Both the position numbers and the translations under genes were made by a program. A DNA stretch of 64,000 nt, taken from NCBI RefSeq assembly GCF_014203735.1, contig NZ_JACHJQ010000001.1, positions 1,103,269 to 1,167,268 on the forward strand, read 5' to 3'. The DNA comes from Actinophytocola algeriensis. GTDB taxonomy: Bacteria > Actinomycetota > Actinomycetes > Mycobacteriales > Pseudonocardiaceae. Under the pieces are notes generated by a model, which had not been told where the DNA came from, did no database searches, and was given only the letters and a program-made list of their open reading frames with translations. Shown in pieces: positions 1 to 64,000 of the stretch (within the stretch, counting starts at the first letter, position 1; every line of letters starts with the position of its first letter).

Positions 1-160
1 CATCGGCAGCGGCAGCGGCATGGTCCTGTTCGCGGTCAACGACTCCCCGGTGGCCGGCGCCCTGATGAACATCGACATCGGCGGCTCGGGCGACATCACC
101 GACCTCGTCGACTACTTCGAACAGCACATCAAGCCAGGCGGTGACGGCGGCGGCTCGTAA
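1..160 (+). CDS. C-terminal end of an unrecognised protein
   Basis: Only the last 52 codons are inside the window, read in the frame that begins at base 2 and ends at the TAA at 158-160. The tail contains a hydrophobic stretch (MVLFAVNDSPVAGALMNIDI) followed by an acidic and aromatic segment (DYFEQHIKPG) and a glycine-rich end. Codon usage is GC3-rich and fits the rest of the window, so the frame looks real. I do not recognise the family. A decayed Hsp70 fragment follows 14 bases later. Confidence 0.5.
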   Translation, partial: IGSGSGMVLFAVNDSPVAGALMNIDIGGSGDITDLVDYFEQHIKPGGDGGGS

Positions 161-173
161 GATCACCGTCGGT

Positions 174-420
174 GTCCGTTGCTTTCGGTTGACCTGGGAA
201 CGTCCAACACGGTCGCGGTGCTCTCCGCCCACGGCCGTCCACCACGCGTTGTCGAAGTGGACGGCGCGGCGAACATGCCGTCGGCAGACTCGTGTTCCGC
301 GGCGGTCGCGATCAAGGCCGACACGACCGTGGTGATCTGGCGACCGACGAGCGCGGTGGCCACCGCGACCTGGCCGAGTCGCTGCTGAGGATCGCGTTCG
401 GGAAACTGCCCGGCGCGTGA
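174..420 (+). pseudogene. Decayed 5' fragment of an Hsp70-like gene (partial duplicate of the next gene)
   Basis: Bases 179-285 translate to the first 35 residues of the neighbouring Hsp70-like protein with three differences (32 of 35 identical, including VDLGTSNTVAVLSAHGRPP). Similarity stops after MPSA and the frame soon ends (TGA at 386-388). Compared with the intact gene, the copy has one extra T just after the would-be GTG (174-176), so that start is out of frame. Many differences are synonymous, so the copy is old rather than a fresh duplication. In another frame the tail reads on to a TGA at 418-420 (ESLLRIAFGKLPGA) and may be the end of some other lost gene. I read this as the scar of a deleted tandem paralogue. 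Confidence 0.7.
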
Positions 421-495
421 GAATCGCGGGTCCGGACACATGGGACGGCCGGGCATGGCAGCATTCTGCTGACCAGCCAGCACGAGGGGAGAGTC

Positions 496-2358
496 GTGGC
501 AGTCCTGTCGGTTGACCTCGGTACGTCGAACACGGTTGCCGTGCTGTCCGCGCACGGCAGGCCGCCGAGGGTGATCGAGGTGGACGGGTCCGCCACGATG
601 CCGTCCGCGCTCTTCGCCGCCGACGACGGGAACCTCGTCGTCGGCCGGGACGCCGAGCGCCGGGCCCGCCTCGACCCCGCCCGGTTCGAGCCCAACCCGA
701 AGCGCCGGGTCGACGAGGGCACGTTGTTGCTGGGTGACGTGGTCGTGCCGGTCACCGAGGCACTGGGCGCCGTGCTGCGCCGCGTCGCCGACGAGACCTC
801 CCGCCAGCTCGGCGGCGCCAAGCCCGACGAGGTCCGCCTCACCCACCCCGCGCAGTGGGGTCCGGTGCGCCGCAACGTCCTCCTCGCCGCCGCCCGGCTC
901 GCGGGCATGGGCACCAACCTCGTCCTCGTGCCGGAGCCCGTCGCGGCGGCCGCGCACTTCGCGTCCTTCCCCGGCCAGCAGCTGGGGCCGGGGCAGGCGC
1001 TCGCCGTGTACGACCTCGGTGCCGGCACCTTCGACGTCGCGATCGTCGCGGCCACCCAGACCGGCTACGTGGTGCTCGCCGAGGCCGGCCTTCCCGACCT
1101 CGGCGGCCTGGACGTGGACCAGGCGCTGCTGGAGCACGTCGGCCGCCAGGTCTCGATCCGCGACCCGGCGCGCTGGCAGAGCATCCTGCGCCCGGAGTCC
1201 ACCGGCGACCGCCGTGCGCAGCGTGCGCTCCGCGAGGACGTGAAGGCCGCCAAGGAGGCACTGTCGCGCCACCCGCAGACCGAGGTGCCGCTGCCGGAGC
1301 CGTTCGAGGACGTGCTGGTCACGCGGGTCGAGCTGGAAGCGCTGATCCGGCCGAGCCTGCTGCGCAGCGTCGAGCTGCTCGCCTCGACCATCCGTTCCAC
1401 GGGCATGACGCCGGACCGGCTGGTGGGCATCTACCTCGTCGGCGGTTCGAGCCGCATCCCGCTGATCGCGACCCTGATCGCCGAGCAGCTGCGCGTGGTC
1501 CCGTCCAGCCTGGACCAGCCGGAGACGGCCGTCGCGCTCGGCGCACACCACATCACGGCGGAGGGCGTCAGCCTCCGCACCGGCAACATCGGTCCGCAGG
1601 CGCCGCCGACGGGTGGTTTCCGCCAGCCGGTCATGCCGCCGCCGATGCCCCAGCAGCAGCCCGCGCCGCTGAGCCAGGCGCCGGTGGCAGGACCGCCCAG
1701 CGTGCCGACGCCGGTCGCCACACCGCAGTCGCCCGCGCTCGGCAACCCCGTGATGGGGCTGCCGAGCACCGCCGCGTTCCCCGCGCAGCCCCCGCCACCA
1801 CCGGCGGGCGGTGGCGGCAGGCGCAAGATCATGCTCGGGGTGGCCGCGGTCGTGGCGCTCGCGATCGTCGCCGTCGGCGCCGTGTTCCTCCTGCAGCCGG
1901 ACAGCGACCTCCCGACCGCCGAGAGCTGCGGCCAGAAGGGCGACCCCGACAACGAGGGCTTCACCGACTGCCTGCGCCAGCTCGCGGGCGGGGTGGCCGA
2001 GAGCGGCGACTGCAAACCGGCCGAGCGCGACACCAACGCGGACGTCACGTGCTCGCTGCCCGACAGCTACCAGGTCAGCTATGCCCACGTCGCGTCGGTG
2101 CAGGACGCGCAGAAGCTCGCCAACACCGAGTTGGGCGACATGACCGACGGCGACCACGTCGAGGCCCAGTGGAAGGGCAACGGCCTGGACGGCCGCTGGC
2201 GGGCAGGCGTGACCGGCGGTACCGGCGTGCTCGTGTTCACCGTCGCGGACCGCCCGCTGGTCGGCTGGCTGTCCAGGACCGAGCTGCGTTCCTCGGACGA
2301 CTTCACCCCGGACGTGCTCGGCGACTACTTCGCGGAGCACGTCCAGCCCGGCACCTGA
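496..2358 (+). CDS. Hsp70-family protein with a C-terminal membrane anchor
   Basis: The 620-residue product begins with an Hsp70/actin-fold ATPase domain (about residues 1-360): phosphate-1 loop VDLGTSNT, phosphate-2 segment VYDLGAGTFDVAIV, and adenosine segment VYLVGGSSRIP. There is no DnaK substrate-binding domain. A Pro/Gln-rich linker (about 370-440) leads to one transmembrane helix (about 445-465) and an outside domain of about 155 residues with four cysteines. The GTG start at 496 is preceded by GGGGAGAG. Actinobacteria have several such membrane-tethered Hsp70-like proteins, probably ATP-dependent sensors or scaffolds at the envelope rather than general chaperones. Substrate and partner cannot be read from the sequence. 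Confidence 0.85.
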   Translation: MAVLSVDLGTSNTVAVLSAHGRPPRVIEVDGSATMPSALFAADDGNLVVGRDAERRARLDPARFEPNPKRRVDEGTLLLGDVVVPVTEALGAVLRRVADETSRQLGGAKPDEVRLTHPAQWGPVRRNVLLAAARLAGMGTNLVLVPEPVAAAAHFASFPGQQLGPGQALAVYDLGAGTFDVAIVAATQTGYVVLAEAGLPDLGGLDVDQALLEHVGRQVSIRDPARWQSILRPESTGDRRAQRALREDVKAAKEALSRHPQTEVPLPEPFEDVLVTRVELEALIRPSLLRSVELLASTIRSTGMTPDRLVGIYLVGGSSRIPLIATLIAEQLRVVPSSLDQPETAVALGAHHITAEGVSLRTGNIGPQAPPTGGFRQPVMPPPMPQQQPAPLSQAPVAGPPSVPTPVATPQSPALGNPVMGLPSTAAFPAQPPPPPAGGGGRRKIMLGVAAVVALAIVAVGAVFLLQPDSDLPTAESCGQKGDPDNEGFTDCLRQLAGGVAESGDCKPAERDTNADVTCSLPDSYQVSYAHVASVQDAQKLANTELGDMTDGDHVEAQWKGNGLDGRWRAGVTGGTGVLVFTVADRPLVGWLSRTELRSSDDFTPDVLGDYFAEHVQPGT

Positions 2359-2369
2359 CCTGGCTGTAC

Positions 2370-2483
2370 CTAGCGCCTGCGGCGCAGCGCCATCACACCG
2401 ATCACGATCGCCGCCACCAGGCCGCCGATGATGGCGATGTCGATCAGGATCGACTCGAGGCCGGTCGGTTCAAGCTGCACCAT
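2370..2483 (-). CDS. Small single-span membrane protein, 37 residues
   Basis: From an ATG at 2481-2483 the frame encodes a short acidic head, one strong hydrophobic helix (ILIDIAIIGGLVAAIVIGVM) and a basic tail ALRRRR, ending at 2370. This is the usual layout of a tail-anchored mini-protein with its arginine tail in the cytoplasm. It converges on the Hsp70-like gene and diverges from the DUF3046 gene. No homologue name is claimed. The longer frame upstream overlaps DUF3046 and is less likely. Confidence 0.5.
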   Translation of the reverse strand: MVQLEPTGLESILIDIAIIGGLVAAIVIGVMALRRRR

Positions 2484-2528
2484 GACCGGATTCTCCCAGA
2501 CCCCGGCGGGCTCGTAGGCTTGCCACCG

Positions 2529-2723
2529 ATGCGTATCACGGTGTTCCGCAAGCTCATGGCCAACGAGTTCGGCGACGTGCGGGCCGACATGCTCGCCCGC
2601 GACCACGTGTTCAGCTCACTGGGCGGCCGCACGGTGGACCAGGCGCTGGAGGCCGGACAGGAGCCGAAGGAGATCTGGCGCGCGGTGTGCGACGCGTTCG
2701 AGGTGCCGTTCGAGCGACGGTAG
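2529..2723 (+). CDS. DUF3046 protein
   Basis: This 64-residue protein (MRITVFRKLMANEFG start, then LGGRTVDQALEAG and IWRAVCDAFEVP) matches the DUF3046 family, which actinobacteria carry just upstream of recA. Function is unknown. The ATG at 2529 begins the conserved region, and no longer start is needed. It ends 23 bases before the SOS box of recA, so it is probably not transcribed from the recA promoter. The compact, charged, helical sequence has no signal peptide or membrane segment. Confidence 0.85.
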   Translation: MRITVFRKLMANEFGDVRADMLARDHVFSSLGGRTVDQALEAGQEPKEIWRAVCDAFEVPFERR

Positions 2724-2746
2724 CCTTCCGGCGTGTCGGCGTCGGC

Positions 2747-2762
2747 TCGAACAGGCGTTCGG
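2747..2762 (+). promoter_or_regulatory. SOS box (LexA operator) of recA
   Basis: TCGAACAGGCGTTCGG contains GAAC, four bases, GTTC, which is the actinobacterial LexA operator, with one mismatch in the outer dyad. It lies 130 bases before the recA start. lexA itself is encoded in this window. Confidence 0.85.
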
Positions 2763-2770
2763 CTAGCCTG

Positions 2771-2798
2771 TTGTCCACAACCGGGTGAGTTGTCCACA
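2771..2798 (+). promoter_or_regulatory. Two exact DnaA boxes upstream of recA
   Basis: TTGTCCACA occurs at 2771-2779 and again at 2790-2798, same strand, starts 19 bases apart. This is the exact actinobacterial DnaA-box consensus. They lie between the SOS box and the recA start, in the promoter or early leader. Whether DnaA binds here is inference. Confidence 0.6.
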
Positions 2799-2892
2799 GA
2801 CCAGGCCCCTCAGCCCAAAATTGTCGGTGCTTGCCGTTAGCGTCGCCGGCGTGAGTGCAAAGCGGTCTAAAAACAACCAAGGTGGATCTCAG

Positions 2893-3942
2893 ATGGCACC
2901 AGCAGCACCCGATCGCGCGAAGGCGTTGGACCTGGCCCTCGCCCAGATCGACAAGAACTTCGGCAAGGGCTCGGTCATGCGTCTCGGCGACGAGAGCCGG
3001 GCGCCGATCGAGATCATCCCGACCGGGTCCATCGCGCTGGACGTGGCGCTGGGCATCGGCGGTCTGCCCCGCGGCCGGGTCGTGGAGATCTACGGCCCTG
3101 AGTCGTCCGGTAAGACGTCGCTGGCCCTGCACGCGGTCGCCAACGCCCAGCGGGGCGGCGGCATCGCGGCGTTCATCGACGCGGAGCACGCGCTCGACCC
3201 CGAGTACGCCAAGAACCTGGGCGTCGACACCGACGCGCTGCTGGTGTCCCAGCCGGACACCGGTGAGCAGGCGCTGGAGATCGCGGACATGCTGATCCGC
3301 TCCGGCGCGCTCGACATCCTCGTCATCGACTCCGTGGCGGCCCTCGTGCCCCGCGCCGAGATCGAGGGCGAGATGGGCGACAACCACGTCGGTCTGCAGG
3401 CGCGCCTCATGAGCCAGGCGCTCCGCAAGATCGCGGGCGCGCTCAGCAACTCCGGCACGACCGCGATCTTCATCAACCAGCTGCGCGAGAAGATCGGCGT
3501 CATGTTCGGCTCGCCGGAGACCACGACGGGTGGCAAGGCGCTGAAGTTCTACGCGTCGGTGCGCCTGGACGTCCGCCGCATCGAGACGCTGAAGGACGGC
3601 GGCGAGGCGGTCGGTAACCGGACCCGCGTCAAGGTCGTGAAGAACAAGGTCGCGCCGCCGTTCAAGCAGGCCGAGTTCGACATCCTCTACGGCAAGGGCG
3701 TCTCCCGCGAGGGCTCGCTCATCGACATGGGCGTCGAGCACGGCATCGTGCGCAAGTCCGGCGCGTGGTACACGTACGAGGGCGACCAGCTCGGCCAGGG
3801 CAAGGAGAACGCGCGGAAGTTCCTGCTCGAGAACCCGGACATCGCCAACGAGATCGAGAAGCGGATCAAGGACAAGCTCGGCATCGGCGCGAAGCTCGAC
3901 GCCGATGCCACCGAGCCGGCCCCCGCCCCGGTGGACTTCTAG
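2893..3942 (+). CDS. recA: RecA recombinase
   Basis: RecA forms filaments on single-stranded DNA, carries out strand exchange and triggers LexA self-cleavage. The 349-residue product has Walker A GPESSGKT at 68-75, Walker [12 protein letters not shown], and the DNA-binding loop region around [22 protein letters not shown] (split across L1). The acidic C-tail is short. No intein interrupts it, unlike RecA of some mycobacteria. The ATG at 2893 begins the conserved N-terminus; a frame extending upstream to 2785 would run through the DnaA boxes and is rejected. An SOS box and two DnaA boxes precede it and recX follows after 3 bases, so the two are co-transcribed. Confidence 0.98.
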
Positions 3943-3945
3943 CCG

Positions 3946-4506
3946 GTGGCAGGCCGTCGAGGAAGCCGGAGGCCGAACGACGACTCGACCTCCGGCGCTG
4001 ACCAGCACGCCCCCAAGCCGCCGGAAGACCCGGTACAGCAGGCGAAGGACATCTGCCTGCGCCTGCTGACCGTGCGTCCCCGGACACAGGTGGAGCTGGC
4101 GCAGGCCCTCGCCCGCAAGGGCATCGAAGAGGACGTGGCGTCGAAGGTGCTGCACCGCCTCGACGAGGTAGGCCTGATCGACGACGCCGCGTTCGCCGAG
4201 GTGTGGGTCCGCTCCCGCCACAACTTCCAGGGCCTGAGCCGCCGCGCACTGGCCATGGAACTGCGGCGAAAGGGCGTCGCCGACGAGTCCGCGGAAGAAG
4301 CTCTGGCCACCGTGGACTCGGAGGCGGAGGAGGACCGGGCGCGGCAACTGGTACGCAAACGCATGCGATCGCTGTCCGACACTGACGAGTCGGCCAAAGT
4401 CCGCAAACTGGTGGGGATGCTGGCTCGGAAGGGGTACGCGCAGGGGCTCGCGTACCGAGTGGTGAAGGACGAACTACGGACTTCGTTACTCGACGACGCT
4501 TTGTGA
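3946..4506 (+). CDS. recX: RecX, regulator of RecA
   Basis: RecX binds in the RecA filament groove and limits RecA activity. The 186-residue protein has an unconserved basic N-terminus followed by the three-helix RecX repeats (from AKDICLRLLTVRPRTQVELAQAL through LDEVGLIDDAAFAEVWVRSR to the C-terminal KLVGMLARKGYAQGLAYRVV). The GTG start is 3 bases after the recA stop, so translation is coupled to recA and expression is SOS-controlled. The gene is followed directly by a long gene-free tract. Confidence 0.93.
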   Translation: MAGRRGSRRPNDDSTSGADQHAPKPPEDPVQQAKDICLRLLTVRPRTQVELAQALARKGIEEDVASKVLHRLDEVGLIDDAAFAEVWVRSRHNFQGLSRRALAMELRRKGVADESAEEALATVDSEAEEDRARQLVRKRMRSLSDTDESAKVRKLVGMLARKGYAQGLAYRVVKDELRTSLLDDAL

Positions 4507-4551
4507 GGTTGTTGGGCGGTGTCCGGGCTGGGGTGGGCCGGGTGCGGCACC

Positions 4552-4604
4552 GGGGCCAGGGGGCCGGGTGCCGGGTGCGGGGGTTGGGCCGGGGGGCGTG
4601 GGGG
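4552..4604 (+). other. Cluster of eight G-runs, G-quadruplex candidate
   Basis: Within 53 bases there are eight runs of three or more G: at 4552, 4559, 4566, 4573, 4579, 4586, 4591 and 4600, separated by 2-4 bases in most cases. This satisfies the G3+N1-7 quadruplex pattern several times over. It begins 45 bases after the recX stop, on the sense strand, so the recA-recX transcript would carry it if it reads through. Confidence 0.6.
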
Positions 4605-5591
4605 ATGAGTTGGCAAGCGGGGTGCGTCTTGCTGCCGGGTTGACGCTTGTCAGTGGGCGGCCTGCTCTCTGTTCTTCGTAGGGTGCTCGCGTTCGGCGGG
4701 GTGGGCGGGGGTGGGTTGCGTCGCCTGCTTCCTGTCCGGGTTCGCTTCGCTTGCCAAGTCTCCCGTGCCTCGCGTTTGCTTCGCTCTCGTTCATCGGGAG
4801 CTGACGTTCGGTTCCCGCGCTTCTGGGCTCAGGCGACGGTCTCGGCGCTTCGCCTCTCGGCCGTCGTGGGTTGCCGGTTTGTCGGCAGGGCGCCCATCCG
4901 CCTGCACCGGGTTGCCGCCTCGCGACGGCCGCTGTGTCGCCGGTTCGATGCTGTGGCAGTGCGGATCGTCACCGCGACCTTCATCACTCGGCCCCCTCGG
5001 GCGGTCGCCGAGTGCGGTGCCGCCCCTCGGAGCGGGCCCCTGCGATGAGTCTCTCGGCACGCGGCTTCGCCACGTTTCCGGTCTGCCGCATCCGTCCCTT
5101 CACCGCTCCGCTGCTTGAAGCTCGCCGCGTTGCCGGTTCGCCGCGTCGTCCTTCGGCTTTGTCAGGCTCGCCGGTTCGCCGTCGAGCCGCGGGCACGGCG
5201 AGCGTCTCGCCGGTGGTGCTCACTGTGCGCCGTCGGCTCATTCGGCCCTCGTCGCTCCCCGGTCTCTCCATGGGCTTCGGGTCGTCGTTCGGTTCTTGCG
5301 TTGTGCCTCCCCGGGCCTTGCTGCTCGGCTCAGCGTCTGCGCGCATCGCCGTACCCATGGCGGGCTTTCCGTGTCATGACTCGTCATTGCTCCGCATACT
5401 TGGGTTACTCGTGAGTATTTTGCTTGCATGGCCGCGTTTCTCCTGGTCGGCCGGTTGTCGCACTGTCCTGACGCGACCGTTCCGACGTGTCACCCCGTTG
5501 AAGGTTCACCGAATCGCAACCTCGCTCACCGGCTCTCTTCTTGGCTTCTTCTGTCGTCTTCTTGATCGATCGCGTGATTTGGGCCATGTGT

Positions 5592-5629
5592 TTAGGGCTG
5601 CCTAACTCTGCGTTGCATTCTGTATGCAA
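5592..5629. promoter_or_regulatory. Two adjacent inverted repeats, possible operators
   Basis: TTAGG, four bases, CCTAA occupies 5592-5605. TTGCAT, five bases, ATGCAA occupies 5613-5629. They lie about 380 bases before sdhC at the downstream edge of the A-poor tract. The spacing of the first does not fit an IdeR box. The protein that might bind is not known. Confidence 0.35.
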
Positions 5630-5654
5630 TGCGTTCTGCTAAACCGGAGCGAAG

Positions 5655-5686
5655 CCGGAATTCAGCGTAGGGAAGCCGAATTCCGG
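5655..5686. repeat. Inverted repeat with 9-base arms
   Basis: CCGGAATTC (5655-5663) and GAATTCCGG (5678-5686) are perfect inverted copies around a 14-base loop, so the RNA could form a hairpin. No T run follows, so a terminator is not certain. Confidence 0.4.
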
Positions 5687-6005
5687 GCTCCCCGAGCGAA
5701 CGCCACCGGCGCGGAGTACGGTCTCCCGGTGGTGCCCTCGCCGGGCGTGCCCCAGGACACCTTGTGTACAGGCCGCCGACCGGCGCTTTCCCAGCGTGTG
5801 GTACTTCTCCTCTTGCCACCGACGGCACAGTTGGCGGCTCGGCGGTCGTCTCCCGCGGCGGCGTCGCCGGAGGTGAGCAGACCGTAGGAAGGTGCCGACG
5901 ATGCCGACCCATCGCGCACCGGGGTGTGACACGCGGAACGCCGCCACTGGCACAGATCGCGGTTAGTCTCTGACAAACAAATCGTTCCGAAGTCGAGGAC
6001 AAACA

Positions 6006-6806
6006 ATGAAGGCAGGCGTCGGTGCCCCCGATCGGGCGCAAATATCCGAGCGCACGTATCGGACCGACCGTTGGTGGGCCTACCCGCTGAGCACTGGCGG
6101 GATCCTGCTGTTCTTCACGGCGTACGCGCTGGTCCGCTACTTCATGAACAACTACTACTGGGCGCCGGAGGAGCACTACCTCACGCCCCTGTACTCGCCG
6201 TGCGTCAACGCGGCCTGCGTGCCGGGCTCCAGCCACTTCGGCACGTTCATCCCGTCCTACGCGTCGTGGATCCCGCTCGGCATCATCACGTTCCTGGTGC
6301 TGCTGGGCTTCCGGGCGACCTGCTACTACTACCGCAAGGCCGCCTACCGGTCGCTGATGTTCTCGCCCGCGGCGTGCGCGGTGCCGGAGCCGGCCAAGAA
6401 GTACTCCGGCGAGAACAAGTTCCCGTACGTCGTGACCAACGGGCACCGGTACTTCTTCTACGCGGCGCTGATCTTCGCCTGCATCAACATCTACGACGCG
6501 GTGCTTGCCTTCCACGGCAAGAACGGCGGCATCGGCATGGGTCTCGGCACGGTGATCATCCTGATCAACGTCGTCGCGCTGGTGGCCTACACCCTGTCGT
6601 GTCACGCGTGCAGGCACATCATCGGCGGCAAGCTGAAGCACTTCTCGAAGCACCCGCTGCGCTACCGCTACTGGCAGTTCGTGTCCAAGCTCAACCCCCG
6701 CCACGGCCAGTTCGCCATGATCTCGCTCTTCACGGTGATCATCACGGACGCGTACATCATGGCGGTGTCGGCCGACTGGATCACCGATCTGCGGATCTTC
6801 AACTGA
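6006..6806 (+). CDS. sdhC: Succinate dehydrogenase membrane anchor, cytochrome b-type subunit
   Basis: The 266-residue protein has five likely membrane helices (starting near GGILLFFTAYALVRYF, WIPLGIITFLVLLGF, YFFYAALIFACINIYDAVLAF, GTVIILINVVALVAYTL and MISLFTVIITDAYIMAV) with histidines placed for haem (SCHACRH, NGHRYFF). It resembles the single large anchor subunit of the actinobacterial Sdh1-type enzyme (M. tuberculosis Rv0249c class), which passes electrons to menaquinone. The ATG at 6006 has GAGGA seven bases before it. Gene order sdhC-sdhA-sdhB with 17- and 94-base gaps makes one operon. Confidence 0.85.
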   Translation: MKAGVGAPDRAQISERTYRTDRWWAYPLSTGGILLFFTAYALVRYFMNNYYWAPEEHYLTPLYSPCVNAACVPGSSHFGTFIPSYASWIPLGIITFLVLLGFRATCYYYRKAAYRSLMFSPAACAVPEPAKKYSGENKFPYVVTNGHRYFFYAALIFACINIYDAVLAFHGKNGGIGMGLGTVIILINVVALVAYTLSCHACRHIIGGKLKHFSKHPLRYRYWQFVSKLNPRHGQFAMISLFTVIITDAYIMAVSADWITDLRIFN

Positions 6807-6823
6807 GGGACTGAGAAGGAACC

Positions 6824-8731
6824 ATGGTTCAGGTTCAGGTCGAGCGATTCGACTACGACGTCATCGTCATCGGTGCCGGTGGTGCCGGGCTCCGCGCCGC
6901 CATCGAGGCCAGGCAGCAGGGCAAGAAGACCGCGATCATCTCGAAGTCGCTCTTCGGCAAGGCCCACACCGTCATGGCCGAGGGCGGTTGCGCCGCCTCG
7001 ATGGGCAACGTCAACGAGAAGGACAACTGGCAGGTCCACTTCCGCGACACCATGCGCGGCGGGAAGTTCCTCAACAACTGGCGGATGGCCGAGCTCCACG
7101 CCAAGGAGGCCCCCGAGCGCGTCTGGGAGCTGGAGACCTACGGTGCGCTGTTCGACCGCACCAAGGACGGCAAGATCAGCCAGCGCAACTTCGGCGGCCA
7201 CACCTACCCCCGCCTCGCGCACGTCGGTGACCGCACCGGCCTCGAGATGATCCGCACCATGCAGCAGAAGATCGTCTCGCTGCAGCAGGAGGACTTCGCC
7301 GAGACCGGTGACTACGAGTCGCACCTCAAGGTCTTCTCCGAGTGCACCGTCACCGAGCTGATCAAGGACGGCGACCGGATCGCTGGCGCGTTCGCCTACT
7401 GGCGCGACTCCGGCAAGTTCGTGCTGTTCTCCGCGCCGGCCATCGTGCTGGCGACCGGTGGCATCGGCAAGTCGTTCAAGGTCACCTCGAACTCCTGGGA
7501 GTACACCGGCGACGGCCACGCGCTGGCACTGCGCGCGGGCGCGACGCTGATCAACATGGAGTTCGTCCAGTTCCACCCGACCGGCATGGTCTGGCCGCCG
7601 TCGGTGAAGGGCATCCTGGTCACCGAGGGCGTCCGCGGTGACGGCGGTGTCCTGAAGAACTCCGACGGCAAGCGCTTCATGTTCGAGTACATCCCGGACG
7701 TGTTCAAGGGCCAGTACGCGGAGACCGAGCAGGAGGCCGACGGCTGGTACGCCGACCAGGACAACAACCGCCGCACCCCCGACCTGCTGCCCCGCGACGA
7801 GGTCGCCCGCGCGATCAACTCCGAGGTCAAGGCCGGCCGCGGTTCACCGCACGGCGGCGTGTTCCTGGACATCGCGAGCCGTCTCCCGGCCGAGGAGATC
7901 CGCCGCCGCCTGCCGTCGATGTACCACCAGTTCAAGGAACTGGCCGATGTGGACATCACCGCGCAGCCCATGGAGGTCGGTCCGACCTGCCACTACGTCA
8001 TGGGTGGCGTCGAGGTCGACCCCGACACCGCGTCGTCGATCGTGCCGGGCCTGTTCGCGGCCGGTGAGGTCGCGGGCGGCATGCACGGCTCCAACCGCCT
8101 CGGCGGCAACTCGCTGTCCGACCTGATCGTGTTCGGCCGCCGCGCGGGACTCGGCGCGGCCGAGTACATCGACGCGCTCGAGCAGCGTCCGAAGATCTCC
8201 GAGTCCGATGTGGACGGCGCGGCGGCACGTGCGGTGAGCCCGTTCGACTTCCCCAGCTCCGGGCAGGCCGAGAACCCGTACTCGATCCACGCCGAGCTGC
8301 AGCAGTCGATGAACGACCTCGTCGGCATCATCCGCAAGGAAGAGGAAGTCCAGGCGGCGCTGGACAAGCTGGCCGAGCTCAAGGAGCGGGCGAAGCTCGT
8401 CGCAGTCGAGGGCCGCCGCGAGTTCAACCCGGGCTGGCACCTCGCGATCGACCTGCGCAACATGCTGCTCGTCAGCGAGTGCGTCGCCAAGGCCGCGCTC
8501 CTGCGCACGGAGAGCCGCGGTGGGCACACCCGCGACGACTTCCCCGGCATGGACTCCAAGTGGCGCAACACCTTGCTGGTGTGCGAGGCCTACGACGACG
8601 GTGCGCGGGTCACGCCCAAGGAGCAGGTGCCGATGCGCGAGGACCTGCTGGAGCTGTTCGAGCTGTCCGAGCTCGAGAAGTACTACACAGACGGCGAGCT
8701 GGCCGACCACCCGCAGAGGAGTGGCTCATGA
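6824..8731 (+). CDS. sdhA: Succinate dehydrogenase flavoprotein subunit
   Basis: This subunit oxidises succinate to fumarate with covalently bound FAD. The 635 residues begin with the Rossmann motif VIVIGAGGAGLRAAIEA (about 12-28), then the flavin-attachment region around GKAHTVMAEGG, the substrate-site segment QFHPTGM, and the late GMHGSNRLGGNSL and R-rich helical C-terminus typical of SdhA/FrdA. AAGGA lies ahead of the ATG. Length and motifs match the Sdh1/fumarate-reductase-like branch. The stop codon TGA at 8729-8731 is also the first codon of a dispersed repeat element (8729-8828). Confidence 0.95.
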   Translation: MVQVQVERFDYDVIVIGAGGAGLRAAIEARQQGKKTAIISKSLFGKAHTVMAEGGCAASMGNVNEKDNWQVHFRDTMRGGKFLNNWRMAELHAKEAPERVWELETYGALFDRTKDGKISQRNFGGHTYPRLAHVGDRTGLEMIRTMQQKIVSLQQEDFAETGDYESHLKVFSECTVTELIKDGDRIAGAFAYWRDSGKFVLFSAPAIVLATGGIGKSFKVTSNSWEYTGDGHALALRAGATLINMEFVQFHPTGMVWPPSVKGILVTEGVRGDGGVLKNSDGKRFMFEYIPDVFKGQYAETEQEADGWYADQDNNRRTPDLLPRDEVARAINSEVKAGRGSPHGGVFLDIASRLPAEEIRRRLPSMYHQFKELADVDITAQPMEVGPTCHYVMGGVEVDPDTASSIVPGLFAAGEVAGGMHGSNRLGGNSLSDLIVFGRRAGLGAAEYIDALEQRPKISESDVDGAAARAVSPFDFPSSGQAENPYSIHAELQQSMNDLVGIIRKEEEVQAALDKLAELKERAKLVAVEGRREFNPGWHLAIDLRNMLLVSECVAKAALLRTESRGGHTRDDFPGMDSKWRNTLLVCEAYDDGARVTPKEQVPMREDLLELFELSELEKYYTDGELADHPQRSGS

Positions 8732-8828
8732 GCGGAGCTCGCGGAGCTGGCGGAGCGAGTCATCGAACAGAGCATCAAAGCTGGGCGACCCGCGAGCGGC
8801 CGCTCGGAGCCTGCGAGGAGCGGTCATG
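8729..8828 (+). repeat. Stop-to-start dispersed repeat element, sdhA-sdhB copy
   Basis: The element begins on the sdhA TGA (TGAGCGGAGCTCGCGGAG) and ends on the sdhB ATG. Its last 58 bases (8773-8830) match the gluC-gluD spacer (12344 down to 12287, other strand) at 52 of 58 positions, including the Shine-Dalgarno region and ATGAG. Its first part matches the psuG leader (60758 down to about 60725). The core repeated elsewhere is CGGAGCTCGCGGAG. Confidence 0.75.
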
Positions 8829-9587
8829 AGTTACAAGGGCAACTTCAAGGTCTGGCGTGGTGACGCCGACGGCGGTGACCTGGAGGACTACGTCGTCGAG
8901 GTCAACGAGGGTGAGGTCATCCTCGACATCATCCACCGCCTGCAGGCCACGCAGGCGCCGGACCTCGCCGTGCGCTGGAACTGCAAGGCGGGCAAGTGCG
9001 GCTCGTGCTCCGCGGAGATCAACGGCATGCCGCGCCTGATGTGCATGACGCGCATGTCGGTGTTCTCCGAGTCCGAGACGATCACCGTCACGCCACTGCG
9101 CACGTTCCCGGTGATCCGCGACCTCGTCACCGACGTGTCCTTCAACTACGAGAAGGCACGGGAGATCCCGTCGTTCGCGCCGCCGAAGAACCTCGGTCTC
9201 GGCGAGTACCGGATGAAGCAGCAGGACGTCGAGCGCTCGCAGGAGTTCCGCAAGTGCATCGAGTGCTTCCTGTGCCAGAACACCTGCCACGTCATCCGTG
9301 ACCACGAGGAGAACAAGGAGAACTTCGCCGGTCCGCGTTACCTCATGCGGATCGCGGAGCTCGAGATGCACCCCCTCGACGAGGCCGACCGCGAGCGCGC
9401 CGCGCAGGAGGAGCACGGCCTCGGGTACTGCAACATCACCAAGTGCTGCACCGAGGTGTGCCCAGAGCACATCAAGATCACCGACAACGCGCTGATCCCG
9501 ATGAAGGAGCGCGTGGTCGACCGCAAGTACGACCCGGTGGTGTGGCTGGGCAACAAGCTGTTCCGCCGCAGCGGCAGCCGTCACTGA
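8826..9587 (+). CDS. sdhB: Succinate dehydrogenase iron-sulfur subunit
   Basis: The 253-residue protein carries electrons from FAD to the membrane anchor. It has the ferredoxin-type [2Fe-2S] cysteines in CKAGKCGSCSAEI and a later C, then two further cluster motifs, CIECFLCQNTC and CCTEVCPEH, for the [4Fe-4S] and [3Fe-4S] centres. The start ATG at 8826 lies at the end of the dispersed repeat, which supplies GAGGAG eight bases upstream. A terminator-like hairpin follows at 9631-9664. Confidence 0.95.
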   Translation: MSYKGNFKVWRGDADGGDLEDYVVEVNEGEVILDIIHRLQATQAPDLAVRWNCKAGKCGSCSAEINGMPRLMCMTRMSVFSESETITVTPLRTFPVIRDLVTDVSFNYEKAREIPSFAPPKNLGLGEYRMKQQDVERSQEFRKCIECFLCQNTCHVIRDHEENKENFAGPRYLMRIAELEMHPLDEADRERAAQEEHGLGYCNITKCCTEVCPEHIKITDNALIPMKERVVDRKYDPVVWLGNKLFRRSGSRH

Positions 9588-9625
9588 CGTAGCGCCGTCA
9601 CCCAGGACAGTTCACGCAGGACAGT

Positions 9626-10036
9626 TCACACAGGAGCCGTGCGACCCCGGTCGCGCGGCTCCTGCGCTTTCAGGCGGGGGCAGGGCACGCCCGCCATCGA
9701 CGCCCTGGACGTGGCGATCGCGGTGTCCAGTTGGTCCCTGGTGCTCAGCAGGTCCTGGAGCTGCCGGTCGATGCGCGCGCGTTCGGACTCCAGCAGGTCC
9801 AGCACCTCGGGGCGGACCTCTCCGCTCTCCAGGCAGGGCATCAGCGTCAGGACCGTCTTGCTGGACAACCCCGCCGAGTACAGCTGCTGGATCCGCAGGA
9901 CCCGTTCGACCGCGTCCTGTCCGTAGTGCCGCTGCCCGCTCGGACTGCGGTCCGACCTGAGCAGCTTCTGTTCCTCGTAGTAGCGCAGCGCCCGCACGCT
10001 CACGCCGGTCCGCTCCGCCAGTTCCCCGATGCGCAC
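9626..10036 (-). CDS. MerR-family transcriptional regulator
   Basis: The 136-residue protein starts with the MerR winged helix-turn-helix (MRIGELAERTGVSVRALRYYEEQKLL, shown in full in the first 26 residues) followed by the long dimerisation coiled coil (about 75-115). The short C-terminus lacks the cysteine set of metal sensors, and the effector is unknown. It is transcribed away from an SDR gene, and a perfect dyad (10059-10076) lies between them, so it very probably controls that gene. The 3' end of the coding region overlaps a hairpin that also serves sdhB. Confidence 0.88.
   Translation of the reverse strand: MRIGELAERTGVSVRALRYYEEQKLLRSDRSPSGQRHYGQDAVERVLRIQQLYSAGLSSKTVLTLMPCLESGEVRPEVLDLLESERARIDRQLQDLLSTRDQLDTAIATSRASMAGVPCPRLKAQEPRDRGRTAPV
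9631..9664. terminator. Hairpin between sdhB and the merR gene
   Basis: CAGGAGCCG at 9631-9639 pairs with CGGCTCCTG at 9656-9664, and the stem extends inward through GCGAC/GTCGC. It sits between convergent genes and can act on both strands. Just upstream, a 14-base unit (CAGGACAGTTCAC plus one base) is repeated twice at about 9603-9630. Confidence 0.6.
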
Positions 10037-10058
10037 GAGTGGCTCCCGTCACCTTGCC

Positions 10059-10076
10059 CCTGACGTCAACGTCAGG
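10059..10076. promoter_or_regulatory. MerR-type operator between the merR gene and an SDR gene
   Basis: CCTGACGT (10059-10066), two bases, ACGTCAGG (10069-10076) form a perfect dyad. Candidate -35 (TTGCCC, 10054-10059) and -10 (TAGCGT, 10080-10085) elements are 20 bases apart, the over-long spacing MerR proteins act on. The SDR start at 10093 follows so closely that the mRNA may be leaderless. Confidence 0.65.
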
Positions 10077-10092
10077 TTCTAGCGTAGACCTC

Positions 10093-10791
10093 ATGAAGAT
10101 CGAAGACTCCGTCGCGCTCGTCACCGGCGCCAACCGCGGTCTGGGCAGGCACTTCGCGGAAGCCCTCCTGCGCCGTGGCGCCAAGGTCTACGCGACCGCA
10201 CGCAACCCCGAAGCCGTCGACCTGCCGGGCGTCGAGGTGCTGCGCCTCGACGTCACGGACCCGCGCACGATCGCCGCCGCGGCAGCCGCCGCACCCGACG
10301 TCACGCTGCTCGTCAACAACGCGGGCACCAACACCTTCCAGAACCTCGTCGCGGGCGACCGCGACAAGATCCGCCTCGACATGGACACGCACTTCTACGG
10401 CACGCTCGACGTGGTGCGGGCGTTCGCGCCGGTACTGACCCGCAACGGCGGCGGCGCGATCCTGAACGTCCTGTCGGCGATGTCGTGGTTCGCCTTCGAC
10501 GGCGCCGGTTCCTACGGCGCGGCCAAGTCGGCCCAGTGGGGCCTGACCAACTCCATCCGCCTCGAGCTGGCCCCACAGGGCATCGCGGTGACCGGCCTGC
10601 ACCTGTCCAGCACGGACACCGAGATGGTGGCCGCGTTCGACATCCCCAAGACCGACCCGGCCGACGTCGTCGCGACCGCGCTCGACGGGGTGGAGGCCGG
10701 CCTCATCGAGATCATCGCCGACAGCGACACCGCCGTGGTCAAGGCCGCGCTGGCGGGCGATCCGGCTGCGTTGTACGCGCAGCTCGCCTAA
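10093..10791 (+). CDS. Short-chain dehydrogenase/reductase
   Basis: This 232-residue SDR has the cofactor motif TGANRGLGRHFAEAL near residue 12, the NNAG motif, catalytic serine in VLSAMSWFAF and the YxxxK pair in YGAAK. It should reduce or oxidise a carbonyl/alcohol with NAD(P)H, but the substrate is not evident. The ATG at 10093 is the only start that keeps the MerR operator outside the gene. Its stop meets that of the methyltransferase on the other strand (4-base overlap). Control by the divergent MerR regulator is likely. Confidence 0.88.
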   Translation: MKIEDSVALVTGANRGLGRHFAEALLRRGAKVYATARNPEAVDLPGVEVLRLDVTDPRTIAAAAAAAPDVTLLVNNAGTNTFQNLVAGDRDKIRLDMDTHFYGTLDVVRAFAPVLTRNGGGAILNVLSAMSWFAFDGAGSYGAAKSAQWGLTNSIRLELAPQGIAVTGLHLSSTDTEMVAAFDIPKTDPADVVATALDGVEAGLIEIIADSDTAVVKAALAGDPAALYAQLA

Positions 10792-11420
10792 GCGGGCTTC
10801 CTGGCGATCAGGAAGGCCTGCGGGGTCCGCTCGCTCTCCCGGGCCACGCGGACGGTCGTGACCTCCACCGGCACCCCCGCGTCGGCCAGCAGCGCCGCCA
10901 TCTTCTCCGGGCGGCGGCGGTGGAAGACGAGGTCCAGCTCGTGCCCGAGCGCCGACGTCAGGTGCATCGGTTCGTCGCCGATCTGGAAAGCGAGCATGAG
11001 GGGCCCGCCCGGCCGCAGCACGCGCGCCAGCTCCGACAGCGCCGTCGGCAGCAGGTCGTCCGGGACGTGGATCGTCGAGTAGAACGCGAGCACCCCGGCG
11101 AACGCGCCGTCGGCGTGGGGGAGGGCGAGCATCGACGCTTCCTCGAACTCCACGTCCGGGCAGGTCCGCCGGGCCACGTCGAGCATCCCGGGCGACAGGT
11201 CCACACCGGTGACGGCAACCCCGAGGTCGTGCAGGTACGCCGTCGCGAGACCCGTGCCGCACCCGACTTCGAGCACCGGCCCGTCCACCAGCGACGCGAA
11301 CAGCTCGAGCGAGCGGCACTCCACGGGCAGGTTCGCCAGCTCATCGCGGAAGTGGTCCGCGTAAGCGACGGCGACCCGGTCGTAGGAAGACCGGGTCGCC
11401 GTCAGGAAATCAGTTGCCAC
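10788..11420 (-). CDS. Class I SAM-dependent methyltransferase
   Basis: The 210-residue product has motif I VLEVGCGTGLATAYL (about 48-62), an acidic residue at the end of strand 2 (VTGVDLSPGML) and the later LRPGGPLMLAFQ, all of the UbiE/Methyltransf_11 type. The GTG at 11418-11420 overlaps the end of the glutamate permease gene gluD by 11 bases, so it is translated with the glu operon. This is an unusual companion for an amino-acid importer. The substrate is unknown. A longer start upstream would lie entirely within gluD. Confidence 0.8.
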   Translation of the reverse strand: MATDFLTATRSSYDRVAVAYADHFRDELANLPVECRSLELFASLVDGPVLEVGCGTGLATAYLHDLGVAVTGVDLSPGMLDVARRTCPDVEFEEASMLALPHADGAFAGVLAFYSTIHVPDDLLPTALSELARVLRPGGPLMLAFQIGDEPMHLTSALGHELDLVFHRRRPEKMAALLADAGVPVEVTTVRVARESERTPQAFLIARKPA

Positions 11421-12291
11421 TCGTCCGACCCGCCAGGACCGCGGCCTCGAGGTCCTTGGTGGGGCCACCTTCGAGTTCGATGTGCTTCTTGCTGCGCCGC
11501 TCCCGCTTCTGCAGGTAGTTGGCGAGCCAGGTCAGCAGCAGGCAGAGGCCGATGTAGATCCCGGCCACGACCAGCGCGGTCGGCACGAACGGCCTGCTGA
11601 ACAGCCCGTCACCGCCGATGCGCTGCGCGAACCGCAGCAGCTCCTCGTAGGTGATGAGGAAGCCGAGCGCGGTGTCCTTCAGCAGCACGACCAGCTGGCT
11701 GATGATCGTCGGCATCATCGACCGCAGCGCCTGCGGCAGCAGGATCAGGACCATGACCTGCGTCTTGCGCATGCCCAGCGCGTACGCGGCCTCGGACTGG
11801 CCGCGCGGCAGCGCCAGGATGCCCGCGCGGAACACCTCCGCGAGCACCGAGCCGTTGTAGAGCATGAGGCCCAGCACCACGGCCATGTACGGCGACATGC
11901 TGACGCCGACCGCGGGCAGGCCGTAGTAGAAGAGGAACATCATGATCAGCAGCGGGATGGCCCGGAACAGCTCCACGACGAACGTGGACACCCGCCGGAT
12001 CGACTTGTGTTCCGACAGGCGGCCCGCGGCGAAGATCGCACCGAACAGCAGCGCCAGCACGGCACCCAGGGCGAACGCCTGCAGCGTCGACAGGACCGCC
12101 GAGATCAGGTCCTCCTGGATCTTCGTGTACTGGATCCACTCCCACTTGCGGCCGGTGAACTGGCCGCTGTCGTAGAAGCGCCAGCCGACGTAGGCGACGA
12201 TCCCGGCGAGCACGAGGGCGCCGAGCACCGCGAAGATCCGGTGGCGCGCGCGGGCCCTCGGCCCGGGGGCGTCGAACAGGATGTTGCTCAT
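11410..12291 (-). CDS. gluD: Glutamate ABC transporter, permease GluD
   Basis: One of two inner-membrane subunits of the glutamate importer. The 293-residue protein has a longer N-terminal region than GluC, then the His/Glu/Gln permease fold with EAA loop YALGMRKTQVMVLILLPQALRS. The C-terminus is charged and cytoplasmic. The ATG at 12289-12291 lies at the end of the dispersed repeat element, which provides its ribosome-binding region. Reading further upstream would translate the 30-bp repeat as repeated RSEPSGRRSS decapeptides, which I judge not to be part of the protein. Confidence 0.92.
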   Translation of the reverse strand: MSNILFDAPGPRARARHRIFAVLGALVLAGIVAYVGWRFYDSGQFTGRKWEWIQYTKIQEDLISAVLSTLQAFALGAVLALLFGAIFAAGRLSEHKSIRRVSTFVVELFRAIPLLIMMFLFYYGLPAVGVSMSPYMAVVLGLMLYNGSVLAEVFRAGILALPRGQSEAAYALGMRKTQVMVLILLPQALRSMMPTIISQLVVLLKDTALGFLITYEELLRFAQRIGGDGLFSRPFVPTALVVAGIYIGLCLLLTWLANYLQKRERRSKKHIELEGGPTKDLEAAVLAGRTSGN

Positions 12292-12490
12292 GACCGCACC
12301 TCGCAGGCTCCGAGCGTCCGCTGGCGGGCCACCCAGCTCTGATGGTTCACTCCGCGAGCTCCGTCGCCCCGATGGTTCACTCGGCGAGCTCCGTCGCCCC
12401 GATGGTTCACTCCGCGAGCTCCGTCGCCCCGAAGGTTCACTCCGCAAGCTCCGTTGCCCCGATGGTTCACTCCGCAAGCTCCGTTCACCG
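12287..12490 (-). repeat. 30-bp tandem array fused to a start-codon module, gluC-gluD spacer
   Basis: Five 30-base units lie head to tail at 12341-12370, 12371-12400, 12401-12430, 12431-12460 and 12461-12490. The core on the gene strand is CGGAGCTCGCGGAGTGAAC. The first unit in the reading direction contains the TGA stop of gluC (12485-12487). The array runs into a 58-base module (12287-12344) that ends with the gluD ATG and matches the sdhA-sdhB spacer at 52 of 58 bases. There are no unique spacers, so it is not CRISPR. Confidence 0.85.
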
Positions 12491-13132
12491 GGCCACGCTC
12501 CAACGCTTCTCGAGGGTCCGCTGCACCAGCGTCAGCACCATGACCAGGACGATGAAGCCCAGGGACACCCACAGGAGGCCGACCAGCTGGTTCTCCCCGT
12601 CGTCGGAGAGCACGGACCGGATCCGGCCCGCCTCGGGGACGGAGAAACCGGCGGCGATCGTGGTGTTCTTCAGCAGGGCGATCAGCGTGCTCACCAGCGG
12701 CGGCACCACCGACCGCAGCGCTTGCGGGAGGATGATCTCCGCCAGCGACTGGCCGAACGTCAGGCCGAGCGCGCGGGCGGCCTCCGCCTGGCCGAGCGGC
12801 ACCGTGTTGATGCCGGACCGCACGACCTCGCAGATGAACGCCGAGGTGTACACCGAGAGCGCGACCACCGCGGCGGTGAAGAAGGACATCTCGATGATGT
12901 CCAGGTACGGGTAGGCGAAGACGAAGAACAGGAACACCAGCGTCAGCGGGGTGTTCCGCACGACGGTCACGTAGAGCGTGCCGGCCGCGCGGAACACCGG
13001 CACGGGACTGACCCGCAGCATCGCGAGGAACACGCCGAACACCAGTGACGCGACGCCTGCGAGCAGGAACAACTCGATCGTGGTGAGGAAGCCGTCACGG
13101 AACAACGGCCAATAGTCGATCAGTATGTTCAT
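12485..13132 (-). CDS. gluC: Glutamate ABC transporter, permease GluC
   Basis: A 215-residue His/Glu/Gln-type permease with about five membrane helices. The EAA loop ARALGLTFGQSLAEIILPQAL docks to the ATPase GluA. The ATG at 13132 is chosen because MNILIDYWPLFRDGFLTTIELFL is the normal family start. A weak stem-loop precedes it (13172-13200). The stop codon is the first base triplet of a dispersed repeat that separates it from gluD. Confidence 0.92.
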   Translation of the reverse strand: MNILIDYWPLFRDGFLTTIELFLLAGVASLVFGVFLAMLRVSPVPVFRAAGTLYVTVVRNTPLTLVFLFFVFAYPYLDIIEMSFFTAAVVALSVYTSAFICEVVRSGINTVPLGQAEAARALGLTFGQSLAEIILPQALRSVVPPLVSTLIALLKNTTIAAGFSVPEAGRIRSVLSDDGENQLVGLLWVSLGFIVLVMVLTLVQRTLEKRWSVAR

Positions 13133-13171
13133 CGGGCCTTCCCCGCCGGGTGGTTGGGTGTTGACGACGAT

Positions 13172-13200
13172 GGGTGGCCACCGATACGCGGTGACCACCC
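13172..13200 (-). terminator. Intercistronic hairpin between gluB and gluC
   Basis: GGGTGG, one mismatch, CACCG pairs with CGGTG, one mismatch, CCACCC around a loop of five bases. It lies in the 83-base gluB-gluC gap. Such stem-loops commonly keep binding-protein mRNA more abundant than permease mRNA. Here that role is inferred from position. Confidence 0.5.
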
Positions 13201-13215
13201 ACCATCAGATCCGGA

Positions 13216-14115
13216 TCAGTAGCGGTCGATCGTCGGCTTGTCGGCCTTCGAGCCCGACTTGCCGAGCGTGCTGTCGTAGATCTCCTGCCAGGTGCCGTCC
13301 TCGATGGCGGTCTCCAGGATGTCGTTCACCTTGTCCCGCAGCGCCTTGTCGTCGAGCGGCAGGCCGATGCCGTAGGGCTCCTCGGAGAACGTGTCGCCGA
13401 CGACCTTCAGGTTGTCCGGGTCCTGCGAGGCGAAGCCCTTCAGGATGGCGTCGTCGGTGGTGACCGCGTCGACCTCCTTGGTGAGGAGCTTGTCGACGCA
13501 CTGCGAGTAGCCCTGGAACTCGACGATGTTGCCGGGCTCGGTCAGGGCTTCGTCACGGACGCGCTGGATCGGCGTGGAGCCGGTCACCGAGCAGACCTTC
13601 TTGCCCTTCAGGGTGTCCTTGCCGGTGATCGTGTCGTCGTCCTTGCGGACCAGCAGGCCCTGGCCGGCCACGAAGTACGGGCCCGCGAAGGAGATCTGCG
13701 TCTTGCGCTTGTCGTTGATCGTGTAGGTGCCGACGTAGTAGTCGACGGTGCCGTTGGTGATGGCGGCCTCACGACCGGCGGACTGCACGGTCTTGTACTC
13801 GATCTTGTCCTCGCCGAAGCCCAGCTTGGCGGCGACCAGGCGCGCGATCTCGATGTCGAAACCGGAGTACTCGCCGGTGGTCGGGTCCTTGTAGCCCAGG
13901 CCAGGCTGGTCTTCCTTGACGCCGATGACGACCTTGCCGTTCTGCGTCATCCGGTCGAACGTCGCGGAGCCCTCGACCTTGACGTCGGTCTCCACCGCGG
14001 CCGTCGTGGACGGGCCACCGCCGGTCACGTCGTCGGCCGGCGCGCCTTCCTTACCGCACGCCGTGAGGGCGAGGCCGCCGACCAGCATCCCGATTGCAAG
14101 GGTACGAACCCTCAT
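13216..14115 (-). CDS. gluB: Glutamate-binding lipoprotein GluB
   Basis: The 299-residue protein has a lipoprotein signal with lipobox LTAC (Cys at residue 20), then a family-3 solute-binding domain: VVIGVKEDQPGLGY, the ligand-arginine region SAGREAAI, GTYTINDKR and SFAGPYFVAGQGLLV. It captures glutamate (or a related acidic amino acid) outside the membrane and delivers it to GluCD. It is second in the operon gluA-gluB-gluC-gluD. The ATG at 14113-14115 gives a normal signal peptide. Confidence 0.92.
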   Translation of the reverse strand: MRVRTLAIGMLVGGLALTACGKEGAPADDVTGGGPSTTAAVETDVKVEGSATFDRMTQNGKVVIGVKEDQPGLGYKDPTTGEYSGFDIEIARLVAAKLGFGEDKIEYKTVQSAGREAAITNGTVDYYVGTYTINDKRKTQISFAGPYFVAGQGLLVRKDDDTITGKDTLKGKKVCSVTGSTPIQRVRDEALTEPGNIVEFQGYSQCVDKLLTKEVDAVTTDDAILKGFASQDPDNLKVVGDTFSEEPYGIGLPLDDKALRDKVNDILETAIEDGTWQEIYDSTLGKSGSKADKPTIDRY

Positions 14116-14179
14116 TGCTACTTCACTCCTGCTCTTGTTGGTCATGCGGCGCGGGCGAACACGCCGCTGGAGGGAGTCC

Positions 14180-14935
14180 TCAGTGTGTGAGGATCTTTCC
14201 GAGGAAATCCTTCGCCCTGTTCGACTTCGGCGCCGAGAAGAACTCCGTCGGAACGGAGTCCTCCACGATCTCACCGTCGGCCATGAACACGACCCGGTGC
14301 GCCGCGTTGCGCGCGAAACCCATCTCGTGGGTGACGACCAGCATCGTCATGCCCTCCTCCGCGAGGGTGGTCATGACGTCCAGCACTTCGTTGATCATCT
14401 CGGGGTCGAGTGCCGAGGTCGGCTCGTCGAAGAGCATGACCTTGGGCTTCATCGCGAGCGCCCGGGCGATCGCGGCCCGCTGTTGCTGGCCGCCGGAGAG
14501 CTGAGCAGGGTACTTCTGTGCCTGGTTGGCGATGCCGACGCGCTCGAGCAGCTCCATCGCGGTCCGCTTCGCCTCCGGCTGCGCCATCTTGCGCACCTTC
14601 ACGGGGGCCAGCATCACGTTGTCGAGGATCGTCTTGTGCGCGAAGAGGTTGAACGACTGGAACACCATCCCGACGTCCGCCCGCAGGGTCGCGAGCTCCT
14701 TGCCCTCGGCCGGGAGCGGCTTGCCGTCGATCTCGATGAGGCCGGAGTTGATCGGCTCGAGGCGGTTGATCGAGCGGCACAGGGTGGACTTGCCGGAACC
14801 CGACGGCCCCAGGACCACGACCACCTGCCCGCGCGGCACCTCGATGTTGATGTTCTTGAGCACGTGGAGCTGGCCGAAGAACTTGTCCACCTCCACCATG
14901 CGGATCATGGGGGCGTCGGTAGCCGCTTCGGTCAT
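14180..14935 (-). CDS. gluA: Glutamate ABC transporter, ATPase GluA
   Basis: The 251-residue ATPase has Walker [11 protein letters not shown]-loop FQSFNLFAH, signature LSGGQQQR, Walker [13 protein letters not shown] and the H-loop THEMGF. It is first in the gluABCD operon, which in corynebacteria and mycobacteria also lies between recX and miaB. The ATG at 14935 gives a short unconserved N-terminus before MVEVDKFFG. The 166 bases between it and miaB must hold both divergent promoters. Confidence 0.95.
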
Positions 14936-15101
14936 CAATCCTCCAACGTGCGCACTCTTCTGGGCCATGCGGCCATACCAGGCGTGCGTGAGACTAGCGG
15001 CCCGGTAATGGCGGAAACCTACCCCCACCCAGGGTGAGATTCATGTCCGTTTGACCACATCCGAGGTCTCAATGCGGTCACGCGTACCCTCGGTGGCTGA
15101 G

Positions 15102-16595
15102 ATGAGCACTCGTACTTACCAGGTGCGCACGTTCGGGTGTCAAATGAACGTGCACGACTCCGAGCGGCTGGCCGGCCTGCTGGAGGACGCTGGTTACGCG
15201 CCGGCTGTGGACTCCTGCGTGCCCGACGTGATCGTGTTGAACACGTGCGCGGTCCGCGAGAACGCGGACAACAAGCTGTACGGAAATCTCGGCCACTTGC
15301 GGCCGACGAAACTCGCCAATCCGGGGATGCAGATCGCCGTCGGCGGCTGCCTCGCGCAAAAGGACCGCGGTCAGATCGTCAGCAAGGCGCCGTGGGTGGA
15401 CGTCGTGTTCGGCACGCACAACATCGGTGCCCTGCCGGTGCTGCTGGAGCGGGCGCGGCACAACTCCGAGGCCCAGGTGGAGATCCTGGAGTCGCTCGAG
15501 ACGTTCCCGTCGACGCTGCCCGCGCGCCGCGACTCCGCGCACTCCGGCTGGGTGTCGGTGTCGGTGGGGTGCAACAACACGTGCACCTTCTGCATCGTCC
15601 CGTCGCTGCGCGGCAAGGAGAAGGACCGCCGCCCGGGTGACGTCCTGGCCGAGGTCCAGGCGCTGGTCGCGGAGGGTGTTCTCGAAGTCACCCTGCTGGG
15701 GCAGAACGTGAACTCCTACGGTGTCGAGTTCGGCGACCGGTTGGCGTTCGGCAAGCTGCTGCGCGCGTGCGGGGAGATCGACGGGCTGGAGCGCGTGCGG
15801 TTCACCTCGCCGCACCCGAAGGACTTCACCGACGACGTCATCGCCGCGATGGCCGAGACGCCGAACGTGTGCCACCAGCTGCACATGCCGCTGCAGTCCG
15901 GCTCGGACCGGGTGCTGAAGGCGATGCGGCGGTCCTACCGGCAGGCGCGCTACCTGTCGATCATCGACAACGTGCGTGCCGCGATGCCCGACGCCGCCAT
16001 CACCACCGACATCATCGTCGGCTTCCCCGGCGAGACCGAGGAGGACTTCGAGGAGACGCTCGACGTCGTGCGGGCGGCGCGCTTCTCGTCGGCTTTCACG
16101 TTCCAGTACTCGAAGCGCCCCGGTACGCCGGCCGCCTCGTTGCCGGACCAGCTGCCGAAGGAGGTGGTCCAGGCACGCTTCGACCGGCTGATCGCCGTGC
16201 AGGAGGAGGTGTCGTGGACCGCGAACAAGGCGCTGGTCGGCAAGCAGGTCGAGGTGCTGGTGTCCGCGGGCGAGGGCCGCAAGGACGCCGACACCCGGCG
16301 CATGTCCGGCCGCGCCCGCGACGGCCGCCTGGTGCACTTCGCACCGGGTTCGTCCGCCGTCCGCCCCGGTGACGTGGTCGAGACGGTGATCACCTACGGC
16401 GCGCCGCACCACCTGGTGGCCGACGGCGAGCTGGTGTCGCACCGGCGCACGCGCGCGGGTGACAACCACGAGGAGGGCGTGCGGCCCCGCACGTCCGGTG
16501 TCGGGCTGGGGCTGCCGTCGTTCGGCCCGCCCCCGGCCACGAGCCAGTCGAGCCAGACGGCGGGGAAACCGGTGGGTGGATGCGCAGTCCGATGA
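15102..16595 (+). CDS. miaB: tRNA-2-methylthio-N6-isopentenyladenosine synthase MiaB
   Basis: MiaB is a radical-SAM methylthiotransferase that adds a methylthio group to isopentenyl-A37 of tRNAs reading UNN codons, after MiaA. The 497 residues hold the N-terminal cluster domain ([25 protein letters not shown]), the radical-SAM CxxxCxxC in [11 protein letters not shown], and a C-terminal TRAM domain (about 370-435). A poorly conserved tail follows. The ATG at 15102 immediately precedes the conserved [13 protein letters not shown]. The stop overlaps the next start (ATGA). Confidence 0.95.
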
Positions 16596-17044
16596 CCGAC
16601 TCCGACGACCAGTTGCGCGAGGAGATCGACGAGGTCGGTCGCCGCGCTTCCAGGAAGGTCGAACTGGGTGGCCGCGCGGTCGTGATCGCGGTGGCCGTGT
16701 TCGTGCTGCTGGTGGGCCTGGTCCTGCCGTGGATGAACGGGGCGTCCGGCCTTGAGGTGCTGATCGGCCAGGAGGGCGGCAAGGCGTCGATGGTGCCGCG
16801 CCTGTTCGCGGTCACTGCGGTGCTGTTCGGCGTGGTCGCGTCGGCACTGACACTGACCACCCGCCGCTGGTTCTTCGCGTGGGTCGGCGCGGCGGGTGGC
16901 TGGTTCGCCTCCGTCGACGGCGTCCTGGCGATCTGGTCCCGCCAGTCCTCCGGCACCGACGTGGGCATCGGCCTGGTCATCGCCGTGGTGGCGATGGTCG
17001 TGATCGCGTTCCAGTGGTTCCGCACGGCGGCCTCGCGCTACTGA
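16592..17044 (+). CDS. Four-helix membrane protein of the Rv2732c type
   Basis: The 150-residue protein has a charged N-terminus ([20 protein letters not shown]) and four hydrophobic helices: [58 protein letters not shown] and [16 protein letters not shown]. It sits directly after miaB with a 4-base ATGA overlap, which sets the start. The same position is held by Rv2732c in M. tuberculosis. Function is unknown; homology is inferred from position and topology. Confidence 0.75.
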
Positions 17045-17068
17045 GGTGAGGCACGGCCCGAACGTGCG

Positions 17069-17101
17069 ACGACCCGCGAGCCCGGTGGACTCGCGGGTCG
17101 T
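17069..17101. terminator. Bidirectional terminator between the membrane-protein and DUF349 genes
   Basis: ACGACCCGCGAG (17069-17080) and CTCGCGGGTCGT (17090-17101) form a perfect 12-bp stem with a 9-base loop, followed by TTCCGTTT on the + strand. It separates two convergent genes. Confidence 0.85.
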
Positions 17102-17112
17102 TCCGTTTCCGA

Positions 17113-18453
17113 CTAGCGGCTCGCCACCGCGTTCTCCGCCGCCTGCAGCCACTCGCGCCACTGGGCGGCCTGCGCCTCGGCCTGCTCGGCGCGGCGCTTG
17201 TCGCCCGCGGCGTGGGCCTTCGCGGCCTGGGCCTCGAACTGCTCAACGCGCTCGCGGAACTGCGCGGCGCGGGCCTCGGCCTCGGGGTCGGTCCGCCGCC
17301 ACTGGGCGTCCGCGGCGTGCCGGACCTTCTCCTCGATCGACCGCAGCTTGCCCTCCAGCTCCCGGATCCGGTCGCGGGGGACCTTGCCGATCTCCTCCCA
17401 CCGCTCCTGGATCCGGTGCAGCTGCGCGCGGGCGGCCTCGAGGTCGCCCTGCGGGTTGATCTTCTCGGCCTCGGCCAGCAGCGCTTCCTTGCGCTTGCCG
17501 TTCTCCACCAGCTCGGCGTCCCGCTCGTCGAACACCGCGGACCGGTGGGAGAAGAACTTGTCCTGCGCGGCGCGGAACTGCTGCCACAGCGCGTCGTCGG
17601 CCTCCTTGGGCGCGCGGCCCGCGGCCTTCCACTCGGTCATCAGGTCGCGGTAGCGCGCGGCCGTGCCGGCCCAGTCGTCGGAGTCGGACAGCTCCTCGGC
17701 GAGCTTCACCAGCTCCTGCTTGCGCTCCTTCGCCGTCGCGCGCTGGCGGTCCAGCTCCGCGAAGTGCGACCCACGCCTGCGGTTGAACGTGTCGCGCGCC
17801 TTCGAGAACCGCTTCCACAGCGCGTCGTCGGTCTTGCGGTCGACGCCCTTGATCGTCTTCCACTCGTCCAGGATCGCGCGGAGCCGGTCACCGGCCGACT
17901 TCCACTGCGTGGACGACTCCGCGATCTTCTCGACCTCGTCGACCAGCGCCTGCTTGCGGGCGACCGCGGCCTGCCGGGCCTCGTCGCGCGCGTGCTTCAC
18001 CGACTCGACGGCCTCCTGCGCACGGGACAGCACGTGGTCGATCCGCGCGTTGAGCGCGGCGAGGTCCCCGACGAGTGCCGCGTCCTTCAGGCTGTCCTTG
18101 ATGTGCTTGGCGCTGGTCAGGCTGTGCTTCGGATCGCCGGAGCCCGCCTTCAGCCGGGCCTCGAGCAGCTCCACCTCGGTGCGCACGTCGTCGAACCGGC
18201 GCGCGTAGTGCGCGAGGCCCTCCGCGGGCTCACCGGCCTGCCAGGACCCGATCGCGCGGTCCCCGTCCTCGGTCTTCACGTACACGGTGCCGTCGGCATC
18301 GACCCGGCCCCACTTCTCCGGGTGTGCCGACGCCGCGGCGACCGGCGGCGCCGAGGGAGCGGGTGCGGAGGGCGCTGGTGCGGCGGGCGCCGCGGCCGGC
18401 TCCTCGGTACTCGTGGTGGCGCTGGTGTCGGCGCTGATGTCCCTGTCCGTCAT
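17113..18453 (-). CDS. DUF349 domain protein (Rv2731-like)
   Basis: The 446-residue protein has a disordered Ala/Pro/Thr N-terminus (about 1-55), a short conserved WGRVDADGTVYV segment, and four or five DUF349 repeats recognisable by W-containing helices (TQWKSAGDRLRAILDEWKTI, WAGTAARYRDLMTEWKAAGR, RWEEIGKVPRDRIRELE). The C-terminus is a charged coiled coil. DUF349 proteins are cytoplasmic, and some relate to growth or stress. The molecular role is not established. It faces the opposite way to its neighbours, as in M. tuberculosis. The ATG at 18453 is used; the 240 bases beyond it look non-coding. Confidence 0.85.
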   Translation of the reverse strand: MTDRDISADTSATTSTEEPAAAPAAPAPSAPAPSAPPVAAASAHPEKWGRVDADGTVYVKTEDGDRAIGSWQAGEPAEGLAHYARRFDDVRTEVELLEARLKAGSGDPKHSLTSAKHIKDSLKDAALVGDLAALNARIDHVLSRAQEAVESVKHARDEARQAAVARKQALVDEVEKIAESSTQWKSAGDRLRAILDEWKTIKGVDRKTDDALWKRFSKARDTFNRRRGSHFAELDRQRATAKERKQELVKLAEELSDSDDWAGTAARYRDLMTEWKAAGRAPKEADDALWQQFRAAQDKFFSHRSAVFDERDAELVENGKRKEALLAEAEKINPQGDLEAARAQLHRIQERWEEIGKVPRDRIRELEGKLRSIEEKVRHAADAQWRRTDPEAEARAAQFRERVEQFEAQAAKAHAAGDKRRAEQAEAQAAQWREWLQAAENAVASR

Positions 18454-18693
18454 GGCCCGTTCCTCCCGCTCGCGTGCCCGCTGACGTACTTCCCGCCGCG
18501 GACGCCCCGCTCTCGCGGGGCCTGGCAGTGTCGGTGCCGGACGAGTCGAATCGCACAGCACCCGCGCGCATTCAAACAGGTCACGCCGCGCCTCGGTACT
18601 CCACGGCCGACACGAGTGGCCACGAACAGCGCAGGGTGACGCCATGAGCCCGGAGAGTTCACGTTCGGGCGACCATGGGTAGCCTCGGATCTC

Positions 18694-19395
18694 GTGATCG
18701 TCCGCGCCGCCGTCGTGCCGACCCCGCCGCTCCTCGTGCCGGAGCTCGTCGCGGGGACCGACGCCGACGTGACCGCGGTGCGCGCCGCCTGCCTGGCCGT
18801 CACGACTCGCCTGACCAGCGCGGCACCGCACTGGGTCGCGGTCGGTGCCGGCCCGGCCGGTGTCCTCGGCCCGGACGCGGCGGGCACGTTCGCCGGTTTC
18901 GGCGTCGACGTGCCGGTGCGCATGAGCGACGCGGCGACAAGTACACCCGATCCGGTGATGCCCCTGTCCGCGCTGGTCACGGGCTTGCTGCGGGCACAGT
19001 CGGCGGCGGAGGACGTCACGGTGCACCTCGTGCCGCCCGACCTGGCCCCCGACGAGTGCTTCGCGCTGGGCGAACACCTCGCCGACACCGCCGAGCCGGT
19101 CGGCCTCCTGGTCGCCGCCGACGGTTCCCACCGCCACGGCGCCCGCGCGCCCGGCAGGCCCGATGACCGTGCGGGCCCGTTCGACGACGCCGTCCACGAC
19201 GCCCTGGCGGGTGCCGACGTCAAGGCCCTGATGGCGCTCGACCCGGCACTCGCCGCCGAGCTGGGCGCGGAGGGCCGGGCACCGTGGCAGGTGCTCGCCG
19301 GTGTCCTCGCGCGCGGTGCGTGGAGCGCGGACGCGCGGCTGATGATCCCGTTCGGCGTGGCCTACCACTTCGCAGTATTGGACCCGGTGCGATGA
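18694..19395 (+). CDS. Extradiol-dioxygenase-like protein (Rv2728c type)
   Basis: The 233-residue protein resembles the class III extradiol dioxygenase/MEMO-like fold seen in the Rv2728c family: [12 protein letters not shown] at the start, [12 protein letters not shown] in the middle and [22 protein letters not shown] at the end. Catalytic activity is unproven. It starts with GTG at 18694 and its TGA overlaps the ATG of miaA, so the pair is translationally coupled. The linkage to miaA is conserved in mycobacteria. Confidence 0.75.
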
Positions 19396-20291
19396 AACCG
19401 ATAGCGATCGTCGGCCCGACCGCCACCGGCAAGTCCGCGCTGGCCATCGCGCTGGCGGAGGAACTCGGCGGCGAGGTGGTCAACGCCGACGCCATGCAGC
19501 TCTACCGCGGCATGGACATCGGCACCGCCAAGGTCCCCGAGGAGGAACGCAGGGGCGTCCCGCACCACCTGCTCGACGTCCTCGACGTCACCGAGACCGC
19601 GTCCGTCGCCGCCTACCAGCGCGACGCCCGCGACGTGATCGAACGGCTCCTCGGCCAGGGCCGCGTCCCGATCCTCACCGGCGGCTCCGGCCTGTACGTG
19701 CGCGCGGTCCTCGACGAGCTGGACTTCCCCGGCACCGACCCGGACATCCGCGCCCGCCTCGAACAGGAGCTGGACAACCTCGGCGCGCAGAAGCTCCACG
19801 ACCGGCTCGCCAAGTTCGACCCGGTCGCCGCGACCGCGATCCTGCCCACCAACGGCCGCCGCGTGGTCCGCGCGCTGGAGGTCATCGAGCTGACCGGCCG
19901 GCCGTTTTCCGCGACCATGCCCCGCCCCGGCCCGGCCCGCTACGACACCGTGCAGCTCGGCCTCGACCTCGACACCGAGGAGCTGGACCGCCGCGTGGAC
20001 CAGCGCGTCATGGCCATGTTCGAGCAGGGGCTGGTCGACGAGGTCCTGGAGCTGGAGAAGAAGGGCCTGCGGGTCGGCAAGACCGCGTCGCGAGCCCTGG
20101 GTTACCAGCAGGTACTCGACCAGCTCGACGCCGACCACGACATGCTCGTGGCGACCGCAGCCACGGCACTGTCCACGCGCCGGTTCGTCCGCCGCCAGCG
20201 CTCCTGGTTCCGCCGCGACCAGCGGATCGAGTGGCTGGACGCGGCCCAGGACAACCTGGTGGGCACGGCTCTCGCGCGATGTCTAGCCTGA
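19392..20291 (+). CDS. miaA: tRNA dimethylallyltransferase MiaA
   Basis: MiaA transfers a dimethylallyl group to A37 of tRNAs, making the substrate of MiaB, which is encoded 3 kb upstream. The 299 residues contain the P-loop GPTATGKS (about 8-15), the [15 protein letters not shown] tRNA-contact motif and the late [13 protein letters not shown] zinc-less tRNA-binding motif. The start ATG overlaps the preceding TGA. dapF begins two bases after the stop. Confidence 0.96.
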
Positions 20292-20292
20292 A

Positions 20293-21132
20293 GTGGTGGG
20301 CATTCCGTTTCTGAAGGGGCACGGCACCGAGAACGACTTCGTGGTGCTGCCCGACCCCGACGGCACGCTCGACCTGACCCCCGCGCGGGTCCGCGTGCTC
20401 TGCGACCGCCGCGCGGGTCTCGGCGCCGACGGCGTGCTGCGGGTCGTGCCCGCCAAGGCGGTCGCCGACCGGCCCGCCGAGGTGCCCGACGACCTGTGGT
20501 TCATGGACTACCGCAACGGCGACGGCTCGGTCGCGGAGATGTGCGGCAACGGCGTGCGCGTGTTCGCCCGCTACCTCGTCGACACGGGCCTGGTCACGGA
20601 GCGCGAGTTCACCATCGGCACCCGCGCCGGCGTCCGCACGGTGATCGTCGACGACGAGGTCACCGTCGGCATGGGCCGTGCCAGGGTGACCGGGTCGTCG
20701 CTGGCCACCGTGGGTGGCGCGTCGGTCGCGGGGGTCGCCGTGAACGTCGGCAACCCGCACCTCGTGTGCGTGCTGGAGGACGCGGACAAGCTCGCCTCGC
20801 TCGACCTGTCCGTGCCGCCCGCGTACGACCCGGCCGTCTTCCCTGACGGAGTGAACGTGGAGTTCGTGGTGGTCGAGGCCCCGGACCGGCTGCGCATGCG
20901 GGTCCACGAACGGGGGGTCGGAGAAACCCGATCGTGTGGCACCGGCACGGTCGCCGCCGTGACCGGCGTGCTGTACGGACGCGGTACGCACACCGGCGAG
21001 GCCACCGTCGACATTCCCGGCGGGCGGGTGCGGGTGACGGTCGGCCCCGAGCAGTCAACCCTGTCCGGGCCGGCGGTTTTCGTGGCCCGCGGCGAGCTCG
21101 ACCAGGTTTGGTGGGACCGCGCGGGGGAATAA
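20293..21132 (+). CDS. dapF: Diaminopimelate epimerase
   Basis: DapF interconverts LL- and meso-diaminopimelate for lysine and peptidoglycan synthesis, using two cysteines. Both are present in the 279-residue protein: Cys in EMCGNGVRVFARY and Cys in GETRSCGTGTVAAV. The substrate-contact GTENDFVV is at the N-terminus. GTG codons at 20293 and 20296 are equivalent start choices. It is the last gene of the miaA-dapF pair, with a 74-base gap to hflX. Confidence 0.96.
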   Translation: MVGIPFLKGHGTENDFVVLPDPDGTLDLTPARVRVLCDRRAGLGADGVLRVVPAKAVADRPAEVPDDLWFMDYRNGDGSVAEMCGNGVRVFARYLVDTGLVTEREFTIGTRAGVRTVIVDDEVTVGMGRARVTGSSLATVGGASVAGVAVNVGNPHLVCVLEDADKLASLDLSVPPAYDPAVFPDGVNVEFVVVEAPDRLRMRVHERGVGETRSCGTGTVAAVTGVLYGRGTHTGEATVDIPGGRVRVTVGPEQSTLSGPAVFVARGELDQVWWDRAGE

Positions 21133-21206
21133 CCCGGTCGATCCGGACGCTGAAACATGGGACTATTCATGTACAGCGAAAATCGGAAGACGGAGGGTCT
21201 CACCAC

Positions 21207-22670
21207 GTGACAGAGAATCTCAATCATCAGCAAACCGACGAGCACCACCACGACGGGTTGACTGACCTGGCTGAGCTCTCTGCAGGTGAACTCGAGCTCT
21301 CCGATCGCGCGGCACTGCGCCGCGTCGCGGGTCTGTCAACCGAACTCTCGGACATCACCGAGGTCGAGTACCGGCAGCTGCGGCTGGAACGGGTCATCCT
21401 CGTCGGCGTCTGGACCGAGGGCAGTGCCGCTCAGTCCGAGGCGTCGCTCGCGGAGCTCGCCCGGCTCGCGGAGACCGCCGGTTCCGAGGTCCTCGAAGGT
21501 CTCGTCCAGCGTCGTGACCGGCCGGACCCGGCCACCTACATCGGCTCCGGCAAGGTCCAGGAGCTGTCCGGGGTGGTCGCGGCGACCGGTGCCGACACCG
21601 TGATCTGCGACGGTGAGCTCTCGCCGTCCCAGCTGCGCCAGCTGGAGGCGAAGCTCAAGGTCAAGGTCATCGACCGCACCGCGCTGATCCTGGACATCTT
21701 CGCGCAGCACGCGCGGTCCAGGGCGGGCAAGGCGCAGGTCGAGCTGGCTCAGCTGCAGTACTTCCTGCCACGTCTGCGTGGCTGGGGTGACGCGCTGTCC
21801 CGGCAGGCCGGTGGCCGTGCGGGTGGCGGCAACGGCGGCGTGGGTCTGCGTGGTCCCGGTGAGACGAAGCTGGAGACCGACCGCAGGCGCATCCGGCACA
21901 AGATCTCCAAGCTGCGCAAGGAGATCACCGCGATGGGCACCGTGCAGAAGACCATGCGGAGCCAGCGGCGGGCCAACCTCGTGCCGAGCGTCGCGATCGC
22001 CGGGTACACCAACGCCGGCAAGTCGAGCCTGCTCAACGCGCTGACCGGCGCGGGCGTGCTGGTGGAGGACGCGCTGTTCGCCACCCTGGACGCCACCACG
22101 CGCCGGACCACCACGCCGGAAGGCAACGTCTACACGCTGACCGACACCGTCGGGTTCGTGCGGCACCTGCCGCACCAGCTGGTCGAGGCGTTCCGCTCCA
22201 CGCTCGACGAGGTCGCCGACTCCGACCTCATCGTGCACGTGGTGGACGGCGCCGACCCGAACCCGGAGTGGCAGGTCGAGGCCGTGCGCGAGGTGCTCAG
22301 CGAGATCGCGGACCGGCGGAACGAGCCGCTGCCCACCGAGCTGGTCGTGGTCAACAAGACCGACGCGATGGACGAGCTGTCGCTCACCAGGCTGCGGCAC
22401 CTGCTGCCCGGCGCGGTCTTCGTGTCCGCGCACTCGGGGGTCGGGATCCCGGAGCTGCGGGAGCGGCTCGGCGAGCTGCTGCCGCACCCGGAGATCGAGA
22501 TCGACGTGCTCGTGCCGTACGCGCGGGGTGAGCTCGTGGCCCGCGTGCACCGCGAGGGTGAGGTGCTCACCGAGCGTCACACCGAGCAGGGCACCGAGCT
22601 GTCCGCCAAGGTCAAGCCCGACCTGGCGGGTGTGCTGGAGAGCTTCATCGTCAACGGCACCTCCGCCTGA
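21207..22670 (+). CDS. hflX: Ribosome-splitting GTPase HflX
   Basis: HflX rescues stalled or stressed ribosomes by splitting them. The 487-residue product has the HflX N-terminal nucleotide-binding domain (ATYIGSGKVQEL, CDGELSPSQLRQLE), a glycine-rich linker (GGRAGGGNGGVGLRGPGE) and a G domain with G1 GYTNAGKSS (about 266-274), G3 DTVGFV and G4 NKTD. The GTG at 21207 has GGAGGG ten bases upstream. The acidic, histidine-rich N-terminal extension is typical of actinobacteria. Confidence 0.95.
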   Translation: MTENLNHQQTDEHHHDGLTDLAELSAGELELSDRAALRRVAGLSTELSDITEVEYRQLRLERVILVGVWTEGSAAQSEASLAELARLAETAGSEVLEGLVQRRDRPDPATYIGSGKVQELSGVVAATGADTVICDGELSPSQLRQLEAKLKVKVIDRTALILDIFAQHARSRAGKAQVELAQLQYFLPRLRGWGDALSRQAGGRAGGGNGGVGLRGPGETKLETDRRRIRHKISKLRKEITAMGTVQKTMRSQRRANLVPSVAIAGYTNAGKSSLLNALTGAGVLVEDALFATLDATTRRTTTPEGNVYTLTDTVGFVRHLPHQLVEAFRSTLDEVADSDLIVHVVDGADPNPEWQVEAVREVLSEIADRRNEPLPTELVVVNKTDAMDELSLTRLRHLLPGAVFVSAHSGVGIPELRERLGELLPHPEIEIDVLVPYARGELVARVHREGEVLTERHTEQGTELSAKVKPDLAGVLESFIVNGTSA

Positions 22671-22727
22671 CCGCGGACCCGGGGCAGCTACCGTGGTTTC
22701 GTCCACGGGCTTCGGGGAGGTGTGTCA

Positions 22728-23750
22728 GTGCGGTCGGTGACGCTTGCGCTCTTACTGCCGCTGGGGTTGCTTTCCGCGACCCCAGCGGCAGCCGCACAGG
22801 TGCCTGAGCCGGTTCCGGTGTGCACCATCACCGACCCCGAGGTGGCCGAGCTGTCCGGTCTCGTCGCCGACGACGAGCACTGGTACGCGATCAACGACGG
22901 CGGCACGGCCGCGACGGTGTTCGTGCTCGGCAAGGACTGCCAGGTCCAGGACACGATCACCGGCCCGGTCGACCCGTACGACGTGGAGGACCTGGCCCTG
23001 GGTCCGGACGGCACGTTCTGGCTGTCCGACACCGGCGACAACGACGCCGACCGCGACACGGTCGCGCTGATCTCCCTGACGCCTGCCGGCGAGACGGCGC
23101 TGTACCGGCTCACCTACCCGGACGGCAAGCACGACGCCGAGGCGCTGCTGCTCGACGGTGCGGGAACCCCGTACCTCATCACGAAGAGCCCGCTCGGCAC
23201 CGCGGACGTGTACCGGCCCGCGGCACCCTTGGCCTCGCCAGGCCCGACGCCGCTGCAGCACGTCCTGACGGTGCGGTTGTCCAGCACGGACACCCCCGGT
23301 GGGCCGGTCCCCGGCATCGTCGGCTCGGTCACGGTGACCGGTGCGGCGGCCAGCCAGGACGGCACGGCCATCGCACTGCGGACCTACACCGACGCGTACC
23401 TGTTCCCGGTGAAGGACGACGACGTGGTCGGCGCGTTCTCCGGGAAGCCGGTGCGGGTGCCGCTGCCGAACGAGGCACAGGGCGAGGCGATCGCGTTCCA
23501 GCCGGACGGGTCGCTGCTCTCGGCGTCGGAGGGCGTCGGTCAGCCGGTCCGGTCCGTGGCCGGCGCGGCGCGGCTGGTGGCGCCGGAACCGCCGCCCGAA
23601 AAGCCGGAACCGGAGGCCGCGTCGAACGTCTCCGAATCACCGGCCGCCGAGGAAAGCCTGCCGTATTTACCGGCCGCGGTTGTGACGATTGTCGTTGTCG
23701 CGGGTGTGTATTTGCTGTTCCGCTGGTTGCGTAGACGTAAGTCGTATTGA
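22728..23750 (+). CDS. Secreted beta-propeller-like protein with a C-terminal membrane anchor
   Basis: The 340 residues start with a signal peptide (SVTLALLLPLGLLSATPAAAA). The body has short repeats of propeller type (ELSGLVADDEHWYAIND, VEDLALGPDGTFWLSDTGDND, AEALLLDG) and ends in a proline-rich linker, one membrane helix and RRRKSY. It is therefore probably outside the cell and anchored at its C-terminus. The GTG at 22728 is chosen over the one at 22722 because GGGGAGG (22714-22720) is seven bases from it. The ligand is unknown. A strong terminator follows. Confidence 0.75.
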   Translation: MRSVTLALLLPLGLLSATPAAAAQVPEPVPVCTITDPEVAELSGLVADDEHWYAINDGGTAATVFVLGKDCQVQDTITGPVDPYDVEDLALGPDGTFWLSDTGDNDADRDTVALISLTPAGETALYRLTYPDGKHDAEALLLDGAGTPYLITKSPLGTADVYRPAAPLASPGPTPLQHVLTVRLSSTDTPGGPVPGIVGSVTVTGAAASQDGTAIALRTYTDAYLFPVKDDDVVGAFSGKPVRVPLPNEAQGEAIAFQPDGSLLSASEGVGQPVRSVAGAARLVAPEPPPEKPEPEAASNVSESPAAEESLPYLPAAVVTIVVVAGVYLLFRWLRRRKSY

Positions 23751-23755
23751 CGAAA

Positions 23756-23806
23756 AACCCGCGGCGATCGTGGGGGAGGCTACTGCTGCCACGATCGCCG
23801 CGGGTT
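23756..23806. terminator. Bidirectional terminator between the propeller gene and lexA
   Basis: AACCCGCGGCGATCGTGG (23756-23773) and its exact reverse complement (23789-23806) form an 18-bp stem with a 15-base loop between convergent genes. This is the longest perfect terminator stem I found in the window. Confidence 0.9.
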
Positions 23807-23851
23807 GCATTCCGTTCGTCGGCGTGCGGCGCGCCGACGACACTGTTCTTT

Positions 23852-24616
23852 CTAGAGCCTGCGCAGTACGGCGACGACCTTGCCGAGAATGGTGGCGTCG
23901 TCACCGGGGATCGGTTCGTAGGCCTCGTTGTGCGGCATCAGCCACGCGTGGCCGTCCTTGCGCTTGAACGTCTTGACCGTCGCCTCCCCCTCGATCATCG
24001 CGGCGACGATCTCCCCGTTGTCGGCGGTGGGCTGTTGCCGCACCACCACCCAGTCCCCGTCGGTGATCGCCGCGCCGACCATCGAGTCACCCGCGACCCG
24101 CAGCAGGAACAGCGAGCCCTCGCCGACGATCTCCTTCGGCAGCGGGAACACGTCCTCGACGGCTTCTTCCGCGAGGATCGGCCCACCAGCGGCGATGCGC
24201 CCCAGCACGGGCACGTACGCGGCGGTGGGCGTGGCGACCGCGACCTCGGCGGGCGCGTCGTCCTCGGTGCTCGCCGCCGCGGCGGGAACCGTGGCCGGGT
24301 CCACGTCCGCCGGCAGCACGCCGATCGCACGCGGCCGGTTCGGGTCCCGCCGCAGGTAGCCCTTCTGCTCCAGCGCCCGCAGCTGGTAGGCGACCGAGGA
24401 GGTCGAGGTCAGGCCCACCGCCTCGCCGATCTCGCGGACACTCGGCGGGTAGCCGAACCGCTCGACCCACGTGCGGATGACGTCGAGGACCTCGCGTTGC
24501 CGAATGGGCAGCTCCTCCGCCTCGGCCTGTTCCACGCCGGGGAAACTGCGCAGGTTCCCCCGCAACGGCTTCCTCTTCGGGACGCCCTTAGGTATTCCTC
24601 CTGGTTTGCGTGGCAC
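23852..24616 (-). CDS. lexA: LexA repressor, SOS regulator
   Basis: LexA represses SOS genes until RecA filaments trigger its self-cleavage. The 254-residue protein has the winged helix ([30 protein letters not shown]; helix-turn-helix from about 63), a long Ala-rich hinge, the cleavage site Ala-Gly in GRIAAGGP, the catalytic Ser in GDSMVG and Lys in ATVKTF. The GTG at 24614-24616 is chosen because AGGGAGG precedes it and because longer starts would include an SOS box. It diverges from the LysM gene across two SOS boxes. Confidence 0.93.
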
Positions 24617-24702
24617 TGCATGCCTCCCTGCGCGCCGGACGCCAGCATGGCGCCCGGAATGTTCGTGTGCGTCTTCGACGTTATCCGGAGGCCCCCACGA
24701 GA

Positions 24703-24718
24703 TCAAACACCTGTTCGA
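24703..24718 (-). promoter_or_regulatory. Second, imperfect SOS box near lexA
   Basis: On the lexA strand the sequence TCGAACAGGTGTTTGA keeps GAAC in one half and GTTT in the other, one base from the consensus core. It lies 87 bases before the lexA start. Confidence 0.55.
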
Positions 24719-24783
24719 CGACACGCCGTGTGGGTCTCGTTTTTTGTCGGTGCCCCGTGGTACAAAATCGCACGAAGGTTCGA

Positions 24784-24799
24784 TCGAACTGCTGTTCGA
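24784..24799. promoter_or_regulatory. Perfect SOS box between lexA and the LysM gene
   Basis: TCGAACTGCTGTTCGA is a full actinobacterial LexA operator, dyad in both outer and inner positions. It lies 39 bases before the LysM gene start and about 168 bases from lexA, so it can control both. Confidence 0.92.
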
Positions 24800-24837
24800 C
24801 CTTCGAGCAGGTGTTCGAGAGTGGTCAGGAGGCAGTC

Positions 24838-25284
24838 ATGAGCGTGACGGCGCACAGGTCAGACGTCGAAACGCAGGTCGGAGCCCCGCGCGTCGACCGT
24901 CCGGTGGCGCCGCGGGCGGCCCGCCGGGTGCCCGCGCCTCGCCCCCCGACGCGCCGCCGGGTGGTCCAGGCCGGGGTGCCGAGGGTGGTCGCGTCGTGCG
25001 CGCCTCGGCGTCCTCGCCTGTCGGCCGGGTGGGTGCTCGCGGTCGCGTCCGCGGCGTGCGCCGCGGTGGTCGGGTTGGGGGCCCTGTCCGGGGCCGTGGA
25101 GCCTGCGGTGCCGTCGGAGACGACTGTCGTTCGGGTCAAGCCGGGAGAGAGTCTGTGGGAGCTGGCCGGGCGGGTGGCTCCGCGTTCGGATGCCTCTGTG
25201 GTGGTGGAGCGGATTCGTGAGTTGAACGGTGTCGAAGGGACTGTGCGGCCTGGGCAGCCGTTGACCGTGCCTTTCGAGGGCTGA
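24838..25284 (+). CDS. LysM-domain, SOS-induced cell-division inhibitor candidate (Rv2719c-like)
   Basis: The 148-residue protein has a basic, proline-rich cytoplasmic head (1-62), one membrane helix (about 63-84) and an outside LysM domain (about 96-145, VRVKPGESLWELAGRV to RPGQPLTVP). It diverges from lexA with a perfect SOS box 39 bases upstream and AGGAGG ahead of the ATG. In mycobacteria the gene in this position (Rv2719c, ChiZ) and in corynebacteria divS are damage-induced and block division. The same role is inferred here from position, topology and SOS box. Confidence 0.82.
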   Translation: MSVTAHRSDVETQVGAPRVDRPVAPRAARRVPAPRPPTRRRVVQAGVPRVVASCAPRRPRLSAGWVLAVASAACAAVVGLGALSGAVEPAVPSETTVVRVKPGESLWELAGRVAPRSDASVVVERIRELNGVEGTVRPGQPLTVPFEG

Positions 25285-25900
25285 GTTTCCGGAGGTTCCG
25301 GCGGCCGTTCGGAGGGAGGTCGGCCGGCGGGGTCGCTGGGTTTGTCCGCCTGGTTGTCCTGAGTTTCTTCTTGATTTCGTGCATGTTCGAGTGCTTCGGT
25401 CGTGTTGCCACGTCGGGCGGATCCGCTGCCTTGTCGGCGGTGCCGACCGTGTTGCCGTGGCCTGACTTCACTCGTGTCTTCCTCCGCTGTGGCGGGTCAT
25501 CCGGTCGCGTTTACTCCGTTGTTTTCCGTGCCCTGTCTCGACTTCCGGTCCTTGGTTTCCGGCGTCGCCGATCGAGTCGCGCTTGCGCTCGGCGCCGTCC
25601 CGCCTTCCGGTCCATTCCGCTCGCATTTCGCGGCTTCCTGTCCGCGTCGCCTCCCGGTGTGACCCCGTCCGCCTAGCGCACCCGCCGCCCCCGGCGTGCC
25701 GGTACCCCTCCCAATCCCGCCCCGGCCGCTGTGGCAATCTCCCGGAACCGCCGTCCGTGTCTCCTCGCCGCGTCGCCCTCAGGGTGACTCTTTCGGGCTG
25801 GGCGGCTACCCGTCGTGCGGCCGTCATGGCTGGTCCGTGTCCGCGTGTCGCCCCTCGTGTCGACTTGCATCATGTGGCGTCTAGGCTTACCGTCGACCCC

Positions 25901-25928
25901 AACATCTAGTAGTTACACATCTGTAGTT
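25901..25928. promoter_or_regulatory. Two adjacent similar 14-base sites, possible NrdR boxes
   Basis: AACATCTAGTAGTT (25901-25914) is followed directly by ACACATCTGTAGTT (25915-25928). NrdR sites are tandem in streptomycetes and broadly of this AT-rich type, but their centres are about 31 bases apart there and only 14 here. The assignment is tentative. Confidence 0.35.
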
Positions 25929-25969
25929 AGTCCACAGGTTGGGGTGGACTTGCCCACAGGTTGTCCACA
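25928..25969 (+). promoter_or_regulatory. DnaA-box cluster upstream of nrdR-nrdJ
   Basis: TAGTCCACA (25928-25936) and TTGCCCACA (25950-25958) each differ by one base from the consensus; TTGTCCACA (25961-25969) is exact. All are on the + strand, 27-68 bases before nrdR. DnaA control of ribonucleotide reductase genes is known in E. coli (nrdAB); here it is inference. Confidence 0.55.
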
Positions 25970-25995
25970 TGTCGATCACCAGATAGGGGTGTTCC

Positions 25996-26499
25996 ATGCG
26001 TTGTCCGTTCTGCCGGCACTCGGACTCCCGGGTCGTCGACTCGCGTGAGGTGGACGACGGTCAGGTCATCCGGCGCAGGCGTTCCTGCGTCAAGTGCAGC
26101 CGGCGGTTCACGACCGTCGAAGAGGCCATCCTCGCCGTGGTGAAGCGCTCGGGGGTCACCGAGCCGTTCAGCCGCGAGAAGGTGGTCACCGGGGTGCGGC
26201 GTGCCTGCCAGGGCCGCCCGGTCGACGAGGACGCCCTGCAGCAGCTGGCGCAGAAGGTCGAGGACACGATCAGGTCGACCGGTGCCGCCGAGGTGCCCAG
26301 CCACGAGGTGGGCCTGGCGATCCTCGGCCCGCTCCGGGAGCTCGACGAGGTCGCCTACCTGCGCTTCGCCAGTGTCTACCGAAGCTTTTCGTCCATTGAG
26401 GACTTCGAGAAGGAGATCGCCGGCCTGCGACGGGTGGTCGAACCCGGCACTGGGCTCGATGGTTCGCTCCGCAAGGTCCGCGAAGAAGCGAATGAGTAG
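25996..26499 (+). CDS. nrdR: Transcriptional repressor NrdR
   Basis: NrdR senses ATP/dATP through an ATP-cone and represses ribonucleotide reductase genes. The 167-residue protein has the zinc ribbon (CPFC at 3-6, CVKC at 31-34) and the ATP-cone (about 49-139, with [20 protein letters not shown]). The C-terminus is charged. nrdJ begins 112 bases downstream on the same strand, so the two probably share a promoter with the DnaA-like boxes. The order lexA, LysM gene, nrdR is conserved in mycobacteria. Confidence 0.95.
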
Positions 26500-26611
26500 A
26501 AGCCGTACGCGACGGCGTCACGGGGTTGGCAAGAGGTCACGTCGAACGGTGGGCCCGTACACGGGAGCGAACGTGGCCACACCGAAACGTGCGAGTAACG
26601 AGGGAGAGGTC

Positions 26612-29419
26612 ATGACGGAGACGGTGGGGACTGACAAGGAGCCCGCTACAGCGCAGCGGCTGACCGTGCGGCGCGTGCACACGACCGAGGGCGTGCACCC
26701 GTACGACGAGGTCACCTGGGAACACCGCGACGTGGTGATGACCAACTGGCGCGACGGCACGGTGAACTTCGAGCAGCGGGGCGTCGAGTTCCCCGAGTTC
26801 TGGTCCGTCAACGCCACGAACATCGTCACCAGCAAGTACTTCCGCGGTGCGGTGGGCACCCCGGTGCGTGAGCACTCCCTGCGCCAGCTCATCGACCGCG
26901 TCGTGCGGACCTATGTGGACGCCGGGATCCAGCACGGCTACTTCGCCACGCAGGACGACGCCACGATCTTCGAGCACGAGCTGGTCTGGATGCTGCTGCA
27001 CCAGGTGTTCAGCTTCAACTCGCCGGTGTGGTTCAACGTGGGCACGTCGTCGCCGCAGCAGGTGTCCGCCTGCTTCATCCTCGCGGTCGACGACACCATG
27101 GACTCGATCCTCAACTGGTACCGCGAGGAGGGCCTGATCTTCAAGGGCGGCTCCGGTGCGGGCCTGAACCTCTCGCGCATCCGCTCGTCCAAGGAGCTGC
27201 TGTCCTCCGGCGGCACCGCCTCCGGCCCGGTCTCCTTCATGCGTGGCGCCGACGCGTCCGCGGGCACCATCAAGTCCGGTGGCGCGACCCGTCGCGCCGC
27301 GAAGATGGTCGTGCTCGACGTCGACCACCCGGACGTCGAGGAGTTCATCGAGACCAAGGCCAAGGAAGAGGCGAAGATCCGCGTCCTGCGCGACGCGGGC
27401 TTCGACATGGACCTCGGCGGTTCCGACATCACCTCGGTGCAGTACCAGAACGCCAACAACTCGATCCGCGTCTCGGACGAGTTCATGCACTCGGTCGAGC
27501 AGGACGGCCAGTTCGGCCTGCGGTCCCGCACCACCGGCGAGGTCATCGAAGAGGTCGGCGGCAAGTTGCTCTTCCGCAAGCTGGCACAGGCCGCGTGGGA
27601 GTGCGCCGACCCGGGCATCCAGTACGACAGCACCATCAACGACTGGCACACCTGCCCCGAGTCGGGCCGCATCACCGCGTCCAACCCGTGCAGCGAGTAC
27701 ATGCACCTGGACAACTCCAGCTGCAACCTCGCGTCGCTGAACCTGATGAAGTTCCTGCGCACGGACGGCACGTTCGACGCGGAGCTGTTCGCGAAGTCGG
27801 TCGAGCTGATCATCACCGCGATGGACATCTCGATCTGCTTCGCCGACTTCCCGACCGAGCCGATCGCCGAAACCACGCGCAAGTACCGCCAGCTGGGCAT
27901 CGGCTACGCCAACCTGGGCGCGCTGCTGATGGCGACCGGCCACGCGTACGACTCGGACGGCGGCCGTGCGCTCGCCGCCGCCATCACGTCGCTGATGTCC
28001 GGCACCGCCTACCGCCGCTCCGCTGAGCTGGCCGGTGTCGTCGGCGCGTACGAGGGCTACAGCCGCAACGCCGACGCGCACCAGAAGGTCATGCGCAAGC
28101 ACGCCGCGGCGAACGACCTGATCCGCACGTTCCACCACAACGACGTCGCGGTGCAGCGCCTCGCGACGCAGGAGTGGCAGCGCGGCCTGATGATCGGCGC
28201 GACGAACGGGTGGCGCAACGCCCAGGCGTCCGTGCTGGCCCCCACCGGCACCATCGGCCTGATGATGGACTGCGACACGACCGGCATCGAGCCGGACCTG
28301 GCGCTGGTCAAGTTCAAGAAGCTGGTCGGCGGCGGCTCCATGCAGATCGTCAACCAGACGGTGCCGCGCGCGCTGCGGGCCCTGGGCTACCAGGACGAGC
28401 AGATCGAGGCGATCGTCGAGTTCATCGCCGAGCAGGGGCACGTCATCGACGCCCCCGGCCTGCGCAAGGAGCACTACGAGGTCTTCGACTGCGCCATGGG
28501 CGAGCGCTCCATCGCGCCGATGGGCCACGTGCGCATGATGGCCACGGTCCAGCCGTTCATCTCGGGCGCCATCTCCAAGACGGTGAACATGCCCGAGGCC
28601 GCGACGGTCGAGGACGTCGAGGAGATCTACTTCCAGGGCTGGAAGCTGGGCCTCAAGGCACTCGCCATCTACCGCGACAACTGCAAGGTCGGCCAGCCCC
28701 TGTCCGCGGGCAAGGGCAACAACAAGGGCGAGGCGGAGCCCGAGACGGTCATCGAGTACCGCCCGGTCCGCAAGCGCCTCCCGAAGAAGCGCCCGTCCCA
28801 GACGGTGTCGTTCACGGTCGGCGGCGCGGAGGGCTACCTCCACGCGGGCTCGTACCCGGACGACGGTCTCGGCGAGATCTTCGTCAAGCTGGGCAAGCAG
28901 GGCTCCACGCTCGCCGGCGTGATGGACGCGTTCTCCATGTCCATCTCGGTCGGTCTCCAGTACGGCATCCCGCTGGAGTTCTACGTCTCGAAGTTCCAGA
29001 ACCTCCGCTTCGAGCCGGCAGGCATGACCGACGACCCGGACGTCCGGATCGCCACGAGCGTCCTGGACTACCTGTTCCGCAGGCTGGCGCTGGACTACCT
29101 CCCGTACGAGAAGCGCGCCCAGCTGGGCATCTTCACGGCCGACGAGCGCTCAGCCCAACTGAACAACGACTACGGCCCCTCGGGTGACGTGGACATCGAG
29201 GGCATGCGCAGCACGGTCGAGGCCACCCCGGCCGCACCGAAGCAGGTGGAGGCCGCCAAGCCGAACCTCCAGGAGGCGCACAGCTCCACCGAGCTGCTGG
29301 AACTCCACCTCGGCAAGGCGGCAGACGCCCCGCTGTGCATGACCTGCGGTACCAAGATGCGCCCCGCGGGCTCGTGCTACCTCTGCGAAGGCTGCGGTTC
29401 GACGTCCGGCTGCAGCTGA
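26612..29419 (+). CDS. nrdJ: Adenosylcobalamin-dependent (class II) ribonucleotide reductase
   Basis: The 935-residue enzyme reduces ribonucleoside diphosphates to deoxy forms, using coenzyme B12 to make its thiyl radical without oxygen. Motifs seen: SACFILAVDD (first redox Cys), GGATRRAAKMVVLDVDHPD, the active-site NPCSEYMHLDNSSCNLASLN, and PTGTIGLMMDCDTTGIEPD. The C-terminus ends in a cysteine-rich segment (CMTCGTKM, CYLCEGCG, GCS) that shuttles electrons. GAGGGAGAGG precedes the ATG at 26612. I saw no cobalamin riboswitch in the 112-base leader. Confidence 0.95.
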   Translation: MTETVGTDKEPATAQRLTVRRVHTTEGVHPYDEVTWEHRDVVMTNWRDGTVNFEQRGVEFPEFWSVNATNIVTSKYFRGAVGTPVREHSLRQLIDRVVRTYVDAGIQHGYFATQDDATIFEHELVWMLLHQVFSFNSPVWFNVGTSSPQQVSACFILAVDDTMDSILNWYREEGLIFKGGSGAGLNLSRIRSSKELLSSGGTASGPVSFMRGADASAGTIKSGGATRRAAKMVVLDVDHPDVEEFIETKAKEEAKIRVLRDAGFDMDLGGSDITSVQYQNANNSIRVSDEFMHSVEQDGQFGLRSRTTGEVIEEVGGKLLFRKLAQAAWECADPGIQYDSTINDWHTCPESGRITASNPCSEYMHLDNSSCNLASLNLMKFLRTDGTFDAELFAKSVELIITAMDISICFADFPTEPIAETTRKYRQLGIGYANLGALLMATGHAYDSDGGRALAAAITSLMSGTAYRRSAELAGVVGAYEGYSRNADAHQKVMRKHAAANDLIRTFHHNDVAVQRLATQEWQRGLMIGATNGWRNAQASVLAPTGTIGLMMDCDTTGIEPDLALVKFKKLVGGGSMQIVNQTVPRALRALGYQDEQIEAIVEFIAEQGHVIDAPGLRKEHYEVFDCAMGERSIAPMGHVRMMATVQPFISGAISKTVNMPEAATVEDVEEIYFQGWKLGLKALAIYRDNCKVGQPLSAGKGNNKGEAEPETVIEYRPVRKRLPKKRPSQTVSFTVGGAEGYLHAGSYPDDGLGEIFVKLGKQGSTLAGVMDAFSMSISVGLQYGIPLEFYVSKFQNLRFEPAGMTDDPDVRIATSVLDYLFRRLALDYLPYEKRAQLGIFTADERSAQLNNDYGPSGDVDIEGMRSTVEATPAAPKQVEAAKPNLQEAHSSTELLELHLGKAADAPLCMTCGTKMRPAGSCYLCEGCGSTSGCS

Positions 29420-29437
29420 CCGACTGAGAACGACGTT

Positions 29438-29472
29438 CCGTGGGCCTCAACCAAACGGTTGGGGCCCACGGG
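29438..29472 (+). terminator. Terminator after nrdJ
   Basis: CCGTGGGCC, TC, AACC pairs with GGTT, GG, GGCCCACGG around a four-base AAAC loop; the pairing is continuous if one G-U pair is allowed. It lies 19 bases after the nrdJ stop. Confidence 0.8.
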
Positions 29473-29497
29473 CACATTCACGCCCACGGCCGGTGGC

Positions 29498-29887
29498 TCA
29501 TCTCTCAGGGCATGCGGCGTCTCTTCCCGTGACCTGCCTGCGTCGCGCGATCAGTGCCACTCCCGCGAGCGCCGCGAACGCCAGCAGGAACCACGCATCC
29601 GAACCGTGGCCGCCGGACGCGCGGTCCAGGTAGTGGTTGGCCGCGTGGAACAGGTTGGTGAACCCGAACCCGACGAGCACCACCGTCAGCACGTCCCGCG
29701 ACCACAGCGCGGTCAGCATCATCAACCCGATCGCGATCTGGAACACACCGGCGTCGTGCAGGAAGTGTTCGTGGTTCGGCCAGTTCGCCCACTCCGCGAA
29801 GCTGGCCGGTCCGAACCGGCACCACATCCCGATGCCGATCATCATCGCCGCGCCGACCGCCGTCACGCCCCAGACCACCTGTCTCAT
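29498..29887 (-). CDS. Four-helix membrane protein, unrecognised
   Basis: The 129-residue protein has four hydrophobic segments (VVWGVTAVGAAMMIGIGM, VFQIAIGLMMLTALW, VLTVVLVGFGFTNLFHAANHYL and FLLAFAALAGVALIA). The second and third helices and HAANHY resemble DoxX/DUF4345-like small membrane proteins, but I do not assign a family. It follows the SRPBCC gene on the same strand with a 36-base gap, so the two probably form an operon controlled from 30367-30394. Confidence 0.6.
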   Translation of the reverse strand: MRQVVWGVTAVGAAMMIGIGMWCRFGPASFAEWANWPNHEHFLHDAGVFQIAIGLMMLTALWSRDVLTVVLVGFGFTNLFHAANHYLDRASGGHGSDAWFLLAFAALAGVALIARRRQVTGRDAACPER

Positions 29888-29923
29888 GCCGGTAGGACGG
29901 GGAGACAGCCGCGAGCGTGACAG

Positions 29924-30349
29924 TCAGTCCTCCACGCGATCCTTCAGCGCCGCGTTCAGTGCGCGGAAGTCCTTCTCCGTCTGGTCGATCATCGAGCGCA
30001 GCAACGGAACCAGCACACCGCGGAACACCTCGCTCTGCACCAGCCGGGTCGCACCGCCCACTTCGGACAGCGTGAACCGGTGCTCCGCGCTGAACAGCCA
30101 CGACCACCGCAGCGCGCCGAGCCACACCAGTTCCGCGTTCTCCCGCACCGCGCGGACCTCCGGCGTGAACGTCTGCGCCCGGCCCTGGCCCGGCACCATG
30201 TGCAGTGTGAGCGTCTCGCCGACGGCGAGCGTGCCCGACGCCTCCGTGATGAACGGGTTCCACTCCGGGTAGGCGGCGAAGTCGGTCAGCACCGCCCACA
30301 CCGCGGCCGGCGGTGCGTCGATCTCGGTCTCCGTGCGGATCACGCGCAT
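29924..30349 (-). CDS. SRPBCC-superfamily protein (polyketide cyclase/START-like)
   Basis: The 141-residue protein has the helix-grip START fold pattern: TETEIDAPPAAVWAVLTDFAAYPEWNPFI at the start, then beta strands with VPGQGRAQTF and LGALRWSWLFSAEHRF, and a long C-terminal helix. The ligand is likely hydrophobic but unknown. The ATG at 30349 is picked because upstream sequence holds the operator shared with the divergent SDR-tetR pair. Catalytic activity is not evident. Confidence 0.75.
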   Translation of the reverse strand: MRVIRTETEIDAPPAAVWAVLTDFAAYPEWNPFITEASGTLAVGETLTLHMVPGQGRAQTFTPEVRAVRENAELVWLGALRWSWLFSAEHRFTLSEVGGATRLVQSEVFRGVLVPLLRSMIDQTEKDFRALNAALKDRVED

Positions 30350-30366
30350 GCCACCCAATCTATCTC

Positions 30367-30394
30367 TAGAACCTTGTTCTAGAACTTTGTTCCA
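30367..30394. promoter_or_regulatory. Double palindromic operator between the SRPBCC and SDR genes
   Basis: TAGAAC, three bases, GTTCTA (30367-30381) is perfect. A second copy, TAGAAC, three bases, GTTCCA (30380-30394), overlaps it by two bases. It lies in the 61-base gap between divergent genes. The TetR encoded at 31156, in the same operon as the SDR, is the likely ligand. Confidence 0.7.
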
Positions 30395-30410
30395 ATTAAG
30401 CTGCGTGGTC

Positions 30411-31166
30411 ATGCGGACTGCTGTGGTGACGGGCGGCAATCGGGGCATCGGCTACGCGGTGTGTGAGTCGCTGGCGCACAAGGGTTTCCGGACGATCGCG
30501 GTCGTCCGTGACCCGGCGGCGGAGGTGCCGCGCGATGTCGGGACCGTGCATGGCGACCTGGCGAACAAGCGCACGGTCGCGGCGCTCGCGACCGCGTTGC
30601 GCGACACCTGCGAGACCATCGACGTCCTCGTCCACAACGCGGGCGTCTGGCCGACCCGCCTCCGGCACAACGAAGACGGCATCGAGGAGTCCTTCGCCGT
30701 CAACCACCTGGCGCCCTTCCAGCTGAACCTCGCGCTGGAGGACCGGCTGCGCCGCGTGGTGCAGGTCAGTGCGGGCCTGTACGTGAAGGGCCGCGTCGAC
30801 CTCGGCAGAACTCCGTACGGCGAGGACTTCCACCGCATGCGCACCTACTGCGACACCAAACGCGCGAACCTCCTGCTCGTGCCGCTGTTCGCGCGCCGGT
30901 GGCAGGATGCGGGAGTGACCATCGACGCGGTGCACCCCGGGGTGATCCGCACCGATCTCGGCGACCCGGGCGGTGCGCTGGGTGCCGTGCTGCGCCTGGT
31001 GAAACGCCGCTGGGCCACCCCGGCCGACGGTGCCGTGCCGATCGTGCGCCTCGTCGACGACCCCGGGACGGGCCGCTACTTCAACGTCGACGCCGAGGAC
31101 GCACTGCCGGACGAGCCAGCCCAGGCATTGTGGGACCAGGCACGGGAACTGACCGGTGCCGGTTAA
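30411..31166 (+). CDS. Short-chain dehydrogenase/reductase
   Basis: The 251-residue SDR has TGGNRGIGYAVCESLAHKG (about 8-26), a HNAG motif and a YxxxK pair in YCDTK. It resembles retinol-dehydrogenase-like SDRs with a long insert before the catalytic tyrosine. The ATG at 30411 stands right after the operator. A TetR gene overlaps its end by 11 bases, making a two-gene operon opposite an SRPBCC/membrane protein pair. The substrate is unknown. Confidence 0.85.
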   Translation: MRTAVVTGGNRGIGYAVCESLAHKGFRTIAVVRDPAAEVPRDVGTVHGDLANKRTVAALATALRDTCETIDVLVHNAGVWPTRLRHNEDGIEESFAVNHLAPFQLNLALEDRLRRVVQVSAGLYVKGRVDLGRTPYGEDFHRMRTYCDTKRANLLLVPLFARRWQDAGVTIDAVHPGVIRTDLGDPGGALGAVLRLVKRRWATPADGAVPIVRLVDDPGTGRYFNVDAEDALPDEPAQALWDQARELTGAG

Positions 31167-31746
31167 GCAGCGGCGCGGCGAGGAAACGCGGCGGCGACTC
31201 CTGGACGCGGCACTGGCCGTGCACGCGGCAGCCGGGACCGAGGGCTTCACCGTGCACGCGGTCGTCGCCGAGAGCGGGGTGAGCCTCGGCAGCCTCTACC
31301 ACCACTTCGGCAGTTTCGACGGGCTGGCGGCCGCGCTCTACACCCGCTGCATGGCCGAGCTGCTGGACGAGATCGTGGCCGCGCTCGGCCGGGCCAGGAC
31401 GCCGCGGTCAGGTGTGCGCGCCGTGGTGACGGCCTACCTCGGCCACGTCGCGGAGCGGTCGGCGAGCGCGCGGTTCATCCACGCGTCCGCGTACGCGGCC
31501 TACCTCCCCGCGCACGCGGAGACGATCGCCGCGATGAAGGCCCCGAGGATGGCGCGCATGACGGCGTGGCTCGCACCGCACATCGCGGCAGGCGCGGTGG
31601 TGGACCTGCCGGACCCGCTGACGGAGATGCTGCTCATCGGCCCGGTCGCCGAACTGTCCCGCCGCTGGCTGAACGGCGCCGACATCGACCTGCCCCGCGC
31701 GGCGAAGCTGCTCCCGGACCGCATCTGGGCGTCCCTTCAGGCGTAG
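31156..31746 (+). CDS. TetR-family regulator
   Basis: The 196-residue repressor has the N-terminal TetR helix-turn-helix (RRLLDAALAVHAAAGTEG, then VVAESGVSLGSLYHHFGSFDGL) and an all-helical ligand domain. Starting at GTG 31156 it overlaps the SDR by 11 bases, so it is co-translated. It probably binds the double dyad at 30367-30394. Its stop overlaps the next gene, which is on the other strand. Confidence 0.85.
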   Translation: MPVKQRRGEETRRRLLDAALAVHAAAGTEGFTVHAVVAESGVSLGSLYHHFGSFDGLAAALYTRCMAELLDEIVAALGRARTPRSGVRAVVTAYLGHVAERSASARFIHASAYAAYLPAHAETIAAMKAPRMARMTAWLAPHIAAGAVVDLPDPLTEMLLIGPVAELSRRWLNGADIDLPRAAKLLPDRIWASLQA

Positions 31747-32333
31747 AGACCTGCCCGGGCGGCATGCGCGACCGCTGCCGCCGACTGGTCGGCCAGGTCC
31801 TCCGTCGCTGGCTCGCCCGCGATCAGCACCCGGTAGTAGAACGGCGCGACGGCCGCCTTCACCACCGCGCCGGCGTCCGTCCCGGCGGGCACTTCGCCCC
31901 GCTCCACCGCCCGCGTCACCACCGCGGCGGACCGCCGGTGCCGCTCGGCGTAGAAGTCGCGCAGCGCGGCCGCTGCCCGCTCCGACTGGAACGCCGCCGC
32001 GACGAACGCAGCCGACGCGGGCGTGCCGGCGAACGTCACCACCACCTCCCGTGCCAGTTCCCGCAGGTCACGCTCGAAGGAACCGGTGTCCGGCGGCGCC
32101 CAGCCGTCCTCGTCCGCGAGCGCCAGCGCGTCGACCACGAGCCCGTCCACGCCGCCCCACCGCCGGTACACGGTCGTCTTGTGCACACCCGAACGTGCGG
32201 CCACCGCCTCCACCGTCAGTCCCGCGTAGCCGTGCACGGCCAGTTCGGCGAGCGTCGCGTCCCGGACCGCCGCCCTGGTCCGCGCGGTCCGGCCGCCCGG
32301 CCGGGAAGTCGGTTGCACACCGGAGGCATCCAT
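31737..32333 (-). CDS. TetR-family regulator, divergent from the ABC-F gene
   Basis: The 198-residue protein has the TetR DNA-binding head (TRAAVRDATLAELAVHGYAGLTVEAVAARSGVHKTTVYRRWG, in short: HTH at about 30-65) and a TetR_C domain. The variant HKTTVYRRWGG is common in regulators of efflux. It diverges from the ABC-F gene, and a 22-base dyad 11 bases upstream (32344-32365) is its probable operator, controlling both genes. Confidence 0.85.
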   Translation of the reverse strand: MDASGVQPTSRPGGRTARTRAAVRDATLAELAVHGYAGLTVEAVAARSGVHKTTVYRRWGGVDGLVVDALALADEDGWAPPDTGSFERDLRELAREVVVTFAGTPASAAFVAAAFQSERAAAALRDFYAERHRRSAAVVTRAVERGEVPAGTDAGAVVKAAVAPFYYRVLIAGEPATEDLADQSAAAVAHAARAGLYA

Positions 32334-32343
32334 GGCACCATGC

Positions 32344-32365
32344 TAATGCAACTGGAGTCGCATTA
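32344..32365. promoter_or_regulatory. TetR-type operator in the ABC-F promoter
   Basis: TAATGC (32344-32349) and GCATTA (32360-32365) flank an inner ACT/AGT pair, giving a 22-base dyad with only the central positions unpaired. Its right end touches the Shine-Dalgarno region of the MDF leader. Confidence 0.7.
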
Positions 32366-32379
32366 AGGGAGCGAGTCAC

Positions 32380-32427
32380 ATGGACTTCTGAGGTCTGTCC
32401 TCAACCGGCACCCACCTCAGGAGACCT
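32380..32427 (+). promoter_or_regulatory. Possible translational attenuator: three-codon leader and competing hairpins
   Basis: An ATG at 32380 preceded by AAGGGAG begins a minimal reading frame, Met-Asp-Phe-stop. The stop overlaps CTGAGGT (32388-32394), which can pair with ACCTCAG (32414-32420). AGGTCT (32391-32396) can pair with AGACCT (32422-32427), covering the ABC-F Shine-Dalgarno AGGAG (32419-32423). A competing small hairpin (TGAGG with CCTCA at 32398-32402) would free it. This resembles leader-peptide control of antibiotic-resistance ABC-F genes. Confidence 0.45.
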
Positions 32428-32429
32428 GT

Positions 32430-34028
32430 ATGTCTACCCAGCTGACCCTGCGCGACGTCCGCAAGTCCTTCGGCGAACGCCTTCTCCTCGACGCCGTCTC
32501 CCTCACGATCCGGCCCGGTGAACGCGTCGGCATCGTCGGCGAGAACGGCGCGGGCAAGTCCACGTTGCTCCGCGTGCTGGCCGGACGGGAAGCCGCCGAC
32601 GACGGCGAGGTCATCGTCACCGCCGAGAGCATCGGCTACGTCGGCCAGACGCCCGAACTGCCACCGGACCGCCTGGTCGGCGACGTCATCGACGCCGCGC
32701 TGGCCGACCTGCGGGCCATGGAACGACGGCTGCGCGAGCTGGAGTCCACACTGGACGAGTCCACCATGCGTGAGTACGGCGACCTGCTGACCAGGTTCGA
32801 ACTGCGCGACGGCTACCAGGCCGACGCCCGCGTCGACAAGGCACGGCACGCGCTCGGCCTCGCCGGCATCGACAGGGACCGCCGTCTCGGCACCCTGTCC
32901 GGTGGCGAACAGGCCCGGCTCGGCCTCGCCTGCCTCATCGCCGCGGCACCCGAGGTGATGCTCCTCGACGAGCCGACCAACCACCTCGACGCCGGTGCGC
33001 TCACCTGGCTGGAGGACCACCTGCGCACACACCGCGGCACGGTTGTCGCCGTGTCGCACGACCGGGTGTTCCTCGAACGGGTCGCGACGGCGATCGTGGA
33101 GGTCGACGGTGACCGCCGGGCCGTCGCCCGCTACGGCGACGGTTATGCCGGCTACCTCGCGGCGAAGCAGAACGCGCGCCGTCGCTGGGAGCTGGCGTTC
33201 GAGCGGTGGACCACGGAGATCGCGGAGCTGACCGAGTTCGCCACCACCACCGCGCACCAGGTCGCGCCCGGCCGGGTGATGAAGGACAACAACAAGATGA
33301 GCTACGACCGGCACGGCGGTCGCGTGCAGGCGTCGGAGTCCAGCCGCGTGCGCAACGCCCGCGAACGGCTCCGCCGCCTGCACGACCACCCGGTGCCGCG
33401 CCCGCCGGACCCGTTGCGGTTCACCGGCCGCCTCACCGCGGGCGACCCGCCGGAGAAGGTCGCGACGCTGCGGGACGTCCGCGTCGCGGACCGGCTCCGG
33501 GTGCCGGACCTGACGATCACCGGCAGGCAGCGGCTCCTCGTCCACGGTCCCAACGGGGCTGGCAAGACCACGCTGCTGCGCGTTCTCGCCGGTGCCGTCG
33601 ACCCGGACGCGGGCAGCGTCACCCGGCACGGCCGCGTGGGCTACCTGGCGCAGGAGATCCCCGTCGACCACCCGCGCCGCAGCCTGTTCGCGGCGTACGC
33701 CGACGGCAGGCCCGGTCTGCCGGAGGAACACGCGGGGCAACTGCTGTCGCTCGGCCTGTTCCGTCCGGCTGACCTGCGGGTACCGGTCGGGGCGCTGTCC
33801 GCGGGCCAGCGCCGCAGGCTCGCGCTCGCCCGGCTGCTCACCGGCGGGATCGACCTGCTGCTGCTCGACGAACCGTCCAACCACCTGTCGCTCTCCCTGG
33901 TGGAGGAGCTGGAGGAGGCCATGTCCGCGTTCACCGGGGCCCTGGTCGTGGTGTCCCACGACCGTGCGCTGCGCCGCCGTTTCACCGGCGACCAGGTGGC
34001 GCTATCCGGCGGACGGCTCGTCGCTTAG
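32430..34028 (+). CDS. ABC-F ATPase (ribosome-protection/antibiotic-resistance type)
   Basis: ABC-F proteins have two ATPase domains and no membrane part; many free the ribosome from antibiotics. The 532-residue protein has Walker [10 protein letters not shown] with signature LSGGEQARL, a linker with positively charged helices ([22 protein letters not shown]), then Walker [10 protein letters not shown] with LSAGQRRRL. The DEPTNHLD and DEPSNHLS Walker B motifs are intact. It has its own TetR regulator, operator and a possible attenuator, which favours a resistance role over a housekeeping one. The drug class is not readable. Confidence 0.85.
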
Positions 34029-36017
34029 TTGCCGCCACAGGAACTCGAACACCAGGCCCCACTTGAAGGCCAGCTGTTCGTTGTCCGCGGCGCCGCCGTG
34101 CCCGCCCTCGATGTTCTCGTAGTACCGGACGTCGTAGCCCAGTTCCTGCAGCCGTGCCATCATCTTGCGCGCGTGACCTGGGTGGACCCGGTCGTCCCTG
34201 GTGGACGTGAGGATGATCGTCGGCGGGTACGGGCGGTCCGCCGCGATGTTCTGGTACGGCGAGTACTCCTTGAGGTAGGCCCATTCCTCGGGCTCGTCGG
34301 GGTCGCCGTACTCGGCCATCCAGGACGCACCCGCGAGCAGCTTGTGGTACCGCCGCATGTCCAGCAGCGGCACCTGGCACACGATCGCGCCGAACAGCTC
34401 GGGATAGCGGGTCAGCATGACACCCATCAGCAGGCCGCCGTTGGAACCGCCCTGGATGCCGAGCCGTTCCCGCGTGGTGATGCCCCGCGCGACCAGGTCC
34501 TTCGCGACGGCCGCGAAGTCCTCGTACACCCGCAGCCGGTTCTCCTTGATCACCGACTGGTGCCACTCCGGGCCGTACTCGCCGCCGCCGCGGATGTTCG
34601 CGACCACGTACGTGCCGCCGCGCTCCAGCCAGCTGCGGCCGGTCACGCCGCTGTAGCTGGGGGTGAGCGGCACCTCGAAGCCGCCGTAGCCGGTCATCAG
34701 CGTCGGCCCGTCGTTCTCCTGCCCCACCACGAAGTACGGGATGCGGGTGCCGTCGTCGGAGGTCGCGAAGTACTGCTGCGTCGACAACCCGTCGGCGGCG
34801 TAGAACGCGGGCGCCCGCTTCACGACCTCGACGTCGCCGCCGATCTCACCGCGGTACAGCGTGGCGGGCTGCGTGTAGCCGCTCGCGTTGAGGAAGTACT
34901 CGTCGTCGACGTCGGGGTTCGTGTCGAGGATGTCGGCCGAGCCTGCCTCCGGGACACCCGCGAGCGGTGCGCGCGCCCAGTCCTCGGCCGGGGTGAGCAC
35001 CTCGAAGCGGCTCTTCACGTCCTGCAACGACGCCACGACCAGGTGGTTCTTGGTCCACATGTGGTACTGCAGCGAGGTGTGCTCGTCCGGTTCGAACACG
35101 ACGGTCAGGTCCCGGCCGCCCGCGAGGAAGTCGTCGAACCGCGCGGCCAGCAGGGCGCCTGCCGGGTAGGTCGTGCCGTCCACCGTCCACGGGGTCCTGG
35201 TGCTGATCAGCAGCCATTCGCGGTGCGACGAGGTCTCCGCGTCGTCGGGCACGTCGATCTTGACCAGCTCGCCGTCCGGCCGCCGCAGGAACTTCTCCGT
35301 GCGGTAGAAGTCCGGGCTGCGGTAGACGAAGTCGCGTTCGAAGCCCTCGGTGGGGTCGTGGAACGCGCCGGCCGCCACGTCGTCCGGCTTGCCCTCGTAG
35401 ACGGTGACCGCCTCGGACAGCGGGGTGCCGCGCCGCCACTCCTTCGCGACCCTGGGGTAGCCGGACGTGGTCAGGGAACCCTCGCCGAAGTCGGTGCCGA
35501 CGTAGATCCCGTCCTCGTCGATCCACCCGACGCGGCTCTTCGCCTCCGGCAGCGTGAACCCGTCCTCGACGAACGCCTTCGTCGCCAGGTCGAACTCCCG
35601 CACGACGGTCGCGTCTGCGCCGCCGCGGGACAGCTCGACCAGGGCGCGCCGGTAGCCGGGCCGCAGCACGGCCGCGCCCTGCCACACCCAGCTCTCGTCC
35701 TCGGCCTTCGCGAGCGCGTCGACGTCGAGCACCAGCTCCCAGTCGGGGTCGTCGGTCTTGTAGCTCTCGAGGGTGGTGCGCCGCCACAGGCCGCGCGGGT
35801 TGGTCGCGTCCTGCCAGAAGTTGTAGAGGTGGTCGCCGCGTCTGCGTACGTACGGGATCCGGTCGTCCGCGTCGAGGACCTCGCGGATCCCGTCCCGCAG
35901 ACCGGTGAACCGGTCGCCGGTCAGCTCCGCGGTGGTCTCGGCGTTGCGTTCCCGCACCCAGTCCAGGGCGGTCTCGCCGGTGACCTCTTCCAGCCAGAGG
36001 TACGGGTCGTCTGTCAT
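34002..36017 (-). CDS. Prolyl oligopeptidase family serine peptidase (S9A)
   Basis: The 671-residue enzyme has an N-terminal seven-bladed propeller (about 60-390) and an alpha/beta-hydrolase domain. The catalytic Ser is in QGGSNGGLL, the Asp in TSTRDDRVHPGHA and the His in EGGHGGA. It cleaves after proline in short peptides. No signal peptide is present, so it is probably cytoplasmic. It converges on the ABC-F gene and overlaps it by 27 bases. The next gene upstream is a TetR on the same strand, 16 bases away. Confidence 0.92.
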   Translation of the reverse strand: MTDDPYLWLEEVTGETALDWVRERNAETTAELTGDRFTGLRDGIREVLDADDRIPYVRRRGDHLYNFWQDATNPRGLWRRTTLESYKTDDPDWELVLDVDALAKAEDESWVWQGAAVLRPGYRRALVELSRGGADATVVREFDLATKAFVEDGFTLPEAKSRVGWIDEDGIYVGTDFGEGSLTTSGYPRVAKEWRRGTPLSEAVTVYEGKPDDVAAGAFHDPTEGFERDFVYRSPDFYRTEKFLRRPDGELVKIDVPDDAETSSHREWLLISTRTPWTVDGTTYPAGALLAARFDDFLAGGRDLTVVFEPDEHTSLQYHMWTKNHLVVASLQDVKSRFEVLTPAEDWARAPLAGVPEAGSADILDTNPDVDDEYFLNASGYTQPATLYRGEIGGDVEVVKRAPAFYAADGLSTQQYFATSDDGTRIPYFVVGQENDGPTLMTGYGGFEVPLTPSYSGVTGRSWLERGGTYVVANIRGGGEYGPEWHQSVIKENRLRVYEDFAAVAKDLVARGITTRERLGIQGGSNGGLLMGVMLTRYPELFGAIVCQVPLLDMRRYHKLLAGASWMAEYGDPDEPEEWAYLKEYSPYQNIAADRPYPPTIILTSTRDDRVHPGHARKMMARLQELGYDVRYYENIEGGHGGAADNEQLAFKWGLVFEFLWRQLSDEPSAG

Positions 36018-36033
36018 GACACGAGTCTGCCCG

Positions 36034-36663
36034 TCAGCCGCCGAGCGTGCGCATGGCCTCCGCCACCTCGTCCGGTTCGAGTGCCTTGCCGGGCAGCGGG
36101 TGGGCGGCGTCCGCGCGGAGTCCGTCGAGAAGGAAGGCCAGGTGGCGGCGCCACGCGTCGGGTGCGGTCGCGGCGGTCGCGTTGATGATCGTCGTGGTGC
36201 TCCAGACCACGAACGCGAAGTCGCCCTCCTCGAAGTCCGCCCGCAGCTGCCCGGACTCCTTGGCGTTGCCGACGATCCGCAGCACCAGCTCGTGGCCGCG
36301 GGCCTTGAGCCGGTCGATCTCCGGGGTGTCCGGCAGGGCCCGCGCGCACAGCTCGTTGTAGGCGCGGTCGGCCGCCTGGAGCTCGCAGCAGTGCTCGATG
36401 AACCAGGCGAACCCCTCCCACGGGTCGGCCATCGTCGACGCCTTTTCCGCCAGCTCGACCGCGTTCGCCACCTTGCACGCGAGCGCGGCTTCGATCAGCT
36501 CGCCGCGAGTGGGGAAGCGGTTGTAGAGCGTGCCGATCGACACGCCTGCCTCCTTGGCGATGTCCTCGAGCGGCACGTCGAGTCCCCGAGCCGCGTAGCG
36601 GCGGCGGGCTGCCGCGACCAGCAGGTCCCGGTTGCGCTGCGCGTCCTTCCGCAACGTTCTCAT
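36034..36663 (-). CDS. TetR-family regulator
   Basis: The 209-residue protein has the TetR helix-turn-helix (LEDIAKEAGVSIGTLYNRFPTRGELIEAAL) and a SACE_7040-type C-terminal domain typical of actinobacteria. It diverges from an SDR-like gene over 99 bases that hold two related palindromes (36681-36744). It is probably autoregulated and controls that gene. It may also cotranscribe with the prolyl oligopeptidase gene. Confidence 0.85.
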   Translation of the reverse strand: MRTLRKDAQRNRDLLVAAARRRYAARGLDVPLEDIAKEAGVSIGTLYNRFPTRGELIEAALACKVANAVELAEKASTMADPWEGFAWFIEHCCELQAADRAYNELCARALPDTPEIDRLKARGHELVLRIVGNAKESGQLRADFEEGDFAFVVWSTTTIINATAATAPDAWRRHLAFLLDGLRADAAHPLPGKALEPDEVAEAMRTLGG

Positions 36664-36680
36664 GGCGCCATCCTAGCGAT

Positions 36681-36744
36681 GTTGAGGCTTATCTCAACTT
36701 GATGGTACGGTCGGGTCCCATGAACTTGAGGTCATCCTCAAGTT
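36681..36744. promoter_or_regulatory. Two related operators between the TetR and SDR-like genes
   Basis: GTTGAG, six bases, CTCAAC (36681-36698) and AACTTGAGG, four bases, CCTCAAGTT (36723-36744) share the motif TTGAG with CTCAA six bases away. Their centres are 44 bases apart. The likely binder is the adjacent TetR. Confidence 0.75.
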
Positions 36745-36762
36745 ATGTGGAGGGAGATTCTG

Positions 36763-37473
36763 TTGAAGACCATCGCCATCTTCGGCGCGGGCCCCGCGCT
36801 CGGCCTGTCCGTCGCGCGCCGGTTCGGCAGGGAGGGCTACCGCGTCGCGCTCGTGGCACGCCGCCAGGAGAGCCTCGACGCGCTGGCCGTCGAACTGCCG
36901 GATGCGGAGACGTTCCGCGCGGACCTGCTCGACCCGGCTCAGCTCACGGCGGCCGTCGCCGCGATCGAGAACCGGTTCGGGCACATCGACGTCGCGGTGT
37001 GGAGCCCGGGCGGGCTCGACCAGCAACGCGTCGCCGTGCTCGACATCGACCCCGACGAGCTGCCCGCCCAGCTGGAGCTGCTCCTGCTCGCGCCGATCCG
37101 GCTCGCTCGGCTCCTGCTGCCGGGCATGCGGGGCCGAGGTGATGGCGCGCTGCTCTACGCGTCCGGCACGTTGGCGCTGCGGCCCACCCCGCAGCTCGGC
37201 AACATCGGTGTCGCGCTCGCCGGCATGCGCAACTACATCCACGGCGCGAACGCCGCGCTCGCAGACGAGGGCGTGTACCTCGGCGTCGTCCCGATCGACG
37301 GGCTGATCAAGAACAGTGCCGCTGAGGCCGTCGTGCTGTCGGCGCCGGAGGAGTTCGCGAACTTCGACCTGGCCGCGCTGTTGGCTAGCGGGCTCGACCC
37401 GGACGACATCGCCGAGGTCTTCTGGGACCTCAACCTCAAGCGCGACCGGGTCGAGGAGGTCGTCGGCGGTTAG
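36763..37473 (+). CDS. SDR-fold protein lacking catalytic Tyr and Lys
   Basis: The 236-residue protein has a clear Rossmann start (IFGAGPALGLSVARRFGREG) and SDR strand order up to YASGTLALRPTPQLG. Where SDRs have YxxxK it has IGVAL, so both catalytic residues are missing. It may bind NAD(P) without classic reductase chemistry, or use another mechanism. The TTG at 36763 is chosen because GGAGGGAG (36749-36756) lies six bases upstream. Its stop overlaps that of the next gene on the other strand. Confidence 0.75.
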   Translation: MKTIAIFGAGPALGLSVARRFGREGYRVALVARRQESLDALAVELPDAETFRADLLDPAQLTAAVAAIENRFGHIDVAVWSPGGLDQQRVAVLDIDPDELPAQLELLLLAPIRLARLLLPGMRGRGDGALLYASGTLALRPTPQLGNIGVALAGMRNYIHGANAALADEGVYLGVVPIDGLIKNSAAEAVVLSAPEEFANFDLAALLASGLDPDDIAEVFWDLNLKRDRVEEVVGG

Positions 37474-38093
37474 CCGACCACCTCGTCGTCGGCGTGCGCG
37501 GCGTACTCGGCCGACCGGACCTCCGCGACCTCGCGGTAGCGGGTGACCCGGTCGGTCCACGCGGTGCGCACGCCGAACGCGGCGTCGGCGAACCCGGCCC
37601 GCGAGATGGCCGCGGCGAGTTCGTCGGCTCGGTCCGGCCCGAACACCTCCGCCGGGTCCCCGACCGCCGTGGTGTGCGGCGGCAGGAAGAACTCGTCCGG
37701 CAGCACCGTCCGCGCGTGCACCAGCGCGGCGACCGCGACGCACGCACCCGTGCCGACCGTCGCCCCCTGCAGCACGGTTGCGTTGGCCGCCAGGTACGCG
37801 GCCGCCCTGACGCGCGCACCGAGCACTGTCGCATGTGGACCGACGAACGCGTGGTCCGCCACCACGACCGGTGCGTCGGTGACCGCGGTCGCCCGCAACA
37901 CGGCGTGCTCGGACACGATGGTGTACGCGCCGATCTCCACCCGCGACCCCTCGGCGTCCAGCACGGCGCCGTACATCACGCGGGCGTGCGGCCCTACGAG
38001 GACGTCGCCCACGAGCGTGGCGTTCGGCGCGACGTACGCCGTCGGATCGACCCGCGGTTCCGTTCCCCGATGTCGGATCAGCATGCCGTCCAT
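37470..38093 (-). CDS. Left-handed beta-helix protein (gamma-carbonic-anhydrase/acyltransferase-like)
   Basis: The 207-residue protein has a left-handed parallel beta-helix of hexapeptide repeats (VDPTAYVAPNATLVGDVLVGPHARV onward, to about residue 130) and a helical C-terminal tail. The histidines expected for zinc (H in SEHAVL, H in ADHAFVGPHATV) are present, so gamma-carbonic anhydrase activity is possible. Some relatives are acyltransferases or assembly factors. ATGs at 38093 and 38084 are both possible starts. I find no linked substrate gene. Confidence 0.7.
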   Translation of the reverse strand: MDGMLIRHRGTEPRVDPTAYVAPNATLVGDVLVGPHARVMYGAVLDAEGSRVEIGAYTIVSEHAVLRATAVTDAPVVVADHAFVGPHATVLGARVRAAAYLAANATVLQGATVGTGACVAVAALVHARTVLPDEFFLPPHTTAVGDPAEVFGPDRADELAAAISRAGFADAAFGVRTAWTDRVTRYREVAEVRSAEYAAHADDEVVG

Positions 38094-38206
38094 GGTCGTC
38101 CGAAAGCCGCGATGTCGCTGGCGAGTATCGGACCTGGCGTTGGCCTGCCCTCCTCTCCTTTCTTCGGCGATGGCCCCGGCGTGGCCGTCACCGGCTCACT
38201 GGTCGC

Positions 38207-39232
38207 CTACAAGCTCGCCGGGCTCGTGTAGTTCCGCTCGGCGTCGTCGATCTCGGCCAGCAGCGTGGCCTTGAGGTCGTCGTCGCAGAACGCGGCCCGC
38301 GCGCCCGCCCTCGCCAGGTCGGCGAGGTCGCCCCGGCTCAGCCCGAAGTGCTCGTGCACGAGCAGGTACTCGCGGTTGAGGTCCGTGTGGAACATGCCGG
38401 GGTCGTCGGTCGCCAGCGTGACCGGCACCCCGGCGTCCAGTAATCGTGGGAACGGGTGCTCGGCGAGGGCCGAGACGGCGCGGGTGCGGAGGTTGGAGGT
38501 GGGGCACACCTCGACCGGGATGCCCTCGCTCGCCAGGTGGGTCAGCAGGTTCGGGTCGCGGACCGCGCTGGTGCCGTGCCCGATGCGTTCCGCGCGCAGG
38601 TGGGTGAGCGCGGACCAGATCGTCTCCGGCCCGGTGGTCTCACCCGCGTGCGGCACCAGGTGCAGGCCGCCGTCCCGCGCCATGTCGAACGGCACCCGGT
38701 ACCGCTCGCGAGGCACCCCGGCCTCCATGCCGCCGAGGCCGAAGCCGACGGTGCCCGCCGGGCGGTGCCGCAGCGCCCACTCGGCGGTCGCGACCCCGGC
38801 CTCGTAACCGAGCGAACCGGCGATGTCGAACACCCACGCGAGCACCACGCCGTGCTCCCGCAGCGCCCGCAGGCGGCCCTCGGTGAGCGCCTCGGCCAGT
38901 TCGTCCGGCTCGATGCCCATCATGACGTGCGGGACCGGCGTGACCGTGACCTCGGCGTAGCGCACCTGGTTGGCGGCGAGGTCACGCGCGAGCCCGACGA
39001 CGAGTTCGGTGACGTCCCCGCCGTTGACCACGAGCTGGTTGACCTTCACGTACACGTCGATGAAGTGCGCGAAGTCGGTGAACTCGTAGAAGGCGCGTAA
39101 CTCCTCGCGCGCCGTCGGCACCAGCTTGGCCGGATGACGGCGCGCCAGCTCGAGGACGGTGTCCAGCGACGCGGAACCGACCAGGTGGACGTGCAGTTCG
39201 GCCTTGGGGAGCCGGTGGATGAAGTCACGCAC
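38207..39232 (-). CDS. Adenosine deaminase-family hydrolase, copy 1
   Basis: The 341-residue TIM-barrel deaminase has the metal-ligand HVHL near residue 13, HAGET, the HGTS and SNLRT segments and TDDPGMF near the end. It should deaminate adenosine or a related purine nucleoside (adenine or 6-aminodeoxyfutalosine are options). A paralogue lies at 58689-59687 and aligns along the whole length. The GTG at 39232 aligns one residue short of the start of that paralogue; a start a few codons upstream is also possible. It diverges from the DUF4192 gene. Confidence 0.82.
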   Translation of the reverse strand: MRDFIHRLPKAELHVHLVGSASLDTVLELARRHPAKLVPTAREELRAFYEFTDFAHFIDVYVKVNQLVVNGGDVTELVVGLARDLAANQVRYAEVTVTPVPHVMMGIEPDELAEALTEGRLRALREHGVVLAWVFDIAGSLGYEAGVATAEWALRHRPAGTVGFGLGGMEAGVPRERYRVPFDMARDGGLHLVPHAGETTGPETIWSALTHLRAERIGHGTSAVRDPNLLTHLASEGIPVEVCPTSNLRTRAVSALAEHPFPRLLDAGVPVTLATDDPGMFHTDLNREYLLVHEHFGLSRGDLADLARAGARAAFCDDDLKATLLAEIDDAERNYTSPASL

Positions 39233-39366
39233 ACGACCATGGTGCACGAGCCCACCGACAATTTCTCCGCGTCGATCTCCGTGTCGATTCACCGTGTCGT
39301 GGAAGGCCTCGGCCCGTAACACACCCCACCGACAATTCCGTTCCCACGGCACCGTTTCCTGGCCAC

Positions 39367-39394
39367 TTGTCCACAGCCCACCCACTTGTCCACA
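39367..39394 (+). promoter_or_regulatory. Two exact DnaA boxes upstream of the DUF4192 gene
   Basis: TTGTCCACA at 39367-39375 and 39386-39394, 19 bases start to start, as ahead of recA. They lie 52-79 bases before the gene start and between it and a divergent deaminase gene. Confidence 0.6.
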
Positions 39395-39445
39395 TTCGCG
39401 CCACCGCACACCCCGCACCGTCGCCCCGGCACGCAGAGTGGACCC

Positions 39446-40645
39446 ATGACGACTTCACACCCACACACCCACATCGTCCGCCGCGACCTGTCGGCACTGA
39501 CCGCGGGAATCCCGCACATGATCGGCTTCCCGCCGATGGACTCGTTGGTGCTGTTCACGTTCAGCCGATCACCGATGCTCACCGTGGCCACCACGCTGAG
39601 AGCCGATCTCCCGGCCCCGCACCACATACCCGAGATGACAGAACAGGTGGTGGCGGCCGCGGAACACAACGAGGTCGTGGCGGCGATCGCCGTGGTCGTG
39701 GGCGGCACACTGGAGGAACACCGGCCACTGGTGGACGCACTGCGCAAAGCCTTGGGAGACAAGGACATCACGCTGATCCACGCCAGCTGGGTGAGCCGCG
39801 TGCTCGACGGCGAACGATGGCTGTGCTTCCTGGATCCACAGTGCACGGACGAGCTCCCGGACCCGCAGGCGTCCATATGGGCCGCGGCACGAGCCATCGC
39901 AGGCGACCCGATGTACGACGACCGCGAGGAGATGGCGGCCCAGCTGGCCCCGGACTCCCCGGAATCCCTTGCGAGAAGGGAGGAGCTACTGGACGCCCAC
40001 CTCAGGAACCCCCGGCATCCGTACACGGAAGACGACCTGACGACCGACCTGGACCTGATGACACAGATGCTCACCGTGGCGGAGATGTCCCCGGAACCAC
40101 CGACCCTGACCGACCGCCAGATCGTGCGCCTGGCCCGCGCGCTGTCACACATGGAGGTGAGAGACGAGTGCATGGCGGCAACACTGTCGCCCACTCCCGA
40201 GGCAGCGGAACGCTTGTGGCTGGTGCTGATCCGAGCGCTACCCGCACCGGAACGAGCGGAACCGGCGACACTGCTGGCCATGTCCGCGTACCTGCGAGGC
40301 GCGGGCGTACTGGCGGCACTGGCACTGGAAACAGCGCTGGACGCCAACCCGGCACACGCCATGGCCCTGATGCTGCACGCGGCCCTGACGTACCCGGTCC
40401 CACCGGACCGCCTGCGCGAGATGCTCGTGGCGAGCATCCTGAGGAACGAAGGCATCCTCGAGGAGGACGCTCCAGACGAAGACGACGACGATCCGCCGTG
40501 GGAGACGATCCCGGAACCACCCAGTCCGGGCCCACCACCGCCGGAACCGTTGAACGAACGCACAGCAGCCACACTGGGCCTGCTGACCCGCGACCGCACG
40601 ACAGCGAACCCGCTGACCGCGTTCCTGCCACCGTGGCCGGCCTGA
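39446..40645 (+). CDS. DUF4192 protein
   Basis: The 399-residue protein begins with LRADLPAPHHI after HIVRRDLSALTAGIPHMIGF, a form shared by DUF4192 proteins, and a C-terminal tail that is acidic and proline-rich (EEDAPDEDDDD, then PEPPSPGPPPPEP). Function is unknown. No signal peptide or membrane helix is seen. The ATG at 39446 follows the DnaA boxes by about 50 bases. The 252 bases after it, up to galE, contain only an inverted repeat (CCCGCTCC, 40875-40882; GGAGCGGG, 40907-40914) that may serve as a terminator for galE. Confidence 0.8.
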   Translation: MTTSHPHTHIVRRDLSALTAGIPHMIGFPPMDSLVLFTFSRSPMLTVATTLRADLPAPHHIPEMTEQVVAAAEHNEVVAAIAVVVGGTLEEHRPLVDALRKALGDKDITLIHASWVSRVLDGERWLCFLDPQCTDELPDPQASIWAAARAIAGDPMYDDREEMAAQLAPDSPESLARREELLDAHLRNPRHPYTEDDLTTDLDLMTQMLTVAEMSPEPPTLTDRQIVRLARALSHMEVRDECMAATLSPTPEAAERLWLVLIRALPAPERAEPATLLAMSAYLRGAGVLAALALETALDANPAHAMALMLHAALTYPVPPDRLREMLVASILRNEGILEEDAPDEDDDDPPWETIPEPPSPGPPPPEPLNERTAATLGLLTRDRTTANPLTAFLPPWPA

Positions 40646-40897
40646 CTGCCGCCACCGCGAACGCTTACGTGGAGCCAAAGCGGCCTGCGCGAGGGACTGT
40701 GAGGACGGCGGACGCGACTCCGGCCCGCCCGACGTCGGCCGACCGACCACGCGGCAACCACAACAGACGGGCCGTCGTCGCTGTCCCGTTCCTGGTCAGC
40801 GGTCGCGCGTCGAGCTCCGCCAGGTCCGCTGGCGCCGTGGCCGTTCGTGTCGCGAGAGCGGGCCTACGCCTGCCCCCGCTCCACAGAAGCCGCTGGC

Positions 40898-41860
40898 TCA
40901 GAGGGCGGAGCGGGCCTGGGTGAACTCCCACGCGTCGCGGACGATGACGTCCAGGTCCACGTGCTCCGGCTTCCACCCGAGCTCGTCCCGGGCGCGGTCG
41001 CTGGACGCGATCAGGGTCGGCGGGTCGCCCGGCCTGCGGTCCTTGACCTCGGCGGGGATCGGGTGGCCGGTCACCTTGCGGCAGGTCTCGATGACCTCGC
41101 GGACGGAGAAACCGGTGCCGCTGCCCAGGTTGTAGATGTCGTGGCTGCCCGGCTTCGCGTGTTCGAGGGCGAGCAGGTGCGCCTCGGCGAGGTCGGCGAC
41201 ATGGATGTAGTCGCGGATGCAGGTGCCGTCGGTGGTCGGGTAGTCCTCGCCGTACACGTGGATCGCCGCGCGCTGGCCCAGGGCTACCTGCAGGACGAGA
41301 GGAATGAGATGGGTTTCCGTGGTGTGGCGCTCGCCGTAGCCGCCCCACGCGCCTGCGACGTTGAAGTACCGCAGGCTCACCGCACCGAGCCCGTGTGCCT
41401 GTGCGTAGGAGGTGATGGCGTGGTCGATCGCGAGCTTGGTGGCGCCGTAGGTGTTGGTGGGCCGCGTCGGTGCGGTCTCGACGATCGGGACCACCTCGGC
41501 CTGCCCGTACACGGCGGCCGTGGACGAGAACACCAGCCGCGGCGTGCCGGAGGCACGAACGGCTTCGAGCAGACGGAGAGAGGTGAGCACGTTGCCGTCC
41601 CAGTACTTCTTGGGATCCTGCATCGACTCGGCGACCAGTGACTTGGCGGCGAAGTGCAGCACGCCGTCGAAGCCCTCGGCGAGCAGACCGTCAGCGGCCT
41701 CGGCCAGGTCCGCCTCGACGAACCGGGCGCCCTCGGGCACGGCGTCGGCGTGGCCGGTCGACAGGTCGTCCAGCACGGCGACCTCGTGGCCGGCCTTCAA
41801 CAGACGCGCGGCGCACACGCTTCCGACATACCCAGCCCCGCCCGTGACGAGCAGCTTCAC
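40898..41860 (-). CDS. galE: UDP-glucose 4-epimerase
   Basis: GalE interconverts UDP-glucose and UDP-galactose. The 320-residue SDR-type enzyme has the NAD motif TGGAGYVGS, catalytic S in [11 protein letters not shown] pair in YGATK and the sugar-binding RYFNVAGA. The GTG at 41860 follows GGAG by 6 bases. It lies 17 bases after galK. galT is absent from the window, so only part of the Leloir pathway is here. Confidence 0.95.
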
Positions 41861-41877
41861 CACAATCTCCGTTTCGT

Positions 41878-43278
41878 CTACGAGAAGTTGTCGCGGCCCG
41901 CGCCCGGGGAGGGCGCCGCCGTGAACAGGCCCGGCGTGGTCAGCCCACGCTCGGCGAACGCCGCCAGCACCTGCTTGCCGACGGACTCGACCTCGGTGGC
42001 GGCGACGAGTGCGATCGCGGACCCGCCGAAACCGCCGCCGGTCATCCTGGCACCCAGCGCGCCTGCCGTGAGAGCCGTGTCCACGGCTACGTCCAGTTCG
42101 AGGCACGAGATGCGGTAGTCGTCGCGCATGCTGGTGTGGGACGCGGTCAGCAGGTCGCCGATGTCGGCGATCCGGCCCGCGCGCAGGTGCTCGACCGTGC
42201 GTTCCACGCGGGTGTTCTCGGTGACCACGTGACGGACCAGCGGGCGGAGTTCTTCCGGCAGGCGGGCGAGTGCGTCGTCGAGTCCGGACTCGTCGATGTC
42301 GCGGAGTGCCCGCAGTCCCAGGAGATCCGCCGCGCGTTCGCAGCCCGCGCGGCGCTCGCGGTACCCGGAGTCGCTGTGCGAGTGCTTCGCCTTGGTGTCG
42401 ATGACGAGCACAGCCAGACCAGCAGAGGAGGCGTCGAACGGAACCTGCTCCATCTCGCCGGAGCGCACATCGAGGAACAGCACGTGGTCGGCGACGCACG
42501 AGAGTGACGCCGTCTGGTCGAGCAGACCGGTCGGGACACCGACGTAGTCGTTCTCGGACCGCTGCACCCACCTGGCGACCGTCGCGCGGCTCGGCGCGTC
42601 CGGCTCGTCCAGTTCCACCCCGGCCAGCCCGAGCAGCGCCAGCGCGGTCGCGCACTGCAACGCATGAGAGGAGGACAACCCGGCGCCCGCGGGCACATCA
42701 CCGGCGATGACGAGGTCGGCACCACCGCTGAAGCCCTCGTTGTGCAGCACCCACGCGACCCCGGACGGGTACGCCGCCCAGCCCTCGACCGACCGCGGCG
42801 CCAGGTCGGCGATGGCCACTGGTTCGGCCTGCTGGGGTCGGCCGTCGTCGCCGACGGTCGTGACGGCCAGGCGGCCGTCGGCGCGCGGTGAGGCGGCGAC
42901 CGCGATGCGGTACGGCAACGCGAACGGCAGCACGAAGCCGTCGTTGTAGTCGGTGTGCTCGCCGATCAGGTTGACGCGGCCCGGCGCCGACCACACACCG
43001 GTGGGTGGGCGGCCGTGGATGCGCGCGAACGCGGCGGCCGCGCGGGCAGGCACGTTGTGCGTGGCCGTGCCGAGCACGGACGCGGCCTGGCCACTCCCGG
43101 CGCCGGCGGCTCCCGCACCGGCGGCTGGGTCCCCTGCGGCCAGGGCGCGTGCGGTGTCGTTGTCCGTGGTCGTGTTGTCCGTGGTCGTGTTGTCCGTGGT
43201 CGTGCTGTCCGAGGTTGTGCTGTCGGTGGGCGTGTTGTCGCGCGCGTCGGCGGTGCCGCGCTCGTTCGTGGTGGTCAC
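41878..43278 (-). CDS. galK: Galactokinase, with a possible low-complexity N-terminal extension
   Basis: GalK phosphorylates galactose. The core has [16 protein letters not shown], the ATP motif [10 protein letters not shown] and [11 protein letters not shown]. From the GTG at 43278 the product is 466 residues, with about 80 residues of Thr/Asp-rich repeats (TTTDN) and alanine-rich sequence before the kinase fold. Starts at 43077 (399 residues) or 43053 (391) would give a normal length, but none of the three has a good Shine-Dalgarno sequence. I keep the longest because it begins 14 bases after the ideR stop. The usual start is uncertain. Confidence 0.88.
43156..43240 (-). repeat. Six 15-bp tandem repeats at the start of galK
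   Basis: The unit on the + strand is TCGTGTTGTCCGTGG; full copies lie at 43170-43184 and 43185-43199, with degenerate copies before and after. The unit length keeps the galK frame, where it encodes repeated TTTDN-like residues. Replication slippage would change the length of the tail. Confidence 0.8.
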
Positions 43279-43292
43279 GTGGCCGGGGTCGC

Positions 43293-43988
43293 CTACTTCG
43301 CGCGGGCGAGTACGGCGTGCAGCACGGTGGGGGCGACCTGCGCCGAGCTGCGCTCGCCGCTGACCTCGATCGTGTTGCCGTCGCCCTTGGACGGGCCGAC
43401 GTGCACGGTCTGGCCGGGGATGACCCCGACGTCCTTGAGCTCGGCCATGAGATCGGGGTCGAGCTGCACGTGCTCGGCGATGCGGCGGACCTCGACCTTG
43501 CCGCCGCCGCGGCGGGCGACGTCGTCCATGCGGACCAGGTCGGCCTCGATCGGTGCGGCGGGCTCGCCCTCGCCCAGCTTGTCCAGACCGGGGATCGGGT
43601 TGCCGTAGGGCGAGGTGGTGGGGTTGCCGAGCAGCTTCACCAGCTTGCGCTCGACGGCCTCGCTCATCACGTGCTCCCAGCGGCACGCCTCACTGTGGAC
43701 GTGCTCCCACTCCAGGCCGATCACGTCGACCAGGAGGCGCTCGGCGAGGCGGTGCTTGCGCATGACCGTGATGGCGAGCGCGCGGCCGTGGTCGGTGAGC
43801 TCGAGGTGCCGGTCGCCCGCGACGATGACCAGGCCGTCCCGTTCCATGCGGCCGACGGTCTGACTCACGGTCGGACCGCTCTGACCGAGGCGCTCGGCGA
43901 GCCTGGCACGCAGCGGGACGACGCCCTCCTCCTCGAGCTCGTAGATCGTCTTGAGGTACATCTCGGTGGTGTCGATGAGCTCGTTCAC
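43293..43988 (-). CDS. ideR: DtxR-family iron-dependent regulator
   Basis: The 231-residue protein follows IdeR/DtxR closely: [21 protein letters not shown] at the start, HTH around [24 protein letters not shown], metal-binding region [28 protein letters not shown] and a C-terminal SH3-like domain. It represses iron-uptake genes when iron is present. Mycobacteria have ideR close to sigB; here they are 8 kb apart with galKE on its other side. The GTG at 43988 has AAGGGGAAC before it. No IdeR box was confirmed in the window. Confidence 0.9.
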
Positions 43989-44116
43989 GCCGTTCCCCTT
44001 CGTCCTCAACCATGCTAGTCGCTCGTCCAGGTGGAGCAGTGCGGCGGTCACGGGCAGTGAGCACACACCAGCTGCGGGACACGGCACGGCAGTTCGGGTG
44101 AGTGGAGAATAGCCGG

Positions 44117-44962
44117 GTGACTTCTCCACTGGTTTCGTGCACCGAACTGGCCGCGTCGCTGTCGGGGGCAGAGCCGCCCACGCTGCTGGACGTGCGGTGG
44201 CGTCTCGGCGGCCCGCCCGGTCGCGAGGACTACGACCGGGGCCACCTGCCCGGCGCGGTGTTCCTCGACCTGGACACGCAGCTGGCGGCGCCGCCGGGGC
44301 CGGGCGGGCGGCACCCGCTGCCGGAACCGGCGGAGCTGGAGCGCGCGTTGCGGGCCGCCGGTGTGCGGGACGGCCAGCCGGTCGTCGTCTACGACGCCGA
44401 CAACGGGTCGATCGCGGCCCGGCTCTGGTGGCTGTTGCGCTGGGCGGGGCACGACCGGGTGCGCGTGCTGGACGGCGGGTTCGCCGTCTGGCAGGCGGAG
44501 GGGCGTCCGGTCACGACCGACGTGCGGACGCCCGCTCAGGGCGACATCACGGTCCGGCCGGGTGGGCTGCCGGTGGTCGACGCCGACGGTGCGGCCGAAC
44601 TGGCGCGCACGGGTCTGCTGCTCGACGCCCGCGCGCCGGAGCGCTACCGGGGCGACGTGGAGCCGATCGACCCGAGGGCCGGGCACGTGCCGGGCGCGGT
44701 CAACGCGCCGTTCTCCGCGCACACGGGGGAGGACGGCCGCTGGCGCACGCCGGAGGAGCTGGCCGCGCACTTCGCCGACCTGGGGATCAGCGGGGAGCGG
44801 CCGGTCGGGGCCTACTGCGGGTCCGGGGTCACCGCCACCTCGGTGCTGCTCGCCCTGGCGGTCGCCGGGGTGGGGGACAGGGCCGCGCTGTACGCCGGGT
44901 CGTGGTCCAACTGGAGCGCGGACCCGGACCGGCCGGTGGCCACGGGTGACCTGCCAGGCTGA
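44117..44962 (+). CDS. sseA: Thiosulfate/3-mercaptopyruvate sulfurtransferase (two-domain rhodanese)
   Basis: The 281-residue protein has two rhodanese domains: an inactive first ([25 protein letters not shown]) and an active second whose catalytic loop is YCGSGVTA. It moves sulfur from thiosulfate or mercaptopyruvate to a thiol acceptor. The GTG start is at 44117. It diverges from ideR by 128 bases. There is no downstream partner; acuC starts 72 bases later. Confidence 0.88.
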
Positions 44963-45034
44963 GGTACCTGTATACAGAATACAGCGCGCTCCGGTAACCG
45001 GGCCGGGGCCACCTCGTCTCGATAGGGTTGCGCC

Positions 45035-46210
45035 ATGGGCTTGCCTGGTTCGGTCGTGTGGGACTCCGCCTTGCTCGGTTACGACCTCGGCGGTGAGCAT
45101 CCGCTGCACCCCGTCAGGCTCGAGCTGACCATGCGGCTCGCCGCCACCCTCGGTGTGCTCGACGGGGTGGAACTGCTCGTCCCGCAGGAGGCCACCGACG
45201 AGGAGATCGAGCGCGTCCACGACGCCGGCTACCTCGCGGCCGTGCGTGAGGCGCCGATGGCCGGGTGGGACGTCGGGCACGGGCTGGGCACCCCGGACAA
45301 CCCCGTGTTCGACAACATGCACGAGGCTTCCGCGCGGGTCGTCGGGTCCTCCCTGCTCGCGGCGCGGCAGATCGCGAGCGGGACCACGAAGCGGGCGGTC
45401 GGCATCGCGGGCGGGCTGCACCACGCCATGCGCGACCACGCGCACGGCTTCTGCGTCTACAACGACCTCGCCGTCGCCATCTCCTGGTTGCTGGACAACG
45501 GGTACGAGCGCATCGCGTACCTCGACACCGACGTCCACCACGGCGACGGCGTGCAGGCCGCGTTCTACGACGACCCGCGCGTGCTGACGATCTCCCTGCA
45601 CCAGAACCCGCTGACGCTCTTCCCCGGCACCGGGTTCGCCGACGAGACCGGCGGGCCCAACGCGCCGGGCAGCGCCGTGAACGTGCCCCTGCCGCCCAAC
45701 ACCGGCGACCGCGCCTGGCTGCGGGCCTTCCACGCGGTCGTCCCGTCGCTGCTGGCCGAGTTCCAGCCACAGCTGCTCGTCAGCCAGTGCGGTGTGGACA
45801 CCCACCACGAGGACCCGCTCGCCTCGCTGTCGCTGTCCGTCGACGGGCACCGCACGATCTACCGGACCGTGCGCGCGCTCGCCGAGCAGTACGCGGGCGG
45901 CAACTGGCTCGCCGCGGGCGGCGGCGGGTACGCGCTGCTGCGCGTGGTGCCGCGGTCGTGGACCCACCTGATCGCGACCGTGCTCGACCGCGACGTCCCG
46001 GCCGACACCACGCTGCCCAGCGAGTGGACCAGGTTCGTCGACAAGATCGCCCCGACCGCGGAGCTGCCGCTCACCATGAGCGACGGCAAGAGCGTCGACT
46101 TCGAGCCGTGGGACGGCGAGGACGGCGAGCGCGTCGACAGCGTCATCAAGGAGGTCCGGCGCGCGGTCTTCCCGCTGCACGGCCTCGACCCCGACGATCC
46201 GAGAGACTGA
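45035..46210 (+). CDS. acuC: AcuC-type lysine deacetylase (histone-deacetylase family)
   Basis: The 391-residue zinc deacetylase has GGLHHAMRDHAHGFCVYND with the catalytic histidines, DTDVHHGDGVQ with the zinc aspartate, and CGVDTHHEDPLASLSLSV. In Bacillus AcuC removes acetyl groups from acetyl-CoA synthetase. It ends 3 bases before a gene for a Pat acetyltransferase, so here the writing and erasing enzymes are in one operon. The acs gene itself is outside the window. Confidence 0.88.
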   Translation: MGLPGSVVWDSALLGYDLGGEHPLHPVRLELTMRLAATLGVLDGVELLVPQEATDEEIERVHDAGYLAAVREAPMAGWDVGHGLGTPDNPVFDNMHEASARVVGSSLLAARQIASGTTKRAVGIAGGLHHAMRDHAHGFCVYNDLAVAISWLLDNGYERIAYLDTDVHHGDGVQAAFYDDPRVLTISLHQNPLTLFPGTGFADETGGPNAPGSAVNVPLPPNTGDRAWLRAFHAVVPSLLAEFQPQLLVSQCGVDTHHEDPLASLSLSVDGHRTIYRTVRALAEQYAGGNWLAAGGGGYALLRVVPRSWTHLIATVLDRDVPADTTLPSEWTRFVDKIAPTAELPLTMSDGKSVDFEPWDGEDGERVDSVIKEVRRAVFPLHGLDPDDPRD

Positions 46211-46213
46211 CCC

Positions 46214-48904
46214 ATGGCCGCCGACCAGCGGGACCCGTTCGACTACCCCAGGGACTGGGAGGCCGACCTGGTGCTGTCCGACGGCGGCACCGTCCACCTG
46301 CGGCCGATCGTGCCGAGCGACGCCGACGCGCTGCTCGCCTTCCACGGCCGCATGTCCGAACGCACCCGCTACCTGCGGTACTTCGGCGCCTACCCCCAGA
46401 TACCGCCGCGCGACCTCGAGCGGTTCACCACGGTCGACCACCACGACCGGGTCGCGTTCGTCGCGCTGCTCGGCGACGACATCGTCGCGGTCGCCCGCTA
46501 CGAGCGCATCGACCACGGGCCCACCGCCGAGGTCGCGTTCGTCGTCGAGGACCGCCACCAGAGCCGCGGCCTCGGGCCGATCTTCCTCGAGCACCTCGCG
46601 GCCGCGGCGCGCGAGGTCGGCATCGAGCGGTTCGTCGCCGAGGTGCTGGCCGAGAACTCCGCCATGCTCGGCGTGTTCCGTGCCGCGGGCTACCAGGTGA
46701 CCCGCGAGATGGAGGAGGGCGTCTTCCACCTGGAGTTCGCCATCGACCCCACCGAGGAGTCGGTCGCCGTCGCGCGGTCCAGGGAGCAGGCGGCGGAGGC
46801 CCGCAGCGTGCACAACCTGCTGCACCCGCGCTCGGTCGCGCTGATCGGCGCCTCCACCGACCCGGACAAGATCGGCTACGCGGTGCTCGGGAACCTCCTG
46901 CGCGCCGACTTCGCCGGGCCCGTCTTCCCCGTGAACGCCGAGCACCGGTCGGTGCGCGGCGTGCGGGCCTACGCCAGCGTGCTCGACATCCCCGACCCCG
47001 TCGACCTCGCGGTCGTCGCGGTGCCCGCCGAGCACATGGACGAGGTGATGGACGCCTGCCTCGCCAAGGGGGTGAAAGCGCTCGTGGTGATCGCGTCCGG
47101 CTTCAGCGACGCGGGCCCGGCCGGTGAGGGCGCCGAACGCAGGCTGGTCACCGAAGCACGGGCGCACGGCATGCGGGTCGTGGGGCCCAACGCCCTCGGT
47201 GTGGTCAACACCGACCCGGCCGTGCGGCTCAACGCGACGCTCGCGCCCAAGGTGCCCGGCCGCGGCCGCAGCGGGTTCTTCAGCCAGTCCGGTGCGCTCG
47301 GCACCGCGATCCTCGCCGACGCCGCCGCACGCGGGCTGGGCCTGTCGACGTTCGTGTCCGCGGGCAACCGCGCCGACGTCTCCGGCAACGACCTGCTGCA
47401 GTACTGGGAGACCGACCCGGCGACCGACGTGGTGCTGCTGTACCTGGAGTCGTTCGGCAACCCGCGCAAGTTCGCCCGCCTCGCCCGCAGGCTCGGCCGC
47501 GTCAAGCCGATCGTCGCGGTGAAGTCCGGCCGCAACGCCGTGCTGCCCGCACTGGCCGCGACCTCGGTCGCGGTCGACGACGCGAGCGTGCAGGCGCTGT
47601 TCGAGCAGGCAGGCGTGATCCGGGTCGAGTCGCTCGCGCAACTCTTCGACACCGGGCTGCTGCTCGCGCACCAGCCGCTGCCGCGCGGCGGCCGGGTCGC
47701 GGTGGTCGGCAACTCGTCCGCGATCGGTGTGCTGGCCGCCGACGCCGCGCTCGGCCAGGGGCTGGAGCTGGCGGGCCAGCCGGTGGACGTCGGTGCCTCG
47801 GCCGGCCCGGACGTGCTCGCCGCCGCGGTCCGCGAGCACCTGCGCGGCGACGAGGTCGACGCGCTCGTCGTGGTGTTCGTGCCGCCGCTGTCGATCCCGG
47901 GCGCCGAGTACGCGCGGGCGCTGCGGGACGCGGCCGCCGAGGAGGGCGGCACGAAACCGATCGTGTCGACCTTCCTTGCCACCGAAGGCATTCCGGCCGA
48001 GCTGGCCGTGCGCGGCAAGGACGGCTCGCCCGCCCGGGGCTCGATCCCGTCCTACCCGAGCCCGGAACGTGCCGTGCTCGCGCTGGCCCGCGCCACCCGG
48101 TACGCGACCTGGCGGTCCGCGCCACAGGGCGAGCTGGTGCGGCCGGAGGGTGTGGACGTCGAGACCGCACGCACACTGGTCGAGTCCCGTCTGTCCGAGG
48201 TGGACGACGGGCTGGTTGAGCTGACCGACGCCGAGGCCGTACGGCTGCTTTCCTGCTACGGCATCGAGATCGCCCCGCACCGGGCCGTCGCCTCCGCCGA
48301 CGAGGCGGTCGCGGTGGCGGAGGAACTGGGTTACCCGGTCGCGGTGAAGGCCACCGGCGAGCGGTGGTGGCGCCGCTCCGATCTGGAGGGCGTGCGGCTC
48401 GACCTGGCCACGGCGGAGGCCGTGCGGGCCGCGTTCGCCGACCTCACCGAGCTGACCGAGGTGGCCGACATCTACGTGCAGCGTATGGCACGCAAGGGAA
48501 TCGGCTGCTCGATCGGGCTGCGCGACGACCCGTCGTTCGGCACGCTCGTCTCGTTCGGACTGTCCGGTGTGGTCTCCGACCTGCTCGGCGACCGCGCCTA
48601 CCGCGCGTTGCCGCTGACCGACGTGGACGCCGCCGCACTGGTCCGCGCCCCGAAGGCCGCCCCGCTGCTCACCGGCTACCGCGGCACCGAGCCCGCGGAC
48701 CTGGACGCGCTGGCCGACCTGGTGCTGCGGGTCGCGGCGCTCGCCGAGGACGTGCCGGAGGTCCGGTGGCTCCTGCTGGAACCGATCCTGGCCGCGCAGG
48801 CGGGTGCGCAGGCGGTCGGCGCGCGGGTGAAGGTCGGGCCGCCGCCGTCGCGGCAGGACAGCGGGCCGCGCAGGCTCCGATCACTGACTTTCCTACGAAA
48901 GTAG
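46214..48904 (+). CDS. Pat-type protein lysine acetyltransferase, GNAT + acyl-CoA synthetase-like
   Basis: The 896-residue protein has an N-terminal GNAT domain (about 20-175; acetyl-CoA loop in EDRHQSRGLGPIFL) followed by the NDP-forming acyl-CoA synthetase-like region: CoA-binding SVALIGASTDPDKIGYAV, ligase-CoA and an ATP-grasp end (GYPVAVKATGERWWRR). This GNAT-first order is known for type II Pat enzymes of actinobacteria, which acetylate Acs-type enzymes. The catalytic His of the CoA-ligase segment is replaced or not visible, as expected for a regulatory domain. The gene is coupled to acuC. Confidence 0.85.
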   Translation: MAADQRDPFDYPRDWEADLVLSDGGTVHLRPIVPSDADALLAFHGRMSERTRYLRYFGAYPQIPPRDLERFTTVDHHDRVAFVALLGDDIVAVARYERIDHGPTAEVAFVVEDRHQSRGLGPIFLEHLAAAAREVGIERFVAEVLAENSAMLGVFRAAGYQVTREMEEGVFHLEFAIDPTEESVAVARSREQAAEARSVHNLLHPRSVALIGASTDPDKIGYAVLGNLLRADFAGPVFPVNAEHRSVRGVRAYASVLDIPDPVDLAVVAVPAEHMDEVMDACLAKGVKALVVIASGFSDAGPAGEGAERRLVTEARAHGMRVVGPNALGVVNTDPAVRLNATLAPKVPGRGRSGFFSQSGALGTAILADAAARGLGLSTFVSAGNRADVSGNDLLQYWETDPATDVVLLYLESFGNPRKFARLARRLGRVKPIVAVKSGRNAVLPALAATSVAVDDASVQALFEQAGVIRVESLAQLFDTGLLLAHQPLPRGGRVAVVGNSSAIGVLAADAALGQGLELAGQPVDVGASAGPDVLAAAVREHLRGDEVDALVVVFVPPLSIPGAEYARALRDAAAEEGGTKPIVSTFLATEGIPAELAVRGKDGSPARGSIPSYPSPERAVLALARATRYATWRSAPQGELVRPEGVDVETARTLVESRLSEVDDGLVELTDAEAVRLLSCYGIEIAPHRAVASADEAVAVAEELGYPVAVKATGERWWRRSDLEGVRLDLATAEAVRAAFADLTELTEVADIYVQRMARKGIGCSIGLRDDPSFGTLVSFGLSGVVSDLLGDRAYRALPLTDVDAAALVRAPKAAPLLTGYRGTEPADLDALADLVLRVAALAEDVPEVRWLLLEPILAAQAGAQAVGARVKVGPPPSRQDSGPRRLRSLTFLRK

Positions 48905-48956
48905 GGTTTGTCGAAAGGCTTGCAACCGCGTTCGGCGACAGCTGCGTCCTCTGCAC

Positions 48957-49430
48957 ATGAAACGCCTAGGAACCGTTGTTGGCGCTGGCGTTCTGCTCTT
49001 GGTCATGAGCGCTTGCGCCAACACGCAAGAGAACCAGGAGCCGGGTACCGGCACGACCGAGCCCACCGCGACGTCGGAGTCGGCCACACCTGATCGTCAG
49101 CCTGCGCGGACGCCCCCTGCCGGTGGTGAGGCGGTCGCGAAGACGCAGATCGACAACTCCCAGTTGCCGAAGGGCTACCCGCAGTTGGTGTGGACCGAGG
49201 ACGACGGGATGTCCGTGGGTGTGGTCGCCCAGGAAGGCGGCTGCGGCAAGGCCAGCGTGGAGATCCCGGAGCAGACCGACACGCAGGTCGTGGTGCTGAT
49301 GGTGGAGACGCAGCCCGCTGAGCCGAAGACCTGCACGATGGACCTGCGCTACCCGAAGATCACCACCGAGCTGGACGCGCCGCTGGCCGACCGCACGGTG
49401 GTGCTGAAGACCGAGCAGCGCAAGGCCTGA
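48957..49430 (+). CDS. Secreted lipoprotein 1 of a sister pair
   Basis: The 157-residue protein has a lipoprotein signal with Cys at residue 20 (LLLVMSAC), a Thr/Glu/Pro linker (about 24-55) and a small domain ending LDAPLADRTVVLKTE. The end is similar to that of the lipoprotein at 49580-50161 ([15 protein letters not shown]), so they are paralogues. Two conserved cysteines (in EGGCGKA and KTCTMDL) may be bonded. Function is unknown. A strong terminator separates the pair. Confidence 0.75.
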   Translation: MKRLGTVVGAGVLLLVMSACANTQENQEPGTGTTEPTATSESATPDRQPARTPPAGGEAVAKTQIDNSQLPKGYPQLVWTEDDGMSVGVVAQEGGCGKASVEIPEQTDTQVVVLMVETQPAEPKTCTMDLRYPKITTELDAPLADRTVVLKTEQRKA

Positions 49431-49455
49431 CCCACAACACAAGCACCCTCCCCCT

Positions 49456-49494
49456 GGTGCCCGGTCACGCGACGCCCCCGCGTGACCGGGCACC
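49456..49494 (+). terminator. Strong terminator between the two lipoprotein genes
   Basis: GGTGCCCGGTCACGCG (49456-49471) pairs perfectly with CGCGTGACCGGGCACC (49479-49494) over 16 bp, with a seven-base loop. Lipoprotein 2 therefore needs its own promoter. Confidence 0.88.
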
Positions 49495-49579
49495 GTCTGG
49501 TCTGGCTCGCTCCGCTCGCTGCTCGCGGGCCCGCTCGCTCTCGTGCAACCGGGGAGGGCGCGGCTACCGTCCTTCCCCC

Positions 49580-50157
49580 ATGAGGGCTTTGCTGACCACC
49601 GCCGCCGCGGCGCTCGCACTCGGTGTGCTCGCCGGGTGCGGGGACGCGTCCACCCCTGCCGCGTCCGACCAGACCACCACCACGACGTCGTCAGAGCAGC
49701 CGTCCAAGACGGCGCCTGAGCCGCCGACCCCGTCGGACGTGGCCACCCCGCAGCCACCGGAGGCGGGCAAGCCGCAGGACCCGGTGAGCGGTGAGCCCCC
49801 GGTGACCATCGGCGCGGACGGCCCGGTCGTGCCCGCGGGCGTGACCGAGGTGCCCGCTGGGCAGGTCGACGCGACCGCGCTGCCGCAGTACGTCGAGTTC
49901 GGCAACAAGGTGTGGCAGTACAACGACGGTTTCTCGCTGCAGCTGTTCGCGTCGGCGAGCAGCGGCTGCTCCGGTGCGGAGGCCATGGTCGTCGACCAGT
50001 CCGCGGACGCGGTGAAGATCGTCGTGCGTCCGCTGGACCAGCCCCAGGGCGGTAGCCCGGACGGCACCATGTGCACGCAGGTCATGACGCCGGTGCCGGT
50101 GACCGTCACCCTCGAACAGCCGCTGCGGGACCGGGAGGTCCTGCTGTCGGCGGGCCG

Positions 50158-50161
<4 letters not shown>
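49580..50161 (+). CDS. Secreted lipoprotein 2 of a sister pair
   Basis: The 193-residue protein has a lipobox LAGC (Cys 20), a long Thr/Ser/Pro-rich linker (about 25-75), and a C-terminal domain of about 95 residues with two cysteines (SSGCSGAEA and GTMCTQV). The C-terminus resembles lipoprotein 1. Its stop overlaps the stop of the fumarase gene on the other strand by 4 bases. The ATG at 49580 gives a typical signal. Function is unknown. Confidence 0.75.
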
Positions 50162-51813
<1,652 letters not shown>

Positions 51814-52143
51814 CTTGGGGACTCCTGTGTCAGTGGTGGGATTCCCTGACGTTACCGCTTGTCATCCTGGGCCTGGAGTGTGGTGTTGCTCGCTGAGGGC
51901 AGTTGTTGTTGTGCCTTTGTCGTGCGGGATTGGCCACGCTGTGCGGGGTTGTCCATGCCGAAATGCCGAAATGCCGAGAGGCCGCGGCAGCCCCCGGCTG
52001 CCGCGACCTCCCGTTAGATGGCGATCACAGATGGTGATTGGTCACCTGCATCGCGTAGTCCAGTCCCTAGACCGTGCCGTGGCGTGCGTCACGTGTCAAT
52101 GGGTTCTCGCTGTCTGGACGTACGTCGATGCGGAATTGGTTGC
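51814..52143. other. Intergenic region between fumarase and sigB
   Basis: The 330 bases carry the sigB terminator (51983-52005), three near-copies of ATGCCGAA (51957-51978) and the fumarase promoter region. No gene is seen. Confidence 0.5.
51983..52005 (-). terminator. Terminator after sigB
   Basis: CGCGGCAGCC (51983-51992) and GGCTGCCGCG (51996-52005) form a 10-bp stem with a 3-base loop, 139 bases beyond the sigB stop. Confidence 0.65.
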
Positions 52144-53112
52144 TCAGCTTGCGTATGCGCGTAGCTTCTCGGCTCGTTCGCCCTGGCGGAGCTTGGACAT
52201 GACCTCTCGTTCGATCTGGCGGACGCGTTCGCGGGAGAGGCCGAAGCGCTTGCCGATCTGGTCGAGGGTGTGGGGCTGTCCGTCGTCGAGGCCGTAGCGG
52301 AGGCGGATGACCGACTGCTCGCGGTCGTCGAGGGTGGCGAGGACTCGGCGCAGGTCGTCGTGGAGCAGGCCCGAGATGACCGCGCTCTCCGCGTCCGTCG
52401 CTTCGCCGTCTTCGATGAAGTCGCCGAGTGGGGCGTCTTCCTCGGAGCCGACCGGCATGTCGAGGCTCACCGGGTCGCGGGCGTGGTCGAGGAGGTCGGA
52501 GACCTTCTCGGGGGTCAGTCCCACTTCCTTGGCCAACTCGTCGTGAGTGGCCTCGCGGCCGAGCTGCTGGTGCAGGTCGCGCTTGATGCGGGCCAGCTTG
52601 TTGACCTGCTCCACCAGGTGGACGGGCAGCCGGATGGTCCTGCTCTGGTCTGCCATGCCACGGGTGATGGCCTGCCGGATCCACCACGTGGCGTACGTGG
52701 AGAACTTGAAACCCTTGGTGTAGTCGAACTTCTCGACCGCACGGATGAGGCCGAGGTTGCCTTCCTGGATCAGGTCCAGGAGCGGCATGCCGCGACCGGT
52801 GTACCGCTTGGCCAGCGACACCACGAGCCGGAGGTTCGCCTCCAGCAGGTGGTTCTTCGCGACGTGCCCGTCGTTCACGAGCTGACGTAGCTCGGATCGG
52901 CGCGTACTGTCGAGTTCGTCGGCGGTGTCGAGCATGTGCTGGGCGAAGACACCAGCCTCGATGCGCTTGGCGAGCTCGACTTCCTGGGCCGCGCTCAACA
53001 GCGCGGTCCGGCCGATGCCGTTGAGGTACACGCGGACCAGGTCGGCCGCGGGGCCCTGGGCATCGAGGTCGATCTCGCTGGGCTCCGGCACGCGTTGCTG
53101 TGGGACCGTCAT
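52144..53112 (-). CDS. sigB: Principal-like sigma factor SigB
   Basis: The 322-residue sigma-70 protein lacks the long region 1.1 of the primary sigma factor. It has regions 1.2-2 ([61 protein letters not shown]), region 3 and region 4 ([25 protein letters not shown]). In mycobacteria sigB serves stationary phase and stress. It lies near a DUF3099 gene, as there. The ATG at 53112 is chosen because upstream sequence holds an ECF-type promoter (53217-53245). Confidence 0.93.
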
Positions 53113-53216
53113 GCTCTCCCTCCCCCTTTCGCGGGCTGGTGTGTCCTCTGTCACACCGGCCGTGTGTCCGGTGAGCCGCCTGGCGGTGGATCGCCCTCGG
53201 TGGCTGGACACTCTGG

Positions 53217-53245
53217 AAAACGCCGTTGGGTCTCGATTCGTTCCC
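53217..53245 (-). promoter_or_regulatory. ECF-type (SigE/SigH-like) promoter of sigB
   Basis: On the sigB strand GGGAAC (53245-53240), 17 bases, then CGTTTT (53222-53217). GGAAC with GTT 16-18 bases later is the SigE/SigH/SigR consensus. Mycobacterial sigB is transcribed from such a promoter. The leader to the start codon would be about 100 bases. Confidence 0.6.
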
Positions 53246-53325
53246 GAGATCTCAACTGGATGACGTCAGCCCCACCACACCGGTTGCTCTACCAATGCTG
53301 AGGTTTTCCTGAGAGCTCGACGGGC

Positions 53326-53751
53326 TCAAACCTCGACGAGGACGGTGAAAGGTCCGTCGTTCTCCGAGGCGACCGTCATCATCGCGCCGAAACGCCCGGT
53401 CTCCACGTGTGCGCCGCGCGTGCGCAGTGCCGCGACGACCGCGTCGACGAGTGGTTCCGCGACCTCCGGGCGGGCCGCCTGTGTCCACGACGGACGCCGG
53501 CCCTTGCGCGTGTCCCCGTACAACGTGAACTGGCTCACGACGAGCAAGGGGGCGCCCGTCGTCGCGCACGACTGCTCGTCGCGCAGGATGCGCAGTTCGT
53601 GCAGTTTGCGGGCCATCGTGTCGATCTGGGCGGTCGTGTCCCCATTCGCGATGCCCAGCAGCACCAGCAGGCCCGGCTCCTTGATCTCGCCGACCACGGA
53701 CCCGTCGACGGTCACACTCGCCGACAACACCCTCGCCACCACCGCACGCAC
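53326..53751 (-). CDS. dtd: D-aminoacyl-tRNA deacylase
   Basis: Dtd removes D-amino acids wrongly charged on tRNA. The 141-residue protein has the SQFTLYGD active-site motif (Thr catalytic) and the NDGPFT motif near the end (usually GPVT). The GTG at 53749-53751 begins the family start [17 protein letters not shown]. It lies upstream of sigB on the same strand with 213 bases between, and 24 bases after a methyltransferase gene. Confidence 0.95.
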
Positions 53752-53775
53752 GCGGGAGATGGTGTCAGGACCACC

Positions 53776-54525
53776 TCACCGGCGGGCCACCAGGTGGTAG
53801 TACCGCGCGGTGAGCAGGTGCGGCATGCGGTTCGACAGCGCCAGCTCGAGCCGCTCCAGGTCCGCCATGAAGCCCGGGTCGGCCGCGTCCTGCTCGGCGA
53901 TCAGATCGCTCACGCACCGCACCCCGTACCGGACGATCTCCTCCATGCCCAGCTCGGCGAGCGTCGCGACGACCTCACCGACCGTGCCCGGGGTGGACCA
54001 CTCGTCGGCGCCGCCGTCCAGCTCGCGCAGCGCGAGAGCGGGTGAGCGGTCCCGCAGCACCGCCTGTGCCGGGCCGAAGTCCTCGTTGGGGCCGAGTACC
54101 GACAGCAGGCCGCCGGGCCGCAGCGGCGCGGTGATGGCGGCGAGCACGGCCCGCCGCTCGTCCGGTGACTCCGCGTAGTGCAGCAGGTTGTGGCACAGCA
54201 CGAGGTCGAAGTCGTGGTCGGTGAACACCTCTGGCGCGTCGTGGGCGGCGGCCTGGACCACGTGCAGCCGGTCGGCGACGCCGTGGGCGTCCGCGGCGTC
54301 GATCGCCGCGCGCAGCATGGCGCCCGCCGGGTCGAGCACGGTCACCTCGTGGCCCTGTGCCGCGAGGCGGACCGCGGCCATGCCGTTGCCGCCCGCCACG
54401 TCCAGGACCCGGGCGGGTTCCTGGCCGAGGTGGCGGGCGAGATTGGCCTCGGTGACGGTGTGCCGCAGCCGGTCCAGCGGGCTCAGCCGCCATTCCCGCC
54501 GGGTCTCGAACCCGCTCAAGGTCAT
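53776..54525 (-). CDS. SAM-dependent methyltransferase
   Basis: The 249-residue protein has motif I VLDVAGGNGMAAVRLA, acidic motif II DPAGAML, the LVLCHNLLHYA segment and LRPGGLLSVLG, all as in class I methyltransferases of the UbiE/CmoA type. The substrate is unknown. ATG at 54523-54525 starts the protein. It shares a 99-base divergent promoter region with the DUF3099 gene. Confidence 0.8.
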   Translation of the reverse strand: MTLSGFETRREWRLSPLDRLRHTVTEANLARHLGQEPARVLDVAGGNGMAAVRLAAQGHEVTVLDPAGAMLRAAIDAADAHGVADRLHVVQAAAHDAPEVFTDHDFDLVLCHNLLHYAESPDERRAVLAAITAPLRPGGLLSVLGPNEDFGPAQAVLRDRSPALALRELDGGADEWSTPGTVGEVVATLAELGMEEIVRYGVRCVSDLIAEQDAADPGFMADLERLELALSNRMPHLLTARYYHLVARR

Positions 54526-54624
54526 GAAACCTTCATACCGGCTTTCATCCGCCTGACAACGCACTTCTACCCGGATGGCGCAATCACTCCCGGAAGGTGC
54601 GACCATGGTCTGGGAGGTGGTGTC

Positions 54625-54936
54625 GTGAAGTCCGAGCGGGACGACACCCCGGTTCTCATCACCGAGGCGGCGCCGTCGTACGAAGAGGAGTACGCGGCGC
54701 GCAAACGCAAGTACCTGACGATGATGTTGCTGCGCATGCCGTGCCTGATCCTGGCGGGCATCTTCCACCAGACGTGGTGGCTGGCGCTGGCGTTCGTGGC
54801 GCTGTCGATCCCACTGCCGTGGATCGCCGTGCTGATCGCGAACGACCGGCCGCCCCGCAAGGCGGAGCACGTCAACCGCTACGAGCAGACGCCGATGGCG
54901 CTGGAAAAAGGGGACCACCCGGTCATCGACGGCTGA
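54625..54936 (+). CDS. DUF3099 membrane protein
   Basis: The 103-residue protein has a charged start (TPVLITEAAPSYEEEYAARKRKYL), two membrane helices (MMLLRMPCLILAGIF and WWLALAFVALSIPLPWIAVLIA) and a tail with NDRPPRKAEHV. This layout is DUF3099, found near sigB in mycobacteria (Rv2709). Function is unknown. The GTG at 54625 follows GGGAGGTGG. The end overlaps the PfkB kinase gene on the other strand by 14 bases. Confidence 0.85.
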   Translation: MKSERDDTPVLITEAAPSYEEEYAARKRKYLTMMLLRMPCLILAGIFHQTWWLALAFVALSIPLPWIAVLIANDRPPRKAEHVNRYEQTPMALEKGDHPVIDG

Positions 54937-55807
54937 CGGGACCGGGCTGCGCGCCCACCCTGCCCACCGCCATGGCGCCCAGCCGCACACCCGCCTGCAG
55001 GCACTCCTCCTTCGGCTTGCCCTCGAGCAGCGCCGACAGCAGCCCGGCGTCGAACGCGTCGCCTGCGCCCGTCGAGTCGACGCAGTCACCCGGCGCCGCA
55101 GGCACGGACACGATGCCGTCGGAGTCCACCCAGCTCGCCCCTGCCGGACCTGTGGTGACCGCGACCGCCCCGACCCGGTCGAGCAGCGTGGCGGCGCTCG
55201 CCGGGTCGTGTGAGCCGGTCAGCCGCTCCAGCTCGTCCAGGTTCGGCAGCAGCACGTCCACGTCGCGCAGTTCCTCCAGGAACAGCGCGGGGTCGGTGAT
55301 CAGCGCCGCCGCCTGCGGGTCGACCGACGTGGTCAGGCCTGCGTCGTGCGCGGCCGCCAGCATCGCGAGGCCTGCCTCGCGGGTCTCCTCGTCGAGCAGC
55401 ACGTAGCCGGACAGGTGCAGGTGCCGCGCGTCGCGCAGCAGCGCGGGGTCGAGGTCGGACGCGGCGAGGTGCTTGCCCGCGCCGCGGTCGGGCAGCATGC
55501 TGCGCTGCCCGTCGCTGTCCACCAGGACCACAACGGTGCAGGTCGCGGCGTCGGGGTCAATTGTGAATGCGCAGCGCACCCCGGTGGTGGTTAGCTCCTC
55601 GGATGCGCGTCGCCCCGCCACGTCGTCGCCCACCCGAGCCACCAGCACCGTCTCGACCCCGTTGTACGCGAGCCACGCCGCCGTGTTCGCGCCCGCGCCA
55701 CCGATCGTGAGCGCGATCTTCGCCCTGGCGTCCCCGCCGTGCACGATCGATCCGGCATGAGAGGCGACCACGTCCAACGCGACGTCGCCGACGACCACGA
55801 TTCCCAC
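54923..55807 (-). CDS. PfkB-family carbohydrate kinase
   Basis: The 294-residue kinase has the PfkB start GDVALDVVASH, GGAGANTAAWLA and the C-terminal signature DSTGAGDAFDAGLLSAL with the catalytic Asp. It could be a ribokinase or, given psuG nearby, a pseudouridine kinase (PsuK). The GTG at 55807 follows AGGAG. Upstream, 30-bp repeats (55851-55990) would be translated as repeats of SVETVGACAV if the frame were extended; I treat them as non-coding. The closest operon member is not clear. Confidence 0.82.
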   Translation of the reverse strand: MGIVVVGDVALDVVASHAGSIVHGGDARAKIALTIGGAGANTAAWLAYNGVETVLVARVGDDVAGRRASEELTTTGVRCAFTIDPDAATCTVVVLVDSDGQRSMLPDRGAGKHLAASDLDPALLRDARHLHLSGYVLLDEETREAGLAMLAAAHDAGLTTSVDPQAAALITDPALFLEELRDVDVLLPNLDELERLTGSHDPASAATLLDRVGAVAVTTGPAGASWVDSDGIVSVPAAPGDCVDSTGAGDAFDAGLLSALLEGKPKEECLQAGVRLGAMAVGRVGAQPGPVSRR

Positions 55808-55850
55808 ACCGCTCCTATCGCCACGCACCAGGACAAGCGAGATCGCCTCA

Positions 55851-55990
55851 ATGCTCACTACGCCAGTTCCGACGGTCTCCACGCTCACTGCGCAAGCTCC
55901 GACGGTCTCCACGCTCACTACGCCAGTTCCGACGGTCTCCACGCTCACTGCGCAAGCTCCGACGGTCTCCACGCTCACTACGCAAGCTCC
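55851..55990. repeat. 30/60-bp tandem repeat array between divergent genes
   Basis: Bases 55861-55920 and 55921-55980 are identical 60-base blocks. Each is two diverged 30-base units. The core GCTCACTGCGCAAGCTCCG agrees with GTTCACTCCGCGAGCTCCG of the glu array at 16 of 19 positions. The array fills most of the region between the PfkB gene and an ABC-2 permease gene, so it probably contains or sits beside both promoters. Confidence 0.9.
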
Positions 55991-56008
55991 GTTCGGAGGC
56001 TAACCCGC

Positions 56009-56821
56009 GTGCTCTCGACCAGCACCGTCCGGGTGCTCGCCGCGCTCGCGGGGGCGGAGTTCCGGCGTTACGCCACCTACCGGCAGGCGACCTTCGCCGG
56101 CGCGTTCACCAACACCGTCTTCGGTTTCGTCCGCTGCTACACGTTGCTGTCCGTCGCCGCGGTGACCGGCCAGATGGCGGGCTACGACCCGGCCCAGCTG
56201 GTCACGTTCGTGTGGGTGGGGCAGGGGCTGCTCGCGGTCGTCAACTACTGGGGCCAGCAGGAGCTGCCGGAGCGGGTGCGGACCGGGCAGGTGGTCGCCG
56301 ACCTGCTGCGGCCGGTGGACCTGATGGCCACGTTCGTCGCCGCCGACGTCGGCCGGGCCGGGCACGCGATGCTGACCCGGTTCGTGGTCCCGGTGGCGGT
56401 CGGGCTGCTGGCGTTCGACTTCTACCTGCCCGCGCACGCGTGGACCTACGCCCTGTTCGCCGTGTCCGTGCTGCTCGCGGTGCTGGTGTGTACCGCATGC
56501 CGGTACCTGGTGGCGTTGTCGGCGTTCTGGCTGCTCGACGTGCGTGGCGCGCAGATGGTGTGGCTGGTCGCGTCCGGTGCGGGCAGCGGGCTGTACTTCC
56601 CGATCACCGTCCTGCCGGACTGGCTGGTGCTGGCGCTGTGGGTCGGCACCCCGTTCCCGTCGCTGATGCAGGCGCCGCTGGACGTGCTGGTCGAGCGCGG
56701 CGGCACGGGGCACGGGCTGCTGCTGGTCGCGGGGCAGGTCGCGTGGGTGCTGGTGCTGGTGGCGCTGGGCCGGGTCGTGCAGGCGCGGGCGGTGCGGCGG
56801 CTGGTGGTGCAGGGTGGCTAA
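56009..56821 (+). CDS. ABC-2/DUF990 transporter permease 1
   Basis: The 270-residue protein has six membrane helices (from TFAGAFTNTVFGFVRCYTLLSV to VAWVLVLVALGRVV). It belongs to the DUF990 ABC-2 permease type used as heterodimers in actinobacterial exporters such as the viologen exporter. The GTG at 56009 follows CGGAGG. It overlaps permease 2 by 8 bases, and the ATPase gene follows. Confidence 0.82.
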   Translation: MLSTSTVRVLAALAGAEFRRYATYRQATFAGAFTNTVFGFVRCYTLLSVAAVTGQMAGYDPAQLVTFVWVGQGLLAVVNYWGQQELPERVRTGQVVADLLRPVDLMATFVAADVGRAGHAMLTRFVVPVAVGLLAFDFYLPAHAWTYALFAVSVLLAVLVCTACRYLVALSAFWLLDVRGAQMVWLVASGAGSGLYFPITVLPDWLVLALWVGTPFPSLMQAPLDVLVERGGTGHGLLLVAGQVAWVLVLVALGRVVQARAVRRLVVQGG

Positions 56822-57608
56822 GCCGTACTCCAAGCTCCTGACCGCGCAGATCCGCAGTCAGACGCAGTACCGGTTCTCGTTCGGGATCGACCTGTTCTTC
56901 TCGACCGTCCTGACCTCGCTCGACCTCGTCACCGTGTGGGTGTTGTTCTCGGTCAACGGCAGCCTCGGCGGGTTCGGCGGCCGCGAGGTGCTGCTGATGG
57001 TCGGCATCGCCGCCCTGTCGTTCCCGCTCGCGGACCTGGCGGTCGGCAACGTGGAGCGGCTGCGGGTGTTCGTCCGGACCGGGCTGTTCGACGCGGTCCT
57101 GCTGCGGCCGTTGTCGCCGCTCGTGCAGCTGGTCACGATGGACTTCGCGCCGCGCAGAGCGGGCCGGGTCGTGCAGGGGACCGTGATCTACGTGGTGGCG
57201 CTGCTGAACGCGCCCGTCCAGTGGTCCCCGGTGGTCTGGGGGCTCGTGCTCGTCGCGCCGATCGCGGGCGCGGTGTTCTTCGGCGCGGTGTTCGTGTTCT
57301 TCGCCACCGTCGCGTTCTGGTGGATCGACGTCGGCGAGATCTCGAACGCCTTCACCTACGGCGGCAAGGACGTCTCGGCGTACCCGATGACCGTGTTCGG
57401 CGGGTGGTTCCGCCGGTTCTTCGCCTACGGCATGGGGTTCGCGTTCGTCGCGTACCTCCCGGCGCTCGCCATGCTCGGCCGGCCGGACCCACTCGGGGTG
57501 CCGGACTGGGTGCGCTGGTGCTCGCCGCTGACCGCGTTGCTCGTCGCCGTGTTGGCCGGGTTGTTCTGGCGAACCGGTGTCCGCCACTACCGGAGTACGG
57601 GATCGTGA
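56814..57608 (+). CDS. ABC-2/DUF990 transporter permease 2
   Basis: The 264-residue protein has six helices and the N-terminal YSKLLTAQIRSQTQYRFSFGIDLFF that marks the second permease of DUF990 pairs. It carries the conserved GGKDVSAYPMTVFGGWFRRFF loop. The GTG start lies inside the end of permease 1, and its TGA overlaps the GTG of the ATPase (GTGA). It forms one export channel with permease 1. Confidence 0.85.
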   Translation: MAKPYSKLLTAQIRSQTQYRFSFGIDLFFSTVLTSLDLVTVWVLFSVNGSLGGFGGREVLLMVGIAALSFPLADLAVGNVERLRVFVRTGLFDAVLLRPLSPLVQLVTMDFAPRRAGRVVQGTVIYVVALLNAPVQWSPVVWGLVLVAPIAGAVFFGAVFVFFATVAFWWIDVGEISNAFTYGGKDVSAYPMTVFGGWFRRFFAYGMGFAFVAYLPALAMLGRPDPLGVPDWVRWCSPLTALLVAVLAGLFWRTGVRHYRSTGS

Positions 57609-58558
57609 TCATTCAGACATCGTTGCTGCGCAAGGACTTCACGGTGCGCAAGAAAGCGGGCCGGTTCCGTCGCACGCGGACCACGGTGTCCGCGGTGGAC
57701 GGTGTGACCCTGTCGGTCGCCGAGGGGGAGATGCTCGGCTACATCGGACCGAACGGCGCGGGCAAGTCGACCACGCTGAAGATGCTGACCGGCGTGCTCA
57801 CCCCGTCCGGTGGCACGGTGTCGGTGTGCGGGCTGACGCCGGTGCCGCAACGCATCCAGCTCGCGCGCCGGATCGGGGTGGTGTTCGGGCAGCGGTCGCA
57901 GTTGTGGTGGGACCTGCCGCTCGCCGAGTCGTTCACGTTGCTGCGCCACATCTACCGCGTCCCGGCCGCCGACCACGCGATGCGGCTGAAGTACTGCCGT
58001 TCACTGCTCGACCTGGACGAGTTCCTGGACACGCCGGTGCGCCAGCTCTCGCTGGGGCAGCGGATGCGCGGCGAGCTGACCGCCGCCCTGCTGCACGGCC
58101 CGAAGGTCCTGTTCCTCGACGAGCCGACGATCGGCCTCGACGTGCTGAGCAAGCAGGCCGTGCGCGGGTTCCTCGGCGAGGTCGCGGCGCACGGTGACAC
58201 CACGGTCGTGCTCACCACCCACGACCTCGCCGACATCGAGAAGCTGTGCAGGCGCCTGGTGGTGATCGACCACGGCCGCGTCGTGCACGACGGGACGCTC
58301 GAGGAGCTGCACGCCACGTACCGGTCGAAGCGGCGCATCGTCGCGGACCTGGACGCGTCGTGGCCGGAAGGGCTCACGTTGCCGGGTGCGGTGGTGGAGA
58401 GCGTGGAGGGGCAGCGGGTGACGCTGACCCTGGAGGGGGCCACCGCGGGCGAGGTCGTGGCGCGGCTCGCGCAGGCGGTGCCGCTGCGGGACCTGTCGGT
58501 GCAGGAGCCGGAGATCGAGGATGTCGTCGCGAGGCTGTACGGGCAGGCCCGCGAATAG
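57605..58558 (+). CDS. ABC transporter ATPase of the DUF990 exporter
   Basis: The 317-residue ATPase has Walker A GPNGAGKST, Q-loop GVVFGQRSQLWWDLP, signature LSLGQRMRGELTAAL (a variant of LSGGQ), Walker B VLFLDEPTIGLD and a C-terminal regulatory extension. The FGQRSQLWWDLP motif is typical of DUF990-linked ATPases. It is last of the three-gene exporter operon. The substrate is unknown; drug or lipid export is a general guess. Confidence 0.92.
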   Translation: MIIQTSLLRKDFTVRKKAGRFRRTRTTVSAVDGVTLSVAEGEMLGYIGPNGAGKSTTLKMLTGVLTPSGGTVSVCGLTPVPQRIQLARRIGVVFGQRSQLWWDLPLAESFTLLRHIYRVPAADHAMRLKYCRSLLDLDEFLDTPVRQLSLGQRMRGELTAALLHGPKVLFLDEPTIGLDVLSKQAVRGFLGEVAAHGDTTVVLTTHDLADIEKLCRRLVVIDHGRVVHDGTLEELHATYRSKRRIVADLDASWPEGLTLPGAVVESVEGQRVTLTLEGATAGEVVARLAQAVPLRDLSVQEPEIEDVVARLYGQARE

Positions 58559-58571
58559 CTACGGTGTGCAC

Positions 58572-58634
58572 GTGACGGACTTCAAGCTGCCGCTGTACGG
58601 CAGCGACACCGAACGCGGCGACCTCGCTCCCTAG
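58572..58634 (+). CDS. Possible 20-residue peptide gene
   Basis: A GTG at 58572 opens a frame encoding a 20-residue peptide (TDFKLPLYGSDTERGDLAP after Met) that ends at 58632-58634, between the ABC ATPase and a deaminase gene. I see no good Shine-Dalgarno sequence ahead of it and no cysteines or typical signal. It could be a leader, a small protein or chance. Its existence is not secure. Confidence 0.25.
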   Translation: MTDFKLPLYGSDTERGDLAP

Positions 58635-58688
58635 TCGCCCCGCGTTTCGCCTGTCCGTACACATTTTCTCTTTCCGGGAGCCCATTTC

Positions 58689-59687
58689 ATGCTGCGTGAG
58701 TACATCCATGCCCTGCCCAAGGTCGAGCTGCACGTCCACCTCGTCGGCTCGGCGAGCGTCGACACCGTGGTCGCGCTCGCGGCCCGCCACCCTTCGGCAG
58801 GTGTGCCGACGGATCGTGCCGAACTGGCCGCGTTCTACGAGTTCCGGGACTTCGACCACTTCCTGAAGGTCTACTGGGCCGTGCAGTCGATGCTGCGCGA
58901 CCGAGGGGACATCGACGTGCTCGTCACCGGGCTCGCGGCCGAGCTGGCGGCGCAGAACGTGCGGTACGCCGAGGTCACGGTCACCCCGTACAACCACGTT
59001 CTCGACGGCATGCCGGGCGACGAGCTGCTCGCGGGTCTCGAGTCCGGCCGCGCGACCGCACGCGACGTGCACGGTGTCGAGCTGGCGTGGGTGTTCGACA
59101 TCCCCGGCGAGAAGGGGATCGTGGCCGGGCGCGAGACCCTGACCTTCGCTCTGGGTGAGCGGCCGGACGGGCTGGTCGCGCTCGGTCTCGGTGGTCCCGA
59201 GATCGGCGTGGGCCGCGCGCGGTTCGAGCCGTTCTTCACCGCCGCGCGCGAGGCCGGGCTGCACAGCGTGCCGCACGCCGGCGAGACCAGCGGTCCGGCG
59301 ACGGTGTGGTCCGCGCTCCACGACCTCGGCGCCGAGCGGATCGGGCACGGCACGTCGTCGGCGGCGGACCCGGCGCTGCTCGCGTACCTCGCCGAGCACC
59401 GCATCCCGCTGGAGGTGTGCCCGACGTCGAACGTGCGCACCCGGCAGGTGGCGTCGGTCGACGCGCACCCCGTGCGGCGGATGCTCGACCACGGCGTGGT
59501 GGTGACCCTCAACACCGACGACCCGCCGATGTTCGGCGCGACGCTGGAAGGCGAGTACCTGGCGGTGGCGACGTCCCTCGGCCTGCGGAAGTCCGAAGTG
59601 GCCGCACTGGCGGCGAACGGGGTCCGGTCGTCGTTCCTGCCCGCGTCCCGCAAGGACGAACTGCTGGCGGAGATCGCCGCGGTCTAG
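58689..59687 (+). CDS. Adenosine deaminase-family hydrolase, copy 2
   Basis: The 332-residue protein has HVHL, HAGETSGP, HGTSS, CPTSNVRT and TDDPPMF in the usual order, with the glutamate of HAGE as proton donor. It aligns along its length to copy 1 at 38207-39232. The ATG at 58689 has GGGAG before it. It lies after the ABC exporter and converges on psuG through a terminator. Adenosine or adenine-type substrates are likely, with aminodeoxyfutalosine an option. Confidence 0.85.
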   Translation: MLREYIHALPKVELHVHLVGSASVDTVVALAARHPSAGVPTDRAELAAFYEFRDFDHFLKVYWAVQSMLRDRGDIDVLVTGLAAELAAQNVRYAEVTVTPYNHVLDGMPGDELLAGLESGRATARDVHGVELAWVFDIPGEKGIVAGRETLTFALGERPDGLVALGLGGPEIGVGRARFEPFFTAAREAGLHSVPHAGETSGPATVWSALHDLGAERIGHGTSSAADPALLAYLAEHRIPLEVCPTSNVRTRQVASVDAHPVRRMLDHGVVVTLNTDDPPMFGATLEGEYLAVATSLGLRKSEVAALAANGVRSSFLPASRKDELLAEIAAV

Positions 59688-59715
59688 TTTCGTTGCCGCG
59701 CAAGGAGTCCGGCAC

Positions 59716-59757
59716 GACCGCGGCCCGGTGGACGGCACTGTCCGCCGGGCCGCGGTC
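59716..59757. terminator. Bidirectional terminator between deaminase copy 2 and psuG
   Basis: GACCGCGGCCCGGTGGAC (59716-59733) and GTCCGCCGGGCCGCGGTC (59740-59757) pair over 18 bp with one G-U, loop of six. Confidence 0.88.
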
Positions 59758-59793
59758 GCGGTGCTCGAGCGGCACGCGACGTCGGGGAACCGT

Positions 59794-60705
59794 TCAGAGC
59801 TGTGTGAGGGCGACCGCGACCTCCGCGGCCAGGGCGACGTTCGCCAGCACGAGGGCCTCGTTCGCGTCGAGGCTCGCACCGTCGCTGGCCGTGTGGAAGT
59901 GTTCCAGCAGGACCGGGGTGACGTCGCCGCCTCGGACGTCGTCCGCCACGACCTTGGCCATGCCTTCCGCCAGGAGGCGGTCGTGCAGTCCTCGGTCCAT
60001 CTCGCTGGCTTCCGGGATCGGGTTCGCCAGCAGCACACCCGAACCCGGGCCCTGTGCGCGGTGCGCCGCGACCACGGCCGCCGCCTCCGTCGGGGTGTCC
60101 ACGCGCCACGGCACCGGGTACCGGGACTCGCGCCGGTAGAACGCGGGGAACGAGTTCGTCCGGTAGCCGATGACCGGCACCGACCTCGTCTCGAGCACCT
60201 CGATCGTCGCGCCGATGTCCAGTACCGACTTCACGCCGGAGCAGACGACGGTGACCGGGGTGGTCGCCAGCACCTCCAGGTCCGCCGACACGTCCCAGGA
60301 CTTCGTCTCGCCCGGCGGGGGCAGGTGCACACCGCCAAGGCCGCCGGTGCCGAACACCGGGATCCGCGCCGCGTAGGCGATCACCGACGTGCTCGCGATC
60401 GTGGTGGCGCCGTCGCGGTTGAGCGCGACGGCCGGGCCGAGGTCGCGGGCGGACAGCTTCGCGAGCTCCGCGTCCGGCGCGCACACCCGGTCCAGCTCGG
60501 CGGCGGTCAGACCGACGCGGATCTGCCCGTCCAGCACCGCGATCGTCGCGGGCACGGCACCGGCCGCGCGGACCGCGTCCTCGATGGCGGTCGCCACCTT
60601 GCGGTTGCGGCCCGGCGGCAGACCGTGCGCCAGGATCGTGCTCTCCAGCGCCACCACGGCCCGGCCGTCGGCCTGCGCGGCCGTCACTTCCTCGTTGACT
60701 CGCAT
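59794..60705 (-). CDS. psuG: Pseudouridine-5'-phosphate glycosidase
   Basis: PsuG splits pseudouridine 5'-phosphate into uracil and ribose 5-phosphate. The 303-residue protein has ALESTILAHGLP near the N-terminus, the catalytic Lys region SGVKSVLDIGAT, and YRTNSFPAFY. It usually pairs with a PfkB-family pseudouridine kinase; one lies 4 kb away (54923-55807). The ATG at 60705 is reached through a copy of the dispersed repeat that begins at the stop of the M48 peptidase gene. Confidence 0.92.
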   Translation of the reverse strand: MRVNEEVTAAQADGRAVVALESTILAHGLPPGRNRKVATAIEDAVRAAGAVPATIAVLDGQIRVGLTAAELDRVCAPDAELAKLSARDLGPAVALNRDGATTIASTSVIAYAARIPVFGTGGLGGVHLPPPGETKSWDVSADLEVLATTPVTVVCSGVKSVLDIGATIEVLETRSVPVIGYRTNSFPAFYRRESRYPVPWRVDTPTEAAAVVAAHRAQGPGSGVLLANPIPEASEMDRGLHDRLLAEGMAKVVADDVRGGDVTPVLLEHFHTASDGASLDANEALVLANVALAAEVAVALTQL

Positions 60706-60758
60706 GCGGTCCTTCCCACTCGGCTGCGCTCGATCGTTCGCTCCGCGAGCTCCGCTCA
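60706..60758 (-). repeat. Stop-linked repeat element, M48 gene to psuG
   Basis: On the minus strand the element begins with the TGA of the M48 gene (TGAGCGGAGCTCGCGGAG) and runs to the psuG start. The first 18 bases equal those at the sdhA stop. Unlike sdh and glu, the start-side module is not conserved here. Confidence 0.65.
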
Positions 60759-62651
60759 CGACGCCACCTGCTCCGGCCGCGCGTCGGCGAGCGGCGGGAG
60801 CGGGCAGTGGATGAGCGCGCACACGGTGCGCAGCAGCTCGATCTCCGACACGGTCATCACGCCGTCGTGCCCGATGACCGTCACCATGCCGGCCACCAGG
60901 TACTGCTTCTCCGGCCCGTCCAAGCCGTCGAGGGCAGGCCACACGTTCTCCAGCAGCACCGGCGGCACTGGCGCGAACGGCAGCGGCTGCCCTGGCACCA
61001 CCTGCGCCAGTCCCGCACGGTACGCGTCCTCCGCCTGCCCCGGCCTGCCGGTTTCCGCGAGCACCGCGAACAGTGTCGCCGCCGCCTGGTTGATCGCCTG
61101 CCGCCCGGCGCGCCGCCTGCCCCACGGCGAGGTGCGGTGCACCGACTCGTACAGCTCGCGGTGCAGCAGCCGGGACAGGCAGTACTCGTGCAGGTCCAGC
61201 ACGCCGTCCGTCTGCGCGAGCGCGTGGATGCACGCGAGCACCGCGTCCTGCTCCTGGCGCGGCCGCCGACGCAGCACGGGGAACGCCAGCTCGGCCAGCG
61301 GCAGCCGCAGCACCGGGTGCAGTGACGCCAGTGCCTGCGCCTCCTGTCCCGCCGCGTTCGCGACCGCGGCGCCGAACCTGCTCGCGATGATCTGGTGTGC
61401 CGTCCTGGCCTGCGGGTCCCTGGCCATCAGCAGCCCGAGTACCAGCGGCAGCACCGCGTCGGGGTGGCGGGCGCGGTCCAGGACCGGTGCGGGGATGGCG
61501 GCGAGGATCGAGCCTGCCCGCTGGTGCTCGGCCGACCGCGGCACCGCGGCGGTGCCGACCGACGCGACGACGTCCTCGGGCCGGACCGGCATGGGCGCGT
61601 TCCGCGGCGGCAGCGGACGTTCGGTCGGCGGGGTGAGGCCCAGCACCTCGTCCTCGTGCATGCCGTTCGGCGCCTGCGCCTGCCAGGCCGTGGTGAGCTG
61701 CGCGAGCTGCGCCGGGTCGAACGTCGGGTCGAGGGTGCGGATCCGCCGCTCCAGCGGCGGGTGGGTGGCGAACCAGTTCGCGAAGCCCTCGCCGAACAGC
61801 ATGTGGCTGACGTCCTCGGACCGCTTGTTCCGCAGCTTGGCGCCCTCGGGGAGCCCGCCGATCTTCTTCAGCGCGCCGACGAGTCCCTCGGTCTGGCGGG
61901 TGTACTGCACGGCGGACGCGTCGGCGAGGTACTCCCGCTGCCGGGACACCGCGGCCTTGATCAGCCTGCCGAAGAACACCCCGATGTACCCGACGATCAT
62001 CAGCACGAGCCCGATCAGCGGCAGCGGGTTCTTCTCACCTCGGATGTGCAGCAGGATCCGGCCGACGACGGCGAGCCCGAGGATGCCGAACAGCACGCCC
62101 ATCAGCCGGATGTTGAGCCGCATGTCGCCGTTCACGACGTGGCTGAACTCGTGCGCGATCACGCCCTGCAGCTCGTCGCGGTTGAGCCGTTCCAGCGCGC
62201 CGTGGGTGACCGCGACCGCGGCGTCGGCGGGCGTGAACCCGGCGGCGAACGCGTTGATGCCCTGCTCGTTGGGGAGCACGTACACCTCGGGCACCGGGGT
62301 GCCGGACGCGATCGCCATCTCCTCGACGACGTTGCGCAGCCTGCGCAGCCGGGGGTCGGTGGTGTTCTCTTCCACGAGCATGCCGCCGAGCGACTGCGCG
62401 ACCCTGCCACCACCACCGTTCTTGAGCACCAGCGTGCGGAAGAACGAGGTCAGCCCGATCGCGACGACCAGGAACAGGCTGAGCCCGATCATCATGTTCA
62501 TGATCGTCGCCGCGCTCTGCTCGGACAGCCCGAGCAGGAAGAACGCGATCAGGTCGACGACCACGACGAGCGTGATCACAGCGACGACGAACAACACGAC
62601 CAGGCGGCGCGACGACTTGCGGACATCCTGCTGGCGTTGGAAGAAGTTCAT
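60756..62651 (-). CDS. M48-family membrane metallopeptidase
   Basis: The 631-residue protein has two N-terminal helices (LVVLFVVAVITLVVVVDL and MMIGLSLFLVVAIGLTSFF), the zinc motif HEFSH, two more helices around LMGVLFGILGLAVVG and LIGLVLMIVGYIGVFF, and the third zinc ligand Glu in REYLADA. This half resembles HtpX. The C-terminal half (about 340-631) is a cytoplasmic extension I do not recognise. A LemA protein is encoded 0.6 kb upstream, and LemA and M48 peptidases are known to co-occur. Probably in membrane protein quality control. Confidence 0.9.
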   Translation of the reverse strand: MNFFQRQQDVRKSSRRLVVLFVVAVITLVVVVDLIAFFLLGLSEQSAATIMNMMIGLSLFLVVAIGLTSFFRTLVLKNGGGGRVAQSLGGMLVEENTTDPRLRRLRNVVEEMAIASGTPVPEVYVLPNEQGINAFAAGFTPADAAVAVTHGALERLNRDELQGVIAHEFSHVVNGDMRLNIRLMGVLFGILGLAVVGRILLHIRGEKNPLPLIGLVLMIVGYIGVFFGRLIKAAVSRQREYLADASAVQYTRQTEGLVGALKKIGGLPEGAKLRNKRSEDVSHMLFGEGFANWFATHPPLERRIRTLDPTFDPAQLAQLTTAWQAQAPNGMHEDEVLGLTPPTERPLPPRNAPMPVRPEDVVASVGTAAVPRSAEHQRAGSILAAIPAPVLDRARHPDAVLPLVLGLLMARDPQARTAHQIIASRFGAAVANAAGQEAQALASLHPVLRLPLAELAFPVLRRRPRQEQDAVLACIHALAQTDGVLDLHEYCLSRLLHRELYESVHRTSPWGRRRAGRQAINQAAATLFAVLAETGRPGQAEDAYRAGLAQVVPGQPLPFAPVPPVLLENVWPALDGLDGPEKQYLVAGMVTVIGHDGVMTVSEIELLRTVCALIHCPLPPLADARPEQVAS

Positions 62652-62798
62652 CTACCGGACGACCGCTCTGACCTGGGACACGACGCGAGTGTAGAGCCGC
62701 GACCAGCACACCGTGCCGAGATTCGGCACTGTGTCGAATGCCGCGCGCCCCGTTCGTGGGGAAGGTGGGAGGACCTACTGAACGGGAGCGTGTCCGCT

Positions 62799-63329
62799 GT
62801 GCAGAACGAGATTCTGAGTGCCACCCTGACCGTCGCCGTGCCCGCCGACCGGGTGTTCGCGGTGCTGGCGGACCCGGCGACCCACGCGTCCATCGACGGG
62901 ACGGGCTGGATCCAGGAGTGCGTCGACCGGAAGCCGCTGACCCTGGTGGGGCAGCTCTTCCGGATGGAGATGTTCCACACCGACCACCCGGACGGCGACT
63001 ACCGGGTGGTCAACAAGATCGTCGTGCTCGACGCGCCGCGCGCCATCGGCTGGCTGACGGGCACCGAGAAACCCGGCGGCGAGCTGGAGTTCGGCGGCTG
63101 GTTCTGGCGGTACGACCTCGTGCCGCTCGGCCCGGCGGAGACCGCGGTCACGCTGACCTACGACTGGTCGGCGGTGTCCGCGTCCGTGCGGGAGTACATC
63201 CAGTTCCCGCCCTTCGGCCCGGACCACCTCGGCAACTCGCTGCACCACCTCGCCGAGCTGACCGATCAGGCGTCGCCCAGGGAGATCCGCGGGGCGGCGC
63301 GCTTCACCGGGTCGTCCAGCTCGAGGTAG
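62799..63329 (+). CDS. SRPBCC-superfamily protein
   Basis: The 176-residue protein has the START-like pattern (NEILSATLTVAVPADRVFAVLADPATHASIDGTGW at the start; RYDLVPLGPAETAVTLTYDWS near the end; a long helix in the C-terminal third). The GTG at 62799 is preferred to 62790, which is too close to GGGAG. The ligand is unknown. It diverges from the M48 gene and overlaps lemA on the other strand by 64 bases. Confidence 0.75.
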   Translation: MQNEILSATLTVAVPADRVFAVLADPATHASIDGTGWIQECVDRKPLTLVGQLFRMEMFHTDHPDGDYRVVNKIVVLDAPRAIGWLTGTEKPGGELEFGGWFWRYDLVPLGPAETAVTLTYDWSAVSASVREYIQFPPFGPDHLGNSLHHLAELTDQASPREIRGAARFTGSSSSR

Positions 63330-63859
63330 GCGGCCGGGCCGAAGGAGAACATGTTCGAGATCAGGTTCGACGGGAACGTGTCCTGCTTGTTGCGGTAGAC
63401 CATGACCGCGTCGTTGTAGGCCTGCCGTGCGAAGGCGACCCGGTTCTCGGCCGACGTGAGCTCCTCGGCGAGCTGGCGCATGTTGTCGCTGGCCTTCAGT
63501 TCCGGGTAGTTCTCGCTGACGAGGAAGAACTGGCCGATGCTGCCGGTCAGCGCGTTCTCGGCGCCTGCCAGGGCGGCCATCGCCTGCGGGTTGGCAGGCG
63601 CGGCCTGCTGCTTGGCCTGGATGGCGGCGGCACGGGCGTTGACCACCGCGGTCAGGGTGTTCTGCTCGTGGCGCATGTAGGCCATGGCGACCTCGACCAG
63701 GTTGGGGATCAGGTCGTGGCGCCGGGTGAGCTGCACGTCGATCTGCGCGTACGCGTTCTGGTAGTTGTGCCGGGCCCGTACCAGCGCGTTGTACATCACG
63801 ATGATCGACAGGACGACGATCACGACGATGGCGACCAGCGCCACCAGCAGCCACACCAC
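63266..63859 (-). CDS. lemA: LemA family protein
   Basis: The 197-residue protein has an N-terminal membrane helix (VWLLVALVAIVVIVVLSIIVMYN) and the LemA helical domain (NYQNAYAQIDVQLTRRHDLIPNLVEV, then NARAAA and SENYPELKASDNMRQLAEELTSAENRVAFARQAYNDAVM). Function is unclear; links to M48 peptidases are known. GAGGAG lies eight bases before the GTG at 63859. Confidence 0.92.
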   Translation of the reverse strand: MVWLLVALVAIVVIVVLSIIVMYNALVRARHNYQNAYAQIDVQLTRRHDLIPNLVEVAMAYMRHEQNTLTAVVNARAAAIQAKQQAAPANPQAMAALAGAENALTGSIGQFFLVSENYPELKASDNMRQLAEELTSAENRVAFARQAYNDAVMVYRNKQDTFPSNLISNMFSFGPAAYLELDDPVKRAAPRISLGDA

Positions 63860-63929
63860 GGTTGCGCTCCTCACTCTGCGGTTCGCCCAGCATAGGCGGG
63901 TGCGCGGCCGCGGTGTGGCTGCTCGCGCG

Positions 63930-64000
63930 TCAGTCGAAGATGGCCCTCGGCTTGGCCACCTCACGCAGCCAGCCCTCGATCTGCTGTTCCCAGTTGGTGC
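63930..64000 (-). CDS. C-terminal end of an unrecognised protein
   Basis: Only 22 residues are seen, in the minus-strand frame that ends at 63930. They include NWEQQIEGWLREVAKPRAIFD. I do not recognise the family. Confidence 0.45.
   Translation of the reverse strand, partial: TNWEQQIEGWLREVAKPRAIFD

Follow-up and report, generated by a model that had tools for sequence, protein, structure and literature searches.

The tandem array between the pfkB and exporter genes is best explained as a copy of a short, apparently mobile element, truncated and then expanded in tandem. This element resembles the mycobacterial interspersed repetitive units (MIRUs) and is scattered through the Actinophytocola algeriensis genome. 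The array most likely has no dedicated function, and we put the probability of this reading at roughly three in four. It rests on a core repeat that the array shares with more than 200 other copies, on the absence of the array from the same gap in relatives, and on the structure of full-length copies elsewhere. The window is the whole 64,000-nucleotide stretch analysed here, and it lies in a draft assembly of 23 contigs. About 80 loci were parsed, rather than the whole genome, with simple home-made gene calls; those beyond the window and C2:1-400000 were picked for core matches.

The array and its core family

TRF called a tandem array with periods of 30 bp (90% match) and 60 bp (97%), made up of five 30-bp units in the order A B A B C. 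The sequence-only reading had reported that 55861–55920 and 55921–55980 are identical; direct comparison confirmed this and extended it, showing perfect identity at a 60-bp shift over 71 bp (55853–55923 and 55913–55983). Because pfkB, on the minus strand, extends to 55807 and the exporter permease gene begins at 56009, the array takes up much of the gap between them, and the exporter locus continues with a second permease gene and then an ATPase gene (Table 1). TRF also found an unrelated 15-bp tandem repeat of 5.4 copies at 43159–43239.

Table 1. Positions of the array, its surroundings and other family members in the window. R1 is our sequence-only model of the element, and its E-values are rough.
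Feature	Position	Strand	Basis
Array of five 30-bp core-only units	55853..55991	-	TRF, direct sequence, extents, class and context
Unit C, nearest to the family consensus; sense GAACGGAGCTTGCGTAGTGAGC	55973..55994	-	Exact match to TCACTNCGCNAGCTCCGT
Intergenic gap between divergent genes, 201 bp, containing the array	55808..56008	.	Gene calls; comparison with L061-L064
PfkB-family carbohydrate kinase gene (pfkB), GTG start, own AGGAG	54923..55807	-	Pfam PF00294, E 3.6e-53
ABC-2 exporter permease gene	56009..56821	+	Pfam PF06182, gene calls
50-codon open frame crossing the array, MLTTPVPTVSTLTAQAP...FGG, TAA; possible upstream ORF	55851..56003	+	Sequence
Family member at gluC-gluD: GTGA, five 30-bp units, 3' end, ATGA	12292..12488	-	Sequence
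Long-form element, 98 bp D to D, 33-codon frame, then ATGA of the next gene	8728..8825	+	R1 match 8741-8829, E 1.1e-15
Single shorter element, GTGA, 54 bp, between two minus-strand genes	60706..60759	-	R1 match
Weak partial element, core plus AACCATCGAGC	26442..26481	-	R1 match, E 7e-5; sequence

In the sense of the element the array reads along the minus strand, so that unit C comes first, preceded by CGA and not by TGA. Unit C agrees with the genome-wide consensus at 17 of 18 core positions; when the gap was shuffled 20,000 times, this score was never reached. The array had also been linked to a second one at the glu locus (12341–12490), and the 16 of 19 agreement between the two cores, TCACTGCGCAAGCTCCGAC and TCACTCCGCGAGCTCCGTC, was borne out. 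Allowing up to three mismatches, the core pattern has 13 matches in the window against 1.18 expected. A tightened 18-bp core, TCRCTNCGCNAGCTCCGY, has 211 exact matches in the 9.7-Mb genome and none for a reversed-pattern control, counts that exclude an accidental similarity of the cores. They also make it extremely improbable, together with the score of unit C, that the array is an ordinary minisatellite that merely happens to resemble the glu array, even though several core positions of its A units deviate from the consensus.

The core occurs in two subtypes, TCGCT..CCGC and TCACT..CCGT. Their outer positions (G..C in one, A..T in the other) were considered as a base pair and this was dropped: the subtypes are linked, with the flanking positions unpaired. 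At the sampled loci, arrays contain one to six units with periods mostly of 30–33 bp, and the linker varies little or not at all inside an array but differs from one array to the next. Since linkers are private to an array while the core is common, each array appears to have expanded locally; this agrees with the suggestion, made from the window alone, that the pfkB–exporter array is another branch of the family, one that expanded on its own. A CRISPR array was ruled out, as linkers within an array are alike and there are no unique spacers.

Setting of the array and its possible functions

The gap between pfkB and the exporter holds no array in any of the four congeners with the same gene order (L061-L064). 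In two of these, G005 and G001, the flank reads GGAGGCTA(A)CC or a close variant, in common with G000. This places its arrival or expansion later than the divergence from the sampled congeners. The likeliest order of events is that a C-like, core-only founder in the gap duplicated, that A and B then diverged by three changes, and that the A-B dimer was duplicated in turn.

The sequence-only reading had proposed that the array acts as an operator, and had named a lack of conservation in close relatives as evidence against its interpretation; at this locus, that is what the four congeners display. Its placement of the array in the same family as the glu repeats stands, while the operator role is unsupported. 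As repeated sites for a regulator of pfkB, of the exporter or of both, the units would suit their place between divergent genes, their number and their regular 30-bp spacing of about three helical turns. Such sites should be conserved at the same promoter in relatives, yet they are absent there; elsewhere the 211 cores lie mostly between stop and start codons within operons, and the spacing is variously 30, 31, 32, 33 bp or more. We consider an operator array quite improbable.

The CGA that replaces TGA in front of the array defines a minor class of 8 of the 79 parsed loci, the array itself included. Half of these eight sit in gaps between divergent genes, which again would suit operators, and the period is exactly 30 bp in every CGA-type array (five arrays), which could hint at a constraint. 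At L178, a CGA-type copy that lies ahead of an aspartokinase-like gene is full-length, which links the CGA type to the full element.

A constant period of 30 bp would also preserve a reading frame, and the 50-codon frame that crosses the array may be translated and couple or tune translation of the exporter. This frame is open across all five units and stops 5 nt short of the exporter start, and elsewhere the family joins small frames to genes. However, a ribosome site before its ATG is not clear, the stop and GGAGG belong to the ancestral flank that relatives without the array also possess, and both strands are open, as expected for any stop-free 30-bp repeat. A functional upstream ORF is therefore unlikely and a weaker alternative to the truncated, expanded element.

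The array is core only, lacking the 3' half, the hairpin and, in the sense direction, a frame coupled to a next gene. With CGA in place of TGA in front and a divergent gap around it, the array has no stop/start junction either. Since all these parts are missing, the mechanism proposed below for the full element would not apply here. We infer that core-only arrays derive from full elements and not the reverse. The array is probably a recent, neutral minisatellite expansion that would at most make the leader regions longer.

The full element as a putative mini-cistron at stop/start overlaps

Read on the sense strand, most copies of the element run from the stop of one gene to the start of the next, with TGA followed by RCGGAGCTTGCGGAGYGAACC. 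TGA precedes 56 of the 79 parsed loci, and as a rule it is the codon that terminates a same-direction gene at distance 0. Full-length copies finish with GGAGCCTGCGAGGNGCGGTC directly before the ATG or GTG of the next gene, and the motif at this 3' end has 42 copies genome-wide and none in the control. Thirteen clean cases measure 77 or 65 bp from D to D. Among the 31 DTGA insertions that have a stop upstream, this distance equals 2 mod 3 in 25, and 19 have a small frame whose TGA shares 4 nt with the next start. The small frame of full copies has 22–26 codons, with VSGARGANHQTQGDRERPLGACEERS (77 bp) and VNGACGVNHRAPWPLGACEERP (65 bp) as typical products, and some 32-bp arrays form chains of 10–11-codon frames, the stop of each lying at the following GTGA.

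The gluC-gluD element is complete and in frame over 66 codons, its GTG overlapping the gluC stop and its TGA overlapping the gluD ATG. In relatives the two genes overlap directly by ATGA or GTGA (e.g. ATGA in G012, G014 and G008). Inserts are found in G000 and G002 only, and that of G002 is shorter and different but lies at the identical point. These retained empty sites indicate insertion into the overlap, with DTGA on both sides. Judged from such sequences, the full element swaps one ATGA/GTGA overlap for two such sites. Of the other members in the window, the small frame of the 60706..60759 element continues into the next gene; the long-form element at 8728..8825 lies between two plus-strand genes and carries an extra partial core.

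A mechanism can be proposed on this basis, in which translation, coupling and mobility are all deduced from sequence patterns. The standard element would be a mini-cistron of 65 or 77 bp that inserts into DTGA where a stop overlaps the next start, leaving a DTGA on either side. With a DTG start of its own it would capture ribosomes finishing the upstream gene; these would translate the 22–26 codons and then presumably open a 3' hairpin that base-pairs with the following gene's start region. Because the TGA of the small frame overlaps the next start, the flanking genes would remain translationally coupled. The 5' core of the element seems prone to tandem duplication with periods of 30–33 bp, from which arrays such as the one described above would arise.

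The hairpin was examined in 38 copies from the host genome, in an alignment (A3) built without reference to hairpin structure. The stem of the 3' end pairs columns 47–56 with 69–78, and 46 cells are changed on both sides. Covariation was 0.413, compared with 0.152 in shuffles (the observed value was reached by none of 500) and at most 0.132 for slid partners. In neither the core nor the hairpin do third codon positions vary clearly more than the other two, so conservation appears to act at the level of nucleotides and not of the peptide.

With its many short copies, a hairpin at one end and no autonomous partner seen, the element might instead be a REP/BIME-like or other transposase-dependent palindromic repeat. 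Against this, the target is a stop/start overlap, the phase of the frame is preserved, and the hairpin adjoins the next start codon without spanning the unit. We regard this alternative to a MIRU-like mini-cistron as unlikely. The core is not palindromic, and a hairpin is present at the 3' end only. As for an autonomous element with the same ends, no long transposon was present among the fetched 3' ends away from an exact core, nearly all of which were diverged copies of 60–80 bp, one of them only partial; no mobilising enzyme was found. An Rfam search of five element-bearing loci returned no match.

Distribution and changes in copy number

The core family is patchy in its distribution. Exact cores number 49, 27, 5, 3 and 1 in congeners, whereas the majority of other genomes in the host's family have none. 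Tandem cores are also present in Pseudonocardia, Actinophytocola, Rhodococcus and mycobacteria, while a tandem match in Sphingomonas (L097, with a 9-bp register) was dismissed as coincidence. The Pseudonocardia loci L071-L121 have mostly 31-bp units with CTGA in each, in a register unlike that of the DTGA arrays. At L195 (C5:626300-632300), a core array lies antisense in the 3' end of an apparent ruvC, with a repeated tail before ruvA.

Across Mycobacteriales, R1 matched 53 of 397 genomes. In the genus of G407 it matched 89 of 396; we take this genus to be Mycobacterium, since the sequence at its locus L258 is the same as that at L079 of M. iranicum. Outside the order, the search of 396 phylum genomes gave just two near-threshold matches. 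Among 30 loci from across the order, 26 start with DTGA, and 18 have long frames on both flanks with a small frame between them. Of the best 28 loci of the genus taken for Mycobacterium, 27 have a D-to-D distance of 65 bp and the remaining one has 74 bp, hence 2 mod 3 throughout, and long frames lie on either side in 17. Single-sequence folds of copies from this genus give a similar stem, often taking in the ATG of the next gene.

Two pairs of orthologous loci, L103 of A. oryzae DSM 45499 with L180 (3 kb aligned, 79%) and L119 of an Actinophytocola sp. with L191 (2.7 kb aligned, 85%), share the element but differ in unit number, 5 versus 2 (one degenerate unit counted) and 1 versus 3. Arrays of the family thus behave as VNTRs, here between species. 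Tandem arrays with longer units of 74, 80 and 122 bp were seen in congeners and in G014, at G001:C16:328153-328525, G014:C4:263832-264075 and G002:C5:512690-512951.

Relation to MIRUs and other repeats

MIRU-like elements are known chiefly as typing markers of tuberculosis bacteria. Descriptions of MIRUs (Supply et al. 1997) are given in PMC12548453, PMC2734929 and PMC4213456: the first, a review, presents them as mobile and as inserting at start codons, which leaves their ORF coupled at −4 nt; the second gives sizes of 40–100 bp and 41 locations; and the third reports senX3-regX3 MIRUs of 77 and 53 bp, which it confines to M. leprae and the M. tuberculosis complex. The element described here is likewise a short intergenic unit at start codons, with a small frame that overlaps the downstream gene by 4 nt and with tandem copies. 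Its full copies are dispersed units of 65 and 77 bp (38 aligned), the latter being the length of a senX3-regX3 unit. It is inserted at DTGA overlaps that are kept at both ends, as the gluC-gluD empty site and the −4 overlap illustrate, and its tandem copies vary in number at orthologous loci. The small ORF has the same orientation as the flanking genes and adjoins the next one, a point that concerns architecture only. The element is MIRU-like by every feature examined, a likeness to the architecture described for MIRUs. Unlike the senX3-regX3 MIRUs as reported, it is found in Pseudonocardiaceae and across Mycobacteriales, and it also forms core-only arrays of 30–33 bp, CTGA arrays of 31 bp, and antisense or promoter-gap copies. 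Nowhere in the literature searched is the core, the 3' end or the peptide printed, and no paper there links 'DTGA' with MIRUs.

Whether Mycobacteriales have a single superfamily of mobile, non-autonomous mini-cistrons in stop/start overlaps, with the tuberculosis MIRUs as one branch, is in our judgement evenly balanced. If so, inserts would be rendered harmless by re-coupled translation, the hairpin over the downstream start would tie expression to reading of the insert, and tandem copies would act as a series of micro-ORFs, each overlapping the following one, by which expression of the adjoining gene is tuned. In this genus the core copies exceed 200, empty sites are clear, the hairpin over the next start codon covaries and copy number changes from species to species; homologues occur in many environmental Mycobacterium species as well. 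This makes the coupling idea testable in harmless laboratory organisms. The pfkB–exporter array itself would be an ordinary by-product.

Other known repeats are alike in part. The MIRU-VNTR/ETR minisatellites of M. tuberculosis also vary in tandem unit number at one locus between relatives, but the comparison here is between species rather than strains and the units are of 30–33 bp. REP/BIME sequences likewise occur outside genes as hundreds of short dispersed copies, whereas the element here has no whole-unit palindrome and is bound to stop/start overlaps and the reading frame. The TAACTGA direct repeats of Beggiatoaceae (PMC4679880) are abundant short direct repeats between genes too, with a different sequence and unit size.
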